A DNA stretch of 64,000 bases, taken from assembly GCF_037975245.1 (NCBI RefSeq), contig NC_092576.1, forward strand, positions 7,497,501-7,561,500, read 5' to 3'. Each line of letters opens with the position of its first letter. Within the stretch, counting starts at the first letter, position 1. Made by a program: the position numbers and the translations under genes. The notes below the pieces were generated by a model. It had not been told where the DNA came from. It saw only the letters and a program-made list of their open reading frames with translations, and ran no database searches. This document shows, in pieces, positions 1 to 64,000 of the stretch. The DNA is from Apostichopus japonicus. Taxonomy: Eukaryota; Echinodermata; Holothuroidea; Aspidochirotida; Stichopodidae.

Positions 1-904
1 ACTAAAACTTACTGAAATAGCGCATACTGTCCAAACGTTGAAATTATTGTAGGCCTTCTTTCCTTTGGGAAGTGGAAATCTCGCTGCGCCCTGCCAACAC
101 TCCCCTACTCATCCCCAAGCCCCCCCCCCCCTGCATGGTACGGCCCTGATAATGTTGATGTTTCTGGAAACAGCAGGGTATATGTCTTCATCGTTAACAC
201 ATTTATTATACTTCTTCTTTGTAATATTTCAACATCTTATTAAAAGACGAAATTTATACTTGTAGTTGCATTTATGCAAATATTTTTGAGAAATATTTTT
301 GCGTAACCTGGGGTCTCTCTTCGGAATCTTTCTGATAAGGTTCATGGTGATTTTTTAATAATAGAAAATATGTTATGCTTGTTTTTTAGGAACATTTACT
401 AGCTGATCTAATATGAAATTACTTTTAATATACCAAGTTTTGTATATAGGCATGGAATTTGTATTATCAACAACTACATCTACCACACCATATCTCGAAA
501 CGGGTAACGGCACTGTGTCTTAACAACTAATATGCTTTCTTTTGAATTCGTTCTTTCGTAGCAAGTAGGAGATGTTAAAATTATAATCAACGCTTTTACT
601 TTCTTTATTAGTTTATACTTACCTAATGACTAAGAAAATGTATTTGATACTATACTTTCTTTGACATTGGTATTATAGGTGGTAGAAATAAACTTTTAAT
701 AAAAGCAAGAATCTTTTATTGTATATCAACTTTGTCTCGATGAACGTGTAGTCTGTCTGCCCACATGTATAACAGAAATCAAAATCAAACACAACTGTTA
801 GCAAACTGTTAATCCTGCAAACTCCTCTTACGGCTTTCTCTTTTGTGTTCACCCTGCTCATTATGCGGTCTGTATTGTGTGTGTGTGTGTGCGTTTGTTT
901 TGTA

Positions 905-1062
905 TTCTGACCGAGGACTTGAACAAAAGAATCCCAGGTCCTCGGTTGTGATTTCTAAAGAATCACCACGTCCTCGGAAGAATTCTATTGTATGGGGTAT
1001 TGTTAAGGCTAGGGTACGTGGATTTGAACAATGGAAAATACAATGGGGTCCTCGGTCTGAAT
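905..1062. repeat. Small inverted repeat built on GTCCTCGG, flanked by TG microsatellites
   Basis: The octamer GTCCTCGG or its complement occurs four times in about 150 bp, with the outermost copies inverted (CTGACCGAGGAC at the left, GTCCTCGGTCTGA at the right). A (TG)n tract lies on each side (about 879-894 and 1077-1096). The arrangement is conserved in the duplicate at about 16212-16369. It may be a tiny MITE or a foldback; no target-site duplication can be read through the microsatellite flanks. Confidence 0.5.
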
Positions 1063-1133
1063 GTAATACAAACATTTGTGTGTGTGTGTGTGTGTATTTG
1101 TCCCTCCTGTTACTGTAACTTGCCACCCAGCCT

Positions 1134-1164
1134 CTGAAGAAGATCCTGCTAGGATCAAAACGTC
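1134..1164 (+). ncRNA. Hammerhead-ribozyme-like core (degenerate)
   Basis: The order of elements is CTGAAGA (fits the hammerhead CUGANGA box), a 6-bp perfect stem GATCCT/AGGATC with loop GCT, then AAAA where the family has GAAA, then CGTC. Hammerheads of this type are known from Penelope-like retroelements and other metazoan retroposons. The duplicate copy at 16441-16471 has the same AAAA, so the change predates the duplication. The outer stems I and III are not clearly formed, so I would not expect activity; a retroelement relic is the likely origin. Confidence 0.3.
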
Positions 1165-1833
1165 AGACCCTCTTACTTTTGCACATTCATGTTAATCAAA
1201 AATGTTAAACCATTTCAGATTTGACAGCTTATCCCGTAGTGAGACTAATGCAGGTTAACTGTTAATATCTTACGCAAAGTCTTGAGGGTTTAAACAGACT
1301 AGTAGATTATACACACAAACAGAATAAATTATTTCATTTACATCGGCTTCCTCCTCCTCAACCTCCTCACCCTCCTCAACCCCCTCCTTATCCACTTAAA
1401 GATCTTTAAATCGAGCCATTTCAACCATGAGTCGTAGCGTTTTAACGTTTCACAAAATTTGGTTTAATATATGATATAAGTGAATACCATTCCTAATAAC
1501 TTAAGAATTTGATAGCGATTGTAGTGTGTTTTTCTATGACAGAAATGAAGCAAATGATTTAATTTCTCCCTGAATTGGACACACCCGGATTTTATCGAGG
1601 AATGACATCAGTTAACCTTAAAGCATCTGGTAGTTGTTGGGGGTTGAAAACTTGCCGAGACATTTTTTATTTTTTTTCCTTTTTTTTTTGGCATCTTATA
1701 TTTATTTCGCCGGTGAAGTGACCGCGAGGGCATCTGTCGAAAGAGACATGAATCGAGCAAAATATGTACATATCTGCGCAATGATTACAATACACCAGGA
1801 GTAATGAAAACACATAATGGAATATGATACTAG

Positions 1834-2205
1834 CAGTGGCGTAGGAAGGTACTTTTGAGTTGGGGGGGGTGAAGACTGATGGCCGGGGGGAGGGGTCTAA
1901 GGGGAGGGGGCCCCCTCCCCTTTGGATTTTTTTTGCATTTCCAGGTGGCCTCAGATGCAATTTGGTGCAATATAGCACACTTCAAGACCCACTCCATTTT
2001 GTAAACTTAATTTTGTATTTTCACAAGGCCTTAGATGCAATTTGGTGCTCCAAATGAGAATTTTTTCTGATTTGGAAATGAAAAAGGGGTTTTCTGACTT
2101 GCTGAGCGGGGGGGGGGGGCGGAATGATACTTCCGCCCCCCCATATTTTTCACTGGGGGGCTGGCGCCCCCAGCCCCCCCCCCCCCCCCGGTTCCTACGC
2201 CCTTG
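1834..2205. mobile_element. hAT-type MITE, TIR CAGTGGCGTAGGAA, with 8-bp TSD
   Basis: A 372-bp element. The ends read CAGTGGCGTAGGAAGG on the left and, reverse-complemented, CAAGGGCGTAGGAACC on the right. It is bounded by the perfect 8-bp direct repeat GATACTAG (1826-1833 and 2206-2213), which is the length made by hAT transposases. The interior holds long poly-G and poly-C tracts that pair with each other. No coding capacity. A second full copy of the same family lies at 56518-56908 in the opposite orientation. The duplicate at about 17138 keeps the left TSD and TIR but has lost the right half. Confidence 0.88.
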
Positions 2206-2394
2206 GATACTAGAGTACTTACTCTTTCCGAGGAATGTGGCTCAAAAACTACAAAGTGACGATGCATATCTTTCCCAAGGCAAAATGAGAACACATTTGC
2301 GTTTGACGTTTTCGGAAAAAAAATAAGTAACAAAATATGTAATCCATTACATCCTCCTCAGCTCTTCCATGTGATCTATACGACCAGTGGCGGA

Positions 2395-2763
2395 GCTAGG
2401 GGTATTAGTCAGGGGGCGAGAATGGTCTGTAGGGGCGCTTTCGACACTATCTAAGCGGAGCGCCACCAAAGGTTGGCAAGGAGCGTACAGGATTTTTTTG
2501 AGGTAAAGATACTCCCTATAGCCGGAAATGACCCTTTCTGGGCCTTGCTAATTTGCAGATAAACGAAAAATAAATAAGTGTCACCGCCAACAAAATGTGA
2601 CAAATGTCAATAGGTATAGATGAGAGCACAATAAAAAAGTCAATAATAGCGAATAAGTAAAAAGTGGTAAAAAGCTGAAAAGGGCGCCAGCAGTCCATTT
2701 GAGTCCGTCGGGGAGGAGGGGGGGAGCATCCGCCCCTCTGACTGTATGGACCTTCCGCCACTG
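2395..2763. mobile_element. hAT-type MITE, TIR CAGTGGCGGAGC
   Basis: A 369-bp element. The ends are CAGTGGCGGAGC on the left and the complement of CAGTGGCGGAAGG on the right. Flanking octamers are TATACGAC (left) and TATATGAC (right), a target-site duplication with one mismatch. Non-coding. The same insertion is present in the duplicated copy at 17459-17839, and a truncated inverted relative lies at about 25959-26285. Confidence 0.82.
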
Positions 2764-3360
2764 TATATGACATTGGAAACAATGTCAAGTTCGTATGCGT
2801 TAGTTTCTCAACCTTTCAAGAAAGAAAAAGGAAAGTACAAACGTTGTCACATGATGAGATTGTTTGGCAACTAGTACTTATACAAACTATTGACACCCGA
2901 TACTCATAGCTAGTACAGTAACTACTGTTCGTATTCCACAACCGAGCATCAGTAACTATACTGCGCTGTGTTCGTAACACGGTAACATGTATTACAGGTG
3001 GCACAGTAATTAATTCAAAGCTGTAACACGTTCCCATGTAAGAGAAAGAACAGCGCGACTGGACAAGGAGTCTATGAGTATTTGACGTGGTAAACTATTA
3101 CTATATTAAGGCATAATTTAGGCGTGGAGCTACCCATAAGGCTAATCTAGGTTCTCCCTCCCCCATCTTAGGTCCCATTTTGTGTATCTGTTTAGTATCT
3201 ATTTGAGACTTGCACACACTTACCTGTCCGTGAGGAATGTTTCAATCAAACGGATTTACAAATACGATTAGAAAAAAAGGTAGGCTACCATCTGAATCTC
3301 GCATGTATTATAAAATAACCGCCGCAGTGAGTCGTCTACGTATTGCGCCAGCGCCGACCA

Positions 3361-3469
<109 letters not shown>

Positions 3470-4418
3470 TTCTTCATTTATTTTTTTGGACAGAAATGAC
3501 AGGGATAGCACTGCCAGGAGGAGTTGAAAACAAACAAGAGCATCATAACACAAAGACTGAGGTGGCCAAAAAATATCAGAAACAATTGGATGGAGGAAAG
3601 ACCATTGGAATCGTTTTATTGTCCCTTCCCGATATTTCCCCCACTCCCTCCCTCACAAGTTAGATAGGGTAGGAAAGTTCAATCCCTTAGAAAATTGCTC
3701 GACGAGTGAGGGTTGAATTAATCCCAGTGGATTTTAAGAACGTTATAAGAAGTTTCATGGTGTTTTTGTTTTCTATAATATATATGGTTGACTACATGTA
3801 TATTTTTGAGTTTGCAGATTTTAGGACCAATTAGGAATGAAAGGCTTAGGCGTTTAAGATTAAAGTTATGACTGATCGATATCAAATTGTGTAAATTTGT
3901 AGTTTCTATTATTGTTTTTGTGCCCATGTTCACGAGAATTTTGTAGGCTATACGAATAGCTGTGGTGCTATTGTGTACATGGTTATTATGAGAAAAATAG
4001 TCGCCAGCTTGTTGTTGTTTGCCTGCACAAAATACAATCAATCAGAATCGAGGTAAGAAAAACCTTCACGAATCCTACCTTTGCATTGGTTGTCCGGCTG
4101 CTTGAAGTACGTTTTGCAAACCATGATTGTGCAAAACAAATTCTCTAATTGTTTTGTTGTAGAATAGGAATAAATTGTATTATATAGGCTTTCTGTTATT
4201 GGAATGCTATCGACCTTAAATTTTACAGAACAGACTCGTCTATGCCTTCTCATGTCGTTAATACGCATGCTTGATGGCTATATTATACGCCCACAAAATA
4301 TTTGTCAACCCTTACTGGCTTATTACAGTTACTGACACTGCCAGCACTGAATGGAAAGATTTGCATTTCAATACAGCGCATGAGTTATAGTACATAACTT
4401 GTCATGTGAACCAAATTG

Positions 4419-4426
4419 TATAAAAG
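4419..4426 (+). promoter_or_regulatory. TATA box of the Tie-like gene
   Basis: A consensus TATAAAAG lies 118 bp before the ATG at 4544. Initiation 25-30 bp downstream would fall near 4450, giving a 5' untranslated region of roughly 95 bp. This placement, together with a signal-peptide exon ending in a good splice donor, supports the gene start. Inferred from sequence only. Confidence 0.7.
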
Positions 4427-4543
4427 GGGCACACACCCGTACAAGAGTTTGAGTCGAGGTGCAGGTTCTTTCTAATCGCTAAGGTACTTGCTGACGTTTT
4501 GGAGGATCCATATCGTATTTGTGTTATTGTCGTTGGTAGAAAA

Positions 4544-14817
<10,274 letters not shown>

Positions 14818-14990
14818 GCTGAAGAGGAGAAAACGTCGTTACGTGGTTTCTTTTCGTTTTTGTTTAGTTCGCATGGGACGGGAGAGGCTCCCCCCCCCCC
14901 TCTCCACCACATCCCAATCCCCCTAGTTAATAGGTTAAAAATTACCCGGTCTATACGTATAGAACGTTTATTGCCTGAATATTCTTAGTT

Positions 14991-14996
14991 AATAAA
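14991..14996 (+). terminator. Candidate polyadenylation signal AATAAA of the Tie-like gene
   Basis: First canonical hexamer after the stop codon, giving a 3' untranslated region of about 190 bp. It precedes the next (AT)n tract. Confidence 0.5.
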
Positions 14997-15067
14997 TTAG
15001 GGCACTGATATTGGCACTACCAATGAAACTGATTGGTCTACATAAAGCACTTGGGACGTTATGTGTG

Positions 15068-15084
15068 TATATAATATATATATG

Positions 15085-15172
<88 letters not shown>
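15068..15172. repeat. (AT)n microsatellite
   Basis: AT dinucleotides with a few AC interruptions, between the Tie-like 3' end and the right segmental duplication copy. Confidence 0.96.
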
Positions 15173-15306
15173 CTTTCGCCAGCATTATTATTTTTTATTT
15201 TTTATTTTTTTTACTTGTGGAATTTTCGGTCCCCCTGGGACTTTCGCCAGCAATACTTGGCAATCGAATGTTTCGACTTATCAGAAAGTAAATATATGAA
15301 CATTTT

Positions 15307-17969
15307 ACTAAAACTTACTGAAATAGCGCATACTGTCCAAACGTTGAAATTATTGTAGGCCTTCTTTCCTTTAGGAAGTGGAAATCTCGCTGCGCCCTGC
15401 CAACACTCCCCTACTCATCCCCAAGCCCCCCCCCCCCCTGCAGGGTACAGCCCTGATAATGTTGATGTTTCTGGAAACAGCAGAGTATATGTTTTCATCG
15501 TTAACACGTTTATTATACTTCTTCTTTGTAATATTTCAACATCTTATTAAAAGACGAAATTTATACTTGTCGTTGCATTTATGCAAACATTTTTGAGAAA
15601 TATTTTTGCGTAACCTGGGGTCTCTCTTCGGAATCTTTCTGATAAGGTTCATGGTGATTTTTTAATAATAGAAAATATGTTATGCTTGTTTTTTAAAGGA
15701 ACATTTACTAGCTGATCTAATATGAAATTACTTTTAATACCAAGTTTTGTATATAGGCATGGAATTTGTATTATCAACAATTACATCTACCACACCATAT
15801 CTCGAAACGGGTAACGGCACTGTGTCTTAACAACTAATATGCTTTCTTTTGAATTCGTTCTTTCGTAGCAAGTAGGAGATGTTAAAATTATAATCAACGG
15901 TTTTACTTTCTTTATTAGTTTATACTTACCTAATGACTAAGAAAATGTATTTGATACTATACTTTCTTTGACATTGGTATTATAGGTGGTAGAAATAAAC
16001 TTTTAATAAAAGCAAGAATCTTTTATTGTATATCAACTTTGTCTCGATGAACGTGTAGTCTGTCTGCCCACATGTATAACAGAAATCAAAATCAAACACA
16101 ACTGTTAGCAAACTGTTAATCCTGCAAACTCCTCTTACGGCTTTCTCTTTTGTGTTCACCCTGCTCATTATGCGGTCTGTATTGTGTGTGTGTGTGTGCG
16201 TTTGTTTTGTATTCTGACCGAGGACTTGAACAAAAGAATCCCAGGTCCTCGGTTGTGATTTCTAAAGAATCACCACGTCCTCGGAAGAATTCTATTGTAT
16301 GGGGTATTGTTAAGGTTAGGGTACGTGGATTTGAACAATGGAAAATACAGTGGGGTCCTCGGTCTGAATGTAATTCAAACATGTGTGTGTGTGTGTGTGT
16401 GTATTTGTCCCTCCTGTTACTGTAACTTGCCATCCAGCCTCTGAAGAAGATCCTGCTAGGATCAAAACGTCAGACCCTCTTACTTTTGCACATTCATGTT
16501 AATCAAAAATGTTAAACCATTTCAGATTTGACAGCTTATCCCGTAGTGAGACTAATGCAGGTTAACTGTTAATATCTTACGCAAAGTCTTGAGGGTTTAA
16601 ACAGACCAGTAGATTATACACACAGACAGAATAAATTATTTCATCTACATCGGCTTCCTCCTCCTCAACCTCCTCACCCTCCACAACCCCCTCCTTATCC
16701 ACTTAAAGAGCTTTAAATCGAGCCATTTCAACCATGAGTCGTAGCGTTTTAACGTTTCACAAAATTTGGTTTAATATATGATATAAGTGAATACCATTCC
16801 TAATAACTTAAGAATTTGATAGCGATTGTAGTGTGTTTTTCTATGACAGAAATGAAGCAAATGATTTAATTTCTCCCTGAATTGGACACATCCGGATTTT
16901 ATCGAGGAATGACAACAGTTAACCTTAAAGCATCTGGTAGTTGTTGGGGGTTGAAAACTTGCCGTGACATTTTTTATTTTTTTTCCTTTTTTTTGGCATC
17001 TTATATTTATTTCGCCGGTGAAGTGACCGCGAGGGCATCTGTCGAAAGAGACAGGAATCGAGCAAAATATGTACATATCTGCGCAATGATTAAAATACAC
17101 CAGGAGTAATGAAAACACATAATGGAATATGATACTAGCACTGAGTAGGAAGGTACTATTGAGTGTGGGGGGGGGGGTTGAATAATGATGGCCGGCCTGG
17201 GGGAGGGGTCTAAGGGGAGGGGGTGTCCCCCTCCCCTTTGGATTTTTTTTGCATTTCCAGGTGGCCTCAGATGCAATTTGGTGCAATATAGCACACTTCA
17301 ATACCCACTCTAAACTACAAAGTGACGATATATATCTTTCCAAGGCAAAATGAGAACACATTTGCGTTTGACGTTTGCGGAAAAAAAATAAGTAACAAAA
17401 TATGTAATCCATTACATCATCCGGCACCTCCTCAGCTCTTCCATGTGACCTATACGACCAGTGGCGGAGCTGGGGTATTAGTCAGAGGGCGAGAATGGTC
17501 TGTAGGGGCGCTTTCGACACTATCTAAGCGGAGCGCCACCAAAGGTTGGCACGGAGCGTACAGGACTTTTTTTTAAGGTAAAGATACTCCCTATAGCCGG
17601 AAATGACCCTTTCCGGGCCTTGCTAATTTGCAGTTAAACGAAAAATAAATAAGTGTCACCGCCAACAAAATGTGACAAATGTCAATAGGTAGATGAGAGC
17701 ACAATAAAAAAGTAAATAATAGCGAATAAGTAAAAAGTGGTAAAAAGCTGAAAAGGGCGCCAGCAGTTCATTTGAGTACGTCGGGGGTGTGGGGGGGGGG
17801 GGCATCCGCCCCTCTGACTGTATGGACGCTCCGCCACTGTATATGACATTGGAAACAATGTCAAGTTCGTATGCGTTAGTTTCTCAACCTTTCAAGAAAG
17901 AAAAAGGAAAGTACAAACGTTGTCACATGATGAGATTGTTTGGCAACTAGTACTTATACAAACTATTGA
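15307..17969. repeat. Right copy of the segmental direct duplication
   Basis: Same order and orientation as 1-2893, with scattered substitutions and small indels. It contains the same inverted GTCCTCGG repeat (about 16212-16369), the hammerhead-like motif (16441-16471), a left half of the first MITE with its TSD GATACTAG (about 17130 on) and the full second MITE (17459-17839). The block between the first MITE's middle and the ctacaaagtgacg string is deleted relative to the left copy. No exon seen. Confidence 0.93.
17459..17839. mobile_element. hAT-type MITE (duplicated copy)
   Basis: Orthologous to the insertion at 2395-2763, with the same flanking octamers TATACGAC and TATATGAC. It was therefore carried along by the segmental duplication rather than inserted independently. 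Confidence 0.82.
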
Positions 17970-18222
17970 AGATATTTAACAAGCCAGGGCATAATAAAAG
18001 TTATCGCTTCCAGGCTAATGGTCTTTTAATCTTACTGGATTTAATTTAAGGCTATATAGTCCCGTTGCCTTCAGATAGGCTATTTAGCTTGGTTAGAAAT
18101 CCTAAGCAAGATTGTATGTAGAAAAAAAAATAGCTTATTATATTGCACCCGATACACACAGAGCACAGTTTGTCATGTAAATCATTAAAAGTTTTGTAAC
18201 AAATTAAAAACTGGCCTCGTGT

Positions 18223-18374
18223 TGATAAATCGGTAGCATGTGCTATTATGATTACAGACAGAACTGAGGATATGTGTAATCCCAACAAATCCAGTCGGTT
18301 GCATTTGTTGGGATTACACTAATCCTCATGCCGTTCTTACAGTAAACCTAATAGCGCATGCTACCGATTTATCA
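18223..18374. repeat. 152-bp hairpin / foldback with 17-bp perfect inner stem
   Basis: The outer arms TGATAAATCGGTAGCATG and CATGCTACCGATTTATCA pair, and pairing continues imperfectly to a perfect inner stem GTGTAATCCCAACAAAT (18274-18290) with its complement at 18303-18319, leaving a 12-nt loop. It could be a hairpin MITE or a transcribed hairpin RNA. No target-site duplication is clear. Confidence 0.7.
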
Positions 18375-18721
18375 GATTTTTTTTTTTTTCAGCACGATCC
18401 AGTATTTACTGTCAGTGGTACAAAACTTTAAGATTTAAACTGTATATTAACAACGTTACGGATGTGAATGCTATTTCATAAGAAGAGGCATTGATGAACC
18501 ACTACCAGTGTTTAACTACCCTTAATTAGCTGCTGATCTTGGGGGACGGGAATTAATTTCATAGTTTTGATCGGTATCAGTTTACCACATACATCTAAAA
18601 CATAATCAAATCATAATCTTATCAAATCCATATTTACACTGTACGATACCAAATTTTTACATAAAATTGCCAACGTAGAAAGACATAATGTGATATTTAT
18701 TAAAGCATCGTTGATTCACGG

Positions 18722-19039
18722 AGCACGTTGTAGTCAAGTGGTTAAGGCAGTGGTCTTGTGATCTAAGGATTACAGGTTCGAGCCCTGGCCAGATCATTGC
18801 CTTGTGTCCTTTAGCAAGGCGCTTTATCTCCATTGCCTCTCTTCACCCAGGTGTATAAATGGGGACTTGCGAGGTAACTTGTAAATATAGTTGCGTGCGC
18901 CGGTTTGTGGCTGCACCCTATGGGAAGTCCCCCGGGGGACACGTGGTTGTGGTGCACTGTGGTGCCCCAGGAGAGATTGATTGTAGTACAAAACTCTACA
19001 GAAAAAAGGGTATCCACACCCACGACACATCTTCATCAT
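18722..19039 (+). mobile_element. tRNA-derived SINE
   Basis: The head carries a pol III A-box-like TAGTCAAGTGG (18731) and a B box GGTTCGAGCCC (18775-18785), spaced as in a tRNA with a long variable region. The body contains ...agcaaggcgctttatctcc and ...cacccaggtgtataaatggg, which I recognise as a body widely shared by invertebrate deuterostome SINEs. It ends near a short ttcatcat tail. Complete-looking; transcription by RNA polymerase III is inferred from the boxes. Confidence 0.8.
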
Positions 19040-19475
19040 AATTACACTTAAAACTGTTATAAGGGTTTGAAATTACATCTGGGAGAATACTCAAGTTAAC
19101 AAACATATTTGGCGTAACAGATGCGACGTCGGATTTTGTGAGAGCTTGAACGTGATTGTCTTGGAGAACATTTAGTATATAGTGTTTGCAATCACAGTGT
19201 GACAGTTATCATGAATATATTACGTACTTAGTTGAGTAACAAGTGTGCAAAGCGTTTCAGATCGTGTGGTACATACAGAAATATGTATTTGGCATAACAG
19301 CACTATAAAGAAACACAGAAGGTAAGTTTACCCTTTTATCCTATAGATTCTGTATAACACTTTACAGTATTTGAATGGGTCACGGTAACATATTCTTGAA
19401 AAGGAGAACGAACAGGACATGCAAGGAAATGTTTAACTAAATGCAATATGCTAAGCTGCATTATCAAACCTTACA

Positions 19476-19476
<1 letters not shown>

Positions 19477-19534
<58 letters not shown>
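19477..19534. repeat. (AT)n microsatellite
   Basis: 58 bp of AT dinucleotides. The stretches around it (19040-19476 and 19535-20504) show no exon I can support. A good donor, cttcag|gtaagg at about 20098, could end an untranslated first exon, but nothing else supports that. Confidence 0.95.
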
Positions 19535-19535
<1 letters not shown>

Positions 19536-20504
19536 CACTGGATTGGTATTTACGTTTACTTCTCCAAGTTGGTGCTTAGGTTTACCTGAGGTGAAATGAT
19601 TGGATCAACTTGAAATTTTACATCAGTGTACCTTATGGTACTAGGACTGCATATCAGTCGTTATAAGTTGCTACCTACTTTTTGGGTCATTTGACAAGGA
19701 AAAATCCAATTGGTCAAACCCTTACGGTAAACCTAAGTCTTGCTCTCAAAGTATATCCCCCAGTTGGTATATAAGTTGACCTGACGTACAGGCATCCGTA
19801 GTTTTCTTGACAGCCGCAGTTGCCTGTATTCAGTGTATACGCTCTACACTGTGTACACTGTATACGCCAGGGCTAACGCTAAAGCATACCCGTAGGCTGC
19901 ATTGCATGCAACCCAATAACAGTTTCGGCTAATATAAGATGATGTGTAGTATCTGTTCTCTCCCGATGTAAGGGGACTGGGCTTGAGATCGGGTCAGTCG
20001 TTCGCCGGGAAGTTTGGTTTTCGTGCCCAGGTTCTTTCCTTGTTGACTTTTTCTTAAAAAAGTACCGTTAACACGAAAACGTCTCACCAACAACTTCAGG
20101 TAAGGTCCATGAGATTAGTCAATAAAGTTTGGTGATATTAATAACGTTGATATTATAATGTTGTTGCATACAGCTTCACGTTATTTGTTCATACCCATAT
20201 TTCAATACTATAGTCTAGACTAGCTTCTAGCCTAAAACTTGTAAGGCCTAGCCTACGTTCGACTGTAGCCTAGGGCCATAGTCCAAGACCTAACACTACC
20301 TTAGCATTGGGTCAAGGGTAAACTGGTCTGTAGTTTGAGCTACAAATTAATACCAACTGCCAGAGAAATTAGATTTCAAGTAGGTCAGCTTAACTTCTTA
20401 GCCTACTGTGCATGTACAGTATGTATCATATATGGCCTTAGATTTTGCTGGACAATTATGTTACTGTACATTGCCCTAATCATGACCAGATACTGTAGCA
20501 TGGT

Positions 20505-21090
20505 GGGCTTTTAATTGACGCACTTAAGGATTTGATCAATGATATCTATCAAGGAAAAATCCAAATTACTCAACTGTATGTGTTTTTCATATGTGTAGTT
20601 CCTCAGAAATGTTCTGATCTCAAAATATTTAAGGTTCTGTGCTTATGCACCGTACAATTGAGCAGAATATGACCACAAAATGTCTGCCGTGTCAAGTTCT
20701 TTCATACCCCTAAATTGACACATTTGTCGATAAGCTAACTGTAGTGTAGGCCTTAGTGTACATCCATTGACTTTAGATGCTGTTTGCTATGCTCTGAGCC
20801 TCTAAGCTCTGACAGGTCATGTCCCAGAGAGTAGTGTTATCATATTGAGGTAATGTTGGGTATTTTAAGGGTGTAAGATTTCCAAATGGCCAAAAAACGT
20901 GCAAAACTGGGGGGAGGGTGTTAAAAGCTTAAAAAATACCACAATTTGGTCAGCAAATACCTCAAATGGATTCAAACTCATGAAATATGTAATTCTGTTT
21001 GACTGCAAAAAAAGTTTAGGTGGCCTGCTGTATCGTTGCTAGTAATAATTTAAGGTGCGTCAATTACAGGGGTGCGTCAATTATGAAGCC
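20505..21090. mobile_element. MITE with TIR around TAATTGACGCAC
   Basis: The left end reads GGGCTTTTAATTGACGCAC and the right end, complemented, GGCTTCATAATTGACGCACC. A second, left-truncated copy at about 34823-35310 shares the interior (aaattgacacatttgtcgataagc on) and the right end. Non-coding. Family not identified. Confidence 0.65.
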
Positions 21091-21156
21091 TTTACTATAC
21101 TGTACAGTAGCTATGCCTAGATTATTAGAGACTGAAGTCACCATGCAAATGCAACT

Positions 21157-21373
21157 TACAAGTAGCCTGTATTGAATAAGAGATGCTATAACTGCTAGAA
21201 CTTTTCAAAAAGTTCTTGGAAGTCTTTACTCTCCAAAATATTCTCAGACATTCTAAACACCACTGTACTGTAAGATGTCTGAATATCTCAGTGAGGGTAT
21301 CAATAAAAACAGTTAAAGGATATAATACTAGAAAATCCAGCATCAAATTTGGGCCAATGCAGAATACCTTTAA
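21157..21373. repeat. Diverged copy of the TTAA MITE
   Basis: Aligns over its length with 58509-58753, sharing gcycgctataa, ttactctccaaa, aaaaacagtt and the right end gggccaatgcagaatacctTTAA. The left TIR is degraded. Confidence 0.6.
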
Positions 21374-24300
21374 TCTAAGTCTCTCAAGTGATGCATTGTG
21401 TTTCAACTGTCTTATTTATAACTAGCCAAAATTTGTACAAAATAACAATGCCATGCATCCAAAAGGTTATTGAGTCAGTACATTTCCATAATGTAACTAT
21501 TACAAAAGCTGAGTGCACCTAATTAAAAGTTAACATCCTCCAAAAATATATATAACACAAAAATTTGATAAAGCCTTCTATCCCCTCCCTTGCATATACT
21601 GTAAGTCATTTTGTTAAGTCTATTTAGATCCACCAAGTTGACTAAATGTGCAATATTCAGTGTTAAAGATCTGAGCTCTGTATTGGCCCAAAATATATTG
21701 GAGAGAAGTGTACAATAAAAATTGAAATAATGCACATCTACACTCTGACCATTTGATATTTATTTGATTGGCACTGTTAATGTTTTCTCAGACAAATTTG
21801 ATGATCAACATTCTCAATCTCAAGATGAATGACAACAGCCCACTATCCAAGGGAATAACACTGTACGATGTAGCTGCCATGCAGTGAAAAAGTCAATATT
21901 GGAACGGTTGCAATCATAGCTAGAGCACAGATGCCGCCTGGGACAGACTGATGTGGTGACCTACTGCATCATTGACAGCAATATTTTCTGAATTAACCAA
22001 AAAGTAAGTTAATATTCTGTAGGTTTGACATCGCATAAACTTGATACCATAGGACTCTATTATCTCAAATACGAGTAACATCTGAGGTAATTTATTCCAA
22101 AGTTATGGAATGAAGAAAGAAACAATCAGAAGGGATGAAAACTTTTGTATGATCTGGTTAATGTGGTGGTATCTTTTCCTCTATGTCCATAGTATTTAAC
22201 TACACTAGAGCTATATCCACTCTCTGGTTTTTAATCTTAAAGGTCAATGCAAGACAACACCAAATTGTCAGGCTAGGTCCACATAAAATGTACATGCATA
22301 TTTAAATTTTGAAACCTTTACAATTGGTAAAGCTTGAATGACTTGCAACTTTTAAAAGCACTTGCTATGGTAGGGAGCTGTTTCAGCTCCAATTGAATGC
22401 ATGGCTGCATAAATAAAATGTGTAATGTTGTATACAAGGCAAGATGAATCAAGAATTAATGGGCCCAAAATGGGATGGATAAACGAATTGAAATTTACAG
22501 TGAAAATAGTATATATGAAAGGTTGTGAGATGATTAAAATATTGGCTGAATTACAGGAGATTTAGTTTTGTAAAGCAGTTCATTGTTTTCTTCATTTGTA
22601 GAGTGTGAGGTCATGTGAGGTCTAATCGGTAATCGCAAAACATTCCAAGCTATATTGCGCGTGCTATAATTGGGACCAAATCAGCATATCTTTAAGAGAA
22701 AGCTTTTCTTTTTGTACCAACAGATGGATAGATCTACAGGCTAATACAGTAAAGGATATGCTCTAATTAGAAATGCCAGGCAAGATTGTCACACAGTTTA
22801 CAGTGGGGTGAATACAATCATCAACCAAGCTTTTCATCATGCTGTACATAGTGGTATACAGTAGCTCCTTGTTGGGCTTATCAATTAAAAGCTTGCATAG
22901 AAGCCGATGCCAAGCAAAGCAAAAGTATGTCCTGTAAATCGCGAAGTAGATTCACACATCTCATGTATATCCTCTGGGACACAGCACATCTTTCAATGGA
23001 GTTAGGAAGTTGCTGGGAATAGTTGTTGGATTGGCACAGTAATGTAGTATTTGCTTCACATAAATGCAGAGCAGTAACAGAAAACTAACTAGTTCCAGGA
23101 TATGTTACACTGTTACACCATATGAAAGATAGAGGAAATTAATAGTATAAGCTTCAAGCAGACAGAACCAAGAGAATGCAGACCAGTCTTCATGGGAAGT
23201 CTTCTACATATTTAACTGTATGAATGGACTCATTCTTTTGCAATGTACTTCTTGAAATATTTTAGTTTGGTGACATTGTGGCACTACATGTTTTTGTAAG
23301 TATTAGGGAACATTTGCAGCTGCTTGTCAAGAACATGGAACTTGTTATACAACTGAAGTGGTCCTGATGCTTAAGTGTTGAGGTTACTGGATATTTTGCT
23401 GCCTTACCTTGCTTTAACTGTTCTTAAATGCATTTCTCATGTTTTAAGATGTTTTAATTTTGTATTCCAAACAAGATCAGCAAGCCATAGTACAGTAATT
23501 TTCAACAACCACCACACAGATACTTGTGCAGGACTAAGGGTATTTGTTAAGCAGATTACTATTATAAAAATCTTTCAAACTTTTATCCCTCAAAATCTCC
23601 AGGGGTACACTGCATTGTTTCTGAACCACAGTTTCACAATTCTACAAGTGGGGTTCAGGGGTTATGCTATGGGAAAAGTTTACAATGTTAGGCCTGACTT
23701 AATTACTGAAAGCTTGTGGTCTTTTATTACACCAAGAACCAGTTTATTCTTTAAACAAAATTAAATTATTTCCCCTGAAAATTGAGGGGAGTGAATACAG
23801 CAAAGGCACATGCAACTAGCACCAATGTCATGGAAACCTAGTGCAGCCCAATGAAACATACTGTAAAACCACAACACTTGTAACTATAGGTATGAAATTG
23901 TGCAATCCAGGGGTATAGTGTATAATGTTGTCCCTCCAAGCATGGAAACTCCATGATATTGTGGTAATTTGCATTGGTTACGGTATTAGATACAGCCTAT
24001 ACTGGTAAGTCTAGATAAATACTTGAGGTATAAGTTAGTTCCCAAAATGTTTCTCATGTATGAGAGAGGTCAGTAAATTGAGGTCATGAAATAGTGCAAG
24101 TATCCTGGTTTATGTGAAATAAATCTTGTGGAAAATATAAACTGGGATTGAAAATACAATCAACTGCTTGAATATGATTGTACAATTTTTATTGTGTCTC
24201 GTCTTTTAATATCATGCTAATCTCCACTACTGTATGTGTTTGGTAATAAGCCAGATTTCTGGGTAGAAGTTTAAAAAAACAAATCGTCAACAATTTTTGA

Positions 24301-24890
24301 TGAATTTTAAGCAATCGCATTCACTGCCTCTATCTCTCTTTATGTTTTGAGTCAGCAACACAGTATACTGTACAGTAGTGAAAAGAAATGGACACTTTCT
24401 GTTGTATTCCTGATCAATTGAAAATTGTTTGTTGTTTGACTGTTTGTAGCAGTATTCCTCTGAGGAGTGCAAAAAATAAACATACAGTGAACAGTTGCAA
24501 CTGCGCATGCATTTATGCATTACTTAAATTATGTTCTGATGCAATTCATGTAATATTCACTGTCGATTTTAGTTCAAAACTGCCAGTATACCATTAGTTC
24601 CTGAGCCATAATTTTTTTGCTTTAAAAATCTGGCTTTGAGTGTATAGTATTTTGTCAAAAACATAAAAGTGGAGGGGCTGCTTATCATCATTCCCTGAAC
24701 AGGCTTTACCCAATTTGTTAACTATAATGGTAACATATCAAAATGTCTGGGGGACTTGCCACAGTGCTGACAGTTTTCAAATATTTCCATGGTTCCACCA
24801 GGGATGTTAGAGATGGACAAACAACATTTGACCTTTCTTTAACGTTTGTTTCGTGCCGACATTAATACTGTTTTTGGTCCAATACTAATA
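21374..24890. other. 3.5 kb without a supportable feature
   Basis: AT-rich, with frequent TACTGTA/TACAGTA heptamers. Open frames reach about 130 codons (for example 23375-23764 +) but lack domain resemblance, plausible splice context or biased composition. I see nothing else. Confidence 0.5.
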
Positions 24891-24898
24891 CCTAAATA

Positions 24899-25792
24899 GG
24901 GTGACAGGACAAAATCCCCCCCGGACAAAGTCCCCCTAGGACAAAATCCCCCAGAGCCAATATCCCCCTAGGACAAAATCCACCCAAGCCAAAATCTCCC
25001 CAAGCTATAAAAAATCCCATCAATTCTTTACAAAAATGTGTCATCCCGGTCCCCGGTATCGTCATCCAGTACCCTCACCAGTATTTCCATTGGTACTCTC
25101 AGTGGTACTCTCAGTGGTTCCCGGACCAGTACTCCGACCATACCCCGACCGGTACCTTAATAGTGAGCCTGACAGTTACCCCCACCGGTACCCCTCCCTG
25201 ACCAGTACCCTGGACTGTACCCCGGCTCGTACCCCGGCCGGTACCTCGACCGGTATCCCAACTGGTATCCTGAAAGGCACTCTGACACATACTCTGACAC
25301 GTACCCTTACTAGTACTGGTACAATAAACAGTAATTTGACCGGTCCCTTAAATGTCACACCATGGAGCTATATCCCATGGCCACACTAACAGGTAGCCTC
25401 GCAATTACCCTCAATAATCTCCCGACCAGTCCCCTGACCAGTATCCGGACTGGTATCCTGACCAGTACCCTAACCAGTACACTGAGTGGAACCCTGACTG
25501 GTAGAGTGACCAGTATGATGACCGGTACCCTGACCAGTCACATGACCAGTACCTTGACCGGTACCCTCACAGGTACCCTAACAGGAGCCCTCACAGTAAC
25601 ACTCGCCAGTACCCTCACTAGTACCCTGACCAGTCCCCTGACCAATCCCCTGAACGGTACCCTAACCAGTGCAATGTCCCATGCCTTGACTGTCACACCT
25701 GGGCCATCCCTGGTTGTTGCAGGCAGGCTTTGTATGGGTCAGGGGGATATTGTCCGGGGAGATTTTGTCCGGGGGGATTTTGCCCTAGAACC
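24899..25792. mobile_element. 894-bp TIR element with 8-bp TSD and internal GGTACC-rich minisatellite
   Basis: It is bounded by a perfect 8-bp repeat CCTAAATA (24891-24898 and 25793-25800). The left end GGGTGACAGGACAAAATCC is mirrored by GGTTCTAGGGCAAAATCC. The phrase GGACAAAATCCCCC recurs several times in each arm in opposite orientations. Between the arms, 25043-25690 is a minisatellite of about 12-bp units (GACCAGTACCCT and variants) containing many GGTACC palindromes. The 12-bp period makes a Thr-Leu-Thr-Gly repeated frame, not a gene. The TSD length fits hAT. Confidence 0.78.
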
Positions 25793-25958
25793 CCTAAATA
25801 GCACTCAAAACGGATAATGGTGCCAGACGGTACCTGTACGTTGTCTGCTAGATTCATACGATGTCAAAAGGCTAGAACATGCACTATAATACTGTTATCA
25901 GTCGTGAGTAGGTACACACTCATCTCACATCAGTATTTGTTTCTAATGTCATAACAGG

Positions 25959-26285
25959 CAGTGGCGGAGCGTCCATACAGTCAGGCGGGGGGGGGGGGGC
26001 GGACTCAAATGTGAAGCTGGCGCCCTTTTCAGCTATTCACCACTTTTTACTTATTCGCGATTATATACTTTTTTATTGCGCTCTCATCTACCTATTGACA
26101 TTTGTCACATTTTGTTGGCGATGGCACCTATACCTAAAGGGTCATTTCCGGCGATATAGGGAGTATCTTTACTCAAAAGATTTCTGTACGCTCTGCGCCA
26201 ACCTGTGGTGGCGCTCCGCTTAGATAAAGTCGAAAGCGCCCGTACAGACCTTTCTCGCCCCTCTGACCAATATCCCTAGCTTCCT
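25959..26285. mobile_element. Truncated hAT-type MITE, inverted relative to 2395-2763
   Basis: Starts CAGTGGCGGAGCGTCC and matches the complement of the 2395 element through cttttcagc, ttttgttggcg and gtcatttccggcgatatagg. It loses the other terminus near tatccctagcttcc, where another poly-G element joins. Confidence 0.75.
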
Positions 26286-26822
26286 AGCTTCTCGAGGGGG
26301 TGGGCGCTTGGGGGGGGGGCTTGACCAATTCCTGGGAGGGCGCTTGTTACTACCTGAGTGGAGTGCCACCATGGGTTGGCGCTCAGCGTACGGGAAATTT
26401 TCAGCTATAAAGACCCCCTAGATCGTTGGAAATAACACTTCCCAGGCCTTGTAAGCTCCTCTAAAGTTTCACAACATCCTTTATTTTGAGATCCCCATGT
26501 CTTGATATGGTCATCAAATAGTTTAGAGAAATAGAAGAAAAAAGACAATCCGGTAAGTTGCTTTGAAATATCATGACATATCTCGGCCTATGCGCTATGT
26601 CACGTCAGGTTTTGCAGCAACTATAGCCTACTGCCGGTCCGCGGTCGAAGGGTCGTTCATGAGTGGTCATCATGGAGATTCGATACCATGCAGACCAATG
26701 AATGATATATTTTTCGCACATGTAATTTTTTCGACACCCAAAATCCCAGTGGGCGGGCGACAAGCTTTCATGGGGCTGTCGCCCCCACCCCTCCCCCCCC
26801 CCCCGTGGCTACGCCACTGGGT
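26286..26822. repeat. Composite of poly-G/poly-C MITE fragments
   Basis: Contains a second gtgccaccatgggttggcgc core (about 26365-26385) and a right terminus gtggctacgccactg at about 26808-26819 with a poly-C tract. Left ends are not resolvable. Confidence 0.5.
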
Positions 26823-29714
26823 ACATGGTGCCGAAGCACATATCTTCCAAGTACTGTCTCCAACTTTCAATTGTTTCAAGCTACTATGTGACCAAAAAGA
26901 AGTTCTCAAGATGAAGTTGCAGATCTGAAAGGACCAGTAATTTTACTAAGAAACCTTTCGACCACGTACACCTTTGAAGTAGGATAGGATTACACAGTAT
27001 TTGAATTCTTCATCGATCGGCTTGTATTAAATTAGCTGAAACTCTATAGACCAGTCTTTCAAGGTTTAAAGAAATGGCTCCTTATATAGTTGGCATGATT
27101 CAAATTCATCCAGTGCAAATTCATCCAGATGCAAATTCATCAATATAATTGATCGAGAACTTGCTAGAACAGTAAGCTGTCTGAATTAGCATCTTCAGAT
27201 CGAATATGGGTTTGCTGAGTTAGGGAGCAATATGTTCGAAGTACAAGGACCAACCAATGAACACAATTTTAACATAAGAGGCAGAAATAAGACACTATAG
27301 CAGAAATCATTATGTCTTCTTTCTGTTTATTACTGAAAAATGCAAATATTTTCATTAAAATCAATATGAAATTTCATGTTACTTTCAGAAATATATAAAC
27401 AAAGCAACTTCTACAACTTCAGCTCATTCACATTCATGCTATCAGCTAGAAAATTTACCATGAGGCATATTTTCTATGAGGCATTGATGTGAATACCACT
27501 GACATAACTTGTGCTATTCAAATGGATAAAGGGCTTGGTCAAGTCATGAATAAGGCTCTGCCCCATATATTGCACATGTACAAAAAGGGTTACTGCTTTA
27601 CATGCAATACTTTTTTGATGGGGGAGAGAGGGGTGGGGGAGATGTGGTAACATGTTGAAAAGACCACTTCTTTTAATTTGTCATTTTTCTTTTGAACATA
27701 TGCAAATGTTCAAAAGAAATGAAAGCACTTGGAAATTTCTTAAAGAGATAGGCAGTTGTTGCCCTTGCACTGCTTTGAAGTCTGCACCACTGTAAATATT
27801 GTTGAAGGAGTGGAGTTCTGCGAATCTCTTGATAGTCAAGTAATAAATTTTTCTTTCGCTGTTTGTTAAACAGCTCCTAGCAGTAATATGTATTTACACG
27901 ACATTGTATCTGAGGTTCATTATGTAACCGCTGTTTTCTACATAAAGTCAAATTAAAAACCAATGTTAAACTTGTTCACCTGCAATGGTCTAAATTCAGA
28001 AAGTACATCAATATCATAACTCTTTTGCATGTTGTATAACGGTACTGAATTTGAAGTGGATTATATTTATCAATGAATATAGCAATGTTTTGGGTAAAAA
28101 CAATTAAAGCATCCACTTGAACTTCATGTTTTCCTTGCATTGTTTGCTACTTCCTCCTATCTAGATTCGAAAGGGACATATAGACAAATGCTCAAACAAC
28201 ATTTAACCTTGTTTCCCACAAAAAATGTTCTGTCCCAGTTTCTGTAAACTACTCGGGATAAATGGAGGTGTGGGGGGGGGGGGGGAGTTGGACAGGTTGT
28301 ATTTGATTTTGTATTTGACAATAAAATTCACCTTCCCAAGGAAGTAATACAGTTCTTTAAGTAGCATTTTATGAAGGACCCACAGTATGTAACGATATCA
28401 GAATTGGTTATTGCCTCCTGCTGAAATGTCCAATAAAGACTCGCAGTATTGGAATGTTCATCAGATTCCTCATTTATAGAAACATCTGTGTTTATTGAAA
28501 CTTTCTTAGGATGTTGCCAACAAGATGCAGTTGAAGTCTACTGTACCTTGTTGTCAAAGGTGGAGCTCACAAAAAGTCCTATCAACTAGTCTTATTCAAG
28601 CAGTGACAACATATGGGAAAAAAGAAAAGCAAAATATGGTTCAATTTTGTTAATATTATTTTGAACTATTTATCCCAACACCCTATCCTCCTTTTAAGAC
28701 TTTTGCAAGCTTGTAAACCAGTTACAGCACTCATGCAACATGATATGACAAAGGTTCATTGCCAGAACATGAACCTAGCAATTTGGAGTAAATTTGTTAA
28801 AAGAATGATGAAGTTAATACACTGAAATATTGAATGGGGCTCAAAAGAGCTTAAGAAGTCTTTTGAGGTACATTACTTGTTCTGATAAATATATTAATTG
28901 CCCTAAGATTCAGCTATTAAAGCAGCTACTAGTCAGATACTAGATAGTATGGGATCATGAATGTTTTCAGATTTTACCTATATTGGCCTCAAATAACCTT
29001 TGACTTGGCGAAGAGCACTCAGCACATGATACACCTGCATACAAACTTCAGTTCATCATTCCAATATTGAACTACCATGTTAACATGGCTTTCAGTTTCA
29101 GATATCTAGTTATCTCACATGGGCTTCTGCTATACTGTTTATAGAATAGTACTCAATGTCAGAAACCTATATGCACTACATATGACTACCAACTTTTCCT
29201 TGTTGAGTTAGATGCTCTATGTTACTCTACTGACCTTGAGTAGCCTTTGACCCTCAATGAAGCCAACACCTACTGAAAATTCCATTTTAAATATAAAATT
29301 AATGAAATGATTCAGAAAATACTTTATCAGAAAGGAAAACTATTATAAACACTTCTGTTCATACTGACCTCAGCGTAAACAATTTAGAGACCAAGAACAT
29401 ATGGTATAATAACTATTAGCTAACATTTCTTCCTTCTACTCTGCAATTTTGAGAGAACAATAAGCAAAATTGATACTGGCAAATGTAACATGGCAACAAT
29501 AACAATAATTCACAAATGATGATGACATCAGAAAAAGTAGCAACCATGACAATGATGATGATTTGAAAATCTTAATGAGCAATCCTAAATGTAACTAGAA
29601 TATCACTTTTAGTAGAGCAGGGTTCTCACAAGCCCGTTTTAACCTGGCGGTGGTCGTGGTTTGAATATGATTTTGCCTCTCCCTGCATGGTTTGAAAGTT
29701 GAGCGCCCGGGCTG
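26823..29714. other. 2.9 kb without a supportable feature
   Basis: AT-rich. A short tandem of gcaaattcatcca occurs near 27110-27150 and isolated poly-G tracts at 27618 and 28268. No exon or element boundaries seen. Confidence 0.5.
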
Positions 29715-31030
29715 AACATTTATGAACCAGGAAAAGCTTGCTGCCACTTATCTGGTCCGAAAAAATTATAGCATGAGGTAAATTTCCTCCTGGGTGCATA
29801 ATTATCATAACAGGTCAAGAATTTTTACCAAAGGTGATCATATTTGAATATCTGGAGTCGGCTCAGACTTGAAGGGTCTTGGATTTGGCTCATACCAAGT
29901 GGACTTGACTACAGCTCTGCCATAAATATAAAAAGATAATGGATTGTTAATAATTTATTATATGATGTTGAGAAGGTAGAGACTTAGAAAGTTAACTCCT
30001 AAATGTAATGGATAGCATTAAACTCTTCGTTTCACGAACAAAAGGATTCTCAAATACAGTACTAGCACATTACAGCTGAAATAATGGATCACCAATACGA
30101 TGCAGTGAAGAAAGGGAGTTTAATAAAGAGCATCCCTCAATGTAATGACTACAGTAGGATAAAACTCTTAGTTTCACTAACAAAAGGATACCACATGCAG
30201 TACCAACAAGAGGGATGCCCATTATATTGAGGGTCCACTAGACTTAAGGTTTGCTAGACCCAACAACCCCATTGTGGGAAGCATTATTGAGCGTCTAGTT
30301 AGCATTTATTGGGTAACTGAAAGTATTGAAGGACCTTGGTGACTCCCCTCCCAGTAGTTTTATAACATTTATGAACCAGGAAGAGCTTGCTGCCACTTAT
30401 CTGGTCCGAAAAAATTATAGCATGAGGTAAATTTCCTCCTGGGTGCTTAATTATCATAACAGTTCAAGAATTTTTACCGAAGGTGATCTTTGGTATCTGG
30501 AGTCGGCTCGGAATTGAGGGGTCTTGTATTTGGCTCAGACCAGATGGACTCGGACTCTGGCTAATTGGACTCGACTACAGCTCTGTCATAAATATAAAGA
30601 GATAATGGATTGTTAATAATTTATTATATGATGTTGTGAAGGTAGACACTTAGAGAGTACTCCTAAATGTAATGGATAGCATTAAACTCTTCGTTTCACT
30701 AACAAAAGGATTCTCAAATACAGTACTAGCAACATTACAACTAGAATAGTTGATTACCAATACGCTGCAGTGAAGTAAGGGAGTTTAATAAAGAGCATCC
30801 CTCAATGTAATGACTAGGATGAAACTCTTAGTTTCACTAACAAAAGTATACCACATGCAGTACCAACATGGGGGGGGGGGGGAGGATGCCCATTACATTG
30901 AGGGTCCACTAGACTTAAGGTTTGCTAGACCCAAAATCCCCATTGTGGGAAGCATTATTGAGCATCTAGTTAGCATTAATTGGGTAACTGAAGTATTAAA
31001 AGACCTTGGTGTCTCCCCTCCCAGCAGTAT
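29715..31030. repeat. Two tandem copies of a ~650-bp unit
   Basis: Unit 1 starts at aacatttatgaaccagg (29715), unit 2 at 30364, offset 649 bp. Each unit contains two related sub-blocks around aatgtaatg...aaactctt.gtttcactaacaaaagg. A further partial sub-block follows at about 31090-31165. The copies differ by scattered substitutions and a poly-G expansion in unit 2 (30870). Non-coding. Confidence 0.88.
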
Positions 31031-34000
31031 AACAACTGGAATAATGGATTGGTGAAACAATGTTTTATTTGATACAGCGAAGTAAGGGAGTTACATGAAT
31101 AATAGTTAATGCAATGAATATGATTAAAATCTTTGTTTTACTAACAAAAATTATTCTCAAATACAGCAACATAAGAATTTGTATAAATGGATTACAGTAT
31201 TAATAATGAATTTTATGATGCTGTGAAGGAAGAAAATTCATTAACAAATTTTAATTTGTATGCTGCATGTCATATACCTGTCCAGAAACTAAAAAGAAAA
31301 ATTCAAACTCACAGAATGCACTGTACCTGGCTCCAAGCAATGACATATAAATCTAGTCCGCATTGTATCTACAGAAGTTGTTTGTCCGATTTTAATCGAA
31401 AGCCTTTCCTTTCATTGAAAATTTTGATCTTCAGTAAAAATATTCTTCTGTCTGCAGATTTTATTGATGACAGTACTTCCTTCTCTTGTGGAGAAATTCC
31501 ACCAGCTCTTGTTAACCTACAACAAACCAAAACAACATTTCAATCATATGTCAAAGTTTCACTGAAGTAAATTCCATGTAAATATTTTTTAAAGCCTCAC
31601 ATTTTGATATTGACATTGTTGCAAAAGGTACAAATAAACACATCACAATCAAGGTTAAAATGTGATGGTGTTTTAACACCTCAAGTCTTTGCTTCACAAT
31701 CCTACCTACAATTCATTCCAGCCTGCCAGATGGCAGATTTACAGTACATTTGGTTTTCAAAGACTACACATAAAGTCATTTCAATTCTGATAACATTTTA
31801 TGATGGTGGAAGTAGCAAAGTAAAACAAAAGGTTTGGCAGTGGACTTGGTGGGAAGTGGAAAGTCTTTCTTACATAATTAATTTGTTAGCCGTTGCCTTA
31901 GATCGTTTACAGTTTTTGAAAATAAACAGCAAATTTTCATCATCTTTGTTCGTGTTGAAACTTAGTACAGTAAATTTATATTATGTATAGTGTGTGTTGA
32001 TCAGACTTAGAGGATATTAAAGGGAAGGCTTTAGAAAACTAACTTCAGGTCATAGGGATTTAAAATATATCTCACAGTCAATACTTACTGAATATATATT
32101 AAAGACAACTGGGGATGTTTGCAATATATGCTTGTGGGAGCTCCTTATTTCCATGTAAGCCATTTCTCGCTACATCCCATGGTCAGCATGAACCAGCAGC
32201 TCAAAGTTACAGTATTTTGATATCCTGCGTCGACCTTGAAATTGTGCAGCCCTGTACTTCTTGCAATAAAGTGGAGCATATCTGCTGTGGTGTTCTCATT
32301 CTGCATTCATGCATTCCTCAAATTGTGCCAAATTTAAGCCATCTTTTCTGACAAGAGAATGAACATAAATAAGTCCAGATAATTGTTTCATAAATTGCAA
32401 GTGGAAGTCTTGACAGTGCAGTTCCCTATTTGATGTCAATACTTAGTGTACATGTTGTCCAATATTCATGTCAGTTTAGTTAATTTAGCTATCACTTTTT
32501 TCATGGAAACCGCATATGCAACAATTGAGAAAAATGCCACACTACTAAGTTTGAATATTGATCTATTATTTGGTATGTAAGTTGTACCCAGGAATTTAGC
32601 ATGCAATCACTTCAAGAGATTGACTGAGTATTCATGCATGGTTCAATGCCTCATCTCGCATGCAGTTCATTTACTTAAAAGTTGCATGCACCCTAGACTA
32701 TGTATACCGGTACATTTAGTCCCTCAACGTATCATTTGGGGTTTAAGCTCAGGACTACTCGTGTACACAGACTTTGGCATTATGACTGAGTTCATTTTTA
32801 ATGTTTGGTTTCAATGATGTTGAAACTTTCCACTCACGATGGCATATGTGTGCGTGTGCATTGGTAGGAGTACTGTGTTTGTGATCCTAGCTTGTAAACA
32901 CAGTTTCTCATGACAGTAAGCTTTATTGGACAGATCTCATAGTTGGTACAGTATGTATGTATAGATGCATCACAAGTATAAGAAGCCTATTGTTTTTGGT
33001 GAAGGTCAAAGGTACTTTAGGTAAAAATGGTCAAATTGTGAAAACTCAATTTGAAGCATGGATAGATCTATTTATTGGTATGTCTAGGCCAGTGGTTGGG
33101 TCAACAGGGCAAACTTGTGAAAACCTTATTTAAACCATACATCTCAAAGCAGGGTACACTAGCTTGCAGAGATACATAATGTTAATTATCATGTTATATC
33201 GCTACAGAAGGCTTTCAGTGGTCTTTTTAGATCCCCAACTGTCACTTTGAAAATGTTGTTTATCACAGTTCTCAATAGTTTTTTGCTGTATATTATTAAG
33301 ATACAATAAGTTGTACATGCAGCCTACACATATACAGTAGCATACATGTCAAATTGACAAATTCATAAAATGAAACTTATTACATAATGGAAACCATGTG
33401 CAGTGCAGTTTGCATAATGGTGATCTATTTATACACCCAACCAGCTAGTATCGGATCATAGCAACATGTTACCACATGTATGCATTTAAGTGTTTTGTCA
33501 CACAGTACAGTGCTAACATCATACAAGGGAGTTTTATTTGTTCCATAACAACTCTGATCATAATAGCCTGTTCGTGCAGGGAGTTGTAATGGAACAACTC
33601 CCTGGTTTGTGCTATGGACATGAGAACTATTTAGTGCCTGTTGAACATTAGTCTTGTGCATTTTCATGTTACTTACTAACACCAAATTACTGCACACAGA
33701 TGGTCATTTTTAAAAGTATGAAAACTGAATACAATCAAGAGCTTTTATTTGGACATGATACCCAATATGAAACTACTTTAGTTGCACATACTGTATGTAT
33801 GCTGGTTTTTATATCATGAATGATTTTTATAGGAGCCATGAATTTTTTTTTTTTATGAAGCAGGTCTGGATTCCCTTGGCATTATAACCTGATTGAAATT
33901 TAACCTCTGTGATTGCACTTATATGTGAGACCATTGATCAACCTAAGTAATAGCTTTTAATGATGAAGACACAGATAACAATTTCATAACTCATTAGTGT

Positions 34001-34822
34001 GAACACAATGCAAGGTTCAATGAGGTACTGTTATTTCCTTAAAATGCATAGCTGGTGGTTTTTCAACATACTCTAATCCTTTCAAATATGTAACACTGAA
34101 TCTTTACACTTTTCCATTGATATATCACAGACTGTGTGTTTTTGTTATGGGACTCCGTAAAACTGGATCAAACCTAGCAATTTTGGACAAGGAATTTTCT
34201 CTTTTCGCAAAAACTCCTAAGTGCTCAAGTGACTGTACAGTAGGTCACCCTGTGAAGGCATTGTGGGACTTTGAGGAATACTTTTGATCAAGCTATTACT
34301 TCAGCACTATTAACACTACCCACATCATAACGTTAATATCAAAATGCCTAAATTACTTAGCCATGATTGCGTTGTTATTCTAAAATGAATACTCAATTGT
34401 TTACCTTCAGCCATGATTCATCCCATAGGTGCAGGGGAAAAAAACTCATGTTACAAAAAATTGTTGTACACTGCTACACTGAGGCCCTATGTGACTTACT
34501 GTAGTTCTCTGAATCAGAACCAATGACACACCACTACTACTGTACACACAGGGCTAAGTGATGCACACTTACACATATAGAGAATATTGTGGGGATGAAT
34601 ATTGTACTGAGACGGGAAACGTTTTCACATTTTTTTTTACTTTTGTAACTCGTTTATGAAATCTATCAGGGCCTTTCTTTTACTGTAGTGTTCCGTTTGC
34701 TTGTGTATCTGTTTTTGTGGAGTTGTGACTTTCTGACTGCCTTATTTTATGGCAGAGAGATTGAGACATACCCAAAGATTTATATTTTGTGAAATGGTTC
34801 AAAATTGCATCGCACGAATGCA
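31031..34822. other. 3.8 kb without a supportable gene
   Basis: Open frames of 127-128 codons (31187-31570, 31604-31990 +) have no recognisable domain and no clear splice or promoter context. A diverged interspersed repeat, also at about 43680-43830, lies near 32940-33060 (shared core attgtttttggt then aggtcaaaggt). Confidence 0.5.
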
Positions 34823-35310
34823 AGTTCTTTCATACCCCTAAATTGACACATCTGTCGATAAGCTTACTGTAGTGAAGGCCTAAGTAAACATCCATTATCT
34901 TTAAATGCTGTTTGCTATGCTCTGAGGTAATTTTGTATTTTCTGAAATGGACAATAAATTTTCTATCTATCTGAGCCTCTAACCTCAGAAAGGTCAGGTC
35001 CCAGAGATTAGTGGTATAATATTGAGGTAGGCCTAATTTTGGTTATTTTTAGGGAGTAAGATTTCCAAATGCCCCAAAACATGCACAAACACAATTTGAT
35101 CAGCATATACCTGAAATGGATTCAAACTCATGAAATATTTAACTCTGCTTGGCTGCAAAAAGTTATGGTTGCCTGCTGTATAGTTGCTAGTACTAGCTAC
35201 AGTAGTAGTAGGCTAGTATAGTAATAGTACAGTAGTACTAGGCCTACTGTAGGCCTAGTACTAGGCCTAGTAATATTTGGAGGTGCGTCAATTATTAAGC
35301 CTTTACTTTA
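34823..35310. mobile_element. Second copy of the TAATTGACGCAC MITE, left-truncated
   Basis: Matches 20696-21090 and ends gtgcgtcaattattaagcc. It carries a 43-bp insertion near 34925-34968 (see findings) and a local run of repeated taggcctagta units at about 35195-35270. Confidence 0.65.
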
Positions 35311-37040
35311 AAAGATCTGGAAGATCACCAGGCTGCAAAATGTGTAGGTTGACCAGTCTGTTACAAGTATATACTTTAATTTATTTATCATATTTTATAT
35401 TCCGAGTATCAGCAAAGGCAGTAGCAGGCAGCTGTGATTTACCATAGCCAGTAATACTGATAGGTCCAATTTAGGGCTAACGTTAGGCCTAGGCTAGTCT
35501 ACTCTAACTCTAACCATGGTCTTACTTTATTTATGTTCAGCATGAAGGTATTTACTCGGCCATTTACTCTAAATGTTATTAATATATCCGGAACACTTTT
35601 AAGGAATTTACTTACAATGCATATACTCCACCAAAGTTCCAAAAGCCAACTTCAAATGGGCAACGTTTACGGTAACCTGGGGCACTTTCCTTCGTAGACT
35701 ACATGGCTAGGCCCACATAAAGTAACGTTGAATGTAGGCTATTGGGATAGCAACGATACGATCCGATCGACTGCCCTGCCACCGAACACAGAAAAGAACT
35801 GCTTATATATGGGGGCGTTGTTTCGTTACGTGTAAATTTGCCAGTTAAAATAGAAACTCTTATTTTCTTAAATATCCCAAATTAATGGAAGAAAACATAC
35901 AAACACGAAGATTTCAGTGTAATTAGAGGAACCTGTAAGTTTCGGAACTATATATAGCGGCATTTGGTCAAAATCGAGGTGTAAAGTTGGGATCAACATA
36001 TATACCATGTTCGTAATTCTGTTATATACCCTTCGGAATTACCTCCACTTTTGAGGGGATATTTTACCCTTTAAATGAACGATTTTTTTTGTTCCTACGC
36101 CCTTGCATAAACTGCTATGAGGATGTGGGTTTCTCCCTTAAGATTAATTTCCGCTAAGCGATCAACTTCCGTCACCATAAAATATAAGTGAACTTCGACC
36201 GCCGAACACTGGTCGACGGATAACGACCCGCCACTGGCCCATCCGAAACCGTCGTAACGTGGGGAATTATGGCCGGATAGTCGGGCAGAGTGTGAGTGTT
36301 TAACACTATAGACGTAACTTACAACGCACATATACGTTTCTTTGTAGTCCCGCAAACACAGTGGGGACATAAAGGAAATCTTATGAAAAGATCTCCTACG
36401 GCATTTTATCTATTTATATAGGCGACATGTAGTTTATTCAGTGAAGTGTGCTTGGTGTTTGGCGCTGAGGCTACAAATGATCATCTGGTTATACAGGGAT
36501 TGTGCGCAAACGTATAAAATAACTTAGCGGTTCCCCTAATACACTACCACAGCACCATACTAACTTGAACTCTATAGCATATTACTGAACACACGCATGC
36601 GCATGACACGCAACGTCAACGAATTGAATAACCCGGATGTAGAAGTTCGCTGTTTAGTTCACACTGATTTACAGCAGTTTTCTACGAATTAATCATAGAC
36701 TAACTTGAAGTGTTTGACAAGTTATGTGTATAGAGCTGCTTTACAACTTATTATTATTATTATTATTTATTTTTTTGATCATTTTTACCATGATTTTCCA
36801 TTTCGTGTACATATAATCATGATACACTGCAGGCATGAGAATAATTGGGCCTTCATACTGACGAAAGGGAAATGAAATAGAGGTAAGGAAGACCATCCAT
36901 ATGCCCCTTAAACTCACAAATTGAAATGAGCTTAACGACGTTTCATCCTTCTGCCCTCCCCATACCCCCATGTGCTACCCTAAGCGACACACTTTCTTGT
37001 TACTCCTGTTCCCTTCCCATCGTCCGGCTTAGTGTATATA

Positions 37041-37287
37041 TACCGGTGCTGTGGCCGTGGAATAAAGGCGGTGGCATTTGAAGCAATGAGGCTTAGCAAT
37101 CGGGAGGGCCCGGGTTCAATACCCGCCAGGGTCATAGTAAGGTAGATTTTTCATCCAAGAGCACTCTACGGTTTACCCATCTGGAATGACTTTCTAAATT
37201 GAAAGGATTCACAAATTGAGTTAAAATGTTGAATTGGAAGCCACCCGACGTGTAAGTTGTAATCCACAAGCCCTGCTGCTGCAGCTG
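37041..37287 (+). mobile_element. tRNA-derived SINE with microsatellite tail
   Basis: A B-box-like GGTTCAATACC lies at 37113-37123 in a tRNA-like head (gaggcttagcaatcgggag before it). The body runs to ctgctgctgcagctg and is followed directly by the (ATT)n array. Different family from 18722. The A box is weaker. Confidence 0.65.
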
Positions 37288-37667
<380 letters not shown>

Positions 37668-37727
37668 ACCACATTGCTGCATTCTGCTGTCTATGGCCTA
37701 CTTACAACTCCTAACATAAACGTTACT

Positions 37728-38015
37728 GAACACGCCCACAATTTAGTCAGGGTTGCTTAATCCCAACCCATGCACACCATCTTTTCTTGTCATTTTTACT
37801 TATAAATTTGTACAATATACTAGTATGATATGCATTAACCTTGCTTTACCTTGCTTGCTTGCTTAAATTAAGCTGTCATACCTAAAAATAAACATTTCTG
37901 AACATGGCAAAATTTTAGTCAGGGTTGATCATTCCAACCCGTGCACACCATCTTTTCTTTTTTTACTTGTACATTGTACAATAGACTAGTAAGGTATTCA
38001 TGAACCATAGAAATT
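37728..38015. repeat. Two diverged direct repeats (~178-bp period)
   Basis: tttagtcagggttg, ccaaccc.tgcacaccatcttttctt and tgtacaat.actagta recur in order at about 37743 and 37915. Confidence 0.7.
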
Positions 38016-38171
38016 GAACTACTTTAATTTCTATGGCATGAACTCAAAATTAAGACACACATGTAACGTTACTTGGTGCAAACCCTTACTATTCTGGATC
38101 AATGCATCACACTTTCGTTGAATAAAAACACTGTACACATAATATCCAGACAGTACAGATCGCTGCTGCGG

Positions 38172-38187
38172 TATATGACGTCATATA
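38172..38187. promoter_or_regulatory. CRE palindrome upstream of dispanin 1
   Basis: A 16-bp perfect palindrome TATATGACGTCATATA with the full CREB/ATF site TGACGTCA (38176-38183), about 147 bp before the start codon. Position fits a proximal promoter; no TATA box is evident. Function is inferred. Confidence 0.45.
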
Positions 38188-38329
38188 GCTGAATTGTATA
38201 CACCAAATCCAATCGTCCATTGATCAGCCCTTAGCGAATACGTTACCACACAACTGCAGGGAACGAAATCGGATCGCCGAGAATAAATTCGAAATTCTAT
38301 ACATACTTGCGTATAACACATAAAGGAAA

Positions 38330-38348
38330 ATGTCGGATGAAAAATCAG
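38330..38348 (+). CDS. Dispanin 1 exon 1
   Basis: Encodes MSDEKS plus the first base of a Gly codon; donor TCAG|gtaatt. The adenine-rich context before the ATG (aaaggaaaa) is favourable. It is found only because its phase-1 end completes the frame of the next exon exactly. The intron that follows is 6.2 kb. Confidence 0.8.
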
Positions 38349-41300
38349 GTAATTAATATGTAAGAAGTTAGTAGGGTTTGGCTAAGCAGAACTCATTAAT
38401 ATCATGACCCGATGTCAGGTTAACAGTTAGGTGTGTATTATTGTCGTTAACCTAAGTTATGAACATGATATTGTGTGACTTCACAGTGTGACTACTGTGT
38501 ACAGTAAGGCCTTAGATACATGAAGTTATGTGCATTGTGTTGTACAGTACTCAGTAGGCCTACGTTAGCATTAACATACTGTAGTGTAATAAGGGGTGGC
38601 GAGTCAAGCCAAACCAAACTTGCAAGTCATAGATGTCCTTGCAATGTTCACAGACTGCATTGTACAGTGGAGTTGGCTGTAACTGAAACAGGTTGTTTAT
38701 TTAAGAAAAAAAGTTTGCGTCCAGTAAAAAAACCTTGCGTCCCGATCAAACATCAATTACCTTCATTGTATGAACTACTGTACATACTAATACTAGTCTA
38801 CTGTAGTGTAGTATCACTGCCTATACTTTGTGAATGTTATACAAAATATATAGGGCAGATGGCTCAGGGCCTTAGCTTCGCTGTTTGACCGCTTTTACTT
38901 CCCTACTCGCCAACTCTGTAGTAGCTCCGTGCTTTGACCTTGCAGCGATTCCAACAACCAACTCTTCAAAAATCCCAGTAACCTACAGTGTGCATATCTC
39001 TCTCTAAATTCCACAGTTTACTGTACTACTGCATACATGCCTGTTCAAGCTTCATTTTCAACTACACATGCGCAGATGCTTAAAACCTGATCCAACATTT
39101 ATCCTGGGCTCTTTGCAAGCAATCATCATTTTGAAAACTACAGTACGCCTATGTGAATAACTTTTTACGCAATGTTAATTAAAAAAATCAAAGTCAAATG
39201 TTATGAAGTACAGTAGTTTACACACAAATTTTGCACCAAATTAAAATTTACTGAAGCATTTGGTTAATTGGACCGTGAAAATATTTGCAACAGAAACTAC
39301 TGATGGTAAGATTGAACATTTTACATTAGCAACTCTGAATGCAGAGAGAAGAAACATACTGTGAGCTGAAATATCCTTTTCAGGATCAATCTCAACTCAT
39401 TAACATTTTCTGATCAAAACAATGATTCAAATATTACGCAATAGTCTCAGAAACAATTCAAGTGCATCTTCGTACCAGGAGTGATTGTTGTCAAAAGGTA
39501 TACGTACTGTATGTGACAAGGCCTAACGTTATGATATTGGAGTGCACACATATGATACAGTAGCCTATACCGCAAACTTCACTATCTCTACACAGGGGAA
39601 AGAAACGTTGCGAGTAATTCTTAAACATCATACTCGGTGTTCATTGACCACTACAGATGCAAGAATGTTTCCAGACAATTGATAAAGACTATTAGCCAAT
39701 CAAATCACGGGAATTTGGGAAAGCATCATTGTCTATTTTTAGCATGAAAATCTCTGTAATGGAGTGTTGTTAACCCTGTACCTTGGAGTTGATTCTTATG
39801 ATATTTATTTTCAAACAAATTTAATGATCTGTAGGAGTAGGAGAATTTTTGGTTCTTGTCAGAAGAAGTTGTAGTTTTTGAAAGAAATAATGAAAGATGT
39901 TCATTCAAAAATGTGTTTTGTTTTGTTTTCCATTGACATAGTAATGAGTGTGTACTTGGGGTTTGTTTATCCAAAAAACAATGTTTGCATCCGCTGGCCG
40001 CAAACAATTTGAAGATTTTGGGTCCCTGGCAAAAACATTGCATCCGGTTGCAGAATCCTGTGTTCGTGACAATGCTGATTTATAGAGAGACAAATGAACA
40101 ACTTAACAGGAAGGGGGTCTGTGTGCATCTGACTATATTTACAGTTACTCTCTTGAGGCTGTATGCTATGTCCCTATTACATAATAGAAGTGAGCACCTG
40201 GGGGGGGGGGGGAATGCACACCGACATGCCTCATTAAGATAATACTCTTATACCGGTGTTTACACGGGTCCAAAAATTGGGAACCGGGTATTTGAGAGCC
40301 GTTACTCGTAGGGTATTCGGGTACGCGAAAAAAAATTGTTTACCATTGTTTACATATACTAAATGAATAATATTCTCTACTGACAATGTTTTCATGTTCA
40401 AATGGGTGTAAGATAAGGTATAAAACCTTCCTGAATAATTTTGATTTGCTTTTGTTTCTTTCATCTAATTTGTTAATAATTTCATATAATTAACATCACT
40501 ACAAACATCGCACTGCCGCAGCTGCTTATGTTTGCTCTCCACATCTATTGGATCAGACCATATAATTTATATCAAATTTAGCTCTTAAACAGTTTTTTAC
40601 TACTACTATCTACTATGCAGGCCCAGGGTTTGCATTAGCCGCAGGATTGCAAGATTCCTGCATTTTGATTGCACATGGTATAAACGTTTAGAAAAAGCCA
40701 CTTGCGATAATTACTGTAGTTTTTAGTTATCCCGTCTATAATCCATTTGTAACATTTCGTAAATTTCCTTGTCAGTTGTTCCTTCTATTCATGAAATAAA
40801 CGAATGAAAAAATAATAATTGTGAGAAGTCTTTCCAATTCTTCCACATGGTAGCATAACACCACACTAAGTCAATGGGGAAATCTAGCCTAACCATCTGT
40901 TTATTCATTGAGATCGTGATGCAGAACAGATAGACCATGGAATACTTTCATTCTTACTGTTATCTTCGACCTCATGGTAGCCTAACACCACACTAAGTCA
41001 ATGGGAAAATCTAGCCTAACCATCGTTTTTGCCCTGGGCAAAAAAAATCACACTTTGTGTAGGATTCAGGTATTAAATTAGGTATCGCGTGCAAACACAG
41101 TCAGGGTTCTGCCGCTGCCGGTCGGCGCCGGTCGGACCCGACCAGCACGCTGAATTACCGACCACCACAATCTGCCTGAGTGACTTTTCCGACCGGCACT
41201 TATTTTCGATAGGAACTCCAAAAAACAGCTCCATAGCCGGAGGGTCGAACGTACAGAAACAATCTGTTTGAGACTAGGGGAAATCCAGTTCATAACTGTT

Positions 41301-44300
41301 CAAATTTCAAAATATCCAACACATCACAGTGTCATACTTAGTAAAAATTACCAGGGTTCCGCATTCCAGACCAATGACTGTTTTCCGTTTCCAACTCCCT
41401 ATCGTACTTTTGATAGTTTCATTTATATCTATTTTTATCGCGCGAGACACAGGCACTATCCAGCTATCTAGTACACATACGGCCGTTAACCTTCGTAGCG
41501 GGTGAATTTACATCATATTGCATTAGGCACGACCAGCGCACTCCGCCTCGTAGTGACTATACGTGACGGCTACACAAACTAGTCAGCCACGTGCACGGTG
41601 CATTGCTATTGCTTTTTAGTATACTTAATAGGCACCACCGGCTGGTCTGTACTCTGGTGCTCCAGATATTTGTCCTAACATTTTTCATTAATTATAAAAA
41701 ATTCCAGATATGATATCTCATTTCAAAGCTGTCTACATGTGGCTCAGAATACTCGGGAAGGGCCGTTTCCGGCCATCTGGGGGGTTTCCAAAACCCAAAA
41801 TTTTCTTGTACGCTCCGCGCCAACCGATGGTGGCGCTCCGCTTAGATAGTCCTGCCGGCACTCAATCCATCCTGGGCAGAACCCTGGTAACTTATACAAG
41901 TAGTGACGGGAATGCACTCAGGCATGCCTCATTATTCTACACAGTCTTATACAATTTTAGTCACAGCATTTATGCAGTCTTATACAATTAATGACCTTGA
42001 GCTACAGCATCACTGTGACTAACTGTACTGTATGCATGTACAGTAGGTGGTTTGAGTATGCGTTCGTGTGTACTGTGTACTTGGTAGTATTGTATTTCCA
42101 GCCTAGCATTAAGCTCTTTTGGTAATTCAATGCAAAGGTGGACATGACTACCCTATTTTTAAAATTTTAATATGTAAACAAATTCTGTATCCAAATAAAG
42201 CCTAAAGTGTGACAGTTATAAGATTAAATTTTTGTTTATAAAAACGTTGATGTTTACACACTTTTAAAATAAAATAATTGAAATGGATACAAACAGGCCT
42301 CGACAAATACGGTCGCCAACTCGCCACTGGCGAGTAGAATTTTGCGACTGGGGAGCAAAAAAATGCATTACTCTGGACATTTTGGCGAGTGGCTCATTAG
42401 GTCACTGCCTTTATACGATAGGCTTACTATTAACTTGTGAGCCAATCAACAAAGGCCTATTGCCTAATGTTACACATGTATAATAGTAGTATTATCAAGT
42501 GGACTGTTACAAGTAGGTCCTAAAGGAACAGCTCTGTTCACCAGCTCGAAACTAATTTGATACTATATCACTCGAGGTAAACGATGCACGATTGGTGTAA
42601 CCAAAATGGAACCTTAGATAAATGCTAAAGACAACTCAAACAGTGGTACTGTACCTTGTTGTGTGTACGATCGGTACAAACGAAAACAGTGAACATTGTC
42701 AGTAGGTTAACCACAATGGCGCTATACGGTCTATCTGACATGTCAATACTTGTAAAAAACATTGTATCCCAGTTTACAAGTCAGAAATATGAGGCATGCA
42801 GTAGTTTCGGCTTTTGTCCAAAAACTTTCAGCTCTGTTACCAAATTGTTGACCCTTATTATGGCCAGCAAGGAAAGACTAAACTTTAAATTCATGGGGGG
42901 TGTTGAAGAACTTGGGAGGATGGCTGATCATTTTAGTACTTTGCTGCTAAATGATTAGAACAACCCAGATGGCTTGTCGCTAGAAGAAAAAATGGAGGAA
43001 ATTCAAAGTGAATTGGCTCAATTCAAGACTCAAGTCAGTGGCAAAAATATTCCATTTGGTCCCCTATTCCAGCTTGTAATCCAGGAAGGCTGCAACTTCC
43101 CTCTGTTGTCTGAATTTTTTGATAGTTGATTTTGCCAACTGGTGAGTTCTGCAGCTTGTGAAAGGGGTTCTCAACTCAATATAATCAAAACTTCACACAG
43201 AACACTTCTCTTGCCCCAGACTCTAAGGGTTTAAATGCAAAGTTCTGGGAATGGCCCATCCATAACAAATTTCAACCCTATCACAGCATTTGACAACTTG
43301 TGGTAAGTTGCCAGCAATTTAACGTTTTGGCGAGTAGAATTTTAGCCTCAGTCGCCAGTTGGCGAGTAGTTTTTAAAAATTTGTTGAGGCCTGATAAGAA
43401 ATATGGGGAAGCTATATACTTACATTGTGACGTAAGGGACATTTCAGTGGCTTTTATTGTTTCTGATAATGACAAGAATGACAACTTTATGAATCATGTT
43501 GGCTTTTTGTTATTGCTACAGTATGTATGCCACACTTTATAATATGCAGACAAAAGCACTGAAATGGTCATTAATCACGGATTAATCATGGATTAAAGGT
43601 TTGTATCAAATTTAAAATGTTATTAGTGCATAAATGTTAGAAAATTTACATATTGAGCAGTGCATCATTCAAGAAATACTTGTATATATATTGAAAACCT
43701 TGTAAACATGACATCTCAAGTTAGGAAGCATGGATACTCTTCATACATATGCATGTGGATGCATTATATTAAGTAGAAGAAGTCAATTGTTTTTGGTTTA
43801 GGTCAAAGGTCAGGTTTGCAAGTGTAAACATTTAAATGAACGAAACTGAGTTTAAACGTACTAAAGAATTACTGTATCTTCTAATCATTTTAACGTTTGC
43901 AGACAAGCAATGCAACGTTGAAACACTGCAGCCTGTATTGCTATTATGAGCATCCTTTTACAAGTTTTACTGAATTTGCGTAAAACTGAAAGTTTTACCG
44001 AAAAGATTACTTGCTGTATGCGTACTAGTCTTGGCCAAGTCGTTTGTAAAACTCTTTTTCTCGCGTGAAAACTGTACATGCCTCAGAGTCTGTTTCTGCC
44101 GATCACGAATGTGCCTGCCCACTGTATTTTACATGCCAGAGGATCTGTCTGATACAAACCTCTTGGACATTTCTCCAAAGAGGGGCTTGAACTTACCCTG
44201 TTTAATATACAAATTGGAAATAAACTGTTTCGGTCGTATCCTACGCGTGTGTTTTTGCATTAAAAATCATGACAGTATAATTACCTACCCATTGCCATGT

Positions 44301-47300
44301 ACTGTTGTCTTTTAAAGGTAGTCCCTTCAGTATATGAGCTGTAACAAAAAGCCCCTGCCCTATTGTCCTTTTTTGGTTGTTTTATTATTTAAAATAAGTA
44401 GATTCCCCCCTCCACCCTAAACCTCAAAGACATGTTTATTTTAACATACATCTGCAGCTCCATGATCAGTATCTGTGTCATCTTCAGAGTGTATTTAAAC
44501 AACCACTTTTTTTGTTTCTAGGAAATCCTCCACATAACCCAGCTTATCCACCTCCTCAGCAGGGCAGTTACCCAATGCAACCAAACCAGCCAGGGGGAGG
44601 GGCACCACCTCCATACTACCAGCCTCCAGCTGGACAGCAGTATCCTCCTCCTGGACAGCAGTATCCTCCTCCTGGACAGCAGTATCCTCCTCCTGGACAG
44701 CAGTATCCTCCAGTCGCTGGACAGCAGTATCCTCCACAGGGAGGATATGTTGCAGCTCCACAACAACCTGGGCAGGTACTGTATAGGGTAGCATACTACT
44801 GTACATGTATGTAATTACCCCATTGACTACCACACTAAATCATAAAAAGGTACTGTATAGGATAGCATATATACTACACATAATTGTCCCATTGACTAAC
44901 ACACTAAATCATAAAAAGGTATTGTATAGGGTAGCATGCTACATATATTTACCCCATTGACTAACACAGTAAATCATAATAAGGTACTGTATAGGGTAGC
45001 ATACTACATATAATTATTCGATTGACTAACACTGTATAAGGTAGAATACTACATATAATTACCAGTTGACTAACACAGTAAATCATAAGAAGGTACTGTA
45101 TAGGGTAGCATACTACATATAATTATTCGATTGACTAACACTGTATAAGGTAGAATACTACATATAATTACCCGTTGACTAACACAGTAAATCATAATAA
45201 GGTACTGTATAGGGTAGCATACTACATATAATTATCCCATTGGCTAACACACTAAATCATAAAAAGGTACTGTATAGGGTGGCAAACTATATTAATTACC
45301 CCTTTGACTAACACAATAAACCATAATTTAGGTACTGTATAGGGCCGCATAGTACATATAATTACCCGATTGACTAACACAATAAATCATAAGAAGGTAC
45401 TGTACTGTATAGGGTAGCATACTACATATAGTTGCCCCATTGACTAACACACTAAATCATAAAAAAGTTACCGTATAGGGTGGGTAGCATACTCCATATA
45501 ATTGCCCCATTGACTAGTTTAACACACCAAATCATAAAAGTAATGTGGTCACTACAGTGAGTCTAGATAGAAGTGCTCACTAGTGCTAAATCCTACCCAG
45601 TGCTGGTTAGCCATTCAGTCTGGAAATAAAAATCAACAAATTGCAGTAACTTAGGGCCTATTACACCTTCTCAGCAGATGTATTCTTGTCGCCTCCCCTC
45701 CTCCCCCCCCCAACCCCATGATCAATGGTTGGTGCAATTTCCAAATTTAAGCTTATACCACTCTATACTGTACTTTCATATCAATGCTTTAAAGCACTCA
45801 TACTGACAGTATGAACAGTTCCTACCTTTATCTGATTCTAATTAATGGTTTTACCACTCTATACTGTCCTCTCATATTGTGCTTCAAAGCACTTGTAGTG
45901 ACAGTTTGATATGTACAGTACTGCTGAATACATACTATAAAATACAAAGGCTTTAAAGGACATGAAAGACCAGTTATAAGGGGGGAGGCCCAGGGGGAGG
46001 CCTAGGGGAGTAGGACCAGGGGGGGGGGAATTATCCCGACTCAGTGTAGTGCCGCAGGGCACAATATATACGAATATATTCAAAAAGCAAAGATTGAGTA
46101 TTAGCTTCCTCTCAAATTCCAACAATAACTGTCAATACAGTAGAACAAAGACATGTACATAACCATGTAAAGTACAATCCCTAATTAAAACAAATAATTA
46201 ATTAACACAGTGGCACTTCAGCTGTAGTTTATATACTTCAGTACAGTAGGTGACAAAAGGTTGTTCTCATTGAAAATGTTAAAGGATTACGTTACACAAG
46301 TGGTTGGCCGAACAGCATTTTATCTGGTCGTTGGGGGGGGGGGGGTGGGGGAATTTTCAAAGTGATACAGAATTACCAATATGTACACCTTAAGTACATC
46401 GGAGGAGAGACGTGTAGTCTTGGTGAAAAAAAAACACCAGTGTTGGGCCAGTGAAACTCCCCTTTGGGTGGATCATAGGCCTACAGTACCACTTACATGT
46501 AGGCCTACCCCTTCTTATATCTCAATATAAATCAGTATCTCCGCAAGTTATAGAGGGTGATACCCATTTATCACTTCACAGTACAGGTCTCTTTCGGGCT
46601 ATTTTTAGTAACAATGTAATCCCGAATTAGGATGTTACAAGTTATGTCTAGACATATCGAATTGGAAGAATCAAAAACAGAAGGAGAGAAAATTTGCTCA
46701 TCGCTGATGATCAGAGAACCCTCATTAAGACAGCAATTTAGATGGATATTCAGGTGGTTGGCAATGGGACTTTTGTATGAAGGGAAAACAATGCCCCCTC
46801 CCCCCCCCCAAAAAAAATGTAATTCCATTCTAGAGTACACATACAGGTAGTTGCACTTTAATTGTGATAATAATCCACACCAGTTTCAAGCCATACAGCA
46901 AGCTTGGAGTCACCCCCCCAAAATATACCCAGGTTTTGTAGAATACCTGTACATACATATTCATAAGAAAATTTCAAATGTGACTCTCATGGTCTCAACA
47001 TATCATCAATGTATGTCAGTGACTTGAGATGATGGGGGTGGGGGGGGGTGGGGGGTGGGGGGGGTGTGTGGACTGACTGCACAGGGGGATTGGGATACTG
47101 TACTTACTGCACAGTTTCATATCTTCACTTCACTTCATCAACTCCCCTGTCTCCTCGCAACGACTGCACTAGAGCAAGTTTACTCTGTAAGTATGTGAAT
47201 CAAGAGTTTAAGATATTGGGTGATGACCTTCCGAACCGTGTAAGGTCCTGTAAGTTATAGCCCAAAATGACCAGTGCTGTTGTTTTCTCGTCCGCTCATA

Positions 47301-50300
47301 GACTGTGATTGTCCGCCAGACGCAGATCCAGCCAAACGACTACCTGGGCTTCGCCATCTTTGTCACCATCTGCTGCTGTCTGCCTTTTGGCATCGTTGGA
47401 ATCATCAAAGCTACGGAGGTAAGACATAGACAGGAACAATTGTATGTGGTCATTTTCACAATCAGTGGTGTAACTTTTGTACACTCAGGGCCAAAATTTC
47501 AAACACCATATATATTAAAATTTTTACTAACATCACATGTTAAAGGGTTCAAATTTTTGTAACTTCAACTTTTCGGAGCTTAAACATATACGTTTATGGG
47601 TGTAATTTTTCGGTGACTGTATGACTCTAGGAAACTTTAAGCAAAAAGATATATTTTTAAGCAACCATATTTACACAGTCTTAAAACAGTACTCTGTTTC
47701 AAGTAAACTTTAAAATGCTTATCATTATATGTTACTTAAAAATGAAAAGGATTTGGCAGAAATTTTTTATTACTATTGCAGATATTTCCATGTTAACTGA
47801 AAATTTATTGGAAATCAAGGATTGTTTTTCTTAATTTTAACTTTAAACTATTTAATAAAAAGATAAGGCCAAGTCAAACACCCTAAATAATGTCTCCTCT
47901 CAGAGGGCTAATATCCAATCCAAGTTGCACAAAAATCCATGCAGTTTTGCAAAAGTTGGAATTTTCCCACTTACGCGTTTCGGAGGTGACGTTAACATTT
48001 TACATGTGTTTCGGAGGTGACAAAAATGTTTACAAGTTGTTGTAAAGGCTTTTTTGCTAATTAACAAAGAATTAAACACTTAAACTCAATGAATATTCAT
48101 AACATCTTTAATCAAACACTGATTTAAATAAAAAATATCTCTGCCAAGTAGCAGAGAATGTATGTCAACTACCTGTACAACTAGTGAAACAAGTGATGAA
48201 TACAGAACACAGAATACAATAGTTTTATGTTATAAAAAATAGGTAAATGTCAGGTAAAGCAAATAAGGGCATTTAAAAAGCAATTGAAAACATTGGGCTG
48301 AAGTCTCTTACTGTGGCACTCATATTGCAAATGATTATCTCACATACAACATATTGTATATACCTTCAGTCTCTTTTGTTTCGGAGGTGACGCTAAACGT
48401 TTACACAACCCAGAAGGCTTGATTCATGCTAAAACACATAGAACTTACCTTGGAAAGTATGAAAAACATTAGAAGGATATGTTGATAATATTTTAATGGC
48501 ATTCATGATACTAGTGCTGTGACTGCTTTTGCTGCCATTCATGATAACTTGGAGACAATACTGTATCCATTCAAAATCACTTGGTTAAATTCACAGTTTT
48601 GGCTAATTGCATATGAAATATTATACCACAAAGAAGTGATTAACATTGCGTAGCCATTAGCCATTCTGACTGCTAGTTACAGTACATGTTGGTTACACTT
48701 TTGGCAGTGAAACTGACTGTCACATTCCTGTAACCTTTTACAAATTTGAAGAGGACATTCAGTCAATTATTCTGGAAAAAACACTTCATTAACATGACCT
48801 AACCACATTCTATCAAAGTGTTAGTGAAAAGTTAGGTAAAGACTTGTCAAAAACTGCATAAATGATGGGCTAAAATCATTTAACAGCAGCTTGGCCTTGT
48901 TCACATTTAAGAATGCACCCGTACTTCAAGTCCTCAAGGGAAATTAATTCCCTTAGTGTGAACACTCCTTTACTCATACTTCAAGTCGGCATGCAGTCTT
49001 AAGAATTTATCCTACATTCTCAGTAAATGTGATGTGAATGGTCGGAGACTTAATGGTGACCCGAGATTTCCGATATATCAAGTTGCTATTGGGTGGGTAG
49101 TACGTACATGTATGTGTTTGTCAGAGCGTTGCCCATCTTAACAGAAACACTACCAAACCATGCTATTCGTGAACCCATTTCATTTTCTTTGAACCAATTT
49201 GACCAACACTGCAGAAAAGATGCGGTAACGGTTGTGAGACAAAAACAAACTAAATGACAGTCCACTTAAATCTACTGTTATAACCTTAAATTCATTGTAC
49301 GCCGTACTGACAGATTTTTGAAGAGGCCAAACTCTGTAATTTGATGGTTATTTCAAAACGGATGATTTTGGGTTCGGTTGCTATGGAAGTTAGTAAAAGG
49401 CTAAAACCGTTACGTCTGGCCTGGCCTATAATGAAGTTGCATTTACTAGCTTACTGTATACAGATACAGTAGACCTTAACATTAAATGCCTTTGATGTTA
49501 GATTAGCCTCAAATGCGACATCAAGCAGTAAAACACTGACTAGCAATATCGTTTGCTCATCCACTGAAGGGTTTGGAAGAAATTCAAATCTGGGTTAAAA
49601 TGTTATGGTAATGCCAGTATGGAGTTGTTTGAATACAGTTAACTGTTTATGTGCGATGGTGCCGTGCAGTGGTGTACGGAGTAGTATGTACTAGTACAGA
49701 ACATAAGACAATGGCAAAGCACAGGGGGGGGGGATGTAAACAGCTGATATGACCTTTATACGCCTGCGCAGTATATTAATCTCGCAAACAGACGAAACTT
49801 AGTCGTTCTGAAATGTGAATGCTTCTTGTTCTTAACTAGTTTATCCTCCTTGCGGACTTAATATCAATAATCGCCCAGGTTGCATTCTTAAATGTGAACA
49901 AGGCCTAAGAGACCATCTGGAGCAACAATCTAGAGTTAAATGAGTTTTCACTCTATAAAGGTTAGTTGTTTGTAATTGGTTGTTAAAGGCATTGAAGACT
50001 CTCCCCAAACCGTGTGCGGCCATCTGAAAAATGTAACTTTCTGTTCCTTGCAAGTGACGTTTTGTTCGTGTCGCTACAAAATGCAGACAGTAATGAAACG
50101 TGATACCTTGTTATCTTTAGCTGGACCTGAGATGTCCATCGCTGTATCGTTTGTACAATGTGCTGTGCTGTAGCTGTACTGACTATACACTAGTGTCTAT
50201 TAACGATGGTAGCAAGCTGTGTGTGTATTTTCTGGGATCAATGGTGGTGTCTAACACTTCTGTTACACCTCATCGAAACTAGGTCAGATTACCAGCATCA

Positions 50301-53300
50301 GACGTTTCCTTTTGCACCAGTCTTCACTCTTCACACTCTTTAAGAAAAGGGAGGGGAATTCCCTATTCAAATTTTATGTATTTTTGGGAAATCTCTTTTC
50401 AGACAATGTGCTGTGATGACAACAGCTCATTAAAGAAGCAATAAGATTCTTTCTTTTTGCTTCAAATGTTACAGCAGCAGGTCTACATATTGTGAACAAA
50501 TATTCTGAACTTTTGTAGGATATTTACCTGGACCAAATAGTAGAGCCCTCCGTGGTTATAGTGGGAATCATGCAAATTAATGTGTATACTGGTACAGGTC
50601 AACATGGTGCAAAATTAAACCTGTGAACATGTACTCAACAGCACTGTAGAACTCACAGAAGGTAACATATAACTGCAGCACAAGATATATGCACTAGTAG
50701 AATATTTCAGAAATATGCTCAAACAAAGGGATAGTTCAGTATATTACACGTAAACAATCAATGTCACCTCCGAAACGATAGCAAAGACCACAGGCAGATT
50801 GAGCTAATATCTGATAAATTTGTCCCATGTTAATAAAGTTTTAAAAACTGCATGTTTGGTGATTGTGATCTTTTATGGACAGCACTTCATTGCTAATCGA
50901 TCATTTCATTCAAGTTTATTAATAGCACTAATGTAAGCAATGGTACACTATCTCTTGTCCAGAAAGGGGAAAAAGTGGCAAAAAAACACATATTTGTAAT
51001 TTATTCATCAACTGTGCATGTGAGAGTTTCATTAATACTTTGTTCAGTTTGTTACAGTGTTTTCTAAGGTAGATCAAGTCATCCATTAGCATATGATGGT
51101 ACACAAACAGCAGAAATGTAAAAAATGTAGTGTTAACAATATTGTGTCACCTCCGAAACATTAATTTACAGTTTAATTCAAATTTAACATAATTAATAAA
51201 GGACCTTTTAAAAGATATTATCATACTGGTTGCTACACCTCTACAGAATTACTGTAATATGAGTTTTAGCCAAGGAAGATGTTTATTGGATCAGTAGAGA
51301 TCAAATTTCCAACTAACCTGTTTCGGAGGTGACAAGGTGTTTCGGAGGTGACGCATGTTAACGGAAAGTTAAGAATCTCCCAGAAATTAAAACGACTGGT
51401 CATGTTGTACAACTTTTACTCAAATATTACGTTAGGGGGTGAGGTATATTTTAATAAGTTCAAAATGGCTATACTATTGTTTACATAAATCTTGGACTGA
51501 AGAATGCTTTGTTTCGGAGGTGACGGAAAAGTTAACGGAAAAGTTAACATTAAATTTGAAATTAACACAATTATTTTAAGAATTCCAAATGAAAGATATT
51601 TTTTGGCCCAGATATTAGACACATTAGTTATTGTAATAATGCAACCTTACTTAACAAAATTTACACTGCTTAAATAGAACTTAGTTGCAGTCAAACTTAG
51701 GTACCAATTGTTAACGGAAAATGTCACCTCCGAAACGGCAAAATCTAGCCACCGTTCCTTGGAGAAGGAAAGGAAGGAAACCTGGGGAACACAATTGCAT
51801 TTTAGTTTGGACACTTGTTGATAATATCAACCAAATAAGAACTGGAAAATACCTTCCACCAATAAGTACAGGCTCTGACAAAAACAGGGTAGTTGAGAGT
51901 GTACGGCTGAACTAGCATATTTTAAGCATATTTATGGCCACCAAATCAACCTGAAGAAACCGAGAAAGTTCGTTAAGCTACCCAAGGTAGACTTCACTTA
52001 GGATGGTCAAATGGCAAAAAATCTAAGAATTCTGGTATTTGGTCACTGAGTTACAAAGCAATAAGTGCCAATATTGGAAGTTAGTACACCACTGATTGTG
52101 AAAATGACCATGTATGTATGTATGTATGTATATGTGTGTTTGTATTAGGGCTGTGAGTTTTCGTTTAAAGACCTAAACGTTTAAACGGCCGATTTTTCGT
52201 TCGTTTGAACGTTTAAACGTTCGCGAATATCGCGAGAAAACGCCGAGTATAAAGGCGTGGGGTCCAGGGAGCCGCCCTAGGGCCCTGGTGGGGCGAAGAC
52301 CCCGGAAAAGGAAAAGGAATTTTTTGCGTGTCTGGCGATAAAAAAATTCGCAGTTGAGGATGCAAAATACTGACAACTTTTTGAATTTAAATTGTCACGA
52401 AGCTGATGAAAAATTTTAAATGACAAGTTATAGTAGCTGTATTATGTTATAAAATGAAAAGAGATTTAATCTGTTTCACAATCTTTAAAAAGTTACAAAA
52501 AGTTAAAAAAAGTTTAAAAAGTTACAATCTTTAAAAAGTTTAAAAACTTACAGAACCTCCGATATTATGAAACAAAAAACGTTCGGCAAAGCCCCGTTTC
52601 TAGAATGCCTAACAATGAATAGCGCGCACTAAACGTACATCAGTTTACAACTGCAGTACGGTTTAACCTAACTTAAATACTACGGTAGGATACTGTATAT
52701 GTGCCCAGAATTTTCCCAGGTACCTCGCCAAACAACTGCGCACTCATCCCCTGTCTAACACCTGTTTGTTAACATTTTTGGCACGTTTCCAAGAAACGTT
52801 TCATAGAGTATTCCCCATGATACACGAGGAACAGTTCATACACGCAGCACAAGATATCAAGCTATGGTCATCTTTATGAAAGAAAACCTTGTAATAAAAT
52901 ATGTTTTAGGCCACACGGCATGATTAACTAATGCTTAACATTATTTCCATGTTCTTGTAGAAAACGTCAAGTTCGCAAAATACAATTGGTTGTGTTTTTG
53001 TAGTTACGTGAGATCCATAACACACGAGGTGGTTAGGCTATTTGTTATACACTTAACTGTGGTAGGACATTATTTTTTCCGTATTTTTGGAAATTCTAGA
53101 AAATATTTTCTCTTCCCCCCCCCCCCACCCGCTTAACACCAGATGTGGTCTTACGGTTTATTCATAAATGGGTGTACTAGAGCCTTGTTTACATGACATT
53201 AGTTGCATTTAGCACGATTTGCCAGTTTCGCGTGAATTTTTCGAAAGTGTTTTGCTTGATCTTTCGTAAAATTTGAAAGGTGTACCAACTTACTTTTTGT

Positions 53301-55767
53301 ACACAATTGGTAATTTCTCTACTGATTTTCAGAGTTTATTTTACGATCTCCAATGGATACATTTCCTTTGATCATATATTTGAACAACTATTACCAAGTC
53401 GAGTATTCGACCCGGTATTGTCTGGTCGGAGAGTTCAACGTGATGGACAGGGATTGTAATCATTTCAATCGAACATGCATTGACTGGATTATCTGCGCCG
53501 CCGCTGTCGGCTCGATATAAAGTACACTTGTGCCGCGAATCAGGAAAATAAACACGGGAATTAATACGCGATTTTTGCCAATAATTTAATTTTCAGTTGA
53601 TATAGTTTCGTTTAAATGTTCATAAGGTTTTATTAAACGTTTAAGCGATGTTTCGTTCGTTTACACGTTTAAACGTGTAAACGGCACAGCCCTAGTTTGT
53701 ATGTATATATATATATGTGTGTTTGTATGTATATTAGATCCTCCTGCAAGCAGGAACTCGCAAAGAAGCCTGATTGGCTTATCAAAGCCGCAAGCTGACC
53801 GAAGTCAGTCTCTTACATTCATATTTAACGTCCATGATTATGAATTGTTAATTGTCAACAACTCTGTAACTGGACGACATACATTATTCTGGGAGTGACT
53901 CGAACCGGGGACCTTATGATTGAAAGGCAGCGGCGTTAACCACTGAGCTAACACTCCGATTAACAGTACTTAGCATTAAACTTCATTCCAGTTGGATGAC
54001 GACCTTAAATGTCCCCAGGAATAGTGCTCATATATAGTTGACAGGGTTGTAATGTCTCCCCTCCTAGCAGAGGGTAGTCTCCCCTCCTAGCAGTAGGGTA
54101 GTCTCCCCTCCTAGCAGTAGGGTAGTCTCCCCTCCCTGCAGAGGGTAGTCTCCCCTCCTAGCAGAGGGTAGTGTCCCCTCCTAGCAGAGTGTAGTGTCCT
54201 CTCAGATTCCCTTTTATTTCTTAATCGTCATTTAATCCAAAGCATCATAAATTTCTGAAATTTGTTTTTTTAAAAGCAATGAAGGTGCTTTCTGGCTGGG
54301 CACTTGTGAAATTGTCGAAAGCGCCGGAACTATACTCCTGTAATCCCTGACGAAACTGACCGTCTATTCATGAAGGGATTACGTCGATTTAAGTTCGCCT
54401 AGACGCGTCGGTAATCCCAACGGTTTATAAGCCACAAAGACTTCAGGTTGGGGGGATAAGAAGCCCCTGTGAAACAGATTTTACTTTGCAACACACCCGC
54501 TATAATTGTGCAATTTCCCTACATTCTATGCAGCAGTATAACACCAATTAGCTGTCTTGTATCATGTACAGTGAGAAGAAAATGCTGGTCTCGGCTGGAT
54601 CTGAACGATGGAGTACGACGCATCCCTAAAAGGCTATCATAATAAATCTATGATCGCGTGGGGGGGGGGGGGGGCTACTTGGACCGCTTACTAAATGTAC
54701 ATTGTAGGCCATAAGGACTGTGCACCTTTCTAGAAACACAGTATACTAAGTAATAGTCACTAGTTATATGGTGGTCGTAAGGGGGTCCAGACATGTGTAT
54801 TTCGATGTAGCCGACGCTAGTTGCAAAGCCAACTCATTCTGAGCCTGTCATGGCAATCACCAGTGCCCTCACTTTGTAGGTACCAACAGGACTACACTCC
54901 CTGGTGTTTCGTCCGCCCAAAGAAAAACACCATACTGCCAGCCGCACTTGGACACTGTGTATTTGGCATTTTGCAGACAAACACAGTCCTAGTTTGTCCA
55001 TTGTCTCTGTCTCTCTCCATCTATTACACCACCTTGGTAAATACTATTCAGCTCCGTACAAGGCCTGGCCTGACTGATTCTATCCATCCAATGCCGTCCT
55101 CCGATCCTCGATCTTCCTCTTTCTTTTTTTTCACATCAGAGGCCTTCGTGCATGCCCGGAGCAAGAATACTCGATGGTCTACCACAGTATTCTCTGAAAC
55201 TTTTATGTCAGTGTTAATAGTAGTCTGACATGAAATCAAATCACTGGAAGTTGGAAGATGAGTTTGTTGTTTTTAAATCGTCTGTCTGTCTGTCTTTCAC
55301 AATAGAATTACAAAAACAACGATTAAAGTATACAAAGTGATTGAAATCTTAAGCTTTATTAAGAGCAATGCAAGAGCGATACTTGCGTTAATTAAAGGCT
55401 GGCAATTACGGAAGGGAGATGGCCACACTCACATACAGACAATTGCCAGATGCTAGAGCGAGGTCAATACGGTAATGCACTATAGGTTATATGAGGTGAG
55501 TACGTAGATCGTTGATTCACAAACCAGGTAAGGTTTGGGGAGTCTGTCTTTCATGCTTTCATCCCCGTTTCTATCCTCCAGGTTCGCAGTCGCTTCGTCT
55601 CGGGAGACTACCAGGGAGCCGAGGATTCCTCTCGCTCTGCTAAGAATTGGTCTTGCGCCGGATTGGTGACTGGACTGATACTCTTTGGCTCATTTTTCTT
55701 CTTCTACGTGATTCTGTACGTGGTGATACTGGGGGCAGCAGCCGCCTCCTCCTCCAGTTACTACTAG
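38330..55767 (+). CDS. CD225/dispanin family membrane protein (PRRT1/IFITM-like)
   Basis: Four exons, 38330-38348, 44522-44775, 47302-47418 and 55582-55767, join in frame to 191 codons. Residues 1-91 are Pro/Gln/Tyr-rich, with PPPY at 35-38 (a WW-domain ligand type) and YPPPGQQ repeats at 47-76. The CD225 domain starts at NDYLGFAIF (103). It has an intramembrane helix with the Cys triplet 115-117 and LPFGIVGII, a cytosolic loop GDYQGAEDSSRSAKNWS, then a hydrophobic membrane helix at about 155-182 and a short Ser/Tyr tail. In the family the Cys residues are palmitoylated, and members act in vesicle fusion, synaptic receptor complexes or antiviral restriction; which applies here cannot be told. 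All junctions are canonical GT-AG. Confidence 0.93.
39000..41095. other. Intron 1 of dispanin 1, left part
   Basis: Mostly featureless. Contains a 124-bp-spaced direct repeat of taacaccacactaagtcaatg (about 40858 and 40983) and a poly-G tract at 40200. Short minus-strand frames (39726-40043) have no domain resemblance. Confidence 0.5.
41102..41886. mobile_element. Candidate hAT-like element, TIR CAGGGTTCTGCC
   Basis: The 12-bp ends CAGGGTTCTGCC (41102-41113) and its exact complement (41875-41886) bound 785 bp. The interior starts with a GC palindrome (gccggtcggcgccggtcgg). It also carries the gatggtggcgctccgcttaga repeat core at 41755-41860. No matching target-site duplication is visible, so the boundary call is tentative. 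Confidence 0.5.
42294..43393. mobile_element. hAT-like element, TIR CAGGCCTCGACAAAT, with coding relic
   Basis: The ends CAGGCCTCGACAAAT and CAGGCCTCAACAAAT (complemented) match at 14 of 15 positions. Subterminal TCGCC.ACTGGCGA inverted motifs occur on both sides, a pattern I know from hAT families. A frame at 42656-43129 stays open except for one TAG at 42956. Its second half (EEKMEEIQSELAQFKTQ, then FPLLSEFFDS) looks protein-like but I cannot name it. A clean 8-bp target duplication is not visible. Confidence 0.7.
42656..43129 (+). pseudogene. Unidentified coding relic inside the hAT-like element
   Basis: About 157 codons interrupted by one stop (42956-42958). It includes LLTLIMASKERLNFKFMGG and an acidic, coiled-coil-like LEEKMEEIQSELAQF. 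Its location inside hAT-type TIRs suggests a degraded transposon protein or captured fragment; I do not recognise a transposase motif. Confidence 0.35.
43680..43830. repeat. Diverged interspersed repeat
   Basis: Shares atgcat..., agaagtc.attgtttttgg and aggtcaaaggt with 32940-33060. Family unknown. The flanking 43394-44521 shows no other feature. Confidence 0.4.
44522..44775 (+). CDS. Dispanin 1 exon 2: proline-rich N-terminus
   Basis: Acceptor tgtttctag; donor GGGCAG|gtactg. Contains a 21-bp tandem repeat at DNA level encoding YPPPGQQ three to four times, a source of length polymorphism. The exon ends in phase 0, as does the equivalent junction before the CD225 exon of the second dispanin. 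Confidence 0.92.
44776..45545. repeat. ~62-bp intronic minisatellite beginning at the splice donor
   Basis: About twelve units of ggtactgtatagggtagcat then actacatataatta then cattgactaacacactaaat. The first unit starts with the genuine exon 2 donor (cag|gtactgtatag), so later units carry donor-like copies. Units vary by indels and some lose the middle third. Confidence 0.93.
45546..47301. other. Intron 2 of dispanin 1, remainder
   Basis: No exon seen. Several long poly-G/poly-C tracts with aggcc flanks (45700, 45960-46030, 46325, 46795, 47035-47065) suggest decayed MITE pieces without readable ends. Confidence 0.5.
47302..47418 (+). CDS. Dispanin 1 exon 3: first half of CD225 domain
   Basis: 39 codons, phase 0 at both ends. 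Encodes the conserved QPNDYLGFAIF then CCCLPFG then IVGIIKATE. The junction falls at the end of the first hydrophobic helix, exactly where the second dispanin gene is also split. Confidence 0.95.
47448..52109. mobile_element. 4.66 kb TIR element carrying nine copies of GTTTCGGAGGTGAC
   Basis: A perfect 25-bp inverted repeat marks the ends (starts GGTCATTTTCACAATC at 47448; complement ends at 52109). Flanking octamers TTGTATGT and ATGTATGT differ at one position. The interior has no transposase-like frame. The 14-mer GTTTCGGAGGTGAC occurs exactly at 47977, 48008, 48378, 51320, 51339 and 51511 on + and at 50763, 51146 and 51723 on -, often next to GTTAAC or GTTAACGGAAAA. A separate 1.0 kb element is nested at 48893-49905. 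The left edge is only 29 bp inside the intron. I read it as a large non-autonomous DNA transposon. Confidence 0.8.
48893..49905. mobile_element. 1.0 kb TIR element nested in the 4.66 kb element (PIF/Harbinger-like ends)
   Basis: A perfect 25-bp inverted repeat, beginning GGCCTTGTTCACATTTAAG at 48893 and ending in its complement at 49905. Ends starting GGCCTTGTTCA resemble PIF/Harbinger MITEs; a 3-bp TTA/TAA duplication is not clean (ctt left, taa right). A related internal phrase, cccttagtgtgaacac, follows the left end. Non-coding. Confidence 0.78.
52110..52137. repeat. (TGTA)n microsatellite, probable SINE tail
   Basis: Lies between the 4.66 kb element and the hAT-like element, and continues on the far side of the latter (53703-53735). 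It is likely one tract, the 3' tail of the minus-strand SINE, into which elements inserted. Confidence 0.6.
52146..53694. mobile_element. 1.55 kb hAT-like non-autonomous element with perfect 8-bp TSD
   Basis: The ends TAGGGCTGTG and CACAGCCCTA are perfect complements. The octamer GTTTGTAT flanks both sides (52138-52145, 53695-53702). Subterminal zones on both sides are dense in CGTTTAAACG-type palindromes (aacgtttaaacg, cacgtttaaacgtg). A poly-C tract lies at 53117. No long coding frame, so non-autonomous. hAT assignment rests on TSD length and TIR style. Confidence 0.88.
53735..53962 (-). mobile_element. tRNA-derived SINE, minus strand
   Basis: Read on the minus strand, the head is GGAGTGTTAGCTCAGTGG (A box) ... 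GGTTCGAGTC (B box, complement at 53897-53906), tRNA-like in spacing. The body extends to about 53735 and ends at the (CATA)n-type tail, now interrupted by the hAT-like element. Third distinct SINE family in the window. Confidence 0.75.
54050..54205. repeat. ~24-bp minisatellite
   Basis: About six to seven units of gtctcccctcctagcagagg with small variations (gta, gtaggg linkers). Intron 3 of dispanin 1. Confidence 0.92.
54206..55581. other. End of intron 3 of dispanin 1
   Basis: A poly-G tract at 54660. A 135-codon frame at 54821-55228 has no recognisable domain and low-complexity segments; I do not call it a gene. The acceptor of exon 4 follows. Confidence 0.5.
55582..55767 (+). CDS. Dispanin 1 exon 4: second half of CD225 domain and stop
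   Basis: Acceptor tatcctccag; 61 codons then TAG. Encodes VRSRFVSGDYQGAEDSSRSA, the conserved cytosolic loop, followed by the NWSCAGLVTGLILFG membrane segment. The G-D-Y-x-x-A and final A-x-x-W-S positions are family hallmarks. Confidence 0.95.
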   Translation, partial: VRSRFVSGDYQGAEDSSRSAKNWSCAGLVTGLILFGSFFFFYVILYVVILGAAAASSSSYY

Positions 55768-55814
55768 CGACGGTCGTGTAGCAGCTCTTTTGGCGTAGTC
55801 TCAGTTCGGAGGGT

Positions 55815-55820
55815 AATAAA
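55815..55820 (+). terminator. Candidate polyadenylation signal of dispanin 1
   Basis: AATAAA 48 bp after the stop codon. A second one lies at 56294-56299. The nearer would give a very short 3' UTR, so the second may be the main site. Confidence 0.45.
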
Positions 55821-56517
55821 AATCAAAATATTGATTGTAGTTAGTTTACTGTCCTCATTTAGATTCTCTGATTTAATGAATTATCCTAAAGCTCTTTCTG
55901 GTCTTTTTTTTGTTTTTTTTTTGTTTTGGCGGGGGGGGGGGGGGGTTAGCTGTACCATATTGAGGTAATTCTGTCTGTTGGATATGCTGGCTCTGTCCAC
56001 TTGTGAGGGTTTGATTTCTGGCAGGAGATAAAAAACCGTCTGTTGCTTGAAAGTTTTCATCGGAAGTAGGTCTAATTGTCATTTCATTTACTTGGACATT
56101 TCATTGGAAAAGTTTGATCAGTACTTCGAACCGTGACTGAATGAAAGTTAAATTTTGAGATTGGCTCTGTATGCATTGACTGTTGTAATTCCTTGGCCAT
56201 ACATAGTGACTTGTTAGTGAACAATCATCTGCATTCATGTGGATATACTGTAGATGTATTCCCATATCAATCATGAAATATTCTTATATTAATAATAAAC
56301 TTGTATATATACAAGACACTGCCCCGAACCGATGATTTTCTCATCTAGATGGTTTGAACATTTGCCTTATAACTGAGGTTAACCTAGTCAGAGGCTTCTA
56401 TGAAGGTTTTTATTTTTATATTTTATTTTTTTAAAGATATCACACACAAAATCACAGACAGGCTGAACAACATGAAGAAGACAAACGTTAATGCTTTCTG
56501 GATGGAAATGGTGTACA

Positions 56518-56908
56518 CAAGGGCGTAGGAACCGGGGGGGGGCTGGGGGGCGCCAGCCCCCCCCCCCAGTGAAAAATGTGGAGGGGCGGAAGTATCATTC
56601 CGCCCCCCCCCCCCCCCCCCCCCCCCGCTTCGCAAGTCAGAAAACCCCTTTTTCATTTCCAAATGAGAAAAAAAATCTCATTTGGAGCACCAAATTGCAG
56701 CTAAGGCCTGGTGAAAATACAAAATTAAGTTTACAAAATGGAGTGGGTGTTGAAGTGTGCTATATTGCACCAAATTGCATCTGAGGCTACCTGGAAATGC
56801 AAACAATTCCAAAGGGGAGGGGGACACCCCCTCCCCTTAGACCCCTCCCCCAGACTGGCCATCAGTCTTCAGCCCCCCCCCACTCAAAAGTACTTTCCTA
56901 CGCCACTG
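56518..56908. mobile_element. hAT-type MITE with perfect 8-bp TSD (second copy of the 1834 family)
   Basis: The ends are CAAGGGCGTAGGAACC and the complement of CAGTGGCGTAGGAA. The TSD GGTGTACA is perfect on both sides (56510-56517, 56909-56916). Inverted relative to the 1834 copy and easily aligned along its length, including the paired poly-G and poly-C tracts. Lies downstream of the dispanin 1 stop. Confidence 0.9.
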
Positions 56909-56916
56909 GGTGTACA

Positions 56917-58508
56917 GGTTTATGGATAACGTACTCTCTTGATGCTATAACTATACATATTCACAGATAACTTCATGAATATAACGTACAGATTTATGGC
57001 TAAGGATAAGTTCTCTATGAATTAATATATATATTCACATCTATATATATCATACATAAAAATAACATACAGGTTGATGGCTGTAGATGGCTGGGATTCC
57101 TGGCTGGCTTACAGGGGTGTGTTATCAGAAATGTCCGTTAGTCAGGAACATTGGACCTGTTGAGCACATGGATACCCTTCACTGCACATTAAAATTCACT
57201 GCAAATTTTGATGTAGTTTTTCCTCTTTTTTTGGATTCAAACAAAATGTTGGCATTTATTAAGATAAAATCTATCATGTCTTTCTACTTGGGAAAGGGAA
57301 GTTATGAAAAAAAATCTTGGTTGCTCACTTCTAATCTCTTGTCATGATTGGTCACAAATCGGCTTAATAAAGTCAGGTTATCACCAAAGTAATAGACTTG
57401 AGAAATCAGTCGTTTTAATCATTTTCACTCTCTTAATATTACCTCATTTGAAACCATACAGGTCTTAGACGTCTTTTTATAATTGTGATTGATTTCATTT
57501 CTTCAAGAAATATGCAATGGCAACATTGTCTTATGTTGCCTTCTGAGGGTGCGTTTTTGTGGGAAGGGGGGGTTGGGAGATTTAGGAGGGGTGTGTTTGA
57601 GGTATCTTTTAGTATTATTTATTTCTCAGGTTAATGCTGGCAATAAGAGCAGGAGTCTTCTGCTGTTGGACATGTTAGTTAGACCACATGGTAAGAATGG
57701 TAAACTTTTCTAAAACTGTAGACAAAATCAACCATAATGGTCTATTCAGGAGCCGGTTCCGTTACAGTATTCACATGCCCAAAATATTAAGGGTAGGTAG
57801 CAAGTTAGTATACACAGATTTATGAAAGGGAATGTCAACTATGATCAATGTGTAGGTGAGGCCAAATGTTAAGATCAAAAGTGAATGGCGTACAAGTAAA
57901 TGAACAAAGGACACCTGAAATGAGCATCATAAAAGTAAATTTGGACAAGAAAAATTTGGACAAAAAGATTTTTTTTTTTTTTTTGTAATATATTTATTTT
58001 AGCTTGACTGTTGGAATATCTAGTGGTGCCATAGCCTACTGAACTAACCAAAGAAGTATTCCAGGTGGAAATAATATTTGACGTTTGGGGAGAGGACCAT
58101 TATCTTAACGTCCTGGTAAAATGTTTGAATATAGTTCCTAACAATTCTTGTCAAGATAACAAGATATTTGAATGTGAAATTTGACACACCGGACTATCCT
58201 TTTTGAGAGTAAAAATGTTCTTTTGTAAGGCTTATCTGTAAATACAATTCCTCCAGACATGTGAGTTGTTCTTAAGAAATACATGAGTTTAATACTCTGG
58301 TGTTATATGGTAGGTATAAATAAGGGGGAAAAAAAGGCATGTTGTCTTAGGTTGTATGGGTTTTGTTCACACGGCAGCCTCTTCTCTTAAATCGGGAGTC
58401 TTAAAGAGGTGTCAAACTTGTTAATGGATCTCCCCAGAGTTCGTCGAAACAACCCTCAAAAAGATATATAAAGATACTAATTGCGACAAGATGCGTTTCT
58501 GAAAATTC
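56917..58508. other. Intergenic, nothing supported
   Basis: AT-rich sequence; a poly-T tract at 57970. The short frames lack domain resemblance. Confidence 0.5.
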
Positions 58509-58753
58509 TTAAAGGTAGTCAGTATCGGCCCCAAATTATAGCTCGCTATAATTTTCTAGAAGTTTTCCAAACTTTCCTGGGTGGTCATTACTCTCCAAAT
58601 CGTTCTCATACATTCTTAAGTAAGATGACTGAATGTCTAAGTGAGGACAATTTCCTCGAAGGGTTGTAATAAAAACAGTTGAATAATTTTGACCAAACTG
58701 GTGACCATATTTGAATATCTAGCATATTCGGGGCCAATACAGCATACCTTTAA
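58509..58753. mobile_element. 245-bp MITE with TTAA target site
   Basis: TTAA at both edges. TIR AGGTAGTCAGTATCGGCCCC (left) and AGGTATGCTGTATTGGCCCC (right, complemented) match at 16 of 20 positions. TTAA duplications are typical of piggyBac and Kolobok-type elements. A diverged copy lies at 21157-21373. Confidence 0.72.
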
Positions 58754-60478
58754 GGATTCCCTCTCCCACCATATCGCTGGGGTAAATTTAATTCTCAAGG
58801 ATGTTCTTCTATTTTATCATATTGATCTCTGTATTTGCAGACAATGTGTTTTGCTTTCTTTAGATGTTAAGCACTGTGATCATATCTGGAATATCACTAT
58901 ATCAAGCACTGTATTTATTATGATTAGTATTTTATATATTTAACCTTAGTGTATTTTATTATATGCGTGACTTTCCTACTACAAATGCTTGTTTTTCGGG
59001 GTTTGTTTTCTTAAATTTTCAAACTTGGCTTTGCATCTTTTGAGTAAAATGTAGTTATTCGCAAGTACTAGTCAGGCGAATTCTCAATTTGTCTTCTTTT
59101 ATTTCCCTATGTAAACAAATCTTTGGTTATGTTAACTATTTTCTTATATAATATTCGGAATGTAATACTTCATGTTCAAAACATGTTAATACAGTGTTGG
59201 AAATTAAAATTAAGTGTAACATTTTGTTGATGATATCATTCTGTCTCGTTCTGAATGTTGTACGATACCTAGTATTTGACTGTCCCCAGATTGTAAGCTT
59301 TGTTGAGTCTCTGCAAAGTAGGGAGTCACCACAATAATATCAAAGTCTCGCGTGACCAACTTGTCCAGACATTCTTTTGACTGGTCGATTAGTATCAACT
59401 AATACGAAGGTCAAGAACTTGTATATTTCCTTCCAAGGGACCCCTAGGTCGAGAGACCTCTATGGTCAATGGGCCACCCAAGATGAAGGGACCCCCTCTC
59501 CAAAGATCGGGGGCTACGGGGGGGGGGCTACCCCAATGGCAAGACGCCACCGTTAACCATTCCAAATAAGACGTACACATTATTCCGGAAATGTTTCTAC
59601 AAAATTTGATAAAGGGCGAGGACTGGAAGGGAAATAAAGCTGAGGGGGTAGGGGGGGTAGGCAGGAGGGGAAGTCGGGAGGGGGGTTAATCCCGCACTAG
59701 TATGACACCGTTATGTATGGGAGGGGAGTCAGTTGAGATGGGGAGGGTGGCCCTCCGGACAAACAAAAAATCCAAAATTTTAGTTGTGAAATGGTTCATT
59801 GTAAGGCATAATTAGGCTATAATTTAAGGTCTTCAATAATGTCTACATGCAAGGTTGTGTTCTTAGTATTACTATTTACGCCTCCCCCCCCCCCCCACAC
59901 ACACATCCGCGTCTGTGTATTTGGGTCATATTCTGTTCCTATATGCGATGGGGAAATACATTTCTTGTGTTTGTTACTCAACGATTGTTAGGTTTTCATA
60001 ATTAACGTTGGAACAGAAACACGTCGGCTATAGACACGGAGATAAGGAATTTGGGAAGGGGTGGTGTACACCCCCACCCCATCCCCGTTGGATCCACGCC
60101 TGTCATGTACACTTGGGCCATACTCTTCCTATAAGCAATGGGTTTGTTACACAGAAACAAGCTATATTGCTTTGGCAGGAGAGATGAACAGTCGATGCAT
60201 ATTATTTAGTTGCGTTGTAGGTGAATGCAATGCAATGCAAACAGTCCAGATATTGTATTTTCGAAATCTCTTTTATTTATTTGTTAAGTTTACAGCAATT
60301 GAAACAACTGCGAGCTAGCCTTTATCAATACTTAGTCTAACAACACATGACAACATTTACAATATGCAGGTACTGCTATGTTTTGAGGCAAAAGTAGATT
60401 GATTGAAAATCATTTCATAAACAATTAAAATGATGAGGCCCCTTCACTTACGTGATGATATTATACAATACCCAGGAG
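58754..60478. other. Intergenic, nothing firmly supported
   Basis: Several poly-G/poly-C tracts (59520, 59640-59690, 59883). A minus-strand frame at 59210-59398 is protein-like in composition but not recognised. Confidence 0.45.
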
Positions 60479-61560
60479 AATTTCCAAGTGATTGGCAAAT
60501 GTTCTGACCCCTTCCCGCACCGGAGCATGGAGTGGTCGACGGTGTAAAATGCAGCGCCCATATCGAGAAAAAGAAGGACAGTGGCATATTGATCATCAGT
60601 GGCCATATAAATATCATGAATTCATCCAAGGGCGGCGGAACCGGGGGACACAGGGGGCACGTGCCCCCCCCCCGACTTTTCCTCAGGTTAAAAATGTGCT
60701 CTTTTTCTACATAAAAATTGAGGTGTCTCAGGTTAGCAAGAGGCCAGGGAACCAGAATGAACATTCGGGAAGGGCCGTTTCCGGCCATCTGAGGGGTTTG
60801 TAAAACCAAAAATTTTCTTGTACGCTCCGCGCCTACCGATGGTGGCGCTCCGCTCAGATAGTCGTGCATACAACTTTGCAAATCCTGGCTACGCCCCTGA
60901 CTTTTAATGAATTTCTGTGGGTCAAACTCAAAGCTATTTCGAATGAAAAAAATTTGTTAAGATATTAACAAGAAATAAACTCTAATTCGGAAGATTCCTA
61001 CATTAGCAACTAGCATGATTTCATCCATTTTGTCTCAAAAGAAAACTTGTTCCTTGTTTCCCAATTTGCACATTGGATATTGCAGTGCTAGTATGCATAT
61101 TTTCCTTGAGGGGGGGGGGGGGGCGTTGATGGAGTGATGTGTATACACAAATAAGATAATACAATAAGAGTTATAAAGGGTATTAAATATAAGGCTGCAT
61201 CAGTCCAATCGAATTTCTGCAAAGTGCCCTTTGATGTCGGTGCCCCCCCCCCCCCCAGATTCAAAGTGCTTCCGCCGCCCTTGAATTCATCTCAAAAGGA
61301 GCGTCTCTTTGCTGTGGTATTTTTTATACCCAGATTGTTCAGTTTCACTGTATGGAGAATAAGATTTCTCATATGTTCGACAAGACGACTGAGAACAAAG
61401 TGTTTCATCAGCTTACCAATAAATTTGAGATTAAAGATAAGTCTGTAATATTTCAGTGTGTTTCAAGATCAGAACCATATTTCTTGAGAATATGAATAAT
61501 ATCCGCTGATTTGACACCGTCAATCGACCCAGTCGATTTTGAAAGGTTAATAAGAGTGCA
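60479..61560 (-). pseudogene. CR1-like LINE reverse-transcriptase relic, split by a MITE
   Basis: On the minus strand the right piece (about 61560-61284) includes KLMKHFVLSRLVEHMRN. The left piece (60626 downwards) reads DIYMATDDQYATVLLFLDMG then AAFYTVDHSML, the palm motif A region with the catalytic-region Asp context changed (AAFYT for AAFDT). Removing 60627-61283 and one TSD reunites the two pieces. Same family as 7454-7620. Several frameshifts; dead. Confidence 0.78.
60627..61283. mobile_element. 657-bp hAT-type MITE inserted in a LINE relic
   Basis: The ends CAAGGGCGGCGGAA and TTCCGCCGCCCTTG are exact complements. The TSD AATTCATC is perfect on both sides (60619-60626, 61284-61291). 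Contains the gatggtggcgctccgct repeat core and an internal cctggctacgcccctg end at 60885-60899, so a second MITE may be nested within it. Confidence 0.88.
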
Positions 61561-62210
61561 AATATATACGGAAAATATAACTTCAAGGTTTTTAGAAAGG
61601 AGCTTTTATAGAGGGTAATGCATCACGACTTTTTATATCATTTAACATGGAATATAAAAACGTGGATTAAAAAAACTATAAAACAAAGAGAAGTAAATAT
61701 ACATAATTTTGAGCCAAGGGTTGAAAATTTGGTACCAAAGAATGTTTTCGATAATTGACATAAAAAGCTGACATTTTGGTGTAAAGTCGAAATCAGAAAG
61801 GAGTCCAACTCAGAAGAAAATCGTTGAAATAATATTAAGTTTTTCATATATAAAAAAATGGAAAATAAATGAGGAGAAATTTGAAATAAATAGTTGAAAT
61901 ATCAACTATATGGACAAACCTAACAAGAAGGCAAAGTTGTGAGACAAACAAAAATATGAAATTTCGAGGAAAACGAGAAATTCGGAGATAAGATAGAAAG
62001 TTGACATTTATAATGTCCGTTGCAGCACAAAATTGAAATTCCTCTGGGAAGGGTGGGGGGGGGGGTGGAGGAGGTATACGTCCAGGCAATTCCCATCGGT
62101 ATGCTGTCCCCACATTATTTGATAGCTTCCTATGCCACTGTCCTAGCATTGGACGAGGGGAGTGACAACACCGAACCAATGTTAGTATCTCGAATGGAGT
62201 AACCTTAGCA
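61561..62210. other. Interval downstream of dispanin 2, nothing supported
   Basis: AT-rich, with a gggtgggggggggg tract at 62050. No exon recognised on either strand. Confidence 0.5.
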
Positions 62211-62318
62211 GGAAGTGACGTCACACACCGTACCGTACTCACAAGTGCATTGTTAACGCAGGAACGTAAACTGTTGCGAGGGAGGGAGAGGTGACTTCAG
62301 CTGGAAGTGACGTCACAC
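62211..62318. promoter_or_regulatory. Two identical ETS-CRE composite sites, 92 bp apart
   Basis: GGAAGTGACGTCACAC occurs exactly at 62211-62226 and 62303-62318. It joins an ETS core (GGAAGT) to a full CRE (TGACGTCA). Such composites are common in housekeeping promoters. Here they lie 50-160 bp beyond the stop codon of the minus-strand dispanin, so they could drive an unseen transcript or simply be a short direct duplication. Confidence 0.4.
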
Positions 62319-62367
62319 TGTGCCGTCGAATTTGTCTCTCTTCCGGTTATTATTAAAAGGCCGAGTA

Positions 62368-62532
62368 TCAGTGTTTTGTCGAGAGATATAGGCCTACTCC
62401 AAAGAATAAAGAGAGTGCTGCGCCGACCATAAAGACTATACCAGTTAAAATCCCCGCAAATGACCAACCAGCAGCACATTGTGAACTTTTCCTAGCCCGT
62501 ACGTAATCGCCGTTTAGGTACAAAATATCAAC
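62368..62532 (-). CDS. Dispanin 2 last exon
   Basis: 54 codons plus TGA. Loop GDYVRARKSSQCAA, then a membrane helix from WSFAGILTG to about GLYL, and a short STKH tail. The polypyrimidine tract tcttctcttt precedes the acceptor AG on the minus strand. Confidence 0.87.
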   Translation of the reverse strand, partial: VDILYLNGDYVRARKSSQCAAGWSFAGILTGIVFMVGAALSLFFGVGLYLSTKH

Positions 62533-62786
62533 CTAAAGAGAAGATTTTAAATCGATCAGAAAAGAGAAAAGTATTTTTCATGCACTCATTTGCTGAATGT
62601 GTCATCATATGAATCATTAAAAAGTATACAGAATAATAAAGTCAAAACAATAATCTTAAAGTTTGCCCAAGTGAAATACTGTGAGAGAAAGAAATATATA
62701 CTTTGTAAGCCTCTCCTGTTCGTAATTCAGTATGAGGTACTCCATGAAATTTGTTTTGCTGAAGTTCTTAGAATTAATATTCATGA

Positions 62787-62820
<34 letters not shown>

Positions 62821-63157
62821 GGTGGTGATGATGATGATGACGATGACGATGACGATGCCGACGACGACGATGACGATGCCGGCGACGACGACGATGACGA
62901 CGACGACAAACATATACTTTCATAGCAGTGTTCATAAACATTTTTTGTCATTAAGATCTAAAGGTATTATTTAAAGAAAACGAACGACTAAGAAAAAATA
63001 AATAAATAAAATGATGGAACTATGAAATTTACGATTGTGAAGTTATTTAATATCTTACCCGAGATGCAAATATGACCGCAATTAACCCAAATACAAAATT
63101 ACAACAGAGAGTTGTAAATATTGCGGTCGCCATGAAAGAGTTCGGCTGTAAGTGAAC
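62368..63157 (-). CDS. Second CD225/dispanin gene, 3' part (two exons seen)
   Basis: Exons on the minus strand are 63157-63059 and 62532-62368, phase-0 junctions, donor CGG|gtaaga, acceptor ctctttag. The joined frame reads LQPNSFMATAIFTTLCC, NFVFGLIAVIFASR, then VDILYLNGDYVRARKSSQ, WSFAGILTGIVFMVG and a hydrophobic helix ending YLSTKH-stop. This aligns throughout with dispanin 1 (QPNDYLGFAIFVTICCC ... VSGDYQGAEDSS ... WSCAGLVTG) and is split at the same place. The Cys pair, the G-D-Y-x-x-A motif and W-S are kept. The N-terminal exons should lie beyond 64000. Too divergent from dispanin 1 to be a recent copy. Confidence 0.87.
62781..62906. repeat. (GAT)n/(GGT)n/(GAC)n compound microsatellite
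   Basis: Lies in the intron between the two dispanin 2 exons. Poly-Asp/Gly frames across it are artefacts. Confidence 0.93.
63059..63157 (-). CDS. Dispanin 2 penultimate exon
   Basis: 33 codons if the acceptor is tatcaag (before VHLQPNSF), or 29 if it is the in-frame cttacag 12 nt later (before PNSF). The longer form keeps LQPN, matching IQPN of dispanin 1. The two acceptors share one pyrimidine tract (ttcttcattttcttct), so both products may exist. The first membrane helix is less polar than in dispanin 1 and its third Cys is Asn. Confidence 0.85.
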
Positions 63158-63489
63158 CTTGATAAGAAGAAAATGAAGAAGAATAAACTACGTTTATAGT
63201 AGGAAATCTTTCAAATGACTTATTATTTAAAACAAACAAAATTCCTACACGGAAATTAAGTGAATTTTAAAAATTGCATTTTTCACGAAAACCTGGACTT
63301 GTAAGGTATTTTTTTAGGCCTTCGCAAAATACACACAATACATAACACAGTTATTCATAAATGTCCCACATTGTTGTTCCTGAACCCCGACACAGGTTTG
63401 AGATTATAGAAGAGGCCCGGGCATTGGCGTGTACAAAACTGTGAATTGGGTGGTGGGGGGGGGGGGGGGGTCAAACCCTAAGTTTCCCC

Positions 63490-63600
63490 AACTGAACAAG
63501 GAAGCGTTATGCCTTGGGCAAAAGGATTTCATAAAGGAAGTTGTGAACTCTGGGGTTATTGAAGCCGAGTCCAATATATGGACTGTGGGTTCTCCCCCCC
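63490..63600 (+). pseudogene. Possible retroelement pol relic
   Basis: The frame reads KDFIKEVVNSGVIEAESNIW, which resembles the linker before the RT domain in Ty3/gypsy polyproteins (x-x-E-x-L-x-x-G-I-I-x-x-S-x-S-P-W). Short, flanked by poly-G and poly-C tracts and without the RT core, so a weak call. Confidence 0.25.
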
Positions 63601-63904
63601 CCCTCCCACACACACACCTCCCCCCAGAACGAAATGGAAGTTAATAATTCAAATGATGCATTCTGTGGCATCTTTAGACTATACATTAGGTCTATACTTA
63701 GGTCTAAACGCAAGATTGTGCTCATCAATGCCATTGAATTTTTATGTGAGGTTAAAAAAAAGTGGGTGCACATCCGTAGTTCACCACGATTAAATGTAAA
63801 ACTTTCCCCGACTTACGATAGACGGTGGGGCCACGCCCCCCCCCCTCTCCCCTGTCCAGACGACACTTTGTGCACGCTACGGGGAGATGGGAAAGGGAAT
63901 GGAA

Positions 63905-63937
<33 letters not shown>

Positions 63938-64000
63938 TGCTAAGAGGTTTTACAAAGATTTGCCTATACAGTATGGCGGTAATACGCCTGCTGCATCGAA
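63601..64000. other. Right edge, mixed repeats
   Basis: Contains poly-C tracts at 63593 and 63836 and an (AT)n tract at 63907-63935. No exon of the minus-strand dispanin N-terminus is recognisable before the window ends. Confidence 0.5.

What the first reader, a model, noticed from the sequence alone, without database searches (positions are those of the whole stretch)
47448..52109. 4.66 kb TIR element with nine exact copies of GTTTCGGAGGTGAC
A perfect 25-bp inverted repeat with a near-perfect 8-bp target duplication bounds a non-coding element. Inside it a 14-mer is repeated exactly nine times, six on one strand and three on the other, in two clusters (47977-48391 and 50763-51736), frequently beside GTTAAC or GTTAACGGAAAA. 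The surrounding sequence is unrelated between copies, so the 14-mer seems to be held by selection, most simply as binding sites for a transposase or a host factor. Large non-autonomous elements with so many interior, not strictly subterminal, sites are unusual.
Basis: partly seen in the sequence, partly recalled or inferred. Interest (0 to 1): 0.76.

Follow-up and report, generated by a model that had tools for sequence, protein, structure and literature searches.

The report
Sea cucumber transposon with repeated sites
This is one copy of a recently spread, gene-less jumping element, almost certainly from a sea cucumber, whose nine identical short motifs are probably docking sites for the protein that moves it.

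Summary
The element is real: ends 47448-52109, exact 25-bp TIR, nine exact 14-mers inside and none elsewhere in the window. Genome-wide the 14-mer occurs 336 times (reversed control 1); 99 of the 100 listed places fall in spans of this family. By my pairing, 30 left ends are of this type, 22 of them in 4.65-4.76 kb copies. Over the left 1433 bp, 22 of 28 copies differ from their common sequence by under 2%.

One claim is wrong: the target duplication is 4 bp, not 8 (perfect in 24 of 26 copies, ATAT in 19).

One feature is new: 8 of 9 14-mers have GTTWAC 0-8 bp downstream, a bipartite site. In nine older copies the 14-mer is better kept than random windows (p 0.0036); in young copies only one of three sites stands out.

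No transposase was found in what was read; five inserts stayed unread. The element is non-coding (longest frame 89 aa), so it is presumably moved in trans. The 4-bp AT-rich duplication suggests a Sola2-like enzyme, unproven. The sites are most simply bound by transposase or a helper, as in CACTA and Ac/Ds.

The parts
47448..52109 (.). Non-autonomous DNA transposon, 4662 bp, no coding capacity seen
   Evidence: 22 TIR-to-TIR copies of 4.65-4.76 kb by pairing; longest frame 89 aa
47448..47472 (+). Left 25-bp terminal inverted repeat, begins GG
   Evidence: exact inverted match; 125 places genome-wide at <=2 mismatches, reversed control 0
52085..52109 (-). Right 25-bp terminal inverted repeat, ends CC
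47444..47447 (.). Left 4-bp target duplication ATGT
   Evidence: 4-bp duplication perfect in 24 of 26 copies
52110..52113 (.). Right 4-bp target duplication ATGT
47977..47996 (+). Bipartite site 1: 14-mer 47977-47990 + GTTAAC at +0
48008..48033 (+). Bipartite site 2: 14-mer 48008-48021 + GTTTAC at +6
48378..48404 (+). Bipartite site 3: 14-mer 48378-48391 + GTTTAC at +7
50750..50776 (-). Bipartite site 4: 14-mer 50763-50776 + GTTTAC at +7
51132..51159 (-). Bipartite site 5: 14-mer 51146-51159 + GTTAAC at +8
51320..51333 (+). 14-mer 6, no GTTWAC within 8 bp; in tandem, 5 bp before site 7
51339..51362 (+). Bipartite site 7: 14-mer 51339-51352 + GTTAAC at +4
51511..51536 (+). Bipartite site 8: 14-mer 51511-51524 + GTTAAC at +6 (a second GTTAAC at 51543)
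51710..51736 (-). Bipartite site 9: 14-mer 51723-51736 + GTTAAC at +7
47570..47583 (+). Degenerate 14-mer TTTTCGGAGCTTAA near the left end (the only further match in the element at <=4 mismatches)
48893..49905 (.). Nested element inside the transposon, 28-nt inverted ends, 96% complementary
   Evidence: most of the stretch is also matched in older copies L213, L214, L216
49980..50329 (.). Second nested MITE-like piece; absent from older copies L212 and L216, at another place and reversed in L213 and L214

Best explanation
It is one copy of a large, non-coding cut-and-paste DNA transposon family that spread recently in this genome. A transposase made elsewhere, acting in trans, cuts at the GG...CC ends of the 25-bp TIR and inserts into TATATA-like targets with a 4-bp stagger, giving a 4-bp (mostly ATAT) duplication. 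The nine 14-mers, eight of them with GTTWAC 0-8 bp (mostly 6-8 bp) on the 3' side, are binding sites for that transposase or for an accessory DNA-binding protein: three on the left (529-944 bp from the end) and six on the right (373-1347 bp from the end). They would let the two ends be recognised and brought together. Shown: family, ends, 4-bp duplication, low divergence of copies, absence of long frames, bipartite build, better conservation of the 14-mer in older copies. Inferred: trans mobilisation, protein binding, and the kind of enzyme (Sola2-like from the duplication alone).
For: 336 exact 14-mers in 671.6 Mb against 1 for the reversed pattern; 99 of the 100 listed ones lie inside spans of this family. 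4-bp duplication perfect in 24 of 26 copies with different flanks. Over the left 1433 bp 22 of 28 copies differ from the per-column commonest base by under 2%, the closest pair by 0.28%. GTTWAC within 0-8 bp downstream of 8 of 9 sites, binomial p 4e-13, with pattern and reach chosen after seeing the sites. 14-mers better kept than random windows in older copies. The site has a G+C-rich and an A+T-rich part, as that paper describes for CACTA subterminal repeats, where TNPA-type proteins bind (PMC2613891, abstract and passages); Ac transposase binds repeated subterminal AAACGG (PMC3260210, abstract and passages).
Against: No copy with a transposase gene was found, and no binding was shown. In 28 young copies two of three left sites are kept about as well as average (intact 27, 22 and 24 of 28; mean over all 14-base windows 21.5). 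In 6 B/C-type copies the right-hand 14-mers are not better kept as a set (19 of 24 exact, p 0.70), one copy having lost two sites. GTTWAC halves are not better kept in the 9 older copies (p 0.73), only in the subsets of 7 and 5 (p 0.04). B-type copies lack the left cluster and the two inner right sites.
Confidence: 0.6

Rival explanations
1. The 14-mer/GTTWAC sites are host transcription-factor or insulator sites carried by the element, for example from the promoter of the lost transposase gene, and not needed for transposition itself.
For: Sites lie deep (up to 944 bp from the left and 1347 bp from the right end) and point in both directions; GTTWAC resembles common host-factor half-sites (recalled, not tested).
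Against: 99 of 100 listed 14-mers lie in spans of this family, and the genome total is far above the reversed control, so there is no sign of a host network of exact sites.
Confidence: 0.22
2. The repeats are historical: a short unit was duplicated within the ancestral element (slippage, gene conversion, filler DNA) and then copied with it; no function.
For: The copies share these sites by descent, so the nine sites are the only independent sample; two of three sites in young copies decay as the background does.
Against: Apart from GTTWAC the flanks and spacers differ while the 14-mer is identical nine times; older copies keep the 14-mer better than other windows.
Confidence: 0.13
3. It is a non-autonomous member of a superfamily other than Sola2 that can leave about 4 bp (Sola1, Chapaev, Ginger), or of an undescribed one.
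For: The superfamily was guessed from the target duplication alone; no transposase was found. 4 bp is given for Sola as a whole (PMC10741241, passage).
Against: Ginger ends are 5'-TG...CA-3' (PMC10741241, passage), these are GG...CC. Academ is given 3 bp (PMC5199201, passage). AWWT/ATAT duplications are reported for Sola2 (PMC3627910, passages). Chapaev and Sola1 termini were not compared.
Confidence: 0.45

Closest known systems
Sola2 DNA transposons
   Same: 4-bp AT-rich target duplications (AWWT, ATAT among them); short TIRs, 12-13 and 21 bp in the cases seen (PMC3627910, passages)
   Different: No Sola2 transposase seen here; terminal sequences not compared; no motif arrays are mentioned in the passages seen
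CACTA (Spm/En, Tgmt*) transposons
   Same: Many copies of a short subterminal motif with a G+C-rich and an A+T-rich part, asymmetric between the ends; TNPA recognises those of Spm/En (PMC2613891, abstract and passages)
   Different: Ends are GG...CC, not CACTA; 4-bp duplication, against 3 bp for Tgmt*; sites here reach 0.94 and 1.35 kb inwards
Ac/Ds (hAT), Ds2 class
   Same: Non-autonomous elements with shared ends, filler interior and repeated transposase-binding motifs (PMC3260210, abstract and passages)
   Different: 8-bp duplication, 11-bp TIR, AAACGG hexamers within the terminal 200 bp

Membership tests
Non-autonomous cut-and-paste DNA transposon | Terminal inverted repeats and fixed-length target duplication in many copies at unrelated sites | tested here: met
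   24 of 26 perfect 4-bp duplications; TIR at 125 places
Non-autonomous cut-and-paste DNA transposon | No transposase reading frame | tested here: met
Sola2 | 4-bp AT-rich (AWWT) target duplication | tested here: met
   ATAT in 19 of 26; the other 7 depart from AWWT on at least one side but have at least three A/T of four, or one mismatch between the sides; feature from PMC3627910 (passages)
Sola2 | Sola2-type transposase in the autonomous partner | tested here: inconclusive
   no long transposase-like frame in the copies read; five inserts and most right halves were not read, and no profile search was made
Sola2 | Sola2-type terminal sequence | not testable with these tools
   no library of transposon ends on hand; the 2009 paper cited for Sola is not held
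hAT / P / Merlin | About 8-bp target duplication (P 7-8, Ac/Ds 8; Merlin recalled) | tested here: not met
   4 bp
Ginger | 5'-TG...CA-3' termini | tested here: not met
   ends GG...CC; rule from PMC10741241 (passage)
CACTA/EnSpm | CACTA-type termini | tested here: not met
   ends GG...CC, and 4-bp duplication against 3 bp for Tgmt*
CACTA/EnSpm | Arrays of a short subterminal motif | tested here: met
   (resemblance in build, not in sequence)

The most novel reading that the evidence does not exclude
An animal transposon lineage with 4-bp ATAT duplications (Sola-like) has independently evolved a two-part recognition system like plant CACTA: TIRs for the cutting enzyme plus a deep, asymmetric array of bipartite sites (14-mer + short spacer + GTTWAC) for a second DNA-binding protein.
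Probability: 0.15. Interest if true: 0.6.

Novelty: new variant of a known kind. Interest (0 to 1): 0.4.

Why it matters
Subterminal binding arrays are best known to me from CACTA and hAT elements. Here a family with 4-bp duplications carries nine identical, mostly bipartite sites reaching more than 1 kb inwards, and most copies compared differ from their common sequence by only about 1%. That gives a ready system for asking what the array does. Otherwise the finding is a well-delimited but ordinary kind of mobile element.

Tried and rejected
Autonomous partner: the 59 left ends were paired by hand with right ends: 30 of the window's type (22 copies of 4.65-4.76 kb; 6 with inserts, 7.3-14.3 kb; 1 of 4.07 kb; 1 whose right end was not found), 16 of B/C type, 13 old or partial. 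Odd copies read without finding a transposase-like long frame: L207-L210 (L209 is not among the 59), L218 (a right-type end, also not among them), L219-L221, L222-L223, L224-L225. L210 holds a 275-aa frame that reads like a host DnaJ protein (name recalled) and L223 a 929-aa reverse-transcriptase-like frame. Frames were judged by length and eye; no profile search was run. Not read: the inserts of the copies on C3 (8177823), C7 (5127949), C9 (28665541), C20 (11325334) and of a B copy on C4 (27214757); the inner part of C16:22815569; most right halves of the young copies; 9 of the 16 B/C copies.

8-bp duplication families (hAT, P, Merlin) were dropped. Rfam: no match at 46500-53000 at gathering thresholds. 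Papers: the 13-mer TTTCGGAGGTGAC is in no held paper; of 2,113 papers in a search on A. japonicus and transposons the 8 listed do not name this family in title or abstract start. Pattern TTTCGGNNGTGAC with up to 2 mismatches gave 24 matches (9.8 expected): the nine known and 15 with 2 mismatches scattered over the window. B/C copies were set aside as evidence of transposition because they share outer flanks. Conservation was retested without L216 and L217, which had also come up through the 14-mer itself; the 14-mer result held. Dropped before the duplication count: one pair with a broken right end (L142/L178), L141 (no right end) and L157, L158 (no exact left TIR).
Full report
Where it is. 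The window is G000:C16:7497501-7561500 of a 671,581,487-base genome in 35 contigs. Size and contig number fit the Apostichopus japonicus assembly (671.60 Mb, 34 scaffolds, 23 chromosomes of 18.21-46.02 Mb; PMC10344927, abstract and passages), and C16 and C23 measure 46.04 and 18.20 Mb, so this is almost certainly that sea cucumber; that is inference. The element sits just downstream of an exon that reads like a CD225/dispanin protein (frame; name recalled, not searched).

Observation. Nine exact GTTTCGGAGGTGAC, none with 1-2 mismatches elsewhere in the window, shuffles mean 0.25. The TIR is exact. The genome holds 336 exact 14-mers, 173 and 163 on the two strands, against 1 for the reversed pattern. 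Of the 100 places listed, 99 lie in spans of this family; three of those spans (on C2, C3 and C11) I drew from partial matches. The TIR at up to 2 mismatches occurs 125 times, reversed control 0.

Family. The left 1433 bp gave 42 matches, 30 of them over nearly the full length at 90-100% identity, with only 40 of 101 candidates scored; the right 980 bp gave 40, again 40 of 73 scored, so these are lower bounds. Pairing ends by hand gives 22 copies of 4.65-4.76 kb, 6 longer ones with inserts, one of 4.07 kb and one without a right end. Over the left 1433 bp, 22 of 28 copies differ from the per-column commonest base by less than 2%, the other six by 2.7-5.4%; the closest pair differs by 0.28%. 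Ten copies lie in the listed part: four have all nine exact 14-mers (C1, C3 twice, C7), the others 8, 7, 7, 7, 6 and 5.

Ends and duplication. For 26 copies with both flanks, a 4-bp duplication is perfect in 24 and has one mismatch in 2. 19 are ATAT; the five other perfect ones (ATGT, ATGT, ATAC, AGAT, ATAA) agree on both sides, which excludes a longer TIR. Position +5 is A in 21 of 26 and -5 is T in 14 of 26, so the target resembles TATATA.

Bipartite site. Aligned on the 14-mer, 8 of 9 sites have GTTAAC or GTTTAC starting 0-8 bp downstream (offsets 0, 6, 7, 7, 8, 4, 6, 7 in window order); the ninth stands 5 bp before another 14-mer. Of all positions in the element, 2.1% have such a hexamer within reach (binomial p 4e-13). 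Genome-wide the composite pattern gives 265 matches, some sites counted twice, reversed control 0; these are mostly copies of the same nine ancestral sites, not independent cases.

Conservation. In 28 young copies the three left 14-mers are intact in 27, 22 and 24; the mean over all 14-base windows is 21.5: weak evidence. In nine older copies (L157, L158, L211-L217; 8-16% background mismatch, gaps counted) 40 alignable sites hold 17 exact and 34 mismatches, where random windows give 71. With windows shared between copies p is 0.0018 and 0.0036 in a second run that also masks GTTWAC; the subsets of 7 and 5 copies give 0.0018 and 0.002. For GTTWAC the nine give no excess (p 0.73), the subsets p 0.04. 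In six B/C-type copies 19 of 24 sites are exact but two lost sites in one copy remove any excess (p 0.70). The pattern fits constraint while lineages are mobile and free decay after insertion; that reading is inference.

B and C types. Copies of about 2.4 kb and 4.1-4.2 kb share about 487 bp of the left and 920 bp of the right end but lack the left cluster and the two inner right sites. The ones read, on contigs C4, C14, C19 and C20, share at least one outer flank with each other, several both, so a larger repeat that contains them was probably copied; they say little about transposition.

Coding and the missing partner. The longest stop-to-stop frame in the element is 89 aa. Three long copies that were read are explained by other DNA inserted at differing places. 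No read copy has a transposase-like long frame, judged by length and eye. The partner may be lost in this assembly, hidden in unread DNA, or share only the TIR.

Mechanism and comparison. Most likely a transposase acts in trans, with the bipartite array bound by it or by a helper. The 4-bp AT-rich duplication is the reported Sola2 feature (PMC3627910, passages) but no transposase or terminal sequence was compared, so I do not file it there. In build the array resembles CACTA subterminal repeats with their G+C-rich and A+T-rich parts (PMC2613891, abstract and passages) and the repeated Ac/Ds hexamers (PMC3260210, abstract and passages); termini and duplication length exclude membership of both.

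Noticed in passing
window 48893-49905: Nested element with 28-nt inverted ends (96% complementary) inside the transposon, largely present also in older copies.
   Followed up: partly
window 49980-50329: Second MITE-like piece, apparently with TTAA-type ends; absent in L212 and L216, reversed and elsewhere in L213 and L214.
   Followed up: partly
L161-L166, L196-L201, L220: B/C-type copies on contigs C4, C14, C19 and C20 share outer flanking sequence, so a larger repeat unit has probably been copied between chromosomes.
   Followed up: partly
L223, 793-3579 of its reverse strand: A 929-aa open frame that reads like a non-LTR reverse transcriptase, inserted in the copy on contig C14.
   Followed up: no
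L219: Two left ends 122 bp apart in the same orientation on contig C22 (the inner one truncated).
   Followed up: partly
window 430-729 and 15737-16036: Direct repeat 99% identical, 15.3 kb apart (also 113-388 / 15420-15695 at 96%).
   Followed up: no
window 44774-45516: Array of repeats spaced mostly about 65 bp, next to a frame for a proline-rich stretch.
   Followed up: no
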